Assembly (NCBI GenBank): GCA_026397715.1
Contig: JAPLUN010000441.1
Coordinates: 1 to 51,200 of the forward strand
Direction of reading: 5' to 3'
From: Verrucomicrobiota bacterium
GTDB lineage: Bacteria > Verrucomicrobiota > Verrucomicrobiia > Verrucomicrobiales > Verrucomicrobiaceae
Length of the DNA stretch: 51,200 nt
Below the pieces are notes generated by a model, which was not told the origin of the DNA, searched no databases, and was given only the letters and a program-made list of their open reading frames with translations. Within the stretch, counting starts at the first letter, position 1. Each line of letters begins with the position of its first letter. The position numbers and the translations under genes were made by a program. Positions 1 to 51,200 of the stretch are shown one piece after another.

Positions 1-2
1 TC

Positions 3-158
3 ACCTCCTTCCGCAACGTCGGCACCGGCGCCTACCTCCTCCAGGTCAAGCCCATCAACGGCGCCCCTTGGCGCACCGGCCACCACCTCGCCCAAATCCT
101 CGTCTCCTCCGCCGACGACCGCCAGGGCCAGGGAGCCGTAAAACTCATCATCCGCTAG
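3..158 (+). CDS. C-terminal end of an unidentified protein (5' end outside window)
   Basis: An open frame runs from the left edge to a TAG at 156-158 and encodes about 51 residues ending in VKLIIR. The composition is ordinary for a folded domain (for example VGTGAYLLQVKPING), and codon use is C-rich at third positions like the next gene. I do not recognise a family. A short palindrome follows the stop after 7 nt. Real coding is likely because the other two frames give low-complexity Pro/Arg/Ser translations typical of shadows in GC-rich DNA. Confidence 0.6.
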   Translation, partial: TSFRNVGTGAYLLQVKPINGAPWRTGHHLAQILVSSADDRQGQGAVKLIIR

Positions 159-165
159 CACCCCC

Positions 166-186
166 GACGAGTAAATCCTACTCGTC
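166..186. repeat. Hairpin after the first stop codon
   Basis: Perfect 8-bp arms gacgagta and tactcgtc flank a 5-nt loop. A second tactcgtcctc copy follows at about 198-208. It lies just downstream of the partial gene, so it could stop transcription, but no T-run follows and a REP-like palindrome is equally likely. Confidence 0.45.
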
Positions 187-345
187 CTCCTACTCCTACT
201 CGTCCTCGATCAAAGCGCCGAGTTTCAAGTTTAAAGCCTCAAGTGACAAGCCGACTCCGCCCCAGCGCCAGCCTCTTCGTTCGTAGTTCGGGATCGTAGC
301 CCTTTCCGGCTTCCGCCTCTTCGTATTGTAATCCCTGCTTTCCGC

Positions 346-373
346 GTCCTTCGTAGCCTTGGCGAAGAAGGAA
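346..373. repeat. Dispersed imperfect palindrome, copy 1 of 2
   Basis: The segment starts gtccttcgtag and ends gcgaagaagga, and recurs with few changes at 3413-3440. The outer ends tccttc and gaagga are complementary. It sits in the 291-bp gap before the 450-1499 gene; nothing else recognisable was found in that gap. Confidence 0.5.
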
Positions 374-449
374 GCCGGTTCCGGACAAACGCCACTAGCA
401 TCCACGATTCCCCATCGACAGCCCACACGCCTCCGCTAGCATTCCCAGC

Positions 450-1499
450 ATGAACCGCCGCTCCTTCCTCGCGCAATCCCTCGCCGCCACCGCAGCCGCC
501 TCCCTTTCCCAGGCTGCCACCGGCTCCAAGCTCGCCCTCGGTCTCGATCACTTCGCCGTCCGCGCCACCGGCTGGAAAGCCGCGCAGTTCATCGACTACG
601 CCGCCTCCTTGAAGCTCGACACCATGTTCATCTCCGAACTCCATGTGTTCGAGAACTTCGAAGAAGCCTACCTTAAAAGCCTCAAAGAACAGGCCGACCG
701 CGCCGGACTGAAGCTCTACGTCGGCACTGGCAGCGTCTGCAAAACCTCCAACACCTGGAAAGACGCCTACGGCACGCCCGAGGAGCACCTCAGCCTCACC
801 ATCCGCATCGCCAAAACGCTCGGCTCCCCCGTCGCACGCTGCTATCTCGGCAATCAAAAAGACCGCAGCACCGACGGCGGCATCCAGAAGCACATCGAAG
901 AAATCGTCAAAACCATCAAAGCCTGCCAGTCCAAAGCCGAAGGCGAAGGCATCAAAATTGCCGTCGAAAACCACGCCGGCGACATGCAGTCCCACGAACT
1001 CAAAGCCCTCATCGAAGCCGCCGGCAAAGGCTACGTCGGCGCCAACATCGATCCCGGCAACGCCGTCTGGGCTCTCGAAGAACCCATGCTCCACCTCGAA
1101 GCCCTCGGCCCCCTCACCATTTGCAGCAGCGTCCGCGACAGCATGCTCTGGGAGGACGAAAACGGCGCCGTCGTCCAGTGGACCGCCGTGGGCGAAGGCC
1201 TCGTCGATTACAAAGCCTACGCCAAACGCTTTGCCGAGCTCGCCCCCGGCGTCCCTCTGCAAGTCGAAACCATCTCCGGCTTCGCCCGCCCCTTCTCCTG
1301 GAAGAAAGACGAGTTCTGGAACATTTTCCCCAACCACCGCGACACCCCCATGTTCAAAGCCTGGCTCGACATGGCCAAGCGCGGCAAAAAAATCGACACC
1401 TTCAAAGCCCCCGACGGCCCCGCCAAAAAAGACGCCGAAATCGCCTACCAAAAAGGCGAAGCCGAACGCAGCTTCACCTGGCTCCGCGCCAACGCGTGA
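450..1499 (+). CDS. Exported sugar phosphate isomerase/epimerase-like protein
   Basis: 349 residues. The N-terminus MNRRSFLAQSLAATAAA carries twin arginines and a hydrophobic stretch typical of Tat export. The body fits the xylose-isomerase-like TIM barrel (AP endonuclease family 2): strand-end acidic and His residues occur in AVENHAGDM and GANIDPGNAVWALEEP, and a late VETISGF strand follows. Members of this superfamily isomerise or epimerise sugars with a divalent metal. The true substrate is unknown, and in these phyla many exported members have no assigned reaction. The gene stands alone, with repeat-rich DNA downstream. Confidence 0.85.
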   Translation: MNRRSFLAQSLAATAAASLSQAATGSKLALGLDHFAVRATGWKAAQFIDYAASLKLDTMFISELHVFENFEEAYLKSLKEQADRAGLKLYVGTGSVCKTSNTWKDAYGTPEEHLSLTIRIAKTLGSPVARCYLGNQKDRSTDGGIQKHIEEIVKTIKACQSKAEGEGIKIAVENHAGDMQSHELKALIEAAGKGYVGANIDPGNAVWALEEPMLHLEALGPLTICSSVRDSMLWEDENGAVVQWTAVGEGLVDYKAYAKRFAELAPGVPLQVETISGFARPFSWKKDEFWNIFPNHRDTPMFKAWLDMAKRGKKIDTFKAPDGPAKKDAEIAYQKGEAERSFTWLRANA

Positions 1500-1517
1500 G
1501 CGGTCTTGGAAAGTAGC

Positions 1518-1537
1518 CATCTCGCTCCCGCGAGATG
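1518..1537. repeat. REP-like palindrome family B, copy 1
   Basis: Perfect 8-bp arms catctcgc and gcgagatg flank the loop tccc. The same palindrome and its right flank agcccacggc recur at 35221-35240, 34 kb away. It lies 18 nt after the stop of the isomerase-like gene. Confidence 0.7.
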
Positions 1538-1626
1538 AGCCCACGGCCCCCAATTCCCGCCACACTTTTCAAAGACTCAAAAACAATTTCATCCATGTCT
1601 GCCAGCATTCTGGCTGGCTTGAAGCA

Positions 1627-1648
1627 CGACAGACACTCCTGTCTGTCG
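1627..1648. repeat. REP-like palindrome family A, copy 1
   Basis: Perfect 9-bp arms cgacagaca and tgtctgtcg flank the loop ctcc. Variant copies lie at 3102-3123 and 3291-3312, each with one mismatch in the left arm. All three share the flanks gaagNacga on the left and gaNcagcgcc on the right. Confidence 0.7.
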
Positions 1649-1796
1649 ACCAGCGCCCCCGCAATCCCCCTCGCCCGCGCAAACCCGCTGCAATCAGCTC
1701 ATACCACGCGCAGTTGAAAAGAAACCAATCCGCGCGTGCAGCCATCAAGCGTGATGCCCCTCAGTCGCTTTGCCAAAGCGTCAGCGCTCTGGAGGA

Positions 1797-1817
1797 GAGG
1801 GATCGTCCCGATCCCTC
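1797..1817. repeat. REP-like palindrome family C, copy 1
   Basis: Perfect 9-bp arms gagggatcg and cgatccctc flank the loop tcc. A second copy with loop ccc starts 68 bp downstream in the same orientation. Confidence 0.65.
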
Positions 1818-1864
1818 AACGCTCCGCCACACTCCGCACTCCGCAAATCCAGCGCCCCTCAGGA

Positions 1865-1885
1865 GAGGGATCGCCCCGATCCCTC
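1865..1885. repeat. REP-like palindrome family C, copy 2
   Basis: The arms gagggatcg and cgatccctc are identical to those at 1797-1817, with one loop base changed. The stem is conserved while the flanking DNA differs, as expected for a mobile or structurally selected palindrome. Confidence 0.65.
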
Positions 1886-1916
1886 ACGCTCTCGCAGTTC
1901 CTGCTACCACGCTCCA

Positions 1917-1948
1917 TCATCAGTCCCATCGGCCCTATCCGACCTATT
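1917..1948. repeat. 32-bp dispersed repeat family D, copy 1
   Basis: The 32 bp beginning tcatcagtcccat and ending ccgacctatt match 3167-3198 at 31 of 32 positions; the difference is c at 1930 against a at 3180. The element has no perfect stem. Confidence 0.65.
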
Positions 1949-2066
1949 TTCCGCAATCCCCCATAGCCCCCCACCACTCCCACGGCAACTTCACCTCTCG
2001 CGGCGCAAACGCGGCACATCATTTACGCTGGCGCCTCTCGTTGACTGACTTAATCTCCATCATCCC

Positions 2067-2573
2067 ATGACCGCCCGACGAAATGAACACACCTCATCTC
2101 CGTTGACCCGGATGGTGAATGTGTTGCTGCTGCTTGGCTGGTTGCTCTCTTCGAATGGACTTGCCCCTGCTTTGACCCTCCTTGCAGCCAGCTTCGATCG
2201 CTGCCATCAAGTCAAAGTCGGCAACTCCTCCGAAGGCCAGGTGCAGGTCGTGCTTTCCCATGAGGGCATGGATGCGTCGCAGGGAGTGCATGTGCACAGC
2301 CGCCTGACCACGCTGATGATGGTCTTTGCTCAAGCAGCCACTTCCCAGAAGGCCGACCACATCCTCGCCTTCCAGTCGATAAAAGATCTCGGCCGTCCCA
2401 CAGAGCGCGACATGCTCTCAGTCGCCACGACCATCCCTGCCGCTGCCGTGCAGTACGTTCTGGCAAAACTGCCCGCCCCACCAAGGCGCGAACACATGGT
2501 TCGCAGTCAACAGGCCCCCGTGTGGTCTCCGGGCATACAGCTCAAAGCGGGCAAGACCCTGCTGCAGTGTTGA
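2067..2573 (+). CDS. Hypothetical membrane-anchored or exported protein
   Basis: 168 residues. A hydrophobic segment at about residues 16-40 (MVNVLLLLGWLLSSNG onward) is a signal peptide or anchor. The remainder is hydrophilic with His, Met and a few Cys residues (DRCHQVKVG, GVHVHSRL). I recognise no family. A second ATG at 2112 begins right at the hydrophobic segment and could be the true start. It precedes another small exported protein and sits upstream of the metal efflux locus in the same direction, so a metal-related role is possible but only by position. Confidence 0.55.
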   Translation: MTARRNEHTSSPLTRMVNVLLLLGWLLSSNGLAPALTLLAASFDRCHQVKVGNSSEGQVQVVLSHEGMDASQGVHVHSRLTTLMMVFAQAATSQKADHILAFQSIKDLGRPTERDMLSVATTIPAAAVQYVLAKLPAPPRREHMVRSQQAPVWSPGIQLKAGKTLLQC

Positions 2574-2728
2574 AGACAGGGCGCTGACCCTTTCTTCCCG
2601 CGATGCCATCCGCCTGCGGTGGATCGCGCCTTGGCCATGCCTCTCAGCGGCCAAGCTTCATCTTCCCCTGCACACCTCTCGAACGGAACACCCCGCCACC
2701 TTCCGCACATCCTCAAGCCATCATCCTC

Positions 2729-3079
2729 ATGAAAACCCTTCGTCTCGCATTCCTCATCCTTTTCGCCGCATCGCATTTTCCCATCACCGCTTCCGCCATT
2801 CAGCCAAGCGGCACCACCATGACAGGCACTGTCACCAGCGTCGATCACTCAACCCGCTCAGTCACTTTTGAGCAGAGCGGCGGGAAACAAATTCACAGCT
2901 TCGTCTATGCCCACCAGGCGAGATTCTGGCATGGCGCTCCCGATGCCTCCCCCGGAGCTCTGCGAGCTGGAATGCACGTCCAGATCGATCTTCACCAACC
3001 AGTTTTTGGCCCTGATTTTGTGAGAGACATCGTCCTCATCGTGTCATCACCCTCGGCCATGGATCAGGGAAACAAATAG
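2729..3079 (+). CDS. Small exported hypothetical protein
   Basis: 116 residues starting at ATG 2729, chosen because MKTLRLAFLILFAASHFPITASA is a clear signal peptide; the open frame extends upstream, but that part lacks protein character. The mature part, with TMTGTVTSVDHSTRSVTFEQ followed by alternating strands, suggests a small beta-barrel or OB-like fold. It faintly resembles the style of CusF-type periplasmic proteins, but I see no CusF metal-site pattern. Function unassigned. Confidence 0.6.
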   Translation: MKTLRLAFLILFAASHFPITASAIQPSGTTMTGTVTSVDHSTRSVTFEQSGGKQIHSFVYAHQARFWHGAPDASPGALRAGMHVQIDLHQPVFGPDFVRDIVLIVSSPSAMDQGNK

Positions 3080-3101
3080 ACCAGCTCTCTGGATAGAAGT
3101 A

Positions 3102-3123
3102 CGACGGACACTCCTGTCTGTCG
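3102..3123. repeat. REP-like palindrome family A, copy 2
   Basis: Left arm cgacggaca and right arm tgtctgtcg around the loop ctcc, with one mismatch against the perfect stem at 1627-1648. Confidence 0.6.
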
Positions 3124-3166
3124 ACCAGCGCCCCGCCACACCCAGCGCTCCCGCAGCAGCTTCCCC

Positions 3167-3198
3167 TCATCAGTCCCATAGGCCCTATCCGACCTATT
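3167..3198. repeat. 32-bp dispersed repeat family D, copy 2
   Basis: Matches 1917-1948 at 31 of 32 positions, in the same orientation. Confidence 0.65.
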
Positions 3199-3290
3199 CT
3201 TCATCCTTCATCCTTCATTCTTCCCCACCCTCCCCCTCAACCACGCCCACGCCCTCTTCCCCTTCACCGCATCTCCGAGCTCCGGAAGTA

Positions 3291-3312
3291 CGATAGACAC
3301 TCCTGTCTGTCG
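3291..3312. repeat. REP-like palindrome family A, copy 3
   Basis: Left arm cgatagaca and right arm tgtctgtcg with loop ctcc. The following bases (ccgcaatccccctcgccc) are shared with the DNA after copy 1, so the copied unit is about 75 bp. Confidence 0.6.
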
Positions 3313-3412
3313 ATCAGCGCCACCGCAATCCCCCTCGCCCCCGCACACCCACCGCAATCAGCTCGCCTCCCCCGCTCCACCCTCCACCTCAACCACCCTC
3401 TGGCTCTTTCCA

Positions 3413-3440
3413 GTCCTTCGTAGCTTTTGTCGAAGAAGGA
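3413..3440. repeat. Dispersed imperfect palindrome, copy 2 of 2
   Basis: Resembles 346-373, with the same tccttcgtag start and cgaagaagga end. It abuts the stop codon of the minus-strand gene that ends at 3441, so it may act at that gene's 3' end. Confidence 0.5.
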
Positions 3441-4541
3441 TCACTGCCAGCTTTTTACTTCCAACTTACCCCTTCTCACTTTTTCCTTCTCCCTCAACCA
3501 CGCCCCCACCCTCTTCCCCTTCACCTCACTCTCAAGTTCCGCTAAACGCCCGCTAGAAAGCCCCGGCTTCGCCTTCTGCATCACCCCAAACACCCTCACT
3601 ACCTCCGCAGCCCCCGCCTGCGGCAGATCCGCAGCCACCTCACCCGGCTTCTTCAGCGACTCCGCCACTGCCCCCACAATGAAAGCGCACATCAGTTCAA
3701 ATGAAGCCCCAGGCTGCTCTTTCTCCAAATCCTCCCCCAAAGTGCTGATCGTCTCATCAATCGTCAGCGCGATCAACGGCGTCGCCTCCGCATAGCTCAG
3801 GATCCTGCCCGCTAAATCAAGCCCCGCTTTGGAAAGCGGATCACGCCGATACGTCTCAATCTGCGCCGCCACCTGCCCGCGCAGGCCCGGGTCCAGCACG
3901 CAGCGCCGCGCTGCATTCACAAAGTCCATCACCCGCTGCTCCACCTTCTCCTGCTCCTTCGCATCACCATCCGCCGGATAGGTCACGCGCACTTTCACCA
4001 GATGGTCCTTCAATAGCATGAGTCCCAGAAAACTGCCCACCGCCGTCTCAGTGCTCCCAGCATCATCCCGCTCCAGGATCGTGTAGTTCATCCGCAGCGA
4101 CAGCAGGCCGCTCACACCCGCAGTCTCAGGGATCAGGTCAAACGGCTGGTACTCAGCCTCCCCGATTTTCAGCTTCAGGTAGTGCCCCCGCCGCTGCATC
4201 TCCTCCACCTCCCACAGCGCACTCCCCGCGCTCTCACGCAGCGCCTGCTTGATCTCCGCCGCCTTCGCCGCCGGTTTCGGAGACGGGTACACATACACAT
4301 CCCCGCGCATCCGCGCCTGGCGGTCCGAATACCGCACCGAACAGCCCAGCGCCGCCGTCTCATACCGAAACACCTGCTCCGCCGTCATCTTCGCCAGTTC
4401 ACCCGGCAGCCGCAACCCTGTGTCCCCATGCTCCCACGGCAGATTCGCCACCGGCGGCGGCAGCACCTCCCCCTCGCCAGCAAAAGCAGTCAGCACGTTC
4501 GCCCAAATGAAAAAGGCAGCAGCCCAAACAGCGGTTTTCAT
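3441..4541 (-). CDS. Hypothetical exported protein
   Basis: 366 residues from the ATG at 4541. This start was chosen because MKTAVWAAAFFIWANVLTAFAG is a typical signal peptide and the 23 residues upstream are not. The mature protein is mixed alpha/beta with no Cys cluster or motif I can name. Segments include VYVYPSPKP, a long amphipathic stretch around RVMDFVNAARR and a Lys-rich tail. Transcribed towards the repeat-rich gap. Function unknown; periplasmic or surface location inferred. Confidence 0.7.
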   Translation of the reverse strand: MKTAVWAAAFFIWANVLTAFAGEGEVLPPPVANLPWEHGDTGLRLPGELAKMTAEQVFRYETAALGCSVRYSDRQARMRGDVYVYPSPKPAAKAAEIKQALRESAGSALWEVEEMQRRGHYLKLKIGEAEYQPFDLIPETAGVSGLLSLRMNYTILERDDAGSTETAVGSFLGLMLLKDHLVKVRVTYPADGDAKEQEKVEQRVMDFVNAARRCVLDPGLRGQVAAQIETYRRDPLSKAGLDLAGRILSYAEATPLIALTIDETISTLGEDLEKEQPGASFELMCAFIVGAVAESLKKPGEVAADLPQAGAAEVVRVFGVMQKAKPGLSSGRLAELESEVKGKRVGAWLREKEKVRRGKLEVKSWQ

Positions 4542-4640
4542 CCCCCACAGTCCCCAAATCAATCCCAATCGCAACCGCCCGCTTGCGAAATGCATCAGGC
4601 CAAAGGTCATTCCAAACGCGAGCTTGCGTCATCACTCTCA

Positions 4641-4682
4641 GGAGGATAGCTCAGTAGCAGATCGGTTCGTTACACCGAGTTC
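4641..4682 (+). pseudogene. Degenerate tRNA-Val-like remnant
   Basis: The segment aligns with the 5' two thirds of the intact tRNA-Val at 19521: it shares ggatagctcagt, then a diverged D-arm, then ttcgtt-acaccgagtt, which covers the anticodon arm with one base lost. The T-arm and acceptor 3' strand are missing, so it cannot be a working tRNA. It lies at the left edge of the metal efflux locus. See also the fragment at 12014. Confidence 0.6.
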
Positions 4683-4761
4683 AGCAGGCAGCCGCAGCCC
4701 CGTGGCTATATGACAACATCATCATTTGCCGCCTCCGTCAGATCCATCCTTCTTCGCTCCC

Positions 4762-5436
4762 ATGCATGTCCTGATTGTTGAAGATGATCCCAAGACCGCC
4801 GCGCTGCTCGCCAGCACGCTGCGGCAGGAGGAATATCATGTCAGTCATGTCGCTGATGGAGAGAGCGGACTCCAGACGGCCTTGAGTGGAACCTTTGACG
4901 CCCTGCTCGTTGACATCATGCTCCCAAAGCGCACCGGCCTCAGCCTCGTGAGTGAACTCCGCCAGCAAGGCCGCACTACACCTGTCATCATGCTTTCCGC
5001 CCGTGGCGAGGTGGAGCAACGCGTGGAAGGCTTGAATGCGGGCGCAGACGATTATTTGCCGAAGCCCTTCGCCATGTCGGAACTCCTCGCTCGCCTGCGC
5101 TCACTTCTGCGGCGGAACGTGGCACTCAAAACCACCGTGCTGACCCTGGCGGATCTGACCTACGACATCGGCACCCGCGAGACGCGGCGTGCTGGCAAAC
5201 GCATCGAATTATCCTCACGCGAGAGCCTGCTGTTGGAATGCCTGCTGCGTGCCGAAGGCCGCGTTGTCAGCCGCCGCGACATCATTGTCAGCGTGTGGGA
5301 GTATGATTTTGATCCCGGCACCAATCTCGTGGATGTCTATGTGCGTCGTCTGCGGGAAAAGATTGATCGTGATCACTCGCCCACGCTTATTCAGACCGTG
5401 CGCGGCCTCGGCTACGCTCTGCGCCTTCAGCCATGA
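4762..5436 (+). CDS. OmpR/PhoB-family response regulator of the metal efflux locus
   Basis: 224 residues from ATG 4762, chosen because MHVLIVEDDP is the normal receiver start (an in-frame ATG at 4726 adds 12 unlikely residues). The receiver domain has the acidic pair in VEDD, phospho-acceptor Asp51 in LLVDIMLP, and the conserved Lys in LPKPFA. A C-terminal winged helix follows (SSRESLLLECLLR, VDVYVRRLREKID, TVRGLGYAL). It should bind DNA and activate the downstream efflux genes when phosphorylated by the next gene's kinase, whose start overlaps its stop by ATGA. Closest in style to CusR/CzcR-type regulators. Confidence 0.93.
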   Translation: MHVLIVEDDPKTAALLASTLRQEEYHVSHVADGESGLQTALSGTFDALLVDIMLPKRTGLSLVSELRQQGRTTPVIMLSARGEVEQRVEGLNAGADDYLPKPFAMSELLARLRSLLRRNVALKTTVLTLADLTYDIGTRETRRAGKRIELSSRESLLLECLLRAEGRVVSRRDIIVSVWEYDFDPGTNLVDVYVRRLREKIDRDHSPTLIQTVRGLGYALRLQP

Positions 5437-6503
5437 CTCTCCGCCGCCGCATTTTGCTTTATTATGCCGCCACGCTCAGTGTGTCGCTGGTCATCGTAGC
5501 ATTCTGGAGCTGGTTTGAGTTCAATGAGCAGCGCGATGCAGCTCTGCGGGGCGGTGTTGAGGCCGCCATGAAGCACAACCCCTTGGTTGAAACAGTGGAA
5601 ATCATCCTGCTGGGTGGCCTGCCAGCATTGCTCCTCGGCATCATCGGCGGTGGCCTGCTCATGCGGCGCGCCCTGCGACCCATCGAAGAACTGACCGAGG
5701 CTCTCGAAACAACCACGGCATCCAATCTCGCCGAACCCGTAACACGCAGCGGCAACGGTGACGAGCTTGATCGCATGACCGCTGTTTTCAACGGCATGAA
5801 AGAGCGCCTCGGTGCATCCTTCACCCAGGCTCGCGAGTTCACTCTGCACGCCTCACATGAACTCAAAACCCCACTCACCATTCTCCACGGCACGCTGGAA
5901 CAAATGATCGAGGACAACACCACGCCAGTCGCGCATCGCGAACGCATCACCTCCATGCTGGAGGAAGTGCAGCGTCTCTCCAGCATCGTTGGCCAGCTTG
6001 CCTTCCTTGCTAAGGCGGACGCCGGTTTACTGGAGACCACCCATGGCGCCGTGGCTATGCATGAACTGGTGCGGGATCTCGTGGAAGACCTCACGCTGCT
6101 CTCCGCCTCCCAGAACATTAGCGTCGCGCTCGGCACATGCCAGCCAGCCCAGGTGGCCGGAGACCGCATGCGGCTGCGCCAGCTTCTGCTCATTCTTGGC
6201 GACAATGCCGTGAAGCATAATCATAAAAATGGCAGCATCTCCCTGGCACTGCATCAAGATGAAGATCAGGTCTCCTTCCGCATCACCAACACCGGTCCCG
6301 CACTTCCCCTCGACTTGCGGCCTCGTGTTTTCGAGCGCTTCCTCCGTGGCGACGCTTCGCACAGCAACACTGTCGAGGGCAGTGGCCTCGGCTTGAGCAT
6401 CGCCGAATCCATCGCCAGATCACATCGTGGCAGTCTGGTTTTTGAGGTGCTGGAAGATGGTCGCACTCAGCTCACATTCATCCTGCCAGGCGGGCAGAAA
6501 TGA
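5433..6503 (+). CDS. Sensor histidine kinase of the metal efflux locus
   Basis: 356 residues. TM1 is at about 8-27, a very short periplasmic segment at about 28-56, TM2 at about 57-77, then HAMP. The dimerisation domain carries His142 (ASHELKTPL), followed by a catalytic domain with N-box GDNAVKHN and G-box GSGLGLSIA. The G1 box reads ITNTGPALP, with Asn-Thr where many kinases have an Asp; this variation occurs in some CusS-like kinases. The periplasmic loop of about 30 residues is far smaller than that of CusS, so a metal-binding sensor domain like that of CusS is absent and sensing must differ. Coupled to the regulator by a 4-nt ATGA overlap. Confidence 0.92.
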   Translation: MTLRRRILLYYAATLSVSLVIVAFWSWFEFNEQRDAALRGGVEAAMKHNPLVETVEIILLGGLPALLLGIIGGGLLMRRALRPIEELTEALETTTASNLAEPVTRSGNGDELDRMTAVFNGMKERLGASFTQAREFTLHASHELKTPLTILHGTLEQMIEDNTTPVAHRERITSMLEEVQRLSSIVGQLAFLAKADAGLLETTHGAVAMHELVRDLVEDLTLLSASQNISVALGTCQPAQVAGDRMRLRQLLLILGDNAVKHNHKNGSISLALHQDEDQVSFRITNTGPALPLDLRPRVFERFLRGDASHSNTVEGSGLGLSIAESIARSHRGSLVFEVLEDGRTQLTFILPGGQK

Positions 6504-6568
6504 GCGTTTAATGACGGTTCTTTCATTGGTGATCGGTTCGCAAAGTCGCTTCATGACATCTGCCTGTC

Positions 6569-7894
6569 ATGAAATTTTACCCGTTATTGTTCACCCTCGC
6601 GGCTGCTGCGCTCACCTCGTGTGCACGTTATCAGCCTCGCCCCATCTCGGCGGAAGCCAGCTCTGCGGCGTTTGCAGGTCGTTCGTTCAATGATCCCGGC
6701 CTGCGTCAGTTTCTCACTGAGCAAAAAGCCGCCCAAGGAACCTGGGAGGTCAATCGCCTGGCCCTGGCCGCTGCGTATTTCCATCCCGATGTCACCCTCG
6801 CTCGCGCAGAAGCAGACGAAGTAATGGCCGCCATCAAAACCGCCAAGCAACGACCAAACCCCATCTTCACCTTCGGGCCTCAGTACGCCAGCTTTCACCG
6901 CAACACGATCACCCCCTGGTTCCTCGCCGGCAACGTCTTCTACCAAATCGAAACCGCTGGCAAACGCACACGCCGCACCGAGCAGGCACTGGCTGCCGCA
7001 GAAGCCGCCAGATGGCGCGTGTCGGCACGTGCCTGGTCCGCCCGCTCACGCGTTCGTGTGGCCATGCTGGAACTGCACAGCGCCCGCGAAAACATCCGCC
7101 TGCTGGAGACAGAGGGGAAACTTCATGATGAGGCGATCAAGAAACTCACCGCGCAAATGGAAGCGGGCGCCGTATCTCCCTTCGAACTCACCCAGGCACG
7201 GCTCGCCCTGAACCGCACGCGCCTCGCATTACAAGATGCGCAACGTCTCGCCGCCACCGGTGAGGCCAAACTCGCCGCCGCCGTGGGCGTGCCGCTGTCA
7301 GCCTTGAAAAGCATCTCACTCGATTTCTCATCACTCACGCGCCTGCCTGACCTGAGCAGCAGCAATAGCCGACGTCTTGCCCTGACTCAGCGCGCAGATC
7401 TGATGGCGCTCCTCGCAGATTATGCAGCCGCCGAATCCGCACTGCGCTTGGAATACGCCAAGCAGTACCCCGATGTCCGACTCGGACCCGGCTTCGATTA
7501 CAATCAAGGTCAAAACCGCTGGCAGCTCGGCGTGAGTTTGGAGCTTCCCATCAATGGCAATCGCGGCCCCATCGCGCAAGCGGAGGCCAAACGTAAATCT
7601 GCCGAAGCGCGCTTTCTCGCGCAGCAGGACTCGATTCAAGGTGAGCTAAACATTGCACTCGCGGCTTACACAGCCTCGCGAAGGAAAGCACAGACGGCTG
7701 CCACCCTCTCGCAGGATGCCGTGGCCGCTGCTGGCACCACGAAGCGCATGGTGGATGCCGGGGAGCTTTCACCCCTCGAACTCACCCGCCGTCAGATTGA
7801 AGCCAGCACCGCCAGTCTCGCCCGCATGGCCGCCGACATCGAGGCGCAGACCGCAGCCGGTGCCCTCGAAGATGCCATGCAGGCCCGCCTTTGA
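6569..7894 (+). CDS. TolC-family outer-membrane efflux lipoprotein (CzcC/CusC type)
   Basis: 441 residues. A lipoprotein signal ends in LTSC with lipidated Cys18. Two repeated outer-membrane-efflux-protein halves of long helices follow (for example LAAAYFHPDVTLARAEADEV and, later, LRLEYAKQYPDVRLGPGF). The repeated GVSLELPI-type strand is typical of the family. It forms the outer-membrane channel for the adaptor and RND pump encoded immediately downstream (13-nt gap to the adaptor), and starts 65 nt after the kinase gene. Confidence 0.9.
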   Translation: MKFYPLLFTLAAAALTSCARYQPRPISAEASSAAFAGRSFNDPGLRQFLTEQKAAQGTWEVNRLALAAAYFHPDVTLARAEADEVMAAIKTAKQRPNPIFTFGPQYASFHRNTITPWFLAGNVFYQIETAGKRTRRTEQALAAAEAARWRVSARAWSARSRVRVAMLELHSARENIRLLETEGKLHDEAIKKLTAQMEAGAVSPFELTQARLALNRTRLALQDAQRLAATGEAKLAAAVGVPLSALKSISLDFSSLTRLPDLSSSNSRRLALTQRADLMALLADYAAAESALRLEYAKQYPDVRLGPGFDYNQGQNRWQLGVSLELPINGNRGPIAQAEAKRKSAEARFLAQQDSIQGELNIALAAYTASRRKAQTAATLSQDAVAAAGTTKRMVDAGELSPLELTRRQIEASTASLARMAADIEAQTAAGALEDAMQARL

Positions 7895-7907
7895 TTTTTT
7901 CACACAC

Positions 7908-8888
7908 ATGAAAACATTCGCTCCCATTGCACTCCTGCTCGCAGTGAGTTCGCTCCACGCCGCCGACTCAGGCGGCTCTGCTCCCGCCGCCGTGACCAAA
8001 GAAGGTGACTTGGTCGTCATCACGCTCAAGCCCGAAGCCGAGCAGCGTCTGCGCTTGAAAGTGGTGCCAGTGGAAAAGCGCCGCGTCCCCGGCACCCGGC
8101 TGTTCTCAGGTGAAGTCGTTTATCCGCTGGGCGGAGAAGGCAGCGGTGTAGCACCCGTGCTCGGTGGCACGTTGGATGAGGTGCTTCGTCTCGCTGATTT
8201 GCAAGCCGCCGCAGATGGCCGCGTTCTTCAAGCCAAGGTGCAGATCGATGCCGCAAAGATCGCCGTCGAACGCGCGCAAAAAGTGCTCAATGCCGAAGCC
8301 GGCAGCGTGCGCTCCGTCGATGAAGCCAAGACCGCCCTTTCTCTCGCCGAAGGCGCGCTGGCCACCGCCAAAGCGCAGCGCGACATCCTCGGCGATCCCG
8401 TGGGCAAAACGAGCGGCGGCAAGCGCGCCTGGGTGCGTGTCGCCATCTACAGCGGCGAGATCAGCCTGCTCGACGCCAAAGCACCCGCAAGCATTCGCAC
8501 GCTCGGCTTTGATGCCAAAAGCCAAAGCGCAGCCCCCGTCGCCGGACCACCCACCGCCAATGCACTCACAAATACCGTGGACTGGTATTATCAACTGCCA
8601 ACGGACAACAAGTTGCGTGCAGGAGAACGCATCGCCGTTGAAATCCCCACGCCCGAAAGTCAGGAAGAACATCTCGTCATTCCATTCAATGCCGTGCTGC
8701 ATGACATCCACGGTGGCCAGTGGGTCTATGCCCAGACCGCTGAGCATGCCTACACCCGCAAGCGCATCCAGGTCTCCCGCCTCGCCGGTGCCGACGCTGT
8801 TCTGACCAGCGGTCCAGCCGCTGGCACCAAGATTGTGACCGACGGCTCCGCGGAGCTCTTCGGCACGGAATTCATGACCGGGAAATAA
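7908..8888 (+). CDS. Periplasmic adaptor (membrane fusion) protein of RND efflux
   Basis: 326 residues from ATG 7908. The signal peptide is [19 protein letters not shown]. Next come a beta-barrel/lipoyl-like part, a helical hairpin ([17 protein letters not shown], then [15 protein letters not shown]) and a C-terminal membrane-proximal domain ([20 protein letters not shown]). The last motif, a variant of the VP.sAv....G..vfv signature, is typical of HlyD/CzcB-type adaptors. It lacks an extended N-terminal metal-binding domain. Four nt separate it from the pump gene, indicating one transcript. Confidence 0.88.
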
Positions 8889-8892
8889 CGCC

Positions 8893-11800
8893 ATGCTGAA
8901 TGCCATTGTCTCCTGGGCGCTGAACATGCGCGTGCTCGTTGTTGCTGGCGCACTGGCGCTGCTGCTCGTCGGCATCAATGCCACAAAGAATGCACCTCTG
9001 GATGTGTTTCCAGAATTCGCACCGCCCCTGGTCGAAGTTCAAACAGAAGCCCCGGGCCTCTCCACGGAGGAAGTCGATGCCCTCGTTACCGTCCCTCTGG
9101 AAAACTCGCTCAATGGCCTCCCGTTCCTCAAGACCCTGCGCTCAAAGTCAGTGCTCGGTTTGTCATCCGTCGTGATGATCTTCGACACCGGCACGGACAT
9201 CCTCAAAGCACGCCAGCTCGTGCAGGAACGCTTGAACCTCGCGCAGAATCGTCTGCCTGCCGTGGTCAAGCCACCGGTCCTCATGTCGCCGTATTCATCC
9301 TTGAGCCGGGTGTTAAAAGTGGGCCTCACGTCAAAGACATTGTCGCAGATGGAGCTCAGCGAATTGTCGCGCTGGACCATCCGCCCTCGCCTCATGTCCG
9401 TACGTGGCGTCGCCAATGTCGCCATCTGGGGTCAGCGCGACAAACAGTTCCAAGTCCTCGTCGATCCCCAGCGCCTCCGCGCCGCCGGTGTGACGCTGGA
9501 TGCCATTACCAAAGCCGCTGGCGATGCCGCAGTGATCAGCGCCGGCGGTTTCATCGACACACCCAATCAGCGCCTCAGCGTGGCCCAGCTTGCCTTGATC
9601 GTCACGCCGGAGGATCTCGCACGCACCGTGGTGGAGTTTCGCAACGGCGCACCCATCCGCCTTGGCGATGTCGCGGAGGTGAAGATCGGCAATCCCGCAC
9701 CCATTGGCGATGGCGTCATCAATGATGGTCCCGGCATCTTGCTCATCGTCGAAAAGCAGCCCTGGGGAAACACCCTTGATGTCACACATGGCGTCGAAAA
9801 AATGCTGGAAGAACTAAAGCCCGCTTTGCCCGGCGTGGACGTGGACAGCACCATCTTCCGCCCCGCCACCTTCATCCAGCTCTCCATGGATCACCTCACC
9901 GAGGCCCTCTGGCTCGGCTGCCTGCTCGTCGTCGTCGTGCTCGCGTTGTTCCTTGGCGACTGGCGCACCACCGTCATCAGCCTCACGGCCATCCCGCTCT
10001 CGCTCGCCATTGCCTTGCTCTTCCTCGCCTGGCGTGGTGAAACGATCAACACCATGATCCTCGCAGGTCTCATCATCGCCCTCGGAGAAGTCGTGGATGA
10101 TGCCATCATCGATGTGGAAAACATCCTCCGCCGTCTGCGGCAAAACGCCACCCTCGCCACACCCAAACCAAAACTGCGCGTCGTGCTCGATGCCTCGCTG
10201 GAGGTCCGCAGCGCGGTCGTCTATGCCAGCGTCATCATCGTGCTCGTGTTCATCCCGGTGTTCTTCCTGCCAGGTCTCGCAGGCACCTTTTTCCGGCCTC
10301 TCGCCCTCTCCTACATACTCGCCATCAGCGCCTCCCTCGTCGTGGCGCTCACGGTCACACCTGCACTGAGTTTGATGCTGCTGAATGTCAAAACAGGACA
10401 GCATCGGGATGCCTTCGTCGCACGCGCGCTCAAGGCCGCCTACCGCGCTATCTTGCCAATGTTTGCACGCAGCCCCTGGCTCGCGCTGCTCATTCTCGCC
10501 GGCGCCTTTGCCTTCACCGGCTTCATCTGGCACACACAGCTTAAAGAAGAGTTTCTGCCCAACTTCAAAGAGCGCGACTTCCTCATGCACTGGCTGGAAA
10601 AACCGAACACCTCAGTCGAGGCGAGCACCCGCATCACCATCGCCGCCAGCAAAGATCTCCGCGCCATTCCAGGCGTGCGGAATCTCGGCGCACACATCGG
10701 TCGTGCCGAAGTCGCCGATGAAGTCGTCGGCCCCGACTTCACCGAACTCTGGATCAGCCTCGACCCCAACGTCGATTACGACAAAACAATTCACAAAGCC
10801 CAGTCCGTTGTCGATGGCTATCCCGGCCTCACCCGCGACCTCCTCACCTTCTTGCGCGAACGCGTGAAGGAAGTCCTCACCGGTGCCAGCGCCAGCATCG
10901 TCGTGCGCATCTTCGGCTCCGATCTCGATGTCCTGCGTGATCGCGCTGCAGCCGTCGGTGCCACCTTGAAAGATGTTCCCGGCGTGAGCGCCCTGAAGGT
11001 CGAATCCCTCACCCTCGTGCCCCAGATCACCGTCAAGCTGCGCCCCGAATCCGCCGCCCTGCACGGCCTCACCGCGGGCAAAGTACGCCAGGCCGTCACC
11101 ACCCTCATCAGCGGCCGGAAAGTCGGCGAAGTGTACCAAGATCAGCGCGTGCATGACGTCACCGTCTGGAGCCTGCCTGCCGTGCGTGCCGACTACACCA
11201 CGCTGCGCGAACTCCTCATCGAAACACCCGCCGGCGGCCATGTACGCCTCGCCGATGTCGCCGACCTCGCCATCGTCCCCACCCCAAACGCCATCAAACG
11301 CGAAGGCGCTTCACGCCGCATCGACGTCACCTGCAACGTCACCGGCCGCGCTCTGGGAGAAGTCGCAAAGGAGATCGAAGAGCGCGTGAATAAAGTCCAG
11401 TTCCCCGCAGGCTATCATCCTGAAATCCTCGGTGAATGGGCAGAGCGCCAGTCCGCGCAAAGCCGCCTCGGCTGGCTCGCCCTCGCATCCTTCGCAGGCA
11501 TCCTCGCCCTTCTCCTCGCCGATTTCCAATCACCCCGTCTGGTCCTGCTCATCGCACTCACCCTGCCCTTCGCCCTCATTGGCGGCGTCATGGCCGCATG
11601 GCTCGGCGGCGGCGTGCTGTCACTCGGTTCACTCGTCGGCTTCGTCACAGTCCTCGGCATCGCTGCGCGCAATGGCATCCTGCTCGTCAGCCACTACCGC
11701 CATTTGCAGACCGATGAAGCCCGCCCCTTCGGCCTCGATCTCGTACTCGAAGGCAGCGCCGAGCGCCTCATCCCCATCCTCATGACCGCCTCCACCGCCG

Positions 11801-11970
11801 CCCTCGCCCTCCTCCCCCTCGTTCTCAAAGGCAACGTCCCCGGCAATGAAATCGAACGCCCCATGGCCCTCGTCATCCTCGGCGGCCTCGTCACCAGCAC
11901 CCTCCTCAATCTCTTTCTCCTCCCAGCCTTGTATGCCCGGTTCGGCAGAGTCATCCCCAAGGGAATCTGA
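8893..11970 (+). CDS. Heavy-metal efflux RND pump (CzcA/CusA family)
   Basis: 1025 residues, normal for the family. TM1 is at about residues 11-29, then the first porter half ([22 protein letters not shown], typical of HME-RND pumps), TM2-6 at about 340-500, TM7, a second porter half (about 550-850) and TM8-12. The TM4 signature is [15 protein letters not shown] with Asp402 and Glu409, matching the CusA-style proton relay; the extra Asp of CzcA is not there, but Glu399 sits one turn earlier. It exports metal cations with the preceding adaptor and TolC-type partner. Metal specificity cannot be read from the sequence; Cus-like (Cu/Ag) or Czc-like (Zn/Co/Cd) are both possible. Confidence 0.92.
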
Positions 11971-12013
11971 CATGGCTTGAATCATGCCTGAAGAACTGGC
12001 ACTCAAAAATTCT

Positions 12014-12046
12014 GCGTGGATAGCTCAGTGGTAGAGCGGCTCGTTT
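12014..12046 (+). pseudogene. 5' fragment of tRNA-Val
   Basis: The 33 nt from gcgtggatagctcag to ctcgttt are identical to the first 33 nt of the intact tRNA-Val at 19521 (acceptor 5' strand, D-arm, anticodon stem 5' strand and start of the loop). After that similarity fades (tttccacgga against tttacaccga) and the T-arm is absent. It is the left boundary of the lower-GC operon region, with the intact tRNA at the right, which suggests site-specific insertion or duplication at this tRNA. Confidence 0.8.
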
Positions 12047-12158
12047 CCACGGAAAGACCGAATTGCAGACATGAATTTCGATCTCGTTTTCTCACTTGCC
12101 CAAAGTGCGTTTACAGCGACTCACAATGATCTAAACAGCCCTCAACGTCACAAATTGT

Positions 12159-15100
12159 TTAGTGATCTGTTTTCGCAGCAAGCAATGCCGACAAGCGATT
12201 AATAAACTTCTCGTCCGGAATCCCGCCAGGAGCTGAGGATGCGTTGAGCAAAAGAAAACTCTCAGGCGGGGATGACTCATCAACGTTCGTTGCATCGATG
12301 AGAATAGGCATGACAAAAGGCTCACCTGAATTCGACAATTTCTCCGCTCGTTCGGCAGCCCATCTCCACTCACGACGATAGAATCCTTCTCTTTGCCGTG
12401 CTGTATTTTCCGAAAATACGGCTAGAAAATATGAACAGGCCATAATGTTTTTCCGGGCAGTTTGTTCAAAATCATCGCCAGGCACCAGATGTCGGTCAAT
12501 ATCCCTCCATATGGTGATGTTTGCCGCCTTGAGCGCGGCGCTCAAGGCGGTAACCGCTTGGAGATCCCCTCCCGAGTAACTGACGTAAACAGCACCTTCA
12601 GGCATGACGTCAACAGCCTCACTTCGGAAAGATTCAGGTTGCGGAAATGCATCTTCAGACGGCCGCCTATTCCACCTTACAGCTGGAAAACGTAAAACAT
12701 GCCTTAGGGAGATGTTGACACCTTCCAGCTGGAAATGTGGCCGAAGGAATAAATTCGCATAGATATACCCTGCATTTTCAGAAGCTTCTTTCAATTCGAT
12801 CCATGCGGCTGCCAGCGGCTTCTCCGCCTTGAAGGAGTAACTGGCATCTGAATCCGTGACAATATATTGCTGAATCCAGTTATTAAGCCAGAGTTCCATT
12901 TGGTCGTGCTCCCTAAAGGAACCGATCTTATCACGGACAATACATTTGAGAAAGTGAGCGAATCGGCAGCAGGCAAAGAGGTAGGGCAGGCGTGCCGCTA
13001 AATTGGCGTTGGCGGTGGCATCCTTGTCATCAAACCTGGCAGGCTTATTCAGTGACTGCGCCCCGATGAAGGCTGCATAATCGGTATTCTTCCAGTGAGA
13101 CAAAGGCATGAATCCCAAGCGAGACAGTTCAAGTTCACGTCTGTCGGTGATGCCAATTTCTGTGGGGCACTTCATGTCGATGCCACCATCGTCAGTCGGA
13201 AAAACATGCACCGGTAGGTTTTCGACCAAGCCACCACTTTCCACCCCTCGGATCTGGGCGCACCAGCCGCTCTGTTTGAAGGCACGGGTGATGTTTGTTG
13301 CCATGGCATAAGCGGAGTTCACCCACACATAGTTGGTGTGAGTTGCATCATCCGCCTCTTCCTCAAAGGCAAAAGCAGCCACCGGATTGTTTCGGGTATT
13401 ATAGGGAAGGCGGGCAAGGAAGCGTGGCATGGCAAGACCAACAAATCGGGAGTCTTCGATCTCTCGCAGACTGCGCCATGCGGCGTATTCGGCAGCGTCA
13501 AAAATTTTGGCAAGATCCCGTTTATCTCCTAGCTGCTGCCAGCTTTCCATTTGGAGCAGACTAGGGCCGGCTGCCGAAATGAACGGGCAGTGAGCCGTGG
13601 CGGCAATTCTGGCGATGTCGCGCAGGCACTCGACATCAGGAGCACTATGATCAAATTCATAGTCGCCCACCAGACATCCATAAGGCTCGCCACCTGGAGT
13701 GCCGAACTCATACTCATAGATCTTGTTGAAGAACGGGCTCTGGTCCCAGCGCTCCCCCGGGTAGCTTCTTAATGTGCGATGAACTTCCCTCTTGGAAATG
13801 TTCATTACTTTGATTTTTAGCTGGGTGCTGGTCTCTGTATTGAAGACCAGATAATGAAGTCCACGCCACGCCCCTTCCAGCTTCGTGAACTCGGCATGAT
13901 GCATGATCTTGTTCAACTGTAAGGATAGTTTATGATCAATCTGGGCGATAATGTCCTGAATGTATTGGAAAGCAGTCAGCATCACAGTCGGACTTTCGAG
14001 CACGTTTGCTGCGAGAGCTTGGAGGGCGGACTTCACTGCCTCAAAGCGTGCGTCATTCTTGGCGTCAAAACAGCTTTGTATAAGCCTGTCGAACTCGTCG
14101 ATTTCGACGGCTGATCTGTGCGGCGAGGCTAGAGTGTCTGTTGCGGGGACATTTAGGTCTCGAATAGGTTCACCTGAATCGGATAAAGATTTGACCGAGG
14201 GAAAAGGATCGGGCTCCTTTTTTAAAAGCACACTCTTCATGAGCTCCTCGTCATGGAGGAATTTTTCGACCAAAACCTCCGCCTGGGGCCGACCATCCAT
14301 ATAACTCAAGAGGTTAGACAGCTCAGTGCGGTAATTGAGCGGGCCACTGAGGGATGCTACTCTCTTCGCAATAGCATCAGGAGAAAAGTCGTTCATGCTT
14401 TCGAAGGATATATCCACCGAAAGAGGGCCTCCTTCTTCCGTGAGCACATTCGGAACACTGAATGCGGCACGGGGTTTGATGGCCTTCATTCGATCTTCGA
14501 AGATGTCCATGTCAAATTCTATGAATTTGCGATCATTCACTATTGGCAGAGGCCTTTCAGGATCTTGCCTGCCCGAAAGATCAGTCAAGACAGCCACAAC
14601 AAAAGGCAGCTCGACCTTCTTTTGGGCACCATTCACATCCAGTTCGTATTCGATGTGGACGCGTGGAGGACGATTGCGGTCTATAAAGCGGGCGCCTCCC
14701 TGAACGCTGTTTTTGTGGGCCACTGGCAGTTGAGTTGGGTTTTCCACCGTTGGCGAAACCGCTGTCAGTCCCATTCGATCTAGCAGAGCCTTGGCTAGCT
14801 TGGCAAAAGGCAGGTCATGCCCGCCTTTGGTATTAACATTCCATTCTCTTTCCGCAGCACGTGGATCGTTCAAGAGCGCCGTAAAAAATCCGCCTTGTCC
14901 GGAACGCTTTTCAAAATACTGACTGAGCAGTCGGAGTGTCTGTTCGGAACAATCAAGTCCTCCCAGATCCAGCAGCCGCTCACGAATCCCTGGTAGGAAT
15001 TCATATTCGCTCTGGCTTGCGAAGGGCTGCATCCCCCTTCGGCCGGGAAGACGATAAAAGAGGCCGCTGAGAAAAAGCTCGGCAAGCTGGGCCGGTGCGG

Positions 15101-16259
15101 CATCCGGCACAAGAACGCGCTGAATCACCCTCATCACCGGCAGGTGCAGGGGTGCCGAGGCAAGATGGCGTGCCAGCTTGCGCGCTCCGTCCGAGGAAAA
15201 ACGCTCAAAGCGCTCGAATATCTTGTCCACTTCGTCTGCAGGCAGCGCCATGGGATCAAACGTCGTTTGCCCTGCTGCCAGCTTCGGAGTGGCCACAGCA
15301 AATTGTGACCGTGAGCCCTGGTAGCAAACGACACCTTCCGCCCCCATTCCCGCAAGAAAACGGGAGTAACTTCGCAGGCTTGCTGGGTCCAATGTCACGA
15401 CGGTTACTGGAGACCACGCGTGCCCCTTCGAGACCCCACCAGCGGCCTGAAAGTTTGTGAGTGACACGTTCCTGAGCGCCGAGCGTTTCCACATCGCCAC
15501 GGGCAGCATTTGCAGAAGGGTGGTGGGATGCTTGGCAGCCCACTGCGCAATGAGGTCTGGTATATCTGCTGAAAGCCAGCCAAAACTCATGGCATCCGAG
15601 ATCACAAGGACGAGCCTGCCGGCATTGCCCTGAACGGGCCGGTCAAGTGAAACGGGCCGACCTCCAGACGTTTGCATCTGCATTTTGCCTTCCACCCAGC
15701 TCAAATGATACGTACGAATGTTGCGTGGAGAGCAGGCCCTGATCAGCAGTTGGCGAAACTCCCACCGCCCCATGGCCGGACGCTTGATGATCTGCCAAAG
15801 GCCAGTCTCTGCGATGGCCGAAATGGTGGCTTCTTCGTCGAATTCCATCGCTTGCTGAGCATGAGCGCGGCGCTGCCTGAGTGGCTTCAAAGCGCGGTCC
15901 ATTTGCACGCCACAGCTGATGGGTGCTGCAGTCGGCAATGACACAAGCCTGCCACGCAGCTTTGGCCCATCCGCACCGCCTAGGGCATGCACCGGTGTTT
16001 CAGGTTCTTTTTGTTTTAGGGGTTCGGGCGCGGATTTGACCGGTGCAGGAGAAGAGGGGGAAGGACTTTCCAACGGCGGGGTTTTCGGTTCGGTGGGAGC
16101 GGCCGGGCGCATTGGCTTCTCAGGTTCCTGCAGCACCCTCGCCTCCCCAGCCACAAAGCCATGCGCTGCGAGCCATGCCGCATCGCAGAAGTCCTCGGCG
16201 CTGAACTCTACATTATGGAGTTTCAGTTCACCAAGGGCCTGATTGAGCGTGAACCTCAT
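12159..16259 (-). CDS. vWA/SAV_2336-like - TssB - TssC - TIR fusion protein
   Basis: 1366 residues from ATG 16259 (a TTG one codon earlier is less likely). An N-terminal helical segment (1-35) and Pro-rich linker (44-90) lead into a SAV_2336/vWA-like region to about 480 (RRRAHAQQAMEFDEEAT, GRLVLVISDA). Residues 516-680 are a complete TssB sheath protein (RNRPPRVHIEYELD, KKVELPFVVAVLTDLSG, FESMNDFSPDAIA). Residues 715-1195 are a complete TssC (EGAWRGLHYLVFNTET, GDYEFDH, RGVESGGLVENLP, CPTEIGITDRRE, RPHFQLEGVNISLR). Residues 1221-1360 are a TIR domain (GAVYVSYSGGDLQA, conserved Glu1297 in YRREW). Its start overlaps the ATPase stop (TGATG). TssB and TssC normally form the T6SS contractile sheath as separate proteins; here both are fused to a likely NAD-cleaving or signalling domain. 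Role in conflict is inferred. Confidence 0.9.
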   Translation of the reverse strand: MRFTLNQALGELKLHNVEFSAEDFCDAAWLAAHGFVAGEARVLQEPEKPMRPAAPTEPKTPPLESPSPSSPAPVKSAPEPLKQKEPETPVHALGGADGPKLRGRLVSLPTAAPISCGVQMDRALKPLRQRRAHAQQAMEFDEEATISAIAETGLWQIIKRPAMGRWEFRQLLIRACSPRNIRTYHLSWVEGKMQMQTSGGRPVSLDRPVQGNAGRLVLVISDAMSFGWLSADIPDLIAQWAAKHPTTLLQMLPVAMWKRSALRNVSLTNFQAAGGVSKGHAWSPVTVVTLDPASLRSYSRFLAGMGAEGVVCYQGSRSQFAVATPKLAAGQTTFDPMALPADEVDKIFERFERFSSDGARKLARHLASAPLHLPVMRVIQRVLVPDAAPAQLAELFLSGLFYRLPGRRGMQPFASQSEYEFLPGIRERLLDLGGLDCSEQTLRLLSQYFEKRSGQGGFFTALLNDPRAAEREWNVNTKGGHDLPFAKLAKALLDRMGLTAVSPTVENPTQLPVAHKNSVQGGARFIDRNRPPRVHIEYELDVNGAQKKVELPFVVAVLTDLSGRQDPERPLPIVNDRKFIEFDMDIFEDRMKAIKPRAAFSVPNVLTEEGGPLSVDISFESMNDFSPDAIAKRVASLSGPLNYRTELSNLLSYMDGRPQAEVLVEKFLHDEELMKSVLLKKEPDPFPSVKSLSDSGEPIRDLNVPATDTLASPHRSAVEIDEFDRLIQSCFDAKNDARFEAVKSALQALAANVLESPTVMLTAFQYIQDIIAQIDHKLSLQLNKIMHHAEFTKLEGAWRGLHYLVFNTETSTQLKIKVMNISKREVHRTLRSYPGERWDQSPFFNKIYEYEFGTPGGEPYGCLVGDYEFDHSAPDVECLRDIARIAATAHCPFISAAGPSLLQMESWQQLGDKRDLAKIFDAAEYAAWRSLREIEDSRFVGLAMPRFLARLPYNTRNNPVAAFAFEEEADDATHTNYVWVNSAYAMATNITRAFKQSGWCAQIRGVESGGLVENLPVHVFPTDDGGIDMKCPTEIGITDRRELELSRLGFMPLSHWKNTDYAAFIGAQSLNKPARFDDKDATANANLAARLPYLFACCRFAHFLKCIVRDKIGSFREHDQMELWLNNWIQQYIVTDSDASYSFKAEKPLAAAWIELKEASENAGYIYANLFLRPHFQLEGVNISLRHVLRFPAVRWNRRPSEDAFPQPESFRSEAVDVMPEGAVYVSYSGGDLQAVTALSAALKAANITIWRDIDRHLVPGDDFEQTARKNIMACSYFLAVFSENTARQREGFYRREWRWAAERAEKLSNSGEPFVMPILIDATNVDESSPPESFLLLNASSAPGGIPDEKFINRLSALLAAKTDH

Positions 16260-17335
16260 CAAAGGACAGGGGCTTGTGGCGTCTCGCTCAGTGAACGGAA
16301 GATGGCATCCTTGATGCCCAGATGATCCAGTGGACTGACTCCGGCCCCAGAACGCGCGAGGAAGATGGCGTTAAGCAGTTGATCAATCGCCAAAGTGGCA
16401 TCGGACTGCGCCCGCTTTTCATTAAACATTCGCAGAAGTTCCAGCACAGTCGGATCATCGCCAGCAGCAATGCCGAGGTGTTGCCTGATAATCGACTGCA
16501 ACTGCCCCGCACGCCTTTCCCAAGGAATTGACAATTGCAGGCAACGCCGCAAAAAGGCCGGTGGAAAGTCGCGATCACCGTTGCTCGTCATGATAATAAG
16601 CGGAAAGTCGTCGCAACGAATGCGGCCATCCGATGGCACAGCGACTTTTGATAGAGCGGGATCAGCAGTGTTCACCATGATCTGGTCTGACTTCTGAGCA
16701 GCGGGTAAACGCGTCATTTCAGGAATGGCAAAACTTCCCTCCTCGAGGACGTGCAAAAGATCGCTGGGCAAATCGGCGTCACTTTTGTCGATTTCATCAA
16801 TCAACAATACTCGGGGATGGTATCCTGCCGTGCCTGTAGGAAGGAGAGCCGTGCCCAGCGGCCCCAGCGTGAAGTAGTCGCCAAAATCGAGACTGCTATT
16901 ACCCATGCCTTCCTTGGCCAAGGAAGCATCCTGAAGGCGGGCAAGCGCATCATAGTGGTAGAGGGCATCTTTCAAGGTCGAGCGGGAAGTGACACCCCAG
17001 CGCAAGACATTGCCCAGCCCAAGTTGCCAGGCCACGGAGTAGGCAATAGTGGTTTTGCCGACTCCTGCCTGACCCGTGATCAGCAGAGGCCGGCGGAGCA
17101 CCAACGCAGCATTTATCAGCAGCGCCTCCTGGGGATCCGCAAGATAGGTTCGTCCTTTCGTTGCCTGATCAGGTTGCATGGGTCTTGCCGTGGTAATATT
17201 AAATGCACCGCCCGACGGTTTGGGCGCAAACCGTCGCCAAGGAGGGGATTCATGGGCTAGTTGCAACGGCGACGGATCGGGATGATCACCTTTGAACTCA
17301 TCTCGGTAAATTTGAATGGGAGCGGAAGTGGTCAT
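16259..17335 (-). CDS. MoxR-type AAA+ ATPase
   Basis: 358 residues. Walker A is GQAGVGKT (88-95), Walker B VLLIDE (176-181), sensor 1 Asn252 in IIMTSNGDRDFP, and a candidate arginine finger is at 263-264 (FLRRC). A Pro-rich N-terminus precedes the core. MoxR ATPases typically work with vWA-domain partners to remodel complexes. Here the partner is the next gene, started by a TGATG overlap, and the upstream partner is a DUF4062/VMAP-C-like protein. It could take the place of ClpV for the fused sheath, although it is not a ClpV homologue. Base composition is lower in GC than the flanking genes. Confidence 0.92.
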   Translation of the reverse strand: MTTSAPIQIYRDEFKGDHPDPSPLQLAHESPPWRRFAPKPSGGAFNITTARPMQPDQATKGRTYLADPQEALLINAALVLRRPLLITGQAGVGKTTIAYSVAWQLGLGNVLRWGVTSRSTLKDALYHYDALARLQDASLAKEGMGNSSLDFGDYFTLGPLGTALLPTGTAGYHPRVLLIDEIDKSDADLPSDLLHVLEEGSFAIPEMTRLPAAQKSDQIMVNTADPALSKVAVPSDGRIRCDDFPLIIMTSNGDRDFPPAFLRRCLQLSIPWERRAGQLQSIIRQHLGIAAGDDPTVLELLRMFNEKRAQSDATLAIDQLLNAIFLARSGAGVSPLDHLGIKDAIFRSLSETPQAPVL

Positions 17336-17366
17336 GGGAAAGTGACAAGGGTTTGACGATCGCGAG

Positions 17367-19100
17367 TTAACTCAGGGCGTGTAAGAGATGGGTGTGGTGG
17401 GCAAGGTCAAAAGCGTCTTCGGCGAACTCGAACTCAGGCCAATCAGGCGGATCGTATAGTACCGCTAGATCACGCCAGGGAGAGCCTTTCGACGAACCGC
17501 TTTTCGTCTCAAAGATCATCTTCGGCAATTCTGCCAGGGAGTGATCCTCGAGAAACTCTAGGCAGACCTCGGCCAGATCAGGCGGATGAGGATTCCTCAT
17601 CCAAAATCCCAAGCTGGCGCTTTCAGCGACCTGATGAAATGCTTCATGCACGCCATGTGTCGCGTTGGGAATAGCAAAGAATGCTCCGAACTTTATCACA
17701 TCGGTCCTGAATGAAGCGTTCGGCCCCAAATGACATGCAACCTGAGCTCGCGAAAAAGGATCTGCCGCCGCCTTCGGACGTGGCCTGCAAACATCCCGGT
17801 CCAACAGTCTGAGCACCGATGGCCAGGGCAGCAGCGAAATTTCCTCATCGCCCGGTTTGCTGCAAAAGAGATACTCCCATGGTTGATTGAGTTCGTGGCG
17901 GCAGACAAAGATTTCCAACCGCTCGAAGGGAATGTATTTGAATGGTTTTGCTGAACGCACCCGACGGGCAAGCCGCGTCGGAGCCTCCTCGAAAGTCAAT
18001 GCAGGCGTGTCACAAATGGGAATAGGCTGGCGGTATCTGCCCCACCGAAGATAGGCTTCAACTCGCGCCACAGCCCCAGACTCCTCAGCCCCGTGCTTCC
18101 ATGCGATCTCCAACGAGGGACGAGGCAAGCCTCCCGATTCCAGAAGGTCAAACGTCTCCGCGCATCGTCCCATGACGGCAGCAAGAGAGAGTTGGACAGC
18201 GTTCAATACGCTCGCCAACCAGGCATCCAATGAGGCAGCAAGTGCATGCAAACCAAGCGACCTGCTGCGAATCTCACATGCTTTGACAAGTCCCAGAAGG
18301 ACATGGGGCGACTTTCTTTCCGCGAGGATGTCGAGAAGCGCTAGGTCACCCACAGACTTGTCGCTAACATGTTCAGGGCATGCGCTGGTAATCTGCACGT
18401 AAGCTGCAAGCAAAAAACGTTCATCCAAGAGCTGCGCCGCTTCGGTTCTCAGGATGTGACGAAGTTCATCCACTTTCCCAGGGCCAAAGCGACTCTGGAG
18501 TTCATGGACCGCGTAGGTATTTAAAGCCAGTGGCTGGCGAAAATCACCAAAAAACAAACCATAGAGTTCGGACTTCTCTTTAAACGAAGATGGATATATT
18601 TTTCGATTGAGTCGGCTCAACCGTGAAAGGTGCTTCTTTGCCAGTTCATCTTCGCCAATTTGGGGCTCAAATAGAGGCCAGTCACGGTCCATTCCGCATG
18701 CGATGGTTGGATTGCCATCGCGAATGGGTTGGCTCGCATGATAAACATAAATCGATTTATTGTGATATATGGCCAAAAACAGCTCCCACTGTGTATAAGA
18801 GATTTCGACGGTGGCAAAGTCCTCCACCTCCTTCATGGTGGTCAAATAGTCGGGGAAGTTGCGCAAAAATGCTGCAACCGACCGCGGATCAGCCATTGCA
18901 CCGACACCTTCACCGATGAGGTGAATGACCACATCACATGAACGAATGTAATCACTAAGCTTTTGAATCGTGTCCTCTGGGACTTGGCGGAATTCCTCCT
19001 GGATTTTGACCTCCCAGTCAGCTCTTCGAAAAATCCTGGCTATCTCCGTTCGGTAGGCACCAAATTCTGCGGTAACGCATGATATAAAGACGCGGGGCAT
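17367..19100 (-). CDS. DUF4062 protein with VMAP-C-like C-terminus
   Basis: 577 residues. Residues 1-195 match DUF4062, a TIR-like Rossmann domain: PRVFISCVTAEFGAYR, SDYIRSCDVVIHLIGEG and ISYTQWELFLA. A helical middle (200-320) follows. Residues about 340-565 resemble VMAP-C, the C-terminal domain of vWA-MoxR-associated proteins: FERLEIFVCRHELNQPWE, LLPWPSVLRLLDRD and a final DLAVLYDPPDWPEF. In the published class of MoxR-vWA-VMAP ternary systems, VMAP links a sensor or effector to the ATPase/vWA pair. This is the first gene of the operon, 31 nt before the ATPase. The DUF4062 call is strong; VMAP-C is by remembered pattern and less sure. Confidence 0.78.
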   Translation of the reverse strand: MPRVFISCVTAEFGAYRTEIARIFRRADWEVKIQEEFRQVPEDTIQKLSDYIRSCDVVIHLIGEGVGAMADPRSVAAFLRNFPDYLTTMKEVEDFATVEISYTQWELFLAIYHNKSIYVYHASQPIRDGNPTIACGMDRDWPLFEPQIGEDELAKKHLSRLSRLNRKIYPSSFKEKSELYGLFFGDFRQPLALNTYAVHELQSRFGPGKVDELRHILRTEAAQLLDERFLLAAYVQITSACPEHVSDKSVGDLALLDILAERKSPHVLLGLVKACEIRSRSLGLHALAASLDAWLASVLNAVQLSLAAVMGRCAETFDLLESGGLPRPSLEIAWKHGAEESGAVARVEAYLRWGRYRQPIPICDTPALTFEEAPTRLARRVRSAKPFKYIPFERLEIFVCRHELNQPWEYLFCSKPGDEEISLLPWPSVLRLLDRDVCRPRPKAAADPFSRAQVACHLGPNASFRTDVIKFGAFFAIPNATHGVHEAFHQVAESASLGFWMRNPHPPDLAEVCLEFLEDHSLAELPKMIFETKSGSSKGSPWRDLAVLYDPPDWPEFEFAEDAFDLAHHTHLLHALS

Positions 19101-19520
19101 GATAAAATATCCTCGCTCGCAAGATGACGGTTCACGATTGTTTTTGACAATTGCAAGGCATGATCCCCATGTCCAGTCCTTTCAACAAAATGCGTAAAAG
19201 CGACTAAACTAGCCAACTAGTACAAAGGCACGGCCGCACTTGTCGGGTGAAAATGAGAACTCCGAACAGGCCTTCGGCTCGTTTCAGCAGATCAGTCAGG
19301 TTTCCTTCTTTTCAGAGACTCTGTAAACACATTGAAGCTTCCTCATGCTCCTGCCTTCAAATGCTTCGCGTCTGGGTATCACGATTCCCTCAGCGCCGGA
19401 GGATCCACCGATTTGAGCACGATTCGGCATTAATTGGATGCATCATCAGATCATGTTCAGCATCGACAAGACAATTGACTTGGTTGAAATCATGCTTGAT
19501 TGAGAGTCCCGCATTGATCA
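19101..19520. other. 420-bp gap upstream of the DUF4062/ATPase/sheath operon
   Basis: No convincing gene. It must hold the promoter of the minus-strand operon, but I see no good -35/-10 pair. A small inverted repeat (attgt at 19137-19141, acaat at 19147-19151) lies about 40 nt upstream of the first ATG and could be an operator. A GAGG about 10 nt upstream of the ATG at 19100 is a weak ribosome site. The AT content is higher than in flanking genes. Confidence 0.4.
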
Positions 19521-19595
19521 GCGTGGATAGCTCAGTGGTAGAGCGGCTCGTTTACACCGAGTTGGTCGGGGGTTCGAATCCCTCTCCGCGCACCA
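19521..19595 (+). tRNA. tRNA-Val (anticodon TAC), CCA encoded
   Basis: It folds as a full cloverleaf: acceptor gcgtgga/tccgcgc, D-arm gctc/gagc, anticodon stem gctcg/cgagt with loop tttacac (anticodon TAC, reading GUA), T-arm ggggg/ccctc with loop ttcgaat, discriminator A and an encoded CCA. The 75-nt length includes CCA. Two partial copies lie upstream at 4641 and 12014, so this gene looks like an insertion or duplication hot spot. Confidence 0.95.
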
Positions 19596-19851
19596 TCTTC
19601 CGCCTCAACGAGGCCATCCTGAAGAAACCGCATCCAACAGGATGCCCATCCCGAACAGAACTGGGCGAAATACCTGAACGCCAGAGATCTGAAACAGCTC
19701 TTGATTGCAAATCTCTGTGTCCATCGTGCCTCCAGAGCAAGTCCACTCAGGGCCAGCGACGAATTCAGAATTTCTGATCGGTTCTGCCTTCTGATATTAG
19801 TGTTTTATGAGTGTCCGATTAGTGGTTCAAAATTCTGGTCTTCTGGCAACA

Positions 19852-19884
19852 CATTCGTCATTCGTCATTCGTCATTCGTCATTT
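19852..19884. repeat. Tandem 7-bp repeat (cattcgt)
   Basis: Four exact copies of cattcgt at 19852-19879, then a partial cattt. The minus-strand gene's stop codon lies inside the last unit, so copy-number change would alter only its 3' flank. Too short and lacking spacers to be CRISPR. Confidence 0.8.
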
Positions 19885-22800
19885 CCGCCCCACCCTCATC
19901 CACTTCCGTGCCTCCATCCCGCTCGCCAGCTCCTTCACCCGCACTTCCCAAGTGCCCGGATCTTCATTCGGCGCAACGTCCAGTTTGATTTCCACGATGC
20001 CATTCTCAGCGGCATAAAACCCGCTGCCTTCCGCAGCCTTCCCGCTCGCATCACGAACATCCACCCGCACCGGAATCACCGCCTTGGTCGGCGCCTCTTG
20101 AGTGGTGGTGATGCTAACAACAATCTTCGCGCTGTTCCCCACCACCGCGTTCTCCGGCACCTCCAGCTTCAGCCCCAGCAGCGGCTTCGGCAGCACCATG
20201 AAGATGCGCCCGTCGCAAGGCCCCAGATCGACCGGCCAGCTCATCAAACCATCAGTGCCACGTTTCGGCACAATGAACTGCGTCCCCGTCAGCTCATACA
20301 CATTCGCCGACTCCACCTTCAAACTCACCACGCCGCTCGATGGCACCCCGTTCTCCATCACCAGCCCATGCTGGCCCACGTAGTTGCCGAACTCGCGTTT
20401 GTCGTTCACCACAAACACATAGGTCGCATCACCAAACTTCCGCGTGCGCACGATGATCTCCGGATTGTCGCACATCGCCTTCTGCGGCAGCGCAAAGCCG
20501 CCCACCGCCTTCGCCATTTCCAGCACCTTCGCCTTGTCCTCATCCGCCTTCTTCACCCGCTTGAAACTCGGCAGCATGAAATCCGCCTTCAGCGCCGGAC
20601 ATAGAAACTCATCCGCCACGATCTTCCCGCCCTTCTTCTGCCAGTCCTGAATCCGCGTCACCACGCCCTTCGTCAGCACATCGCAGTACGGCATGACCAG
20701 CACCTTGCGGCCACTCAGCCCGTTCTTGAGCAGCGTCTCTTCATACAAGATGTCCGTCTGCACATGCGCATGCTGCAGCGCCAGCCACACATCCGCCGCC
20801 CAGTCCGTGTTGTTCCCGTAGCTGCCGCGATGCGCGAACATCTGCGAAGTAAAACTCTCCAAAAAAGCCACCTCACTCCGCTCATCCGGAATCGCCATCA
20901 GCGACGGCCCCAGCGGCTCAATCACATCATGCAGCAATTGCTTGAGCACCGGCGCCGTGTTTGAATTCGTGAAACGATACCCACCCGGGCTGTCCGTCTG
21001 TACCAGCGACTGCCACCCATGATACATGATGCCCTGAATCGGCCGCGAGATCTTCGTCCACAGAGCCTCCTTCAAATGCATCGGCGCAATCGTGATATAC
21101 GCCGCATCAGGATCATGATCCTGCCACGCCACCACCTCACCCGGCACCTTGCTCCCAATCGGTGCTGTCTGTGATCGATACCAGATCAACTGCGTCATCT
21201 TCATCACCCGCTGATTCCGCCCCGTGGCCGCACTCATCGCAAACAACTGATCCGCACACATCCCGATCTTCAGCGGATCAGGATAAGTGTAGGTCCAGTG
21301 CGAGATCACATCCACGCCACCACCCGCGCCACTGATGCTCGGCTGCCGCACCGCCGGATCAAAGAACGTCCACACCTTGCTGCTCTTCACCCCTTTGTGC
21401 AGCGCCGTATGCAGCCCATTCCAGCCATCCCCAACCGTCCAGAACCAGCGCAGATATTGCAAAACAGGATGATCATCCGCAATCACCCGATCCACCGGAA
21501 AATCCTTCATCTTCGTCCAGTCCACACCCCACTTCGCCGTCACCTCCGCAGGAATCTCCGCCTTCGCAAACTTCTGATAAGCCTCCACATCCACCGAATT
21601 AAAACTCACCTGCGTGTTGTCCCTCACCTCCGAATCAATCAACGCCGTCGTGAACGCAGGATGATCCCCATACGCCTTCGCCACACTCATCCCCACCACC
21701 TGGAAGAAAGAAGTGAAATCCGGCAACAACGCACAGATGTCTGGCCGCGCATAAGCCTTCCCATCACGCCCCACGCGCAGATTTTTGTCCTCCTTCTCCA
21801 GCGCCGCTCCCGGAGACAGGCTGGCGATAACTTCAAGCCCATTTGCCAGCGCCTGATCCAGCATCGCCCGGTTCTTCGCAATCACCTCCGGCTTCGCCGG
21901 CGGCACGATCTTCTTCTGCTGCCACATCTCACTGTAGTCAGCACCCAGACCGATAAAATGCGTGAAGCCAAGATCCTTCACCCGCTCCATCTCCTCACCA
22001 CTCGCCCCCCACATGATCACCGGCATCCGCTCCGGCACTCGCGCCACCAGTTTCAGCGTGGCCGCTTGCTCGGTCGCATAATCACCCGTTTCAAACCGCG
22101 CCCTCAATTCATAGTCATCCGCCTTGAGCGCCGTGTTGAACAAATATTTGGCCGTAAAACTCTTCCCCATTGCCAAATCCGACACAAGAAACTCCTCCGT
22201 TGTCCCACCCAGACTCACCTTGAGCCGCGCCGCCTTCAGCACCTCTCGTTGCAAATTAGTGCAAACAATCTCCACCGGCTTCGCCGTCTCCATTCGCCGC
22301 CACACACTGCGCCCTGCCACAATCTGCATCGAGATGCGCTCAAAACTAAGCACCCCCTCACAAACACGCACCTCATCAATCAACCCCGGGAACCCGCCAT
22401 AATTGCTCCCCAGCCGGTCCCCAATGCTCAACGGTTTCATTCCCTGCATCACATTGCCAAAACCTGCCAGCTTCGCGCCCCCCGCCGCCACACCATTCCG
22501 ATAAAATTTTCCATCACCAGCACCATCATACGTAAACGCCACATGCTGCCACACGTCTGCCTCCAGCTTGAACGGCAGCGAATAGATCGTCTTCGATTGC
22601 TCTCCAAATCCTAACGTTACCCACATTCTCCTCAATCCGCCCTTATCTGCATCCCCAAGCTGCCACTGGTAGTCCGTATGATCGACATACTTCTTGTCCA
22701 GCAGGAAGCAGCGCAGCCTCGGTTCAAACGCCGCCTTTGGCTTGATCCACATCTCCAGCGTAAACGCCCCCTTCACCGGCTTCACCGCCACCACCGCCGC

Positions 22801-23052
22801 ATGTCGTTGATCCTCAACCGGAAACCCCGGAAACGACTCCAAAGCCCCGCCAAACTTGCCCTTGGGATTCAAGACGGCCCCATGCAGCGTCACGTCCTTG
22901 GACTCTTCATCAAATTTCCAAAATCCAAGCACATGAGGTCCCGTGGCGTCTTCTTTGGCATAACCTGTCTCCCAGGTTTCCTGCAGCGCAGAATGCGCAA
23001 CCCATGGAAAACAAAGTCCTAACAGGAGAAGAAGGCGAACGGATTGGAACAT
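19879..23052 (-). CDS. Exported LamG-domain protein with glycosidase-like region
   Basis: 1057 residues. Signal peptide MFQSVRLLLLLGLCFPWVAHS. Residues about 40-240 form a LamG/concanavalin-like jelly roll (FTLEMWIKPKA, WQHVAFTYDGAGDGKFYRNG, GLIDEVRVCEG). A long central part resembles a TIM-barrel glycosidase followed by a flavodoxin-like subdomain (GRKVLVMPYCDVLTKG), the order seen in GH42-like beta-galactosidases. The C-terminus is beta-rich. The catalytic residues are not certain, so activity is inferred. Likely a large exported carbohydrate-active protein; the carbohydrate target is unknown. It stands alone between tRNA-Val and rsmH. Confidence 0.75.
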   Translation of the reverse strand: MFQSVRLLLLLGLCFPWVAHSALQETWETGYAKEDATGPHVLGFWKFDEESKDVTLHGAVLNPKGKFGGALESFPGFPVEDQRHAAVVAVKPVKGAFTLEMWIKPKAAFEPRLRCFLLDKKYVDHTDYQWQLGDADKGGLRRMWVTLGFGEQSKTIYSLPFKLEADVWQHVAFTYDGAGDGKFYRNGVAAGGAKLAGFGNVMQGMKPLSIGDRLGSNYGGFPGLIDEVRVCEGVLSFERISMQIVAGRSVWRRMETAKPVEIVCTNLQREVLKAARLKVSLGGTTEEFLVSDLAMGKSFTAKYLFNTALKADDYELRARFETGDYATEQAATLKLVARVPERMPVIMWGASGEEMERVKDLGFTHFIGLGADYSEMWQQKKIVPPAKPEVIAKNRAMLDQALANGLEVIASLSPGAALEKEDKNLRVGRDGKAYARPDICALLPDFTSFFQVVGMSVAKAYGDHPAFTTALIDSEVRDNTQVSFNSVDVEAYQKFAKAEIPAEVTAKWGVDWTKMKDFPVDRVIADDHPVLQYLRWFWTVGDGWNGLHTALHKGVKSSKVWTFFDPAVRQPSISGAGGGVDVISHWTYTYPDPLKIGMCADQLFAMSAATGRNQRVMKMTQLIWYRSQTAPIGSKVPGEVVAWQDHDPDAAYITIAPMHLKEALWTKISRPIQGIMYHGWQSLVQTDSPGGYRFTNSNTAPVLKQLLHDVIEPLGPSLMAIPDERSEVAFLESFTSQMFAHRGSYGNNTDWAADVWLALQHAHVQTDILYEETLLKNGLSGRKVLVMPYCDVLTKGVVTRIQDWQKKGGKIVADEFLCPALKADFMLPSFKRVKKADEDKAKVLEMAKAVGGFALPQKAMCDNPEIIVRTRKFGDATYVFVVNDKREFGNYVGQHGLVMENGVPSSGVVSLKVESANVYELTGTQFIVPKRGTDGLMSWPVDLGPCDGRIFMVLPKPLLGLKLEVPENAVVGNSAKIVVSITTTQEAPTKAVIPVRVDVRDASGKAAEGSGFYAAENGIVEIKLDVAPNEDPGTWEVRVKELASGMEARKWMRVGRK

Positions 23053-23105
23053 GGCTCACTCATACGACAACCAGCCACCCGTTCGCTCAAAGAACGCTCC
23101 TCAAT

Positions 23106-24146
23106 TCACGCCTTCACCGCCCACCTCAACTTCGCCGGGATTGCACGTGGATTGTCACGGGTCTCCTGCGAAGTAGGACGAATCACTTCATCGTTGGTGG
23201 CGCTAAAGAGCCCGCTGCGCAGCCCTTCGCGGAAGAGATGCTTCACACGACGGTCTTCACCCGAGTGGAAGGTGAGGATGCATACACGCGCACCTGGACG
23301 CAAACAGGTGGGCAATTGACGCAAAAAAGTGTCAAGCGCGGTAAACTCCTCGTTCACGGCAATGCGCAGGGCCTGGAAAACGCGGCGCACGGTGGCGTCT
23401 CGGTCTTCCTCATTCACTCGGTGCGGCAGCGCACGACGCACAGCTTCAGCCAGTGAACGCGTGGTGGCATGATCCGTTTCAGCCAACGCCTGAGCGAGCA
23501 GTTTCGCGTGCGGCTCATCCGCATTGTCGCTGAGAATGGAAGTGAACTTTTCTGCACTGAGTTTTTGCAGAAACTCGCGCGCAGAGACACCGCGTTGCGG
23601 ATTCATGCGCATGTCGAGCGGGCCGTCGTACTTGAAGCTGAACCCACGGGCGGGATTGTCGAACTGCATGGAGGAGCAGCCGAGATCAGCGAGCAGCACG
23701 TCCGCGCCGTCGCTCCAGCCGAGTTCGCCAAGGGCCCGGGGCAGCCCGGCGAAGTTCATGCGCTTCACAACAAGGGCCGATTCTTCGCAACCGCTGGCAC
23801 GCAAGCGCGCCTCAGTGCGTACAATTTCCAAAGGGTCTTGATCGAGCGCGAGCAGGGTGCCGCCCGGCTGCACAGCTTTGAGCAAGGCACTGGCATGGCC
23901 ACCGTAGCCGAGCGTGCAGTCCACGGCGCGTTCGCCGGGCTGGGGTGCCAGAATTTGCATAATCTTGCTCAGCAAAATCGGCACATGCTGACCTGCAGGC
24001 GTTTTCCCGGAGGCGCGCACCTTGGCTATCGTTTCGGCATAGCGCTCAGGATTGAGCTCCTTGTACTTGTCTTCAAAACGTCGCGGGTTTTTGCCAGAAT
24101 AACGCGGACGACGGCGATGCGGTGTTGGAACTTCGGCTTCGCTCAC
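23106..24146 (-). CDS. rsmH: 16S rRNA (cytosine1402-N4)-methyltransferase RsmH
   Basis: 346 residues from GTG 24146, chosen because it overlaps the stop of the MazG-like gene as GTGA; a TTG at 24170 is the only longer option and there is no ATG nearby. Core motifs are HVPILL, DCTLGYGGHASALL (SAM-binding), LLADLGCSSMQFD, GFSFKYDGPLDMRM, VNEEFTALD, ILTFHSGEDRRVKHLF and the terminal NPRAIPAKLRWA. It N4-methylates C1402 in the ribosomal P site. A basic N-terminal extension of about 55 residues (RRPRYSGKNPRRFEDKYKEL) precedes the core. In most bacteria rsmH sits in the division/cell-wall cluster; none of those genes is nearby here. Confidence 0.93.
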   Translation of the reverse strand: MSEAEVPTPHRRRPRYSGKNPRRFEDKYKELNPERYAETIAKVRASGKTPAGQHVPILLSKIMQILAPQPGERAVDCTLGYGGHASALLKAVQPGGTLLALDQDPLEIVRTEARLRASGCEESALVVKRMNFAGLPRALGELGWSDGADVLLADLGCSSMQFDNPARGFSFKYDGPLDMRMNPQRGVSAREFLQKLSAEKFTSILSDNADEPHAKLLAQALAETDHATTRSLAEAVRRALPHRVNEEDRDATVRRVFQALRIAVNEEFTALDTFLRQLPTCLRPGARVCILTFHSGEDRRVKHLFREGLRSGLFSATNDEVIRPTSQETRDNPRAIPAKLRWAVKA

Positions 24147-24487
24147 AGCTCGTTGTATTTGGCGTTCCAACCGCGTGCCTTCGCCACGGGATAGCGTATT
24201 TCATTGCGCTCGATCTTGTCGAGCATCGCCTGACCGAGGTCCACGCCGAGATTGTGCGCGAGTTCAAAGAGCAGGATGGCCACATCGGCCATTTCGTCCT
24301 TCAGTTCCGGCATTTTGTCCTGAACCCGCTGCTCAATCTGCTCCGGCTGCTGCCAGACGAAGTGCTGCAGCAGCTCCCCCGCCTCCGCCGTGATGGCGAT
24401 GGCGAGTTCCTTCGGGCTGTGAAACTGCATCCAGTCCCGGGCGTCACGAAACGCACAGATGCGGGCGGTTATTTGGTCGATGTTCAT
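24143..24487 (-). CDS. MazG-like nucleotide pyrophosphohydrolase
   Basis: 114 residues from ATG 24487 (the open frame runs 25 codons further but with no protein character). Helical motifs typical of the dimeric MazG/all-alpha NTP-PPase superfamily are present: LAIAITAEAGELLQHF supplies the EAxE-like metal-binding Glu residues, and LKDEMADVAILLFELAHNLG supplies the ExxD pair. Enzymes of this size hydrolyse NTPs or dNTPs, often non-canonical ones, to NMP and PPi. Translationally coupled to rsmH (GTGA). Divergent from the cytochrome gene at 24601. Confidence 0.88.
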   Translation of the reverse strand: MNIDQITARICAFRDARDWMQFHSPKELAIAITAEAGELLQHFVWQQPEQIEQRVQDKMPELKDEMADVAILLFELAHNLGVDLGQAMLDKIERNEIRYPVAKARGWNAKYNEL

Positions 24488-24600
24488 GCAGCATGATGCA
24501 GGCACGCGCACGTAGGAGCAACTGGGAAGGAGACAAGATGCGCTCATTGAGTCACAAGCCACGCCGAGACGCCTTCCGGCAAATCAAGGATACTTTCTCC

Positions 24601-25017
24601 ATGAACATTCATTATCGAATCGCGCTTGCCGCCTGCCTCGCAGCCACCACCGGTCTCCATGCCGCCGGAGATTCTCCGGTGGATTTTGTAAAACAAATCA
24701 AACCGATCCTCGCTGATCGCTGTGTCGAGTGCCACAACTCTGAGACGCTGCTGGGCGAGCTCAATTTGCAAACACGCGCACTGGCCTTCAAAAAGCGCAA
24801 AACTGGGCCAGTGATTGTGCCAAAAAATGCAGAGAAAAGCATGCTATATCTCGTGCTGACGTTGCCAGCCAAGGACAAGAAAGCTATGCCTGCCACCGGA
24901 CATCGCATTCCCAAGGATGAGGTGAACCTCATCCGCCAATGGATCACCGAGGGCGCCAACTGGCCCGAGGGCAAAGAAGGTGCCATGACTCCGGAGCACA
25001 AGAAATCCAAAAAGTAG
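24601..25017 (+). CDS. Small exported c-type cytochrome (PSCyt1 type)
   Basis: 138 residues from ATG 24601, where the signal peptide MNIHYRIALAACLAATTGLHAAG begins. One haem-binding motif, CVECH, follows FVKQIKPILADR, the standard start of the planctomycete cytochrome C domain. Distal KAMPATGHRIPKDEVNLIRQWITEGANWP matches the family ending and may supply the Met ligand. The tail is Lys-rich. Periplasmic electron carrier or haem protein, solitary here, whereas such domains usually head DUF1549 proteins. Confidence 0.88.
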   Translation: MNIHYRIALAACLAATTGLHAAGDSPVDFVKQIKPILADRCVECHNSETLLGELNLQTRALAFKKRKTGPVIVPKNAEKSMLYLVLTLPAKDKKAMPATGHRIPKDEVNLIRQWITEGANWPEGKEGAMTPEHKKSKK

Positions 25018-25084
25018 CAGGTGAGTCGCGACGGACTGCTACCGGCTTGAATAGTGCATAATCGGAGGTAGGTGCGCCTCCACC

Positions 25085-26815
25085 ATGAAACGCCTGAGCT
25101 TCCTGACGGTTCTCTTATTCACCACGGTTTGCCGCCTGCATGCGCTTGAGGTGCCACCCGGAGGCATGGATGTGCGTGGCGGATCTGCTCTGGAGGCATC
25201 TGCATCTGCGGCAGTTGGAAAAGTGGAGGATCTCGCGCTCGGAAAGCGGATCACCATCGCGCAGCCGGATGCGGCCAAGGCCTACGCGGCGCAGTTTACG
25301 GCGCCCGTGGCCGAGGGAATCGCGAAGGACGAGCGGGTGCTGGCGATCATCAAGGCGCGGGTCGTTGGCAATGCGGTCTCAGGGGAGGTCCAGGCGAAGT
25401 TGCAGCTGCGCAAAGCACCTTACACTTCGTTTGGAGACAGTGTCGGCGTGGACATCCATCGTGAGTGGACGGAGCAGCCGGTGACTTTTGTTTCCAGCGA
25501 AGCGATTCAGGCGGGCACGGCTGCCGTCGTGCTGCTGTGCGGACACAAGGAGCAGAGCATTGAGGTCGAAAGCATTCGCGTGCTCAAGTATCCGGCCACC
25601 ACCAATGTCAGCAGCTTCCCGCGGGCCAAGATGACCAAGCGAAGCTATCCAGGCCGTGAACCAGATGCGCCCTGGCGCAAGGCGGCGCTGGAACGCATCG
25701 AGCAGCACCGCAAGGCGGATCTCTCCATGATTGTCACTGGTGATGACGGCAAACCGGCGGCCAACACGGAGGTAAAACTCACCCTGCATCGTCATGCGTT
25801 CGAGTTTGGAACAGCGGTAGTGGCCAAGCGTTTCAGCGGTGAAAGCGAGGACGACAAGCGCTACCGCGAAATCATTGACCGGCTCTTCAGCATTGTGGTG
25901 TTTGAGAATGATTTGAAGGATGGCAACTGGTCGCCGGATTTTGATGAGAAACGCAAAACTCAACGGAATGCGGAGCTGAACCAGGCCTTTGCCTGGCTCG
26001 CGGAGCGCCACATTCCTGTGCGGGGACATTACCTGATGCAGGTGGCCACACCGTTCAATCTGCATGACATCAAAGACAGCACGGTCATTCGAGAGCGGAC
26101 GCTCGCGAGTGTGAGGGAGCGGCTGGAGTTTGTGAAAGACCGCGTGATTGAGTGGGATGTGATCAATCATCCCATCGCCTGGAACGGTGCGGACATGCTG
26201 AACAAGCGACCCGGCCTGGAACAGCTTGATCGTGACGTTTTCAAGCTGGCAAGATCCCTTACCCAGCTGCCTTTCTGCGTGAACGAGGATCAGGTGTTCC
26301 GCCCGGGGCCGCAATGTGATGACACGCTCACTTACATTGAGGCTCTGAACAAGGCGGGACTCACCGTGTATGGTCTAGGCAATCAGGCGCACTTTGATGC
26401 GAGTTACCTGCCTTCGCCGGAGCATCTGCTGGCGGTGACGGATCGCTTTTCCGAGGTGGTGCCGCATCAGTGCATCACCGAGTATGACGTCGTGACGACG
26501 GACGACGAAGAACTGGCAGCGGATTATACGCGCGATGTACTCATCGCGGTGTTCAGCCATCCGGCTTACACCAGCTTTCTGCTCTGGGGCTTTTGGGAAG
26601 GCTCTCACTGGAAACCTGCGGCCGCGTCCTGGAACAAGGACTGGAGCATTCGGAAACGCGGCGAAGTGCTGGAAGAATGGATCGGCCGCAGGTGGCATAC
26701 CGAAGTCACTTTGAAAACGAATGCCAAAGGCAGGGTGAAATGGCGCGGCTTCCCGGGCTGGTATGAAGTGCAGGCGACAGGCCACAAACCGGTCATTGCC
26801 AAGCCGACTTGGTGA
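25085..26815 (+). CDS. Exported GH10-like (endo-xylanase fold) protein lacking the usual acid/base Glu
   Basis: 576 residues. The signal peptide ends near LHA. An N-terminal beta-sandwich (about 20-190) precedes the barrel, which shows GH10 landmarks: FEFGTAVVAKRF at strand 1, VIEWDVINHP at strand 4 and HQCITEYDVV at strand 7. GH10 enzymes use Glu in WDVVNE as acid/base and Glu in ITELD as nucleophile. Here the nucleophile (Glu466) is kept but the acid/base position is His362. The protein may be non-catalytic or use another mechanism. A GGAGG at 25064-25068 can pair with CCTCC at 25077-25081 just before the ATG. Confidence 0.8.
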   Translation: MKRLSFLTVLLFTTVCRLHALEVPPGGMDVRGGSALEASASAAVGKVEDLALGKRITIAQPDAAKAYAAQFTAPVAEGIAKDERVLAIIKARVVGNAVSGEVQAKLQLRKAPYTSFGDSVGVDIHREWTEQPVTFVSSEAIQAGTAAVVLLCGHKEQSIEVESIRVLKYPATTNVSSFPRAKMTKRSYPGREPDAPWRKAALERIEQHRKADLSMIVTGDDGKPAANTEVKLTLHRHAFEFGTAVVAKRFSGESEDDKRYREIIDRLFSIVVFENDLKDGNWSPDFDEKRKTQRNAELNQAFAWLAERHIPVRGHYLMQVATPFNLHDIKDSTVIRERTLASVRERLEFVKDRVIEWDVINHPIAWNGADMLNKRPGLEQLDRDVFKLARSLTQLPFCVNEDQVFRPGPQCDDTLTYIEALNKAGLTVYGLGNQAHFDASYLPSPEHLLAVTDRFSEVVPHQCITEYDVVTTDDEELAADYTRDVLIAVFSHPAYTSFLLWGFWEGSHWKPAAASWNKDWSIRKRGEVLEEWIGRRWHTEVTLKTNAKGRVKWRGFPGWYEVQATGHKPVIAKPTW

Positions 26816-26941
26816 AACAAGTTCCATCAAGATCGTGATGCAGAATCTCGCAGCTGCGGTTCGCACCGACTCGCGTTGAATCTTTTTTCATGCGCAACCA
26901 ACACGGGATGGGTGGGTTTGACGGGAAACAAAACCCCGCTC

Positions 26942-27733
26942 ATGAACACCAAGATTCACCCTTTTCACATTCCGCTTAGCCGTCGCAAACTGCTGCACAG
27001 CCTGCTGCTGACCACCGGCGGGATCATCACCGGCAGCGTGTATGCCGAGGCGCTCACACTGACGCCGCGCGCGACGGAAGGGCCGTATTATCCCGATCAT
27101 CTGCCGCTCGATCAGGACAATGATCTCACCATGATCATCGGCGGGAAAGCTCCTGCGAGCGGGGTCGTGACAGAGTTCGGTGGACGGCTGCTGAATGTGG
27201 ATGGCAAGCCGATCCAAGATGCGGTGATCGAGCTTTGGCAGTCTGACAACAACGGCTGCTACATCCACAGCCGGGGCACGCAGCAGGGCAAGGAGCGCGA
27301 TCCACAGTTCCAAGGCTATGGGAAAATCGAAACCAACACCAAGGGTGAATATCGCTTCCGGACCATCCTGCCAGGTCTGTACACGGGTCGCACGCTGCAC
27401 TACCACATCCGCGTGAAGCAGAACGAAAAAAGCATGCTGACCACGCAGTTGTTTGCTGCGGGCATACCGCAGAATGACCGCGACGGCATCCTGCGCAGCA
27501 TGGGCACGGAGCAGCAACGTCTCTCTGTCATTCGCGAGTTCAAACCTATGAGTGCCGAGAGCAAGGAACTCGCGACCACCTGGGACATTGTGATTGGTCA
27601 CACGCCCGAAGAGCCGGATCAACGCGGTCGTGGTCCCGGAGGTCCGGGCGGACCACCTCCGCGCCGGCGTGAAAGCGCGGCAGTGAGTGATCGGGATATC
27701 CAAGATCTGGTCTTGGGCCCATCACCGTTCTAA
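26942..27733 (+). CDS. Exported intradiol ring-cleavage dioxygenase-like protein
   Basis: 263 residues from ATG 26942, chosen because the Tat-like signal SRRKLLHSLLLTTGG follows closely; an upstream in-frame ATG at 26876 adds 22 implausible residues. Family motifs are TEGPYYPDHLP, IELWQSDNNGCY, YRFRTILPGLY and HYHIRV, supplying the Tyr/Tyr/His/His ligands of the non-haem Fe(III). Known relatives cleave catechol or protocatechuate between the hydroxyls; exported members in these phyla lack assigned substrates. The C-terminus has a Gly/Pro/Arg-rich stretch. Its last 12 nt overlap the convergent Sir2 gene. Confidence 0.87.
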   Translation: MNTKIHPFHIPLSRRKLLHSLLLTTGGIITGSVYAEALTLTPRATEGPYYPDHLPLDQDNDLTMIIGGKAPASGVVTEFGGRLLNVDGKPIQDAVIELWQSDNNGCYIHSRGTQQGKERDPQFQGYGKIETNTKGEYRFRTILPGLYTGRTLHYHIRVKQNEKSMLTTQLFAAGIPQNDRDGILRSMGTEQQRLSVIREFKPMSAESKELATTWDIVIGHTPEEPDQRGRGPGGPGGPPPRRRESAAVSDRDIQDLVLGPSPF

Positions 27734-28456
27734 CCAGGCCTGCCTGTGCGTGTCCGACAGAAGCTGCTCAACGAACTTGGGCAGTTCCACGGACACAGGG
27801 CCGATGACGCGCTCACGGAACTGGCGTGAGATCTCGGTGCTTTCGATGTTGAATTCCACAAGGCGGCACGACTGGTTTTGCGCAGCTGTCTGGGCAAAGC
27901 CGGCGGCAGGGTAGACCACGCCGGATGTGCCGATGCAGAGAAAAATATCTGCGCTCTTCAAAGCATTCATGATGGTTTCCATCTCGAATGGGAACTCGCC
28001 AAACCAAACGATGTGCGGACGCATGCCGCCGATCTCGCCACAGGCACGGCAGCGGGTACCGGAGGACAGTTCTTTGCTCCAGGACAGAACAGCGCCGCAG
28101 CATTCGCAGCGGGCCTTGAGGAGCTCGCCGTGCATGTGGATGAGTTTTTCACTGCCAGCGCGTTCATGCAGATCGTCCACGTTTTGGGTGACGAGGAGAA
28201 ACCGGCCCTGCCATTCGCGCTCCAGACGGGCGAGGGCGAGATGACCTGCATTGGGCTCCACAGTGCTCAACGCGGCACGACGCAGGTTGTAAAAGTGATG
28301 AACGAGTTCGGGATCGCTTGCGAAACCTTCGGGCGAGGCAACCTCCTCAATACGATGACCTTCCCAAAGTCCATCTGCTCCGCGAAACGTCGGCACGCCG
28401 GATTCGGCGGACATGCCCGCGCCAGTGAGTACGACGATGTTTCGCTCCGCACTCAT
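27722..28456 (-). CDS. cobB: Sir2-family NAD-dependent protein deacylase (CobB type)
   Basis: 244 residues from ATG 28456, which overlaps the methyltransferase stop as ATGA. Motifs are [15 protein letters not shown] (NAD binding), [12 protein letters not shown], catalytic His in IHMHGEL, four zinc Cys (CECCG and CRACG), and [15 protein letters not shown] at HHFYNLRR matches the YxxR pair that in SIRT5-type and bacterial CobB enzymes favours succinyl or malonyl lysine, so desuccinylase activity is likely besides deacetylation. Cytoplasmic. Confidence 0.93.
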
Positions 28457-29031
28457 TTTTTGGGCTGACGCTGCCGCACACATTCAAACAAACACACGCC
28501 GGTGGCGACGGAGACATTGAGGCATTCGACTTTGCCGCCCATGGGAATCTTGACGAGGAAGTCGCAGTGCTCGCCGGTGAGGCGGCGCATGCCGGGGCCC
28601 TCGGCGCCCATGACAATGCCGATGCCGCCTTTGAGATCGAGATCGTAGAGGCTCTGCGTGGATTCATCCGCAGTGCCGACGAGCCAGACGCCAAGTTCTT
28701 TGAGCTTGTCCATGGCGCGCACCAGATTGGTGACGCGGATGAGAGGTATGTTTTCCGCGCCGCCGCAGGCCACGCGGACGACGGTCTCGGTGATGGGCGC
28801 GGTTTTGTCCTTGGGCATGATCACGGCGCAGACACCTGCGGCATCGGCGGTGCGCAGGCAGGCACCGAGATTGTGCGGGTCCTGCACGCAGTCGAGGATC
28901 AGGACGAGCGGGCTGGTCTTGCCTTCGAGAATCGCGGGGATGTCTCCTTCTTCATAGACACGAACGTGATTGTCAGAACGGGAGTGGCGGTTCTGGCGGG
29001 CGACGGGTTGTTCGGGACGGTTGGGGCGCAT
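28453..29031 (-). CDS. rlmB: TrmH/SpoU-family rRNA 2'-O-methyltransferase (RlmB-like, short)
   Basis: 192 residues from ATG 29031 (an in-frame TTG at 29070 gives 13 more). SPOUT motifs are [31 protein letters not shown] and the knot motif [17 protein letters not shown]. RlmB methylates G2251 of 23S rRNA. Typical RlmB has about 245 residues with an N-terminal L30e-like RNA-binding domain; here that is replaced by roughly 35 basic residues. The assignment to RlmB rather than another TrmH-family enzyme is by similarity of the catalytic domain only. Confidence 0.85.
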
Positions 29032-29110
29032 GTGTTTCCCGACAGTGTGCCGTGAAAGGGGGTTTGGCAAAATGATAGAAGCAGCGGCTTGCAGGCTGTG
29101 TGAAGTGGCG

Positions 29111-29117
29111 GGAGGAG
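29111..29117 (+). promoter_or_regulatory. Ribosome binding site deciding the start at 29124
   Basis: GGAGGAG lies 6 nt before ATG 29124, a near-ideal Shine-Dalgarno. The earlier in-frame ATG at 29100 has none and would place this site inside the gene, so 29124 is the better start. Confidence 0.8.
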
Positions 29118-29123
29118 TTTGGC

Positions 29124-29777
29124 ATGAAGATTATCCTCAAGCGCTGGTGGGTATGGCTCGCTGTTTTGGCCGTGGCGGGGACTGGCCTCGTCTTTGGCAG
29201 CGAGTGGTGGGTCGCTGAGAGAGCGAAAGGCCGGTGCCTTGATGATGTCAATGCAATGCCAGAAGCTCCCGTAGCCCTGGTGCTGGGCACCGCCGCACAT
29301 GTGGCAGGAGGCTGGTCCAACTATTTTTTCAAATACCGGATGGAGGCTGCGGCGGCACTCTTCAAAGCGGGCAAGGTCAAAGCGCTGATCGTCAGCGGTG
29401 ACAACGGCACGCACAGCTACGATGAACCCACGGACATGAAGCTTGCGCTGATGAAGCTGGGGGTGCCAGGAGAGAAGATCGTGTGTGACTATGCCGGATT
29501 TCGCACGCTGGACTCGGTGGTGCGGGCCAAGGAGGTCTTTGGTCAGCAGCGCATGATTTTTGTTTCACAGCGATTTCACAATGCGCGGGCCATTTATCTG
29601 GCGCGTGCTTTTGGGATAGAAGCGTACGGGCTGGATGCCAAGGACGTGCCGGTGGCCCTTTCTGTGAAGACTTTTCTGCGGGAGAAACTGGCCTGCGTCA
29701 AAGCGGTGCTAGATGTGAATGTGCTCGGCACCAAGCCGAGGTTTCTTGGTGAGAAGGTGAGAGTGCCGCTGGAGTAA
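29124..29777 (+). CDS. SanA/YdcF-like DUF218 membrane protein
   Basis: 217 residues. One N-terminal TM helix ([18 protein letters not shown]) anchors a DUF218 domain: [64 protein letters not shown]. This is the SanA signature set; SanA in enterics affects envelope permeability (vancomycin exclusion at high temperature). Biochemical activity is unknown. Its stop and the dnaE stop are one nt apart and convergent, with no terminator between. Confidence 0.88.
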
Positions 29778-29778
29778 A

Positions 29779-32700
29779 TCACAACCAGACCGTGAGCGCA
29801 CGACGCAGATCGGGACTCGGAGTGACTCGAAAGCTTTCATCGAGTTCGAGCCGGGCTTTGTGGCCGTTCCTGGAGATTTCGAGGAAGACGGGCAGCGTGC
29901 CAGGGTGCGCAATCAACACCTCATGAATGCGTTCAAGATCCGTCTCGTCATGAGTGCCGTTGAGTTTTAAGACAACAGGTTTCGGTGGAGCGAGCGGCTT
30001 CGGCGGTGGTGGCTCGGAAGGATCGGGTTCGCCGGCATTGCGTGGTTTGGCGGCCTTGGGCTTGAGCGGCTGCGCACTGTTCATGGTGACGCGGTTGCCG
30101 TCGGTTTTCTGGTCTTTGCTGACACGAATGCGGAGGCCGAGCACGGCGCCATTGGCCAGAACATCCTTCGTTTTTTCGTAGTCATCGCTCCAGCACATCA
30201 TCTCGATCTGGCCGGTAAAGTCTTCAAACTTGAAGGTAGCGAAGGGGCGGTTGTCCTTCTTGGAGTAGCGCACTTCGAGCTGGCTGAGGATTCCGGCGAT
30301 GGAGTGCGAGCTCGCTTTTTCCTTGGTATCGATATCCGGAATGGAGGCGATCTTGATGATTTTGGAAGAATCAAAATGCCCGCGGTAGCTGTCCAGCGGA
30401 TGGCCGCTGACATAAAAGCCGAGCAGTTCTTTTTCAAAGGCGAGAACCTCATCCGTGCTCCATACGATGGAGGGAGCTGAAGCTTCGTTCTTTTTGGATT
30501 TGGGCTGCGCGAGTTCGAAGTCATCAAAGAGACCGCCCTGGCCTGCTTTTTTGTCCTTCTGCATCGAGGCTGCGGAAGCGAGCACCTGCTCGAGCTTGGC
30601 GAACATCACGGCGCGCGGCTCTTTGGTGAAGTCAAAGGCACCCGCTTTGACGAGGGACTCCATGAGCTTCTTGTTCACTGCGCGGTTGTCGAGACGTGCT
30701 GCGAAATCTTCGAGACTGGTGTAAAGACCGTTCTTCTCACGTTCGGCGATGGCGGCTTCCATGGCACCTTCACCGACGTTCTTGATGGCGCTGAGTCCGT
30801 AGCGGATGGCGTTTGGCACGTCCTCTTCGGTTTCAAACCGCTCAGGAGCGAACTTGAGCGAGGACTTGTTGACGTCCGGCGGCAGCACCTTGATGCCCAT
30901 TTCAAAGCACTCGCTGACGAAGTTGGCGATCTTGTCAGGATTGCTGATTTCATAGCTGAGCACCGCCGCCATGAACTCAACGGGATAGTTTGCCTTCAGG
31001 TAGGCCGTGCGATACGTGACGATTCCGTAGGCGGCGGAGTGCGACTTGTTGAAGCCGTATTGCGCGAATTTTTCGAGCAAGTCGAAGATGGAGTTCGCGA
31101 GCTTGGCCTGGATGTCGTTCGTCTTGAGGCAGCCCTCCACGAAGATGAGACGCTGGCGGGCCATCTCTGCGGCGTCCTTTTTACCCATCGCTCGGCGGAG
31201 CAAGTCAGCTTGTCCGAGTGAGAAGCCGGCGAGCAAGTTCGCGGCCTGCATGACCTGCTCCTGGTAGACCAGAATGCCGTAGGTCTCCTTGGAAATTTTT
31301 TCCAGCAGCGGATGCGGGTAGTCCACCTTCTCCTCACCTTTCTTACGCTTGATGTAGTCCGGAATAAACTGCATCGGGCCGGGACGATACAGCGCCAGAA
31401 TAGCGATGATTTCCTCAATGGTGTCAGGACCGAGCTGTTTGCAGGTGTTGACCATGCCACCCGATTCCATCTGGAAGACGGCGACCGTTTCGCCGCGTTT
31501 GATAAGATCGAAGGTCTTGGTGTCTTCGAGGGGGGCATCGGCTACTCTGAAGCCGGGGACGCGCTTGTGAATCCAGTACTCGGCTTCGTGGATCACCGTC
31601 AGCGTTTTGAGGCCGAGGAAGTCCATCTTGAGCATGCCCAGCTCGGTGAGCGGCTTCATCGCATACTGCGAAAGGATGGCGTCTTCCTTGTCTCGCGTAA
31701 GAGCGATGAAGTTGTCGAGCCGGCGATCACCAATGACGACACCGGCGGCGTGAACGCCCGTGCCGCGGGTGAGGCCTTCGAGGAAGGTGGCATGCCGCCA
31801 GAGCTCCTGCGCATTGCCGTCGGACTCGAGCTTCGCGGCGAGATCGGGGTTTTTCTTCACCGACTCCTCCAGGTCGATGTTCAACTCGTTCGGAATCATC
31901 TTCGACAACGCGTCGCTGTCGCCGTAGCTCCAGCCCATGACGCGACCGACGTCACGGATGACCGACTTGGCCCCCATGGTGCCGAAGGTGATGATATGGC
32001 AGACGCTGAGGTCGCCGTATTTTTCGCGGACGTATTGAATGACCTCCGGACGGCGTGTCTGGCAGAAGTCGATATCGATATCGGGAGGGCTGACGCGCTC
32101 GGGATTGAGGAATCGTTCGAACACGAGTTCGAAGCGGAGTGGATCGATGTCGGTGATGCCAAGGCAGAAGGCGACGAGAGAACCGGCGGCAGAACCACGA
32201 CCGGGACCGACGGGGATGTCGTGCTCACGGGCCCAGTTGATGAAGTCCCAGACGATGAGGAAGTAGCTGGTAAAGTTCTTCTCTTTCAGCAAGGCGAGCT
32301 CCACCTCCATGCGATGGTGGAGCACTTCGTCATTGAGCGCGCGATCGCGGCCATAGCGGTCTGCGAGACCATCCATGGTCAGCTTGCGCAGGTATTCATT
32401 GCGGTCCCCGCCGTCGGGCATGGGATACTGCGGGTAGCGCTCGATGCTGGTGGAATCGAGGTGGATCTTCAGATCGCAGCGTTCGGCGATTTCGAGGGTG
32501 GCATCGCAGGCTTCCGGCACTTCGGAGAACAGGGCGCGCATTTCCTCGGCGGTCTTGAAATAGACCTCCGGGGAGTAGGTCATGCGGTTCTGATCGTAGA
32601 TGCTGGCACCCGTGCCGATGCAGATCATGATGTCGTGGGACTCGTGATCGCTGCGGTTGAGGAAGTGGACGTCGTTGGTGGCGACGGTCTTGAGATCGTA

Positions 32701-33294
32701 CTGCTTGCCCCACTCGATCATCTGGCGCGCGCTCTTGCGCTGGGCCTCCATGTTGTGATCCTGGATTTCGAGGTAGAAGTTTTCGGGGCCGAAGATGTCG
32801 CGAAATTCCAGCAGGCTTTTTTCCGCCTCGTCCTTGCGGTCGGAGAGGAGGAGTTCGTTGATTTCGCCGTTGATGCAGCCGCTGAGGCAAATGAGGCCCT
32901 TGGCGTGCTCGCGCAGGGCGTCTTTGTCCACGCGGGGCTTGTACCACTGGCCGTCGAGGTGGCCTTTGGTGATGAGCTTGGAGAGATTTTCGAAGCCTTC
33001 GTTGCTGGAGGCGAGCAGCGTGAGATGCGAAGAGCGCTTGCGGCCTGGCACTTCGTTTTTGTCCATCATGGAGCCGGGAGCGAGGTAGGCCTCGCAGCCG
33101 ATGATGCTCTTCACTTTGGCCTTTTTGGCGGCCATGTAAAAGTCGATGGCGCCGTAGAGATTGCCATGGTCTGTCATGGCCACGGCAGGCATGTTCAGCT
33201 CCTTCACGCGTTTCATGAGCGCATCGATGCGCACAGCGCCGTCTAGCAGCGAGTATTCGGTGTGGAGATGGAGATGGACGAAGGAATCTGACAT
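29779..33294 (-). CDS. dnaE: DNA polymerase III alpha subunit
   Basis: 1171 residues from ATG 33294, chosen because MSDSFVHLHLHTEYSLLDG is the classic start; the frame extends 29 codons upstream without protein character. Order: PHP domain (HLHLHTEYSLLDG, MTDHGNLYG), polymerase palm with catalytic Asp pair in PPDIDIDFCQTRRPE and a third in KMDFLGLKTL, then thumb and fingers (KSHSAAYGIVTYRTAYLK), helix-hairpin-helix, OB fold (SIAGILSQLEVRYSKKDN) and a tail. Length and domains fit DnaE1, the main replicative polymerase. A 644-codon open frame on the opposite strand is a shadow. Confidence 0.97.
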   Translation of the reverse strand: MSDSFVHLHLHTEYSLLDGAVRIDALMKRVKELNMPAVAMTDHGNLYGAIDFYMAAKKAKVKSIIGCEAYLAPGSMMDKNEVPGRKRSSHLTLLASSNEGFENLSKLITKGHLDGQWYKPRVDKDALREHAKGLICLSGCINGEINELLLSDRKDEAEKSLLEFRDIFGPENFYLEIQDHNMEAQRKSARQMIEWGKQYDLKTVATNDVHFLNRSDHESHDIMICIGTGASIYDQNRMTYSPEVYFKTAEEMRALFSEVPEACDATLEIAERCDLKIHLDSTSIERYPQYPMPDGGDRNEYLRKLTMDGLADRYGRDRALNDEVLHHRMEVELALLKEKNFTSYFLIVWDFINWAREHDIPVGPGRGSAAGSLVAFCLGITDIDPLRFELVFERFLNPERVSPPDIDIDFCQTRRPEVIQYVREKYGDLSVCHIITFGTMGAKSVIRDVGRVMGWSYGDSDALSKMIPNELNIDLEESVKKNPDLAAKLESDGNAQELWRHATFLEGLTRGTGVHAAGVVIGDRRLDNFIALTRDKEDAILSQYAMKPLTELGMLKMDFLGLKTLTVIHEAEYWIHKRVPGFRVADAPLEDTKTFDLIKRGETVAVFQMESGGMVNTCKQLGPDTIEEIIAILALYRPGPMQFIPDYIKRKKGEEKVDYPHPLLEKISKETYGILVYQEQVMQAANLLAGFSLGQADLLRRAMGKKDAAEMARQRLIFVEGCLKTNDIQAKLANSIFDLLEKFAQYGFNKSHSAAYGIVTYRTAYLKANYPVEFMAAVLSYEISNPDKIANFVSECFEMGIKVLPPDVNKSSLKFAPERFETEEDVPNAIRYGLSAIKNVGEGAMEAAIAEREKNGLYTSLEDFAARLDNRAVNKKLMESLVKAGAFDFTKEPRAVMFAKLEQVLASAASMQKDKKAGQGGLFDDFELAQPKSKKNEASAPSIVWSTDEVLAFEKELLGFYVSGHPLDSYRGHFDSSKIIKIASIPDIDTKEKASSHSIAGILSQLEVRYSKKDNRPFATFKFEDFTGQIEMMCWSDDYEKTKDVLANGAVLGLRIRVSKDQKTDGNRVTMNSAQPLKPKAAKPRNAGEPDPSEPPPPKPLAPPKPVVLKLNGTHDETDLERIHEVLIAHPGTLPVFLEISRNGHKARLELDESFRVTPSPDLRRALTVWL

Positions 33295-33346
33295 GCGGCG
33301 GGGGACAGGATTAACCCCGCTTCGAAGGCATGAAAGAGGTAGTTTT

Positions 33347-34078
33347 TCACATTTTTCCAGCACCGGGCTTTCGGTGCGCACGATGGTGGTGGCGGTAGTG
33401 GCTCAGCAGCAGCCAGCCGGTGATGATCACGATGCAAGCCAAGGAGATTGTGATGATGAGATAGATGTTATTGCCCTTGGAGGCCAGGGTGCTGGGTGGC
33501 GTGACAGCAGCTGCGGCCACCTGGAGCTGGAAGGGACGGCTTGTCTCTCCCGGGAATATCACCTGGGGACGAAGTTCGGACTTTCCCGCCATGGAGTGCA
33601 GCAGGATCAGGCTGGTATTGGCATCTTTGGCAAAATCGACCTGGAATGTGGTGGAATTTGCCGGCAACCGGCCGCTGGCGGTGGCGAGGATGTGAACTTC
33701 CTGGGTGTCTGCCTTGAGGGGGGTGTTGTCAGCACCGTCCATGGCCTGAATTTTGCAGGCGGGAAGGATGGTTTTTCCTCCATCGAAGAGCAACCCAAGC
33801 GCACTAGCTAGGTATTGCTGCGCTTTTTCATGGGTCGCGGCGACCTGATCGGGCGTCTGCTCCAGGTACCATGAGGCCGGTACGGGCGGCAGGGAGGTGG
33901 GATCTGAGGCGAGAAAGGTGCGTGGATCGACATTGATGCGCAGCGTGTAGCCGCCTGTAGAGTCGAATTCCGCCTCGACAGTCATATTCGGCACCAGATG
34001 CGCACGCACGATGCTGGCGACAGCCCAAAAAGTCAGAAAGACGACGCCGATGATTCTTCTGCTAAAAAACCGATGCAT
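33347..34078 (-). CDS. Hypothetical exported protein with C-terminal membrane anchor
   Basis: 243 residues from ATG 34078 (the open frame continues upstream through the divergent cyclase gene as a shadow). N-terminal signal MHRFFSRRIIGVVFLTFWAVASIVRA; an extracytoplasmic domain of about 185 residues starting LVPNMTVEAEFDSTGGYTLRINVDP; one C-terminal TM (NIYLIITISLACIVIITGWL) and a His-rich cytosolic tail (HYRHHHRAHRK). No family recognised. It is 52 nt upstream of dnaE on the same strand. Confidence 0.7.
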   Translation of the reverse strand: MHRFFSRRIIGVVFLTFWAVASIVRAHLVPNMTVEAEFDSTGGYTLRINVDPRTFLASDPTSLPPVPASWYLEQTPDQVAATHEKAQQYLASALGLLFDGGKTILPACKIQAMDGADNTPLKADTQEVHILATASGRLPANSTTFQVDFAKDANTSLILLHSMAGKSELRPQVIFPGETSRPFQLQVAAAAVTPPSTLASKGNNIYLIITISLACIVIITGWLLLSHYRHHHRAHRKPGAGKM

Positions 34079-34224
34079 CCACCATGGTGGAGGTGCCTGC
34101 GGCAATGGCAAATATATCGTCGCGTCCAGCCATAAACGCGGTGAAATTAAGAGTTGATTTTCAAGATGCCGCAATGCTTTCGAAAGAACCTGCGAAAAAC
34201 CTTGTAGCAAGAAGACGACCGCGC

Positions 34225-34253
34225 TTGACTTGCGGCCTGTAAATTGCTTCAAA
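34225..34253 (+). promoter_or_regulatory. Candidate sigma-70 promoter of the FHA-cyclase gene
   Basis: TTGACT at 34225-34230, a 17-nt spacer, then TTCAAA at 34248-34253, 24 nt before the ATG at 34278. The -35 is good and the -10 weak. It lies in the 199-bp gap between divergent genes. Confidence 0.3.
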
Positions 34254-34277
34254 AGAGCAATCAGTTTAACTACTTTC

Positions 34278-35204
34278 ATGGGCGCCACACTTAAATCACT
34301 GGAGAAAGAACTCGAGATCACTCTCGAGGACTTCAATCTGGTCGGGCGCAGCCCTGATGCCAGCATCAGGCTCGTGGACGGTGGTGTCTCGCGCCAGCAT
34401 GCCACGATCCGAAGGGACGGGCAGTTGTTCTGGGTTTCCGATCTTGGCAGCGCGAACGGCAGTTTCGTCAACGACGTGGCAGTGACCACGGCGCGGGCTC
34501 TGCGGCATGGGGATCGTGTGCAGTTTGGCACCAGCACCTTTATTTTTGACAGCCAGGACGAAGAACGGCCGCCGAGCGAGTCTGGCAACGTCAGCACGCA
34601 ATCGCTGCATACCATCGCGCTGCCGGTCAAGACGGTTCGTGCAACGCTGCTCGTCGGCGATTTGCGCAACTTCACCACCATTTCCTCCCAGCTCAGCGCT
34701 GAGGAAGTGGCTGCGATGCTGCGTGAGTGGTATGCGCAGTGCGAAAAAGTTCTGAAAACCCGCGATGCCATCATCGACAAGTTCATCGGCGACGGTGTCT
34801 TTGCCTACTGGCCGTGAGATGACATCAGTTCCCGCATCAAGGCCACCGAGGCCGCAAAAATCCTGAGCAGCCCGGATTCCAGTGAATCTCCCAAGCGCAA
34901 GTGGTTGAAGGAGAACATGAACCTGGAAGTTCATTGTCACATCGGCCTGAACATTGGCGATGTCGCCCTGGGTGCCATGGGCCGTGGAGTGAACACTGCC
35001 GTGGGTGAAGCGGTGAACGTGACCTTCCGTATCGAGAGTCTGACCCGCAAGCTGCAGGTGCCGGTGCTCGCTGGTGCGCCGTTTCTGAATGGCTGGCCAG
35101 AGGGGCTGCAATTGTACCAAAACGCCGGTATTCATCCGGTGAAGGGGCAGCCTGATCCTGTTGAGGTCTATTCGCTGATCGACGTGCCGACGATGTCGTT
35201 CTAG
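34278..35204 (+). pseudogene. FHA - class III adenylate/guanylate cyclase, interrupted by in-frame TGA
   Basis: ATG 34278 opens an FHA domain (LVGRSPDASIRLVDGGVSRQHATI, LGSANGSFVND), then a class III cyclase (LLVGDLRNFTTISSQLS, IDKFIGDGVFAYWP). A TGA at 34815-34817 (codon 180) ends it; the same frame continues without shift through HCHIGLNIGDVALGAMGRG, AVGEAVNVTFRIESL and a natural end at 35204. Both metal-binding Asp regions lie before the stop and the remaining active-site strand after it, so neither half can be a full catalytic domain. Either a recent nonsense mutation, a base error, or readthrough. Confidence 0.85.
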
Positions 35205-35220
35205 GACGCCGCACAGTGGC

Positions 35221-35240
35221 CATCTCGCTCCCGCGAGATG
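35221..35240. repeat. REP-like palindrome family B, copy 2
   Basis: Identical 20-bp palindrome (arms catctcgc and gcgagatg) to 1518-1537, with shared flanks on both sides. It lies between the convergent cyclase remnant and GNAT gene and may also act as a bidirectional terminator. Confidence 0.7.
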
Positions 35241-35312
35241 AGCCCACGGCTCCCGCACTTGCCACGTCTTCAATGACTCGAAAGCGATCTGTCTCGTCGA
35301 GCGCGTTCAGCT

Positions 35313-35331
35313 CCTCTCGCGGAGCGAGAGG
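35313..35331. repeat. Second hairpin paired with the family B palindrome
   Basis: Perfect 8-bp arms cctctcgc and gcgagagg flank the loop gga. It differs from the 35221 palindrome mainly in the outermost pairs, so the two may be related units of a paired REP element spanning 35221-35331. It ends 5 nt before the GNAT stop codon. Confidence 0.6.
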
Positions 35332-35335
35332 GCTA

Positions 35336-35842
35336 CTATGCTTCGCCTTCGAGCAGCCGCTGCATGTCTTCGCGCGTCATGCGGTAGAGCAGCCACTCGC
35401 TCATGCGTTTGGCACCGATGCGCTGCTCATAGACTTGTTGGGCGTTCACGTTCCAGTCCAGCGCCGTCCACTCCACGCGGCCACAACCGCGCTCATGCGC
35501 GAGGCTTACCACCTTCTTGAGCAAAGTGCCGCCCACGCCGGCTTTGCGGTGCTCTGGGAGGACAAAGAGGTCTTCGAGATAGAGGGTCGGCAGTGCGAGA
35601 AAGCTTGAATAGGTCTCCACGAGAATCATGTAGCCGCAGGGAGCGGTGTCCTCATTCACAAACGCGAGCCAGACTTCGATGCGTGGCTTTGCGCCCAGGG
35701 CATCCTCGACCAAACGCGCCTGCGCGGACTCGTCGGGAGGTGGGAGCTTTTCGAACTCGGCCAGGGCTATGACCAGCTGGCAAAACGCAGGCGCATGCTC
35801 ATGAATGAGCGGGCGAAGCTCGATTTGCAGCGCTGTGCTCAT
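35336..35842 (-). CDS. GNAT-family N-acetyltransferase
   Basis: 168 residues. The acetyl-CoA-binding motif A is LYLEDLFVLPEHRKAGVGGTLLKKV, with the V.p..R..G.G pattern; a RVEWTALDWNVNAQQVYEQRIGA segment is typical of the diamine/amino-acid acetyltransferase branch related to SSAT. The substrate is not defined. Start ATG 35842 overlaps the miaB stop as ATGA, so it is translationally coupled to miaB. Confidence 0.88.
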   Translation of the reverse strand: MSTALQIELRPLIHEHAPAFCQLVIALAEFEKLPPPDESAQARLVEDALGAKPRIEVWLAFVNEDTAPCGYMILVETYSSFLALPTLYLEDLFVLPEHRKAGVGGTLLKKVVSLAHERGCGRVEWTALDWNVNAQQVYEQRIGAKRMSEWLLYRMTREDMQRLLEGEA

Positions 35843-37197
35843 GCATGCAGCACGGGATCGCCAAACAAGGTGAAGTGTCCGGCTTCAGCGATGCGGACCT
35901 TGAAGATTTCGCCCGTGTGACGCTCGGGATTGCCGTCGAAAACCACGATGCGGTTTGAGCCTGTGCGGCCGGTGAGGCGCTGGTCGTTCGTCTTGCTGGG
36001 GCCTTCGCAGAGGATTTCGACCTCCTTGCCGACGAGCTTGTCATACATTGGCAGAGCGATGCGATTCACCAGACCGAGCAGATCCTGATTGCGCTCTTCT
36101 TTGACGCGCTCTGGGACTTGAATGGCTTCTTCCATCTCAGCTGCGGGTGTGCCACGGCGTTTGGAATAACGAAAGACGAAGGCGTTGTCGAAGCCGATGG
36201 TTTCAAACATCTGCCGCGTTTCCAAGTAGTTCTCTTCGGTTTCTCCGGGGAAACCGACGATCACATCCGTTGTCACGGCGATGTCCGGGCGCGCCTCGCG
36301 AATGCGCTGGACGAGTTCGGTGAACTTGGCCGCGGTGTAAGGGCGGTGCATGCGCTTCAAGATGGCATCGCTGCCGCTTTGCACGGGCAGATGCACATGT
36401 TCCGCGAGTTTCGGCAGGTAGGTGAAGGCTTCGATGAGATCCTTTTTGTAGCCAATCGGATGCGGGCTGGTGAAGCGGATGCGTTTGATGCCGGGCACCT
36501 CATGCACGGCTTCCAAAAGCTGCACGAAGGGGCTTTTGCCGTCCACTGCCGGGAATTCATGCCTGCCGTAGAGGTTCACGATCTGGCCGAGGAGGGTGAC
36601 TTCCTTCACGCCACGATCCGCGAGACGTTTCACTTCTTCGACGATGTCGGCGATGGGACGGCCACGCTCGCCACCGCGGGTGTAGGGCACGATGCAGAAG
36701 GTGCACTTCATGTTGCAGCCCTGCATGATGCTGACGAAGGCGCTGGCCTGCTTTTCCTTCAGCGTGTGATCACGGATGGTGTTTTGGGAGGAGGCTTCCT
36801 CTTCCACATCGACGATGGAAAAGCGTTCGTCGTCCATCTGCTTCGCTTCTTTCGCGCGGATGATCTCGTCCACGTAATCGACCACGCGATGGTACTTCTG
36901 CGTGCCGACCACGAGGTCCACGTTCGCCTTGTTCACCAGTTCGCTGCCGCGGCTCTGCGCCATGCAGCCCATGAAGCCGGTGACCAGCGGTGTGCGACGG
37001 CGGCGAACCATGCCCATTTTGCCAAGTGCTTTCTGCTCCGCCTGATCGCGTACGGAGCAGGTGTTGATCAGCACCACGTCCGCGTCTTCGTCACGCGGCG
37101 TCATGGTGTAGCCGCGCTCGACGAACATCTGCGACACCTGTTCGGTGTCGCGTTCGTTCATCTGGCAGCCGTAGGTTTTGATGTGGACGCGTGGCAT
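35839..37197 (-). CDS. miaB: tRNA-2-methylthio-N6-dimethylallyladenosine synthase MiaB
   Basis: 452 residues from ATG 37197 (MPRVHIKTYGCQMNERD; 15 upstream codons rejected). The N-terminal UPF0004 domain holds three cluster Cys (YGCQMN, INTCSVR, MGCMAQ), the radical-SAM core has CNMKCTFC, and a C-terminal TRAM domain ends the protein. It methylthiolates i6A37 in tRNAs reading UNN codons. It heads a coupled pair with the GNAT gene. Confidence 0.96.
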   Translation of the reverse strand: MPRVHIKTYGCQMNERDTEQVSQMFVERGYTMTPRDEDADVVLINTCSVRDQAEQKALGKMGMVRRRRTPLVTGFMGCMAQSRGSELVNKANVDLVVGTQKYHRVVDYVDEIIRAKEAKQMDDERFSIVDVEEEASSQNTIRDHTLKEKQASAFVSIMQGCNMKCTFCIVPYTRGGERGRPIADIVEEVKRLADRGVKEVTLLGQIVNLYGRHEFPAVDGKSPFVQLLEAVHEVPGIKRIRFTSPHPIGYKKDLIEAFTYLPKLAEHVHLPVQSGSDAILKRMHRPYTAAKFTELVQRIREARPDIAVTTDVIVGFPGETEENYLETRQMFETIGFDNAFVFRYSKRRGTPAAEMEEAIQVPERVKEERNQDLLGLVNRIALPMYDKLVGKEVEILCEGPSKTNDQRLTGRTGSNRIVVFDGNPERHTGEIFKVRIAEAGHFTLFGDPVLHA

Positions 37198-37262
37198 TGG
37201 GGGTTGGGAGAATACCCAACCCCGGCCAAAAGACAACCTCAAGGCGCTTTGGCCCTGCCCGG

Positions 37263-37703
37263 TCAGGCCTTGATCTCAAAGATCGCCTCGACCTCCACGG
37301 CTGCGCCGGTGGGAAGCTGGGCGAAGCCGAGGGCGCTGCGGGCGTGGTAGCCGTCGCCTTCCTTGCCGAAGATCTCATGCAGCAGATCGGAGCAGCCGTT
37401 GATGACGAGGTGCTGGTCGGTGTATTCCAGGGTGGAGTTCACGCAGCCGAGCACCTTGAGGACTTTGAGGCCGTCCAGCGTGCCGTGGGTGTCCCAGACG
37501 GAACGCAGCACTTTTTCGGCGCAGTTCTTCGCGGCCTTGTAGCCGTCTTCGGTCGAGACACCGGCGCCCAGCTTGCCCTTGAGATCGCTCACATGGCCGG
37601 AGGTGAGGAGCTGATTGCCGCTGCGGATGCAGAGGTTCAGGTAGGCGGGTGGCTGTTTGGTAAAAACGAGACCGAGGGATTCTGCTTTTTGCTGGGGTGT
37701 CAT
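37263..37703 (-). CDS. ridA: RidA/YjgF-family protein
   Basis: 146 residues from ATG 37703 (MTPQQKAESLGL; the longer frame has no protein character). Motifs are NLCIRSGNQLLTSGHVSD, AAKNCAEKVLRSV, KVLGCVNSTLEYTDQHLVING and the terminal RSALGFAQLPTGAAVEVEAIFEI, matching the YjgF/YER057c/UK114 fold. Canonical RidA hydrolyses 2-aminoacrylate and other imines, using an Arg in the motif R..v....LP. Here the Arg is in HARSALGFAQLP. The subgroup resembles the longer form found in many environmental bacteria, whose activity is less certain. Confidence 0.87.
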   Translation of the reverse strand: MTPQQKAESLGLVFTKQPPAYLNLCIRSGNQLLTSGHVSDLKGKLGAGVSTEDGYKAAKNCAEKVLRSVWDTHGTLDGLKVLKVLGCVNSTLEYTDQHLVINGCSDLLHEIFGKEGDGYHARSALGFAQLPTGAAVEVEAIFEIKA

Positions 37704-37787
37704 GATGGAGGTGAGAAGTGAACGCAAAATACGAACTGGGAAAACGAAAACTGGCAAAGCACTGCATTCATCTGGCATCCTTTGTCC

Positions 37788-39173
37788 ATGCGTCTTGCCG
37801 TTCTCCTTTCCACCCTCGCTTTTGCCGCCAGTGCCGCACTACCGGATCTCAAAGTGGCCGCTGATCATCGTCATCTGGCCACGGCTGATGGCAAACCGTT
37901 CTTCATGCTCGGGGACACGGCCTGGGAGCTGTTTCACCGGCTGACGCGGGAGGAGACGGAGCTGTATCTCAAGAACCGGGCCGCCAAAGGCTTCAACACT
38001 GTCCTCGCCGTGGCGCTGGCAGAGTTCGAGTTTGATCAACCCAACGCCTACGGCGAGATGCCGCTGGAAAACAACGACCCGACCAAGCCACGGGAGGCCT
38101 ATTTTAAGCATGTCGACTGGGTTGTGGATCAGGCGGCGGCGCTCGGCTTGTACACAGCCATGCTGCCGACCTGGGGTGATAAATGGAACAAGAAGTGGGG
38201 CAAAGGCCCGGAGATCTTCACGCCGGAGAATGCAGCCATCTACTGCGAGTGGCTGGCCAGACGCTACAAGGACAAGCCCATCATCTGGGTGCTCGGTGGT
38301 GACCGTTCCGTGGATACTGACGCGCAGCGCGCCATCATTCGTGCCATGGCCGCCGGATTGAAGAAGGGCGATGGCGGCAGGCACCTCATCACCTTCCACC
38401 CCAAGGGTGGGGCGAACTCGTCTGACTATTGGCCGGACGAGCCGTGGCTGGACTTCCACATGTTTCAAAGCGGTCACGGCAAAAGGGCAGCCGCCAACTA
38501 CGACATGAACGCTAAGAACCTGGCCCTTCCCGCGCTCAAACCGACGCTGGACGGGGAACCCTGCTATGAGGACCATCCCGTGCGCGGTTTGATGAAGGAC
38601 AAGAAGCCCACTGAATGGTTTGACGATTACGACGTGCGCCGCGCCGCGTGGTGGAGTGTACTTAGCGGCGCCTGCGGGCACGTCTATGGCACGCACAGCA
38701 TCTGGCAGTTTCATGATCTCGCGAAGCGCAAAGCTCAAACGGATGCGCGCACTCCATGGCAGCAGGCGCTGGAACTGCCCGGCGCGGCGCAGATGGGGTT
38801 GATGAAGAAATTCATGGAGGGACTGGACTGGACGAAGCTGCGGCGGGATGATGACTTTCTGGTGAGTAAACCCATCGCCCCCAATCCGCCCAAGGCCATG
38901 GCCGCAGTCGCCACGGATGGGAGCTTCGCAGTGGTTTACGTGCCCGATGCAATGATCACCAGCGTCGCGCCCAATTTCAGCAAGTTATCTTTCAAACCGG
39001 CTGAAATGGACGCCAGCAGCATTAATCCGGCCGATGGCAAGCCCATGGCCCACCTGTCCTTCACCGCCGGTGTTTTCGTGTTCGCCGCAGGCATGGAGTC
39101 AAAAGACGAAACGGGAAAGGTCGTCTTCCGCACTAAAGACTGGGTCTTTCTGCTTCAAAAGAAAAAGCCATGA
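37788..39173 (+). CDS. Exported DUF4038 / GH140-like glycoside hydrolase
   Basis: 461 residues from ATG 37788 (a TTG two codons earlier is possible). Signal peptide MRLAVLLSTLAFAASAA. The start DHRHLATADGKPFFMLGDTAWELFHRLTREE is the DUF4038 signature. The barrel continues with IWVLGGDRSVD and AAWWSVLSGACGHVYGTHSIWQF. The C-terminus fits the small beta domain (putative collagen-binding type) that follows DUF4038. Characterised relatives in GH140 release apiose from rhamnogalacturonan II; this substrate is not proven here. Other exported sugar-active genes follow. Confidence 0.85.
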   Translation: MRLAVLLSTLAFAASAALPDLKVAADHRHLATADGKPFFMLGDTAWELFHRLTREETELYLKNRAAKGFNTVLAVALAEFEFDQPNAYGEMPLENNDPTKPREAYFKHVDWVVDQAAALGLYTAMLPTWGDKWNKKWGKGPEIFTPENAAIYCEWLARRYKDKPIIWVLGGDRSVDTDAQRAIIRAMAAGLKKGDGGRHLITFHPKGGANSSDYWPDEPWLDFHMFQSGHGKRAAANYDMNAKNLALPALKPTLDGEPCYEDHPVRGLMKDKKPTEWFDDYDVRRAAWWSVLSGACGHVYGTHSIWQFHDLAKRKAQTDARTPWQQALELPGAAQMGLMKKFMEGLDWTKLRRDDDFLVSKPIAPNPPKAMAAVATDGSFAVVYVPDAMITSVAPNFSKLSFKPAEMDASSINPADGKPMAHLSFTAGVFVFAAGMESKDETGKVVFRTKDWVFLLQKKKP

Positions 39174-39197
39174 GGGAGTGCACGCTGTTCAGAACTC

Positions 39198-40247
39198 TCA
39201 AGCCTTCAGTGCGTCGCTCATCTGCCACATCAGTTTGTCCAAAGTGAGACCCAAACCTTCCTTGCGACCATTGAGCAGACCAGCCCAGCAAAATCCTTTC
39301 GCGGTATGGACCATGATGGTGGTGGTGCCGGGCAGCGATCCGGTGTGCCACCAGTTGGGAACCTTGTTCACGTTCCAGCCGCGTGCGTAGCCTTCGCTGA
39401 CTCCATGCGTGGTCATGGCACGAATTGAATCCTGTTTGAGCAAAATCGGGAGCTGTGAGGCAAAGCGTACCAGATCGCTGGCGGTGGCGATCCAGCCGCC
39501 GTGCGAGTCCATGCGTGCGACATTCATGACGTAGGCGGCGCCCGGTTTCTGCGTGAGATACATCACCTCCTGCGGCCGTCGTTCCGCCAGCGTGTTGCCA
39601 GCGATCTGCATGCTGGTGATGCCGCATTTTGACAGAACCTCCTGTGTGATGAGCTTGTCGTATGACAGCTTCAGCACCTTCTCCAGCACGCGGCCCAGGA
39701 CGCAGTAGCCGAAGTTTGAATAGGCGAAGTGTTCTCCGGGCTTGTGGGTTTGTTTCTGATTGGCCAGCGTCCAGGCGATGAGCTCCGCGTGGTCCAATCG
39801 CGGGTTTTTAAACATGGGATCATCTTTGTCGTTCGCCCAGCCGCCGCTGGCATGGGTGAGCAGGTGGTCCACGGTGATGGCCGCCACGTCTCCGCTGTAA
39901 TCGCCACCCAGGATGCCCTGAGGGCCGAAGACCTTGGTGTCGGGCTGGATAAGACCTTTTTCGATGCACATCATCACTGCGGTGGCTGTGATTGGTTTGG
40001 AGATACTGGCGATGCGAAAGCGGTGATGCGGCGTGACGACCTCGGAGCCATCCGTATCGGCAAAGCCATAGCCTGCCTCGAAGTCGAGCTTGCCATCTCT
40101 GCCGTACGCAATGCTCATGCCCTGGATGCCATGCTCGCGCAGAAAGCCTTCGGCGATGGCGCGGATTTTTCCCTCCTCGGACGTGGGTGCCGCAGCAGCA
40201 GCCATCGGCCATGCGGCCAGCGAACTCACAAAGGCGCGTCGTTTCAT
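39198..40247 (-). CDS. Serine hydrolase of the beta-lactamase class C family
   Basis: 349 residues from ATG 40247 (MKRRAFVSSLAAWPMAAAAA, a Tat-like signal). Catalytic motifs are SISK (Ser-x-x-Lys) in RIASISKPITA, YSN in FAYSNFGYCVLG, and HTG in NWWHTGSLPG. The family covers beta-lactamases, DD-peptidases and esterases; the context among carbohydrate enzymes suggests an esterase or peptidase role rather than resistance. Converges on the GH140-like gene and is divergent from the gene at 40285. Confidence 0.9.
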   Translation of the reverse strand: MKRRAFVSSLAAWPMAAAAAPTSEEGKIRAIAEGFLREHGIQGMSIAYGRDGKLDFEAGYGFADTDGSEVVTPHHRFRIASISKPITATAVMMCIEKGLIQPDTKVFGPQGILGGDYSGDVAAITVDHLLTHASGGWANDKDDPMFKNPRLDHAELIAWTLANQKQTHKPGEHFAYSNFGYCVLGRVLEKVLKLSYDKLITQEVLSKCGITSMQIAGNTLAERRPQEVMYLTQKPGAAYVMNVARMDSHGGWIATASDLVRFASQLPILLKQDSIRAMTTHGVSEGYARGWNVNKVPNWWHTGSLPGTTTIMVHTAKGFCWAGLLNGRKEGLGLTLDKLMWQMSDALKA

Positions 40248-40284
40248 GCGGACCACATCACACCTTGACGCCCAGCTGACGTCA

Positions 40285-41535
40285 ATGAAAACATCCTGCA
40301 TGCTCCGGTTTCTCATTCTGCCTGCTCTCCTCACCTTTAGCATCCATGCCCAGACGGTGGATACCAGCACGCTGGCGGGCAAGATTGTCTGCGGCTATCA
40401 GGGCTGGTTCCGGTGTGAGGGTGATGGCAGCAACAATGGCTGGCACCATTACGCCGCAGGCAAAAGCTTCGAGCCGGGGCATTCGCACATCGAGCTATGG
40501 CCGGATGTGAGTGAACTGCCGAAGGAGGCCCGTGTGGCGACGCCGTTTAAGCATGCCGATGGCCGCACCGCTGAAGTCTTCAGCTCCGTCCATCCCGCTG
40601 TGGTGCAACTTCATTTCAAGTGGATGCGCGACTACGGCATCGACGGCGCCTTTGTGCAGCGCTTCGCCGCCACCACACGCGACAAACGCTTTCGTGAACC
40701 GATGGATCTGGTACTTGCCCACTGTCAGACCGCCGCCATCGCCAACGGTCGCGGACTGACGCTGATGTATGACCTCAGCGGCATCAGGGAGGACGGCATT
40801 CAGCTGGTGATCGACGACTGGAAGCGCCTCATCACGGAGAAGCGCCTGGACCCCAAGGGCTCCAGCTATTTCAAACATCATGGCAAGCCCCTCGTGGCGC
40901 TGTGGGGCCTAGGTTTTAATGATCGTGCGCCGATGCTCGAAGAGTGGTCGCGCCTGATCACCTTCCTGCGTGATGATCCTGAATTCGGTGGCTGTGCCAT
41001 CATGCTGGGAGTGCCCTACTACTGGCGCACGCTGGATCATGACTGCATCAAAGACCCTCAGCTGCATGCACTCATCGCCCGAGCGGACATTGTCAGCCCC
41101 TGGGCAGTCGGGCGGCTCGGCACGCCGCAGGACGCCGCAAGCCGTAGGGAGAAAATTCTGAAGCCGGACATCGCGTGGTGCGCAGAGCACAAGATTGATT
41201 ACCTGCCGGTCCTATTCCCGGGCTTCAGCTGGACCAATCTCTCAAAGTCACGCAATCAGGAGTCGAAGTTTGATGCGATCCCACGTCTGGGCGGTCAGTT
41301 CCTTTGGTCACAGGCGACTGCGGCCAAGAGGGCCGGGGCGCAGATGCTCTACGTGGCCATGTTTGACGAACTGGATGAAGGAACGGCCATTTTCAAAACC
41401 GACAATCATCCTCCTGTGGGTGAAAGCCGCTTCCTCGCGGAGCCTGAGCTGCCGAACGATCACTATCTGTGGCTCACGGGAATGCTGGGCAAACTGCTGC
41501 GTGGTGAGACACCGGAGGCGATGCCCAAGCGCTGA
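40285..41535 (+). CDS. Exported GH71/99-like glycoside hydrolase
   Basis: 416 residues from ATG 40285; ATG 40300 also fits because the signal MLRFLILPALLTFSIHAQ begins there. VCGYQGWFRCEGDGSNNGWHHYA is the hallmark start of GH71/99-like proteins, which act on alpha-mannan or alpha-glucan backbones. The barrel continues with LHFKWMRDYGIDGAFVQRF, LTLMYDLSG and MLYVAMFDELDEGTAIF, whose acidic residues are candidate catalytic groups. Specificity unknown. Confidence 0.85.
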   Translation: MKTSCMLRFLILPALLTFSIHAQTVDTSTLAGKIVCGYQGWFRCEGDGSNNGWHHYAAGKSFEPGHSHIELWPDVSELPKEARVATPFKHADGRTAEVFSSVHPAVVQLHFKWMRDYGIDGAFVQRFAATTRDKRFREPMDLVLAHCQTAAIANGRGLTLMYDLSGIREDGIQLVIDDWKRLITEKRLDPKGSSYFKHHGKPLVALWGLGFNDRAPMLEEWSRLITFLRDDPEFGGCAIMLGVPYYWRTLDHDCIKDPQLHALIARADIVSPWAVGRLGTPQDAASRREKILKPDIAWCAEHKIDYLPVLFPGFSWTNLSKSRNQESKFDAIPRLGGQFLWSQATAAKRAGAQMLYVAMFDELDEGTAIFKTDNHPPVGESRFLAEPELPNDHYLWLTGMLGKLLRGETPEAMPKR

Positions 41536-41542
41536 GCCGGAT

Positions 41543-41779
41543 TTACGACAAATCGGAGGCCAGCACCGAATTCGCGGCACGCAGCGCGAGCTCCTTGGCC
41601 TGTGCAATCACGCGAACGGAGGTGGCGTCAAAGAGGTAGGCATGGCAGCTCGGGCAGGTGATGGCGCGCGTGACCACGATGGAGCCGCAGCCTTCGCAGA
41701 CTTTGTACTGCTCCGGATGGGTGGCGATCTTCTCGGCCTGCTTCAGACGTGAGTCTGGTTTGTGCTCATGCGCGCTCAT
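41543..41779 (-). CDS. Small zinc-ribbon protein
   Basis: 78 residues with two Cys pairs, CEGCG and CPSCH, spaced as in rubredoxin-type zinc ribbons (KVCEGCGSIVVTRAITCPSCHAYLF). A helix follows (AQAKELALRAANSVL). Such proteins are common in this phylum with no known role; nucleic-acid or protein binding is a guess. Ends 7 nt from the convergent GH71/99 gene. Confidence 0.8.
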   Translation of the reverse strand: MSAHEHKPDSRLKQAEKIATHPEQYKVCEGCGSIVVTRAITCPSCHAYLFDATSVRVIAQAKELALRAANSVLASDLS

Positions 41780-41881
41780 TAAATGACATTACGATGCTAC
41801 GACGACATTGGCCGAGTGCAATGCCGCTGATAAACAACTTACACTCTTTTTTGTGCTTGCTTTGCGGATGTTCGGGCACTC

Positions 41882-43255
41882 TCAGCCCAGTCCGGCGACG
41901 CTCCAGCCATCGCGGTATTTGCGCGTGAGCTGGGCATTGAGTGCGGGCTGGTTTGTCACCTGGCCGGCGGCAGCGTCCCATTCGATCCAGCCGCCGGGAT
42001 TGCGCTCGGCAAGGACGCCGAGGAGCACGGCCTCCGTCACGGGACAGCCGTAAGTAGGCAGGTCGGCGGCGGCTTTTTCGCCCTTGATGCAGGCATCCAC
42101 CCAATCGGTGTAATGGTTGGCAATGCGATTTTCCGGGTAGGCGAAGCCGGTGAATTTTTCTTCTGGTACCAGCCAGGGGCGCTGGCTATGCGGCTTGAAG
42201 ATGCTGCCGTTTTCTCCAATGAAGAAGATGCCGCTGGGGGTGTCTTTGGTGAGCACGCTGGGCTTGAAGACGCGGGGGTCATACGGATAGCCGCCGTCGG
42301 TCCAGGTCATCTTGATCTTGTCGCCCGCCGTGAGCGGTGTGCCGGGGAACTCGAGTTCCAGATGGCGCTTCTGTGCATAGAGGTCTCCCTTGCTGCCTGC
42401 ATCGAGACAACGGACGCGGGTAGGTGCCGCGAGGCCGAGGCAGGCAAAGACGACATCGAAATAATGGCAGCCCATATCCCCCATCATGCCGACGCCGAAA
42501 TCGACCCAGGAGCGCCACATGGAGGGATGATAGGCACCGTCAAGAAAGGGCACTTCATCGGCCACGCCAAGCCACAGGTTCCAATCGAGATTCGCCGGCA
42601 CCGGATCGGCCTGTGCTTTGCGTTCGGTGACTTTGGGCCACCAGCTGGCCTTTTTGTTCTCCCAGCAGATGATTTCCGTCACCTTGCCGATGGCGCCGCT
42701 CTTGATGAGATCGACGGCGAGTGAGGTTTCGACGCTGGAATGGCCCTGCGTGCCCATCTGGGTGGTGACTCCAGCCTTTGCTGCCTCGGCACCGAGAATC
42801 CGCGCCTCGTGGATGTGATGGGTGAGCGGCTTCTGCAGATAGACGTGCTTTTTGGCCCGTAGCGCCGTCACTGCCATGGCCGCGTGCATGTGGTCCGGCG
42901 TGCCGATCGTCACCGCGTCGATGCTGTCGCCCAGCTTGGCGATCATCTCGCGGTAATCACGAAAGGGTGCCGCGCCTTCCAGCCGCTTGGCGGCATCGGG
43001 GTCTTGAAGTTCTTTCCGCCGGGTCGCATTGCCGCCACGGGCGAGTTCGAGAGTCTTCGCGTCCACATCGCACATGCCCACCAGCCGCACTTTGGAGTGC
43101 TGAAGCACGCTCATCATCGTCACGGCGCCCATCCCGCCGACTCCGATCGAGGCCACCTGGAACATTGAATTCGGCGACCGCGCGCTCAGGATGGCGGGCG
43201 CGGATATGGACGCGGTGGCGGCGAGGGATTGCTTGAGAAAATGGCGGCGGTTCAT
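41882..43255 (-). CDS. Exported Gfo/Idh/MocA-family oxidoreductase
   Basis: 457 residues from ATG 43255 (Tat signal MNRRHFLKQSLAATASIS). NAD(P)-binding Rossmann ASIGVGGMGAVT, DAVTIGTPDHMHAAMAV, and the catalytic-Lys motif as QKPLTH where classical members have EKP. The C-terminal domain contains WVDFGVGMMGDMGCHYFDVVF, typical of the large planctomycete/verrucomicrobial group with tightly bound cofactor. The substrate is probably a sugar or polyol, unproven. Upstream lies the transposase REP pair. Confidence 0.9.
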   Translation of the reverse strand: MNRRHFLKQSLAATASISAPAILSARSPNSMFQVASIGVGGMGAVTMMSVLQHSKVRLVGMCDVDAKTLELARGGNATRRKELQDPDAAKRLEGAAPFRDYREMIAKLGDSIDAVTIGTPDHMHAAMAVTALRAKKHVYLQKPLTHHIHEARILGAEAAKAGVTTQMGTQGHSSVETSLAVDLIKSGAIGKVTEIICWENKKASWWPKVTERKAQADPVPANLDWNLWLGVADEVPFLDGAYHPSMWRSWVDFGVGMMGDMGCHYFDVVFACLGLAAPTRVRCLDAGSKGDLYAQKRHLELEFPGTPLTAGDKIKMTWTDGGYPYDPRVFKPSVLTKDTPSGIFFIGENGSIFKPHSQRPWLVPEEKFTGFAYPENRIANHYTDWVDACIKGEKAAADLPTYGCPVTEAVLLGVLAERNPGGWIEWDAAAGQVTNQPALNAQLTRKYRDGWSVAGLG

Positions 43256-43323
43256 GAGGGGGATGGGAACGCGAATGCCTGGTGGTTTGTAGCGTGGAAA
43301 CATTATTTCGCAGCCTGATCAGC

Positions 43324-43424
43324 CGCGAGAGCGTCCTGGAGTGCGCCGGTCCTCCGGCGCTTTCGAGCGTCCATCGGCCTGCGAAAAGCTCCAGAGGACT
43401 GGAGCACTCCAGAACGCTCTCGCG
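43324..43424. repeat. Inverted REP pair (upstream flank of the transposase)
   Basis: The outer 21-nt arms (starting cgcgagagcgtcctgg) are inverted copies with one mismatch. Each arm carries a perfect 7-bp hairpin: gcgccgg/ccggcgc with loop tcct, and gctccag/ctggagc with loop agga. The stems differ at two base pairs, each changed on both sides, so pairing is preserved. It ends about 40 nt before the transposase ATG. Confidence 0.85.
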
Positions 43425-43465
43425 ACTTACTTGCCAAGTCCTTCTATTTTCGGCAAACTCACCAT

Positions 43466-44023
43466 ATGCCAAGGATCATCGACTGGCCTCACGCGCCACC
43501 GCATCGGCTCACTGAGCGTGGCACTTACTTCGTCACAGCAGCCACTTACCTGAAGGCCCATCACTTCCGAAGCGCCCAGCGTCTTGAAGTTGTCCAACGT
43601 GGACTACTAACGGTCGCCAAAGAATACGGCTGGGACTTGGAAGCCTGGGCTGTTTTTTCAAATCACTACCATTTCGTTGCCAAATCACCTGCTGATCCCG
43701 GTTCGTTGCAAGGCATGCTCAAAGTGCTGCATGTGAAGCTGGCGGGTTGGGTTAACAGAATCGACGGAACACCTGGTCGAAACGTATGGCATAACTTTCG
43801 TGAGACCTTGCTCACGCATCCGACCTCGTATTTTGCCAGGCTGAATTATACCCACCGAAATGCTGTTCATCATGGATTGGTGCATGCAGCCAAAGATTAT
43901 CCATGGTGCTCTGCGACTTGGTTTGAAGAAAACACGAGCGCGGTAATGGCGAAGTCAATTCAACGCTTCAAGACAGACAAAGTGAAAGTGGATGATGACT
44001 TCGAGGTTGATCAGGACTGGTGA
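43466..44023 (+). mobile_element. REP-associated tyrosine transposase (RAYT, Y1/TnpA-REP family)
   Basis: 185 residues. N-terminal HRLTERGTYFVTAATY, metal-binding HYH at residues 67-69 (WAVFSNHYHFVAKS), and NYTHRNAVHHGLV near the C-terminal end with a candidate nucleophile Tyr. These are the marks of single-domain HUH transposases that cut single-stranded REP hairpins. The gene is bracketed by REP palindromes in opposite orientation (43324-43424 and 44041-44089), as expected for a RAYT with its cognate substrates. It appears intact. Its base composition is lower in GC than its neighbours. Confidence 0.93.
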
Positions 44024-44040
44024 CCTGACGGGTACTGTGA

Positions 44041-44089
44041 GACGCTCGAAAGCGCCGGAGGACCGGCGCACTCCAAAACGCTGTCGCGC
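44041..44089. repeat. REP palindrome (downstream flank of the transposase)
   Basis: Contains the hairpin gcgccgg/ccggcgc with loop agga between gacgctcgaaa and actccaaaacgctgtcgcg. Its reverse complement matches 43331-43371 almost exactly, so the transposase lies between inverted copies. It starts 17 nt after the transposase stop and ends 10 nt from the convergent WD40 gene stop. Confidence 0.85.
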
Positions 44090-44099
44090 TTATCTAAGC

Positions 44100-47000
44100 T
44101 CACCTCCCCGCCACACCCGCCGGCTTCCGGATCTTCAGCAGGATCGGAAAGCTTGTCTGCAGTCCGGCGCTGTCATGTTCGTTGCGGGCGGAGCTGAGGG
44201 CGGCGTGGATGAGTTTGTCCTGGTCTTTGACCCAGTTGGCGGCGCGGAAGAAGATGGGGCGCTCGTTTTCTTTCTCGCGGATCTGCACGCCGTTGAGGCC
44301 GATGTCATCGACGATGACGCCGTGGGGCAGGCCGTGAACATCAAGGCTGAGAATACCATCGTTGCCCATGCGCACGGCGCGAATCCAAGCCTTCACGGTT
44401 TGACCGGGGGCGAGGGTGATTTCGAGGGGCTTGGTTTCGTCTTTGATTTCACGCATGACTGGCTTGCCGCCAGTATCGGGCTCCATGACGATGACGAACT
44501 TCGGAGCGGCACCGAGCGTGACTTTACCCAAGGTGCCGGCGTCATGCGCTAGGGCTTTGGATTTCGCGGTGATCTTGAGCTTGCTCCAATCAGCATTCGC
44601 AGGGGCATCCGGCGCGGCGTGGAGGCTGCCGCTGATCAGATCGTGCCCAGCTTCGATGAGGAGAGGTGAGGAGGCGTAATAGCCGGAGGGCAGGCCGGTG
44701 ACTTCGATCTGGATGGGATCATCGTGGCCATCCGTGCGATCTGCGCGGAAGGAGAAACCGACGGAGGCACCGGGCATGATGGTGGGATTCATGCCGGCGA
44801 GTTTCACGCTGAAATCGGGCATCGGCTGACGGATGGAAAGCGCATAGACATAGCGTTCGCCACCCCAGGCACGGGTGTCGGAGACTTTGATGATGTAACG
44901 GCCATCCGCTGGTGCGGTGAAGGTGAGGCGCGAGTCGCTGCCGAGCTTGCGATCGCCGCTGTCGTCATTGGTATAGTTCAGGGTGAAGACCGGCAGGCCG
45001 TTCGGCACGATCTGGCTGCCGATGGGCTTGGGCTCGACGATGTAGCAGGGCTCATCGAGCGAGTGCGAATTCGCCGTGGTGTCAAAGTAAGCGCGGCGTT
45101 TGCCACCCGTGGTGTAGAAGAAACAGCCGCCATCCGGGCCGCGCGGCATGCGGATGATTTTCATCACATCGCCATTGAAGTAGGCAAACTCGTTCAGCTC
45201 CATCTCCTCCCAGTTTTGCAGACGGATGTCGGGGTTGTTGGCATCGACGCTGCGGAAGTTGTTGTAGCTGTCGCGCACGGCCTGGAGCAGGATGCGCTGA
45301 ACGGGTTTGCCGTCTGCATGCAGGACTTCCAGTTTCGTGTCGGCAGGGGAGCCTGCCAGATCGGCCAGAGTCTCGATGATCCACTCCTGCCCTTTTTTGG
45401 CATTGAAGGCGAAGCAATCGATGTCGCTGGCTTTGGCCAGAAGTCCATTCACCGTGACAGGCGCGGTTACGTTTTGTGCCTTGGCAATGTCATCATTGCC
45501 TTCCACTTCTTCGGTTTGCGCCAGTCCGCTCACACGCAGCGCGGGCGTGGAGCGAAACCGCAACGCCTTGGCATCGAGCGGTACGTTCATCTGGCCTTCC
45601 TTGTCGGGCTTCATCATCACGGTGGCCTTGTCGCCGAGGTGATGGCCGATGAGGGTGACTTTTGTCTCTTTGCCGATCTGCGCGAAGAGGGGAGACCAGG
45701 CGGTGACGTAGGGCAGTGCGCCAAGGGTGAGGCGGTAGGCGTGATCAGCGCTGCCATCCATGGTGGTGTTGCTCACGAGCACGATGTAGTCACCATCCGC
45801 AGGCGCTTTCCATGCGAGGAAGGGATCGCTGCCACTGTCGAGACCGCGATTCACGGCGAGCACGGTGCGATTCGTGTCCATGATCTCGATCGCCGGTGAT
45901 TTGGCCATGCTGCCGACCTGCGCGACGGCGAGATCAAAGACGAGTTCCTCGCCGGCTTTGGCTTTGAACTGATACGCGTCATGCTGGCCGATCTCGGTGA
46001 GGGTGCCCCAGAGGCTGGCGGGCAACGAAGGGACGCTGACGGGTGCCGCTTTGAAATCAGCCGACTGTGTGATGGTGGGGGCAAGATCATCGGCATAGAT
46101 CTTCATCCGAGCAGATTCGCCGCCGGCGTTCTTGAGCCACACTTCGTGCGCGCCGCGTGGCACTTCGGCGCTGGCGGTGATTTGCACGCGGGCCGTGGTT
46201 GGTTTGACCGAGGTTTTGATGAGCTGCACTTTCAGACCGGGATGCGAAGCCATGGCTTGTGTGTCTTGAGTGAAGCCTTTGCCAGCAAAAGTCACCAACA
46301 GTTCGCCACCGATGTGTGCGGTGCGTGGGGTGACGCGAGTGAGTTCGGGCTTGGCGACCATGGCTGGCTTCGCAGGTGCTGGTGCCATCACCGTCTTGCC
46401 AGTGGTCGATTCATAGACGCTGAGGCTGCCATCCACGCGACCGGCCACGAGCTGGGCTTTGTCGGTGAAGGCGAGTGCGGAGGACCAGTCAGGCTGTTTC
46501 TCCAGCGGGATCTTTTCCGTGAGATCGGCGGTGTTCCAGATCTTGAGCGACTTGTCGGTGGAGGTGGAGGCGAGCAACTGACCATCGATGGACAGCGCGA
46601 GATTCAAGATGCCACCTTCATGGGCGAAACGGCTGGTGATGATCTTGTTGGTGCCCTCCTTGGCATCGGCGCTGATCTGCCATTGGCGGATGCGGTTGTC
46701 ACCGCCTGCGGCGAAGAGGTGCTTGCCATCGGCGCTGAAAACGACGCTGGTTTGCTCCTTCGTAGGCTGAGAAAGCGTGTCGAGACGCTGACCTCCCGGA
46801 ATGCTCCAAAGCTTCACGGTTCGATCGGCGCTGGCGCTCGCGAGCACTTTGCCATCCGGGCGGAATGAGAGACCATTGACTGCGCCGTTGTGGCCTTTGA
46901 GCAGGGCGAGTTCTTTGCCCGTCGCAGCATCCCACAGGCGAATTTTTTGATCATAAGCTCCTGTGGCGATCATCTTGCCATCGGGCGAAACGGCGAGTGC

Positions 47001-47708
47001 ATAGGCGGCATCGAGATGACCTTCGAATGACTGCAGGGGCGTGCCATCGCTGGTCTTCCAGCTCTTCACGATGCCCACAATGCCTGCCTCGCCGCCGGCG
47101 GCATATACCGTGGCACCATCCGGTGAAAATGCGACGGCATTGGCCTTGCCCTTGAAGCCCGTGAGCTTGCGCACCACGGCCCGCGTGACGGGATTGAGCA
47201 GCTCGACCTCGCCGTAACGACCCACCGCGACGAGCTGTACTTTCGGCGAAAATGCCACGGCTTGGATTGCATGTTTCAGCGGCACAGTTGGCATGATCTG
47301 CGGGGTGATGACCTCCCTTGGCATCGGCTTTGCATCGGCGATCACCGGCCCCTTGGCACCGATGTCGATCCAGGTCTTGATCAGCGCGATCTCCTCGGGC
47401 TTGAGTTTTTCGCGCTTGCCGGGTGGCATGAATTCGTTCTTCCCGCCACGGCCCGAATGACCTTCGAGAAACTTCACCAGCATGCTTTCATTAGCTTTGC
47501 CCGCAACGATGGCCACGCCCTCCTTGCCGCCCTTCATCAAGTTCGCAAAGGTGTCCAGACGGAACTCGCCGTCGGCATCGGTGTCGTCATGACAGTCGAT
47601 GCAGTAGGTGTCCCAAAGCGGGACAATCTGCTTGGTGTAGTCCACGGTCTGGGCGTGGGCGGCAACCGTGAAAAACGCGAGGAGAAGGATGGAACGGAAA
47701 GGGATCAT
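44100..47708 (-). CDS. Exported cytochrome c - WD40 - PPC-domain protein
   Basis: 1202 residues. Signal peptide MIPFRSILLLAFFTVAAHA. Residues about 20-120 are a PSCyt1-type cytochrome domain with one haem motif CIDCH and the ending EEIALIKTWIDIGA. About 140-450 hold seven or so WD40 blades (VSPDGKMIATGAYDQKIRLWD, FRPDGKVLASASADRTVKLW). The rest is beta-rich with bacterial pre-peptidase C-like domains (DAYQFKAKAGEELVFDLA, SDIDCFAFNAKKGQEWI). It is co-transcribed with the DUF1549/1553 and DUF1501 genes (13-nt gap). Likely a periplasmic scaffold with a redox centre; substrate unknown. Confidence 0.92.
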   Translation of the reverse strand: MIPFRSILLLAFFTVAAHAQTVDYTKQIVPLWDTYCIDCHDDTDADGEFRLDTFANLMKGGKEGVAIVAGKANESMLVKFLEGHSGRGGKNEFMPPGKREKLKPEEIALIKTWIDIGAKGPVIADAKPMPREVITPQIMPTVPLKHAIQAVAFSPKVQLVAVGRYGEVELLNPVTRAVVRKLTGFKGKANAVAFSPDGATVYAAGGEAGIVGIVKSWKTSDGTPLQSFEGHLDAAYALAVSPDGKMIATGAYDQKIRLWDAATGKELALLKGHNGAVNGLSFRPDGKVLASASADRTVKLWSIPGGQRLDTLSQPTKEQTSVVFSADGKHLFAAGGDNRIRQWQISADAKEGTNKIITSRFAHEGGILNLALSIDGQLLASTSTDKSLKIWNTADLTEKIPLEKQPDWSSALAFTDKAQLVAGRVDGSLSVYESTTGKTVMAPAPAKPAMVAKPELTRVTPRTAHIGGELLVTFAGKGFTQDTQAMASHPGLKVQLIKTSVKPTTARVQITASAEVPRGAHEVWLKNAGGESARMKIYADDLAPTITQSADFKAAPVSVPSLPASLWGTLTEIGQHDAYQFKAKAGEELVFDLAVAQVGSMAKSPAIEIMDTNRTVLAVNRGLDSGSDPFLAWKAPADGDYIVLVSNTTMDGSADHAYRLTLGALPYVTAWSPLFAQIGKETKVTLIGHHLGDKATVMMKPDKEGQMNVPLDAKALRFRSTPALRVSGLAQTEEVEGNDDIAKAQNVTAPVTVNGLLAKASDIDCFAFNAKKGQEWIIETLADLAGSPADTKLEVLHADGKPVQRILLQAVRDSYNNFRSVDANNPDIRLQNWEEMELNEFAYFNGDVMKIIRMPRGPDGGCFFYTTGGKRRAYFDTTANSHSLDEPCYIVEPKPIGSQIVPNGLPVFTLNYTNDDSGDRKLGSDSRLTFTAPADGRYIIKVSDTRAWGGERYVYALSIRQPMPDFSVKLAGMNPTIMPGASVGFSFRADRTDGHDDPIQIEVTGLPSGYYASSPLLIEAGHDLISGSLHAAPDAPANADWSKLKITAKSKALAHDAGTLGKVTLGAAPKFVIVMEPDTGGKPVMREIKDETKPLEITLAPGQTVKAWIRAVRMGNDGILSLDVHGLPHGVIVDDIGLNGVQIREKENERPIFFRAANWVKDQDKLIHAALSSARNEHDSAGLQTSFPILLKIRKPAGVAGR

Positions 47709-47721
47709 GCAGTGTTCCTTG

Positions 47722-49914
47722 TTAGTGATTGAACAAAAATTCCTTCGAGCCCATCAGGCTCCAGAAGATGTCTTCCAGGGTGGTGCGGCGATCTTCGGGT
47801 TTGGCGGTGGCAAGCATCGCGCTGGTCTTGGTAATTTCGCGCTCGGTGGGGAGACGGGCGAGGGCGATGAGGTAGGCTTCTTCGACGATCTTCTCGTTGC
47901 TGAGCTTGCTGGCGAGAAGCGCATCGAGACGGTTGTCTTTTTGGGCGAGTTTTTGATTGAGTGTGTCGCCGTTGGAGATGTGCAGGGCCTGGGCCATGCT
48001 GGGTTCGTTGGTGCGTTCGCACTCGCAAGTGTTGACGCGGTCAGCACGACCGAAACTTTTCAAGAAGTAGCTGGCGATGTTGCTGTCTGGCAGCTGCAGG
48101 GCGCGGAAGCCCATGGGGTAGCTTTCGCTGGTGCCTTTGTTGGCGTTGCGTTTGTCGATCTTGAAGGTGGTGGGCGCTGCGGTGACCTGGGACACGGTGT
48201 CGAGGAGGACTTCGGCTTTCAACCGGCGCGGTACGTAGTGCGAGCCGTAGCGGAGATCGGTGATGTTTTCGGGCAGGGTGATGCTGCTGCGCTGGTAGGT
48301 CTCGCTTTGCAGGATGGTGCGCATGAGGGCCTTCAGATCGAACTTCTGCTTCACCAAGTGCTCGCAGGCAGCGGCGAAGAGCGGCTCGTTGCTGGCGGGA
48401 TTGGTAACGCGCAGATCATCCACGGCTTCGACGAGGCCGGAGCCGAAGAAGTTGGCCCACACGCGGTTCACGATCGCGCGCTGGAAGAGTTTGTTGTCGG
48501 TGCTGGTGAGCCATTTTGCGAGGGGTACGCGGCGATCCTCGTTGGAAGTCATTGAGACAGCCGTGGTAACATTGAGGGGATGTGGCGGCTGCGGCTTGCC
48601 GGTGAGCGGCTGCACGAGTTCTCCATCAGCGGCGGAGAAGAGCACGCGTTCATCTGCCTGCGCACCGTTTTTTGTGCGAACGCGGGAGAGCATGTTGGCA
48701 AAGGCGAAGTACTCGTTGTTCGTCCACTTTTCCATGGGGTGGTTGTGGCACTTCGCGCAGGCGATGGAGGTGCCGAGGAAGGCGACGCTGATCGTTTCGG
48801 CGCACTTGGTGGGCTCGTCGTTGAGGATGAAGAAATTGCCTGCGCCGTTTTCCAGCGTGCTGCCAGTGGCGGTGAGGAGATCGCGCACCATGACGTCCCA
48901 CGGAGTGTTCGCAGCGACGTTGCGGCGGATCCAGTTGTAGTAGGACCACATGGCCTGGGGCATGAGTTTGTCGCCATTGACAAGCAGAAGATCGCTCCAG
49001 CGATGTGACCAGTAATCGACGAACTCAGGCCGCTGCAGCAGCGCTTCGATCAGGCGGTCGCGTTTGTCCGTGGCTTTGTCAGCGAGGAAGGCGCGTGTTT
49101 CCTCCAGGGAGGGCAAAACGCCGATGGTATCGAGAAAGACACGGCGCAGAAATTCATGATCATCCGCACGGCCGGAAGGAGGGATGTTCAGGGCGCGCAG
49201 TTTTGTCAGCACCTGCTCGTCGATGAAATTGCGTGGCTTCATCTGCGCAAACGCCGGCTCATCGAGTGCAGCATCGCTCGGCACCACCAGTGTGGAGACG
49301 GCGAGGCGGCTGAGATACCACGCACTGATGACCGTTTCACCACGACCCGTGGTTTTGACGACGCCATGCTCGTCCACGGTGGCGACGCTGGCGTTGACGC
49401 CGTTGTATTTGGCCCAACGCGTCACGTCCTCGCTGTGGCCGTCGCTGAACTTCGCGGTGACTTTGAGGGGCAGCGTGACACCGGGCTTCGTCACCATTTG
49501 CTTCGGCTCCACATCGAGCGCGACGATGAGCGGATCACTGGCCTTGGGTCCCGGCGCACCTGCGGCGATCCAGTCAGCGATGGCTTTGTATTCCGGGGAG
49601 TTCACCTCGAAACGTTTGTCGCCCTTGTGCGGGACTGCTTTAACGGCCTTGAGCAAAAACAGGCTGCGTGCCGGATCTTCCATGGTGAGGCGGCGGCCAT
49701 TCGCGCTGCGCGTGACGGAGATCCAGTCCCCTTCGTCATCGAACCCGCGCAAGGAGAGACGAAATCCTCCCTGCCCAGCGGCGGCACCGTGGCAGGCACC
49801 CATGGCGCAGCCGTAGCGCGTGAGGATGGGCTGGATGGTGTTGCGGAAGGACGGGGCTTCGGCGGCAGCAGCCGAAGTGAGAGCCGCGAAGGCGATGAAG
49901 GAACGAAACGTCAT
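47722..49914 (-). CDS. DUF1549/DUF1553 domain exported protein
   Basis: 730 residues from ATG 49914 (a GTG three codons upstream is possible). Signal peptide to about residue 18. The N-terminal module has CAMGACHGAAAGQGGFRLSL (a C-x4-CH variant, not CxxCH), then a bacterial Ig-like region (VTAKFSDGHSEDVTRWAKY), DUF1549 (IDEQVLTKLRALNIPPSG through DYWSHRWSDLL) with a standard haem motif CAKCH, and DUF1553 (RAIVNRVWANFFGSGLVEAVDDLR). These proteins almost always neighbour a DUF1501 gene, as here. Function unknown. Confidence 0.93.
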   Translation of the reverse strand: MTFRSFIAFAALTSAAAAEAPSFRNTIQPILTRYGCAMGACHGAAAGQGGFRLSLRGFDDEGDWISVTRSANGRRLTMEDPARSLFLLKAVKAVPHKGDKRFEVNSPEYKAIADWIAAGAPGPKASDPLIVALDVEPKQMVTKPGVTLPLKVTAKFSDGHSEDVTRWAKYNGVNASVATVDEHGVVKTTGRGETVISAWYLSRLAVSTLVVPSDAALDEPAFAQMKPRNFIDEQVLTKLRALNIPPSGRADDHEFLRRVFLDTIGVLPSLEETRAFLADKATDKRDRLIEALLQRPEFVDYWSHRWSDLLLVNGDKLMPQAMWSYYNWIRRNVAANTPWDVMVRDLLTATGSTLENGAGNFFILNDEPTKCAETISVAFLGTSIACAKCHNHPMEKWTNNEYFAFANMLSRVRTKNGAQADERVLFSAADGELVQPLTGKPQPPHPLNVTTAVSMTSNEDRRVPLAKWLTSTDNKLFQRAIVNRVWANFFGSGLVEAVDDLRVTNPASNEPLFAAACEHLVKQKFDLKALMRTILQSETYQRSSITLPENITDLRYGSHYVPRRLKAEVLLDTVSQVTAAPTTFKIDKRNANKGTSESYPMGFRALQLPDSNIASYFLKSFGRADRVNTCECERTNEPSMAQALHISNGDTLNQKLAQKDNRLDALLASKLSNEKIVEEAYLIALARLPTEREITKTSAMLATAKPEDRRTTLEDIFWSLMGSKEFLFNH

Positions 49915-49956
49915 GGAAGACACGCGATGAGGGTTGGCGGGAGGCGGGCACTCGTT

Positions 49957-51200
49957 CTACGCAAACAGCTCTTTGATGGCCTGCGTGCCGAAATCGACGA
50001 CGGGGTAGGGCCTGCCCTGGGGTCCGGGAAGCTCGGTGGTGAGATCGATGCCGAGGGCCTGGTAAATGGTCGCAACGATTTCTTTGGGGGCGACGGGGCG
50101 CTCGGTGGGGTAGCCGCCGATGTCGTCGGATTTGCCGATGACTTCGCCGCCTTTGATGCCGCCGCCGGCGAAATTGACCGTCCAGCAGTTTGGCCAGTGG
50201 TCGCGACCACCGGCGGGATTGATCTTGGGCGTGCGGCCGAATTCGGCGAGGCAGGTGACCATTGTGTCGTCAAGCATGCCGCGCTGGAACAGATCCTCGA
50301 TGAGGGCGCTGTAGCCCTGGTCATACATGGGGGCCACGATGTCGCGCATGCCTTCGATGCTGGTGAAGGGCTTGGAGCCGTGAATGTCCCAGGTGATCTC
50401 GCCGAAAACGGTGATGAAGGTGTTCACGGTGACAAAACGCACACCGCGCTCGACGAGGCGGCGGGCGAGCAGGCAGCTCTGGCCAAAGCGGTTCATGCCG
50501 TAGCGCTCGCGCACTTTGAGCGGCTCTTTGGTGAGATCGAAGGCTTCGCGGGCCTGCGTGCTGGTCATGATGCGGTAGGCGGATTCGAAATTGGAATCCA
50601 TGAGCTTTGCCTGCTCGCTGTATTCAAAATTGCGCACGCTGCTGTCCACCAGCTCGCGCAGTTCGCGACGGCGTTCGAGGCGCACCTCGCCGATTTCCTT
50701 CGGCGGCAGGAGATCGGGCACTTTGAAATCTTTGACCGCAGGGTCAGCATTCAGCACGAAGGGATCGTAGGCTTTGCCGAGGAATCCGGCGTCCTGACCG
50801 TGTGGCATATTCCCACCCGTGGGGCCCATCGACTCGGGCAGAATCACATGTGCCGGCAGATCGCTGCGCCGGCCTTGCAGGAACTCGAGTGCGCTGCCGA
50901 CGTGGGGAGTATTGACCCCGCCCGTGAAAAGCCGGCCCGTCTGCATCATCTGATGTCCGGTGTCATGCACGGCCGCAGCCGTGTGATAGCAGGAGCGCAC
51001 CAGGCTGAACTTGTCCGCGATCTTCGCGTGCATCGGCAGGATTTCGCTGATCTCGAACTCGTCGCTCTTCGTGCGGATCGGTTTGAAGGGGCCGCGGATC
51101 TCGCTTGGCGCGTCCGGCTTCATGTCGAACAGGTCGAGCTGGCTCGGCGCGCCCAGGTTGAAGATCATGATGCACGCCTTGTCGCTCTTTTTCGGGTTCA
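49957..51200 (-). CDS. DUF1501-domain protein (5' end outside window)
   Basis: The frame stays open to the right edge (NPKKSDKAC precedes the internal Met at 51168), so the N-terminus, normally a Tat signal, is missing. Visible motifs are LGAPSQLDLFDMKP, HDTGHQMMQTGR, LPAHVILPESMG, RGVRFVTVNTF and LAEFGRTPKINPAGGRDHWP. The fold resembles the alkaline-phosphatase/sulfatase superfamily. First gene visible of the three-gene operon, 42 nt before the DUF1549 gene. Role unknown. Confidence 0.93.
   Translation of the reverse strand, partial: NPKKSDKACIMIFNLGAPSQLDLFDMKPDAPSEIRGPFKPIRTKSDEFEISEILPMHAKIADKFSLVRSCYHTAAAVHDTGHQMMQTGRLFTGGVNTPHVGSALEFLQGRRSDLPAHVILPESMGPTGGNMPHGQDAGFLGKAYDPFVLNADPAVKDFKVPDLLPPKEIGEVRLERRRELRELVDSSVRNFEYSEQAKLMDSNFESAYRIMTSTQAREAFDLTKEPLKVRERYGMNRFGQSCLLARRLVERGVRFVTVNTFITVFGEITWDIHGSKPFTSIEGMRDIVAPMYDQGYSALIEDLFQRGMLDDTMVTCLAEFGRTPKINPAGGRDHWPNCWTVNFAGGGIKGGEVIGKSDDIGGYPTERPVAPKEIVATIYQALGIDLTTELPGPQGRPYPVVDFGTQAIKELFA

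Follow-up and report, generated by a model that had tools for sequence, protein, structure and literature searches.

MoxR-vWA ternary systems are widespread and have a predicted immune role. In the VMAP ternary systems (MoxR-vWA subsystem 1; Kaur, Burroughs, Iyer, and Aravind, 2020, PMC7159879), as described in the portions of the paper available to us, the genes for VMAP, MoxR, and vWA lie in that order and are co-directed, the MoxR protein has an N-terminal PsWRxa-type motif, and the first gene has an N-terminal nucleotide-signal (TIR-like) domain. All of these features are shared by a three-gene operon in our window (the whole 51-kb stretch of DNA that was analyzed). The main text of that paper does not mention a sheath, T6SS, TssB, or DUF4062. 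We propose that the three-gene segment is mobile and defends against phages as a MoxR-vWA ternary system, in which the ATPase would release a sheath-TIR fusion to form a sheath-like polymer, bringing the TIR domains close together and thereby depleting NAD+; we give this reading a probability of roughly 0.48.

The operon spans 12159-19100 on the minus strand. Gene 1 (17367..19100; 577 amino acids, from the open reading frame, profile scans, and an alignment) encodes DUF4062, of a TIR-like NADase family, followed by a helical middle and a VMAP-C-like C-terminus. Gene 2 (16259..17335; 358 amino acids) encodes a MoxR AAA+ ATPase, as judged from the reading frame, a profile scan, and motifs. Gene 3 (12159..16259; 1366 amino acids, ATG start) encodes a SAV_2336/vWA-TssB-TssC-TIR fusion (reading frame and profile scans). 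Genes 1 and 2 are separated by a 31-nt gap, and genes 2 and 3 overlap by one base (TGATG). The coordinates, strand, gene order, and junctions in an earlier note on this DNA agree with the list of open reading frames, and the gene order and the domain matches bear out its account of an operon of the MoxR-vWA-VMAP type that also carries a T6SS sheath and a TIR domain. Its individual domain labels fared unevenly: DUF4062 stands, with a match over the cut-off, VMAP-C is borderline, and vWA fails as a profile match, its place being taken by the SAV_2336 family. None of the three frames is interrupted; gene 3 runs through its 1366 residues without a stop. PADLOC had no model for gene 1 and otherwise gave only TIR- or AAA-level matches; its scan of 7 other open reading frames in the window gave no match at 1e-10.

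The N-terminal region of the fusion (residues 1-505, 14745..16259, minus strand; profile scan and alignment) matches SAV_2336_NTERM (NF041121) at 8.6e-66, with 222.7 bits against a cut-off of 200. No vWA model matched gene 3 in the profile scan, so the grounds for the vWA label are the SAV_2336 family match and comparison with relatives, and we infer that the SAV_2336 N-terminal family marks the vWA component of VMAP ternary systems. Modeling of the region failed (AlphaFold with 4 sequences, pLDDT 35). An SDAMS motif, which we read as containing the second metal-site Asp, is present. The first metal-site motif, as located by eye, falls within 21 residues that are present in two relatives, P0001 and P0032, and absent from the window between residues 166 and 167 (15761..15762, minus strand; alignment with those two proteins). 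P0001 and P0032 have the first metal-site strand, with Glu in place of Asp. Because these 21 residues are missing, the window's copy may be impaired; an assembly error is a possible cause. Both metal-site Asp are reported for most, not all, vWA components of VMAP ternary systems (PMC7159879, in the part available to us).

The sheath pair that follows is full-length. The TssB/VipA domain (residues 525-682, 14214..14687, minus strand; profile scans) matches Pfam VipA at 3.3e-46, and the TssC/VipB domain (residues 716-1195, 12675..14114, minus strand; profile scans) matches VipB at 1.5e-131 and VipB_2 at 1.4e-36. The TssC part aligns nearly end to end with solved sheath chains (top match 5n8n_B, 9.6e-196), and it keeps 156 of the 171 near-invariant TssC columns; 24 canonical TssCs keep 89-100% of them. 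The fusion ends in a TIR domain (residues 1222-1366, 12162..12596, minus strand; TIR_2 match of 3.3e-14) with the usual motifs. Its Glu1297, at the catalytic-Glu position, is kept in 12/12 aligned TIR rows and aligns (E 0.0045) with a Glu of 3h16 that we take to be the catalytic one.

We call the sheath an orphan because the only copy of TssC in the genome, which is 93% complete, sits inside the fusion and because that genome gave no match for Hcp, TssF, or TssK. Could the fusion instead be an unusual component or regulator of a T6SS that works with a secretion machine? The nearest canonical TssC in the tree belongs to a T6SS cluster in the same genus (G199), and the window's TssB and TssC are 66% and about 71-72% identical to its TssB and TssC (71% or 72% for TssC, depending on the comparison), in a genome search that scored at most two candidate places per genome. 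Also, single-chain TssB-TssC proteins adjoin TssF, TssG, and VgrG in 2/2 loci examined. Nevertheless, we reject T6SS membership, because of the missing Hcp, TssF, and TssK, and we regard any working link to a secretion machine as very improbable unless a T6SS cluster lies in the missing 7% of the genome. Of 13 T6SS queries, only TssB and TssC match the 51-kb window, where TssL, TssM, and ClpV from G199 found no match, and the same two alone match the 41 kb around a Rubrivivax locus that is discussed below. The earlier note had set homologous loci that always sit inside complete T6SS clusters against its reading; these two loci are not so placed, as the Rubrivivax genome also gave no match for TssF.

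Protein searches, which scored only the roughly 8,000 candidates with the most shared words, found the full architecture in just two proteins: the window's and P0001, which represents 5 clustered sequences on 4 contigs and is 67% identical over 99% of the length. As P0001 has the identical domain order, we reject a one-off chimeric assembly as the source of the fusion. By identity, the window's TssC is closer to that of G199 (72%) than to that of P0001 (68%). The TssC tree joins the window and P0001 at 100/99, so independent captures of the sheath by these two are rejected. P0001 has diverged in places: its TssC keeps 142/171 near-invariant columns (83%), which is under the canonical range, and its TIR, which lacks part of the usual motif as judged by eye, is 60% identical to the window's, versus 79-81% for the vWA region and the C-terminal extension. 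Two other relatives carry no sheath. In P0032 the same N-terminus is combined with TIRs. G217 encodes VMAP-C (2.1e-25) and MoxR, and its vWA-family protein carries Roc-COR, EAD1, and trypsin in place of the sheath. As both pair the same N-terminal family with other effectors, the effector slot is swapped. The longest contig listed is 174,194 bases for both P0001 and a MoxR protein that is 92% identical to the window's (P0078), and 31,456 bases for both P0032 and the MoxR protein P0079, so the members of each pair probably share a contig. Among plasmid records, 52 match the window's N-terminus, all at below 60% identity, and none of the 20 of these that were listed carries a T6SS annotation.

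The fusion was found in only 1 of the 68 genomes of the family, which, together with the in-frame absence of 21 residues that include the first metal-site motif, raises the prospect that the copy in this genome is broken or decaying: loss of the vWA segment would have switched the system off here, and the sheath-TIR fusion would be on its way to being lost. We think this unlikely, as all three frames are open, the motif positions of MoxR, TIR, and DUF4062 are intact, and the conservation of the window's sheath is near normal.

A second group of sheath fusions, 29 proteins among the matches listed, joins a different vWA-like N-terminus to TssB-TssC. In Rubrivivax, the one genomic context that we read for this group, the operon runs from a TIR protein to MoxR, to a vWA-like open reading frame, and then to an extension-TssB-TssC protein, with no T6SS neighbors. 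The vWA label of this Pseudomonadota-type group is weak: no Pfam family matched the Rubrivivax vWA-like frame, and when the two vWA types were compared as profiles, the match was weak (E 1e-3, probability 22%). The Pseudomonadota-type N-terminus was found in 0 of 72,556 plasmid records. A single clade for the 15 vWA-type sheath fusions, and with it one origin for all fusions of this type, is rejected in favor of a second capture of the sheath (p-AU 1.5e-9, with the window, P0001, 13 of the 29 linked proteins, and 24 canonical TssCs as rows and L016 dropped for its long branch); later exchange of sheath genes is possible. (P0033 was wrongly labeled as a vWA fusion in the TssC tree, where the label was set by protein number.) In addition, P0029 is a TIR-FHA-TssB-TssC-TIR single chain. 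Of the recurring gene order that the earlier note anticipated, MoxR, a vWA-type region, and a sheath do recur with TIR, but in no fixed order across the two contexts (the window and Rubrivivax).

The sheath might have another purpose: as a dominant-negative mimic of the contractile tail sheath of an infecting phage, or of an injection machine, it could be released by the ternary core as a decoy that either joins the assembly of its target or is taken for it and so jams it, with the TIR domain reporting or executing later. Many effectors of MoxR-vWA systems have been argued, in the sections available of Kaur et al. (2020, PMC7159879), to be inactive copies of cellular proteins with a decoy or dominant-negative action. 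Another paper, in the part available, reports that an archaeal virus needs a MoxR-vWA pair for its tail (PMC7824862). The kinship of the fused sheath to a T6SS sheath of the genus is also in keeping with a mimic. We doubt it, however, as the window's TssC retains near-invariant canonical columns and as TIR or TIR-like modules accompany the sheath repeatedly, in three arrangements, which a pure decoy would not need. Phage sheaths are distant relatives, which we also count against a decoy. The drift in the TssC of P0001 is no argument against one.

The polymer reading also calls for an ATPase and a regulatory partner, and genes 2 and 1 are the candidates. Gene 2 matches AAA_5 (7.1e-7, Pfam scan) and keeps Walker A, Walker B, the SN motif, and RRC. 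Its N-terminal PsWRxa-type motif is PPWRRF (residues 31-36), as compared with PPWRDF in the MoxR of G217. Of the WxhapG motif, only the last part has a counterpart, EFKG (residues 13-16), and the W is absent.

In gene 1, DUF4062 (residues ~1-180, 18561..19100, minus strand; profile scan and alignment, with the Pfam match at residues 3-71) scores 2.3e-7, over the cut-off. It was matched in all seven aligned gene 1 sequences, including the window's (with E up to 1), and Glu106 is invariant in them (7/7). The VMAP-C-like region (residues 347-552, 17445..18062, minus strand; profile scan) is borderline: in the protein scan it reached 23.7 bits (5.4e-5), short of the cut-off of 27, and scoring of the whole frame in the genome gave 27.3 bits. 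None of the 6 relatives of gene 1 matched VMAP-C, and hhalign returned no profile alignment between gene 1 and the VMAP protein of G217. The predicted structure of gene 1 is weak overall (AlphaFold with 7 sequences, pLDDT 49). With this model, the best Foldseek matches (2.6e-3 and up, none under E 0.001) are mostly TIR and nucleoside-hydrolase folds. Four plasmid records match gene 1, in its first third. DUF4062 has been reported as a TIR-like NADase family (preprint PMC13174449, of which part was available). Given that report and the Foldseek matches, we revise the role of sensor or adaptor that the earlier note gave to DUF4062/VMAP-C: it is more likely that DUF4062 is a second TIR-like NADase than that it is a sensor or adaptor only.

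If DUF4062 is an NADase, then it might even be the main enzyme, and the fusion would serve just as a scaffold for recruitment, with its TIR binding DUF4062 as an adaptor. Besides the reported activity, this would fit with Glu106 being invariant whereas the TIR of P0001 is partly eroded, and with the recognized TIR in the first gene of the Rubrivivax operon. On the other hand, the window's own TIR retains its Glu and the usual motifs, so such a division of labor seems improbable to us.

A low-GC tRNA-Val island, newly found here, carries the operon as its cargo. The island (12047..19520, unstranded), in which the operon holds the only recognized genes according to its GC content and the list of open reading frames, is about 7.5 kb long and has a GC content of 0.53, as compared with 0.577-0.611 in 116 overlapping background segments of equal length. 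On its right is an intact tRNA-Val(tac) gene (19521..19595, plus strand; tRNA scan), whose first 33 nt (19521-19553) form the right direct repeat; on its left those 33 nt, which make up the 5' half of the tRNA, are repeated exactly (12014..12046, plus strand). The two copies are spaced 7507 apart, and no shuffle gave two matches. In a congener (G325), the site is empty: its sequence is collinear up to the left repeat and then runs directly into its tRNA. A defense system, Gabija, occupies the same tRNA-Val site in one congener. The island and this occupant bear out the variable locus near defense genes that the earlier note had predicted. By eye, we recognized no integrase among the listed open reading frames.

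If the polymer reading is correct, then the system might work as follows. Gene 1 would keep the complex off and sense infection. MoxR, acting via the vWA region, would alter the conformation of the fusion and release it for assembly. TssB and TssC, being one chain already, would self-assemble without an Hcp tube or a baseplate, and the ordered array would turn on the C-terminal TIR and perhaps DUF4062 of gene 1 as well. Finally, the loss of NAD+ would halt phage growth. Ordered assemblies are reported to activate TIR NADases in TIR-STING (PMC9402430), Cat1 (PMC12162218), and the Swarozyc-portal complex (PMC13174449), according to the portions of these papers at hand. More tentatively, a T6SS sheath may have become an intracellular immune polymer at least twice: MoxR-gated and tube-less, with an assembled or contracted state that activates TIR and DUF4062 NADases, and carried between genomes in a tRNA-targeted defense cassette. 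If so, this would be the first case, as far as the literature that we searched reaches, of a secretion sheath put to intracellular use as a scaffold for immunity. As the structure of the sheath effector is known, its assembly would be visible by electron microscopy, and NADase activity can be assayed, the claim of gating by higher-order assembly is testable.

How does this locus compare with known systems? As in the VMAP ternary systems, the effector after the vWA region varies (sheath-TIR in the window and P0001, TIRs in P0032, and Roc-COR/EAD1/trypsin in G217). Unlike them, the window has a full TssB-TssC pair plus a TIR as its effector; also, its VMAP-C is borderline and the first metal-site strand of its vWA region is missing, which is not typical. 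The Rubrivivax-type group resembles instead the iSTAND ternary systems (subsystem 2), for which the available part of PMC7159879 describes no sheath effector: a TIR starts gene 1, and MoxR lacks the N-terminal motif. FGS, which is found in iSTAND systems, occurs as a Pfam domain in P0022 and, by eye, as an FGS-like end in G884. A difference is that the Rubrivivax MoxR has a weak match to bpMoxR. With Swarozyc, a DUF4062 NADase defense system (PMC13174449, in part), the window shares DUF4062, which starts gene 1 here and has an invariant Glu. The Swarozyc protein has a portal-binding auxiliary domain, while in the window's operon of three genes DUF4062 forms one end of a VMAP-like protein. TIR-STING, TIR-SAVED, and Cat1 share the activation of a TIR NADase by an ordered polymer, as we predict for the window; their polymers form from nucleotide-binding domains, whereas the predicted polymer here is a contractile-sheath pair under the control of an ATPase. 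With the type VI secretion system, the window has TssB and TssC in common, nearest to the cluster of G199, but here the two are joined in one polypeptide between a vWA-family region and a TIR, in a genome with no match for Hcp, TssF, or TssK.

Three genes on the minus strand form the operon: gene 1 (17367-19100; 577 aa; DUF4062 and a borderline VMAP-C in Pfam and NCBIfam), gene 2 (16259-17335; 358 aa; AAA_5, AAA, and other AAA-family models), and gene 3 (12159-16259; 1366 aa; SAV_2336_NTERM, TssB (VipA), TssC (VipB, VipB_2), and TIR_2). Genes 1 and 2 are separated by 31 nt, and genes 2 and 3 overlap by one base in TGATG; the outer coordinates and the junctions are those that the earlier note had given for three co-directed genes. 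Its domains held for DUF4062, the MoxR-type AAA, SAV_2336, TssB, TssC, and TIR, but VMAP-C reached only that borderline level, and the vWA region lacks 21 residues that are present in two relatives and that include the first metal-site motif. When gene 3 was compared with the PDB, 18 distinct sequences matched at E up to 1, each within the TssB or TssC part.

The window's genome (6.76 Mb) has a single TssC, which lies inside the gene 3 fusion. Searches for TssF, TssK, and Hcp, each positive in an E. coli control, gave no match in this genome, which is 93% complete. The full fusion architecture was found in this genome only among 288 of the phylum; in 14 others, TssC matched but the vWA part did not (at most two places were scored per genome in both counts). 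Within the family, the full architecture is present in 1 of 68 genomes and sheath genes in 1 of the 67 others (G199). In G199, tssB and tssC are separate genes (66% and 71% to the window fusion) in a cluster with VgrG, TssK, TssL, TssM, TagF, TssA, Hcp, TssE, TssF, TssG, and ClpV. (These names come from reading the ORFs without models; several of the proteins match their equivalents at other sheath loci.) In the TssC tree, the window's TssC pairs with that of P0001, a relative with the same fusion architecture (100/99), and G199 joins them next (100/100). The T6SS whose sheath is closest to the window's comes from the same genus.

As a yardstick for conservation, we took 24 canonical TssCs and used the 171 columns in which they show conservation of 95% or more. 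The window TssC keeps 156 of these, which is inside the canonical leave-one-out range (89-100%), so the window sheath looks able to assemble. P0001 keeps 142, which is under that range, so by this measure its sheath has drifted.

Sheath fusions recur elsewhere. TssC is present in 63 of the 68 protein matches; 32 of these have more than 80 residues ahead of TssB, and one N-terminal family is common to 29 of the 32 (one member, P0002, matches the other 28). By eye, a region of the long members looks like vWA, and its profile matches the window type weakly (E of 1e-3, probability 22%); these members share the extension with the short forms (profile alignment probability 99.7%). P0022 (1489 aa) has a vWA-like N-terminus, an FGS domain, and then TssB-TssC in one protein. 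P0029 (1554 aa) has a TIR-FHA-TssB-TssC-TIR layout without a recognised vWA region, its first TIR being placed by alignment.

The genomic context of such fusions was read at one locus, in a Rubrivivax MAG (the one confirmed locus of 58 candidate stretches). The order there is a TIR protein (TIR_2, 6e-8), MoxR, a vWA-like ORF, and extension-TssB-TssC. The vWA-like ORF matched no Pfam family and aligned with the long forms at probability 99.5%. A tblastn search with 13 T6SS proteins against 41 kb of the 47.7-kb contig found nothing besides TssB and TssC, and TssF had no match in the Rubrivivax genome (completeness not given). Given these absences and those in the window's genome, such loci do not always sit inside complete T6SS clusters, the pattern that the earlier note had named as counting against its reading. 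As a control, single-chain TssB-TssC genes without a vWA part, in genomes G500 (L064) and G437 (L065), adjoin TssF, TssG, and VgrG. (Both proteins belong to the taxonomic order of Rubrivivax.) Relatives of the extension are found in 17 of 398 genomes of Rubrivivax's phylum, the MAG included, and none of 19 extension loci examined from the others of these genomes had a T6SS match within about 1.5 kb on each side. Two of the 19, read by eye, have a WD40-like end (L069) and an FGS-like end (L070). In the TssC tree, the protein matches P0035-P0064, with P0033, are one branch. A single clade for 15 vWA-type sheath fusions was rejected (p-AU of 1.5e-9), so most simply the sheath would have entered vWA-type systems at least twice.

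Both ends of the operon have candidate enzymes. Glu1297 of the gene 3 TIR aligns with a Glu in the TIR structure 3h16, which we take to be the catalytic Glu, and it is kept in 12 of 12 aligned TIR rows. Eight relatives of this TIR from the phylum were examined; in seven, the TIR ends a protein with a SIR2-like N-terminal half (by eye), and these proteins could be double NADases. (Proteins with a SIR2-looking half and a C-terminal TIR lie at loci L017, L018, L019, L020, L026, L028, and L029.) Glu106 of gene 1 is shared by all 7 sequences in its alignment, one of them the window's. When the gene 1 model was run through Foldseek, TIR and nucleoside-hydrolase folds made up most of the best matches, and no match reached an E below 0.001. 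A recent preprint (PMC13174449) describes DUF4062 proteins as TIR-like NADases and reports Swarozyc, an antiphage system from this family. The DUF4062 end of gene 1 has a 36%-identical counterpart on a Methylobacterium plasmid, under a gene annotated fxsT (H21, NZ_AP024150.1 16854-17372).

The operon sits in a tRNA island, between exact 33-nt copies of a tRNA-Val 5' half (12014-12046 and 19521-19553), a repeat that had no match in 100 shuffles. The GC content between the copies is 0.53; in 116 overlapping background windows of equal length, it ranges from 0.577 to 0.611. By eye, there was no integrase-like ORF among the island's ORFs. Left of the island, the congener G325 is collinear to 12053 (88.6% over 7,360 columns) and then runs directly into an intact tRNA-Val. 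The tRNA is intact in three of seven fetched congener stretches (G317, G304, and G325), and the operon is absent from all three; G325 is the only one to match the left flank as far as the tRNA. On the far (3') side of its tRNA-Val, G325 has GajA and GajB, which are Gabija (2.3e-202 and 5.3e-179; L059 8357-12893), so this site is likely a defence hot spot. G317 (L057 12802-13199) has a second copy of the tRNA-Val 3' half about 265 bp past the intact tRNA, which is probably another insertion scar. Directly left of the island (6569-11970) are genes for an outer-membrane efflux protein and an AcrB-type RND pump, which are collinear in G325.

We propose, at slightly under even odds (about 0.48), that the island encodes a mobile anti-phage system, predicted from sequence, in which MoxR releases a sheath-like polymer with a TIR NADase. 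Gene 1 would sense infection and hold the complex, and MoxR, via the vWA-family region, would release the fusion. Assembly would need no partner gene because each chain already has a TssB-TssC pair. The ordered array would then pack the TIRs in an arrangement that switches on TIR NADases in TIR-STING and Cat1 filaments (PMC9402430, PMC12162218); NAD+ would fall and phage growth would stop. We set our confidence slightly lower because of the drift of the P0001 sheath. Three doubts stand out: the window copy has an incomplete vWA, both TssC and TIR have drifted in P0001, and the sheath may instead be a decoy that targets contractile tails, a reading that we rate as less likely.

The earlier note knew of no described system that merges a sheath with the ternary type. 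Among the papers listed by full-text searches of an open-access library, none is seen to link the T6SS sheath with either MoxR-vWA systems or TIR domains. The main texts of PMC10907252 and PMC8195603 do not mention sheath, type VI, or TssC. That of PMC7159879 does not mention sheath, T6SS, or TssB (its one "type VI" is in a reference title), and those of PMC7824862 and PMC9503650 have sheath-related terms in unrelated uses only. PMC12839542, which describes MoxR-vWA-iSTAND systems, has none of these terms in its main text.

A clear ternary system in the same order as the window operon is present in G217, from another genus of the family (VMAP-C at 2.1e-25), with Roc-COR, EAD1, and trypsin as the effector. 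(It spans L025 2370-13262 and is adjoined by two more ORFs that look trypsin-like by eye.) In the sections of Kaur et al. (2020, PMC7159879) on VMAP systems, the order is VMAP, MoxR, and vWA; the MoxR has an N-terminal PsWRxa motif; many VMAPs begin with an enzyme domain (TIR, for example); and the effectors behind the vWA domain vary. The window operon has this gene order, the motif (as PPWRRF), a TIR-like N-terminus in gene 1, and a swapped effector behind the vWA region, but its VMAP-C is only borderline. Because of these likenesses and the clear system in the same family, we read the window operon as a divergent member of the MoxR-vWA ternary kind with a new effector.
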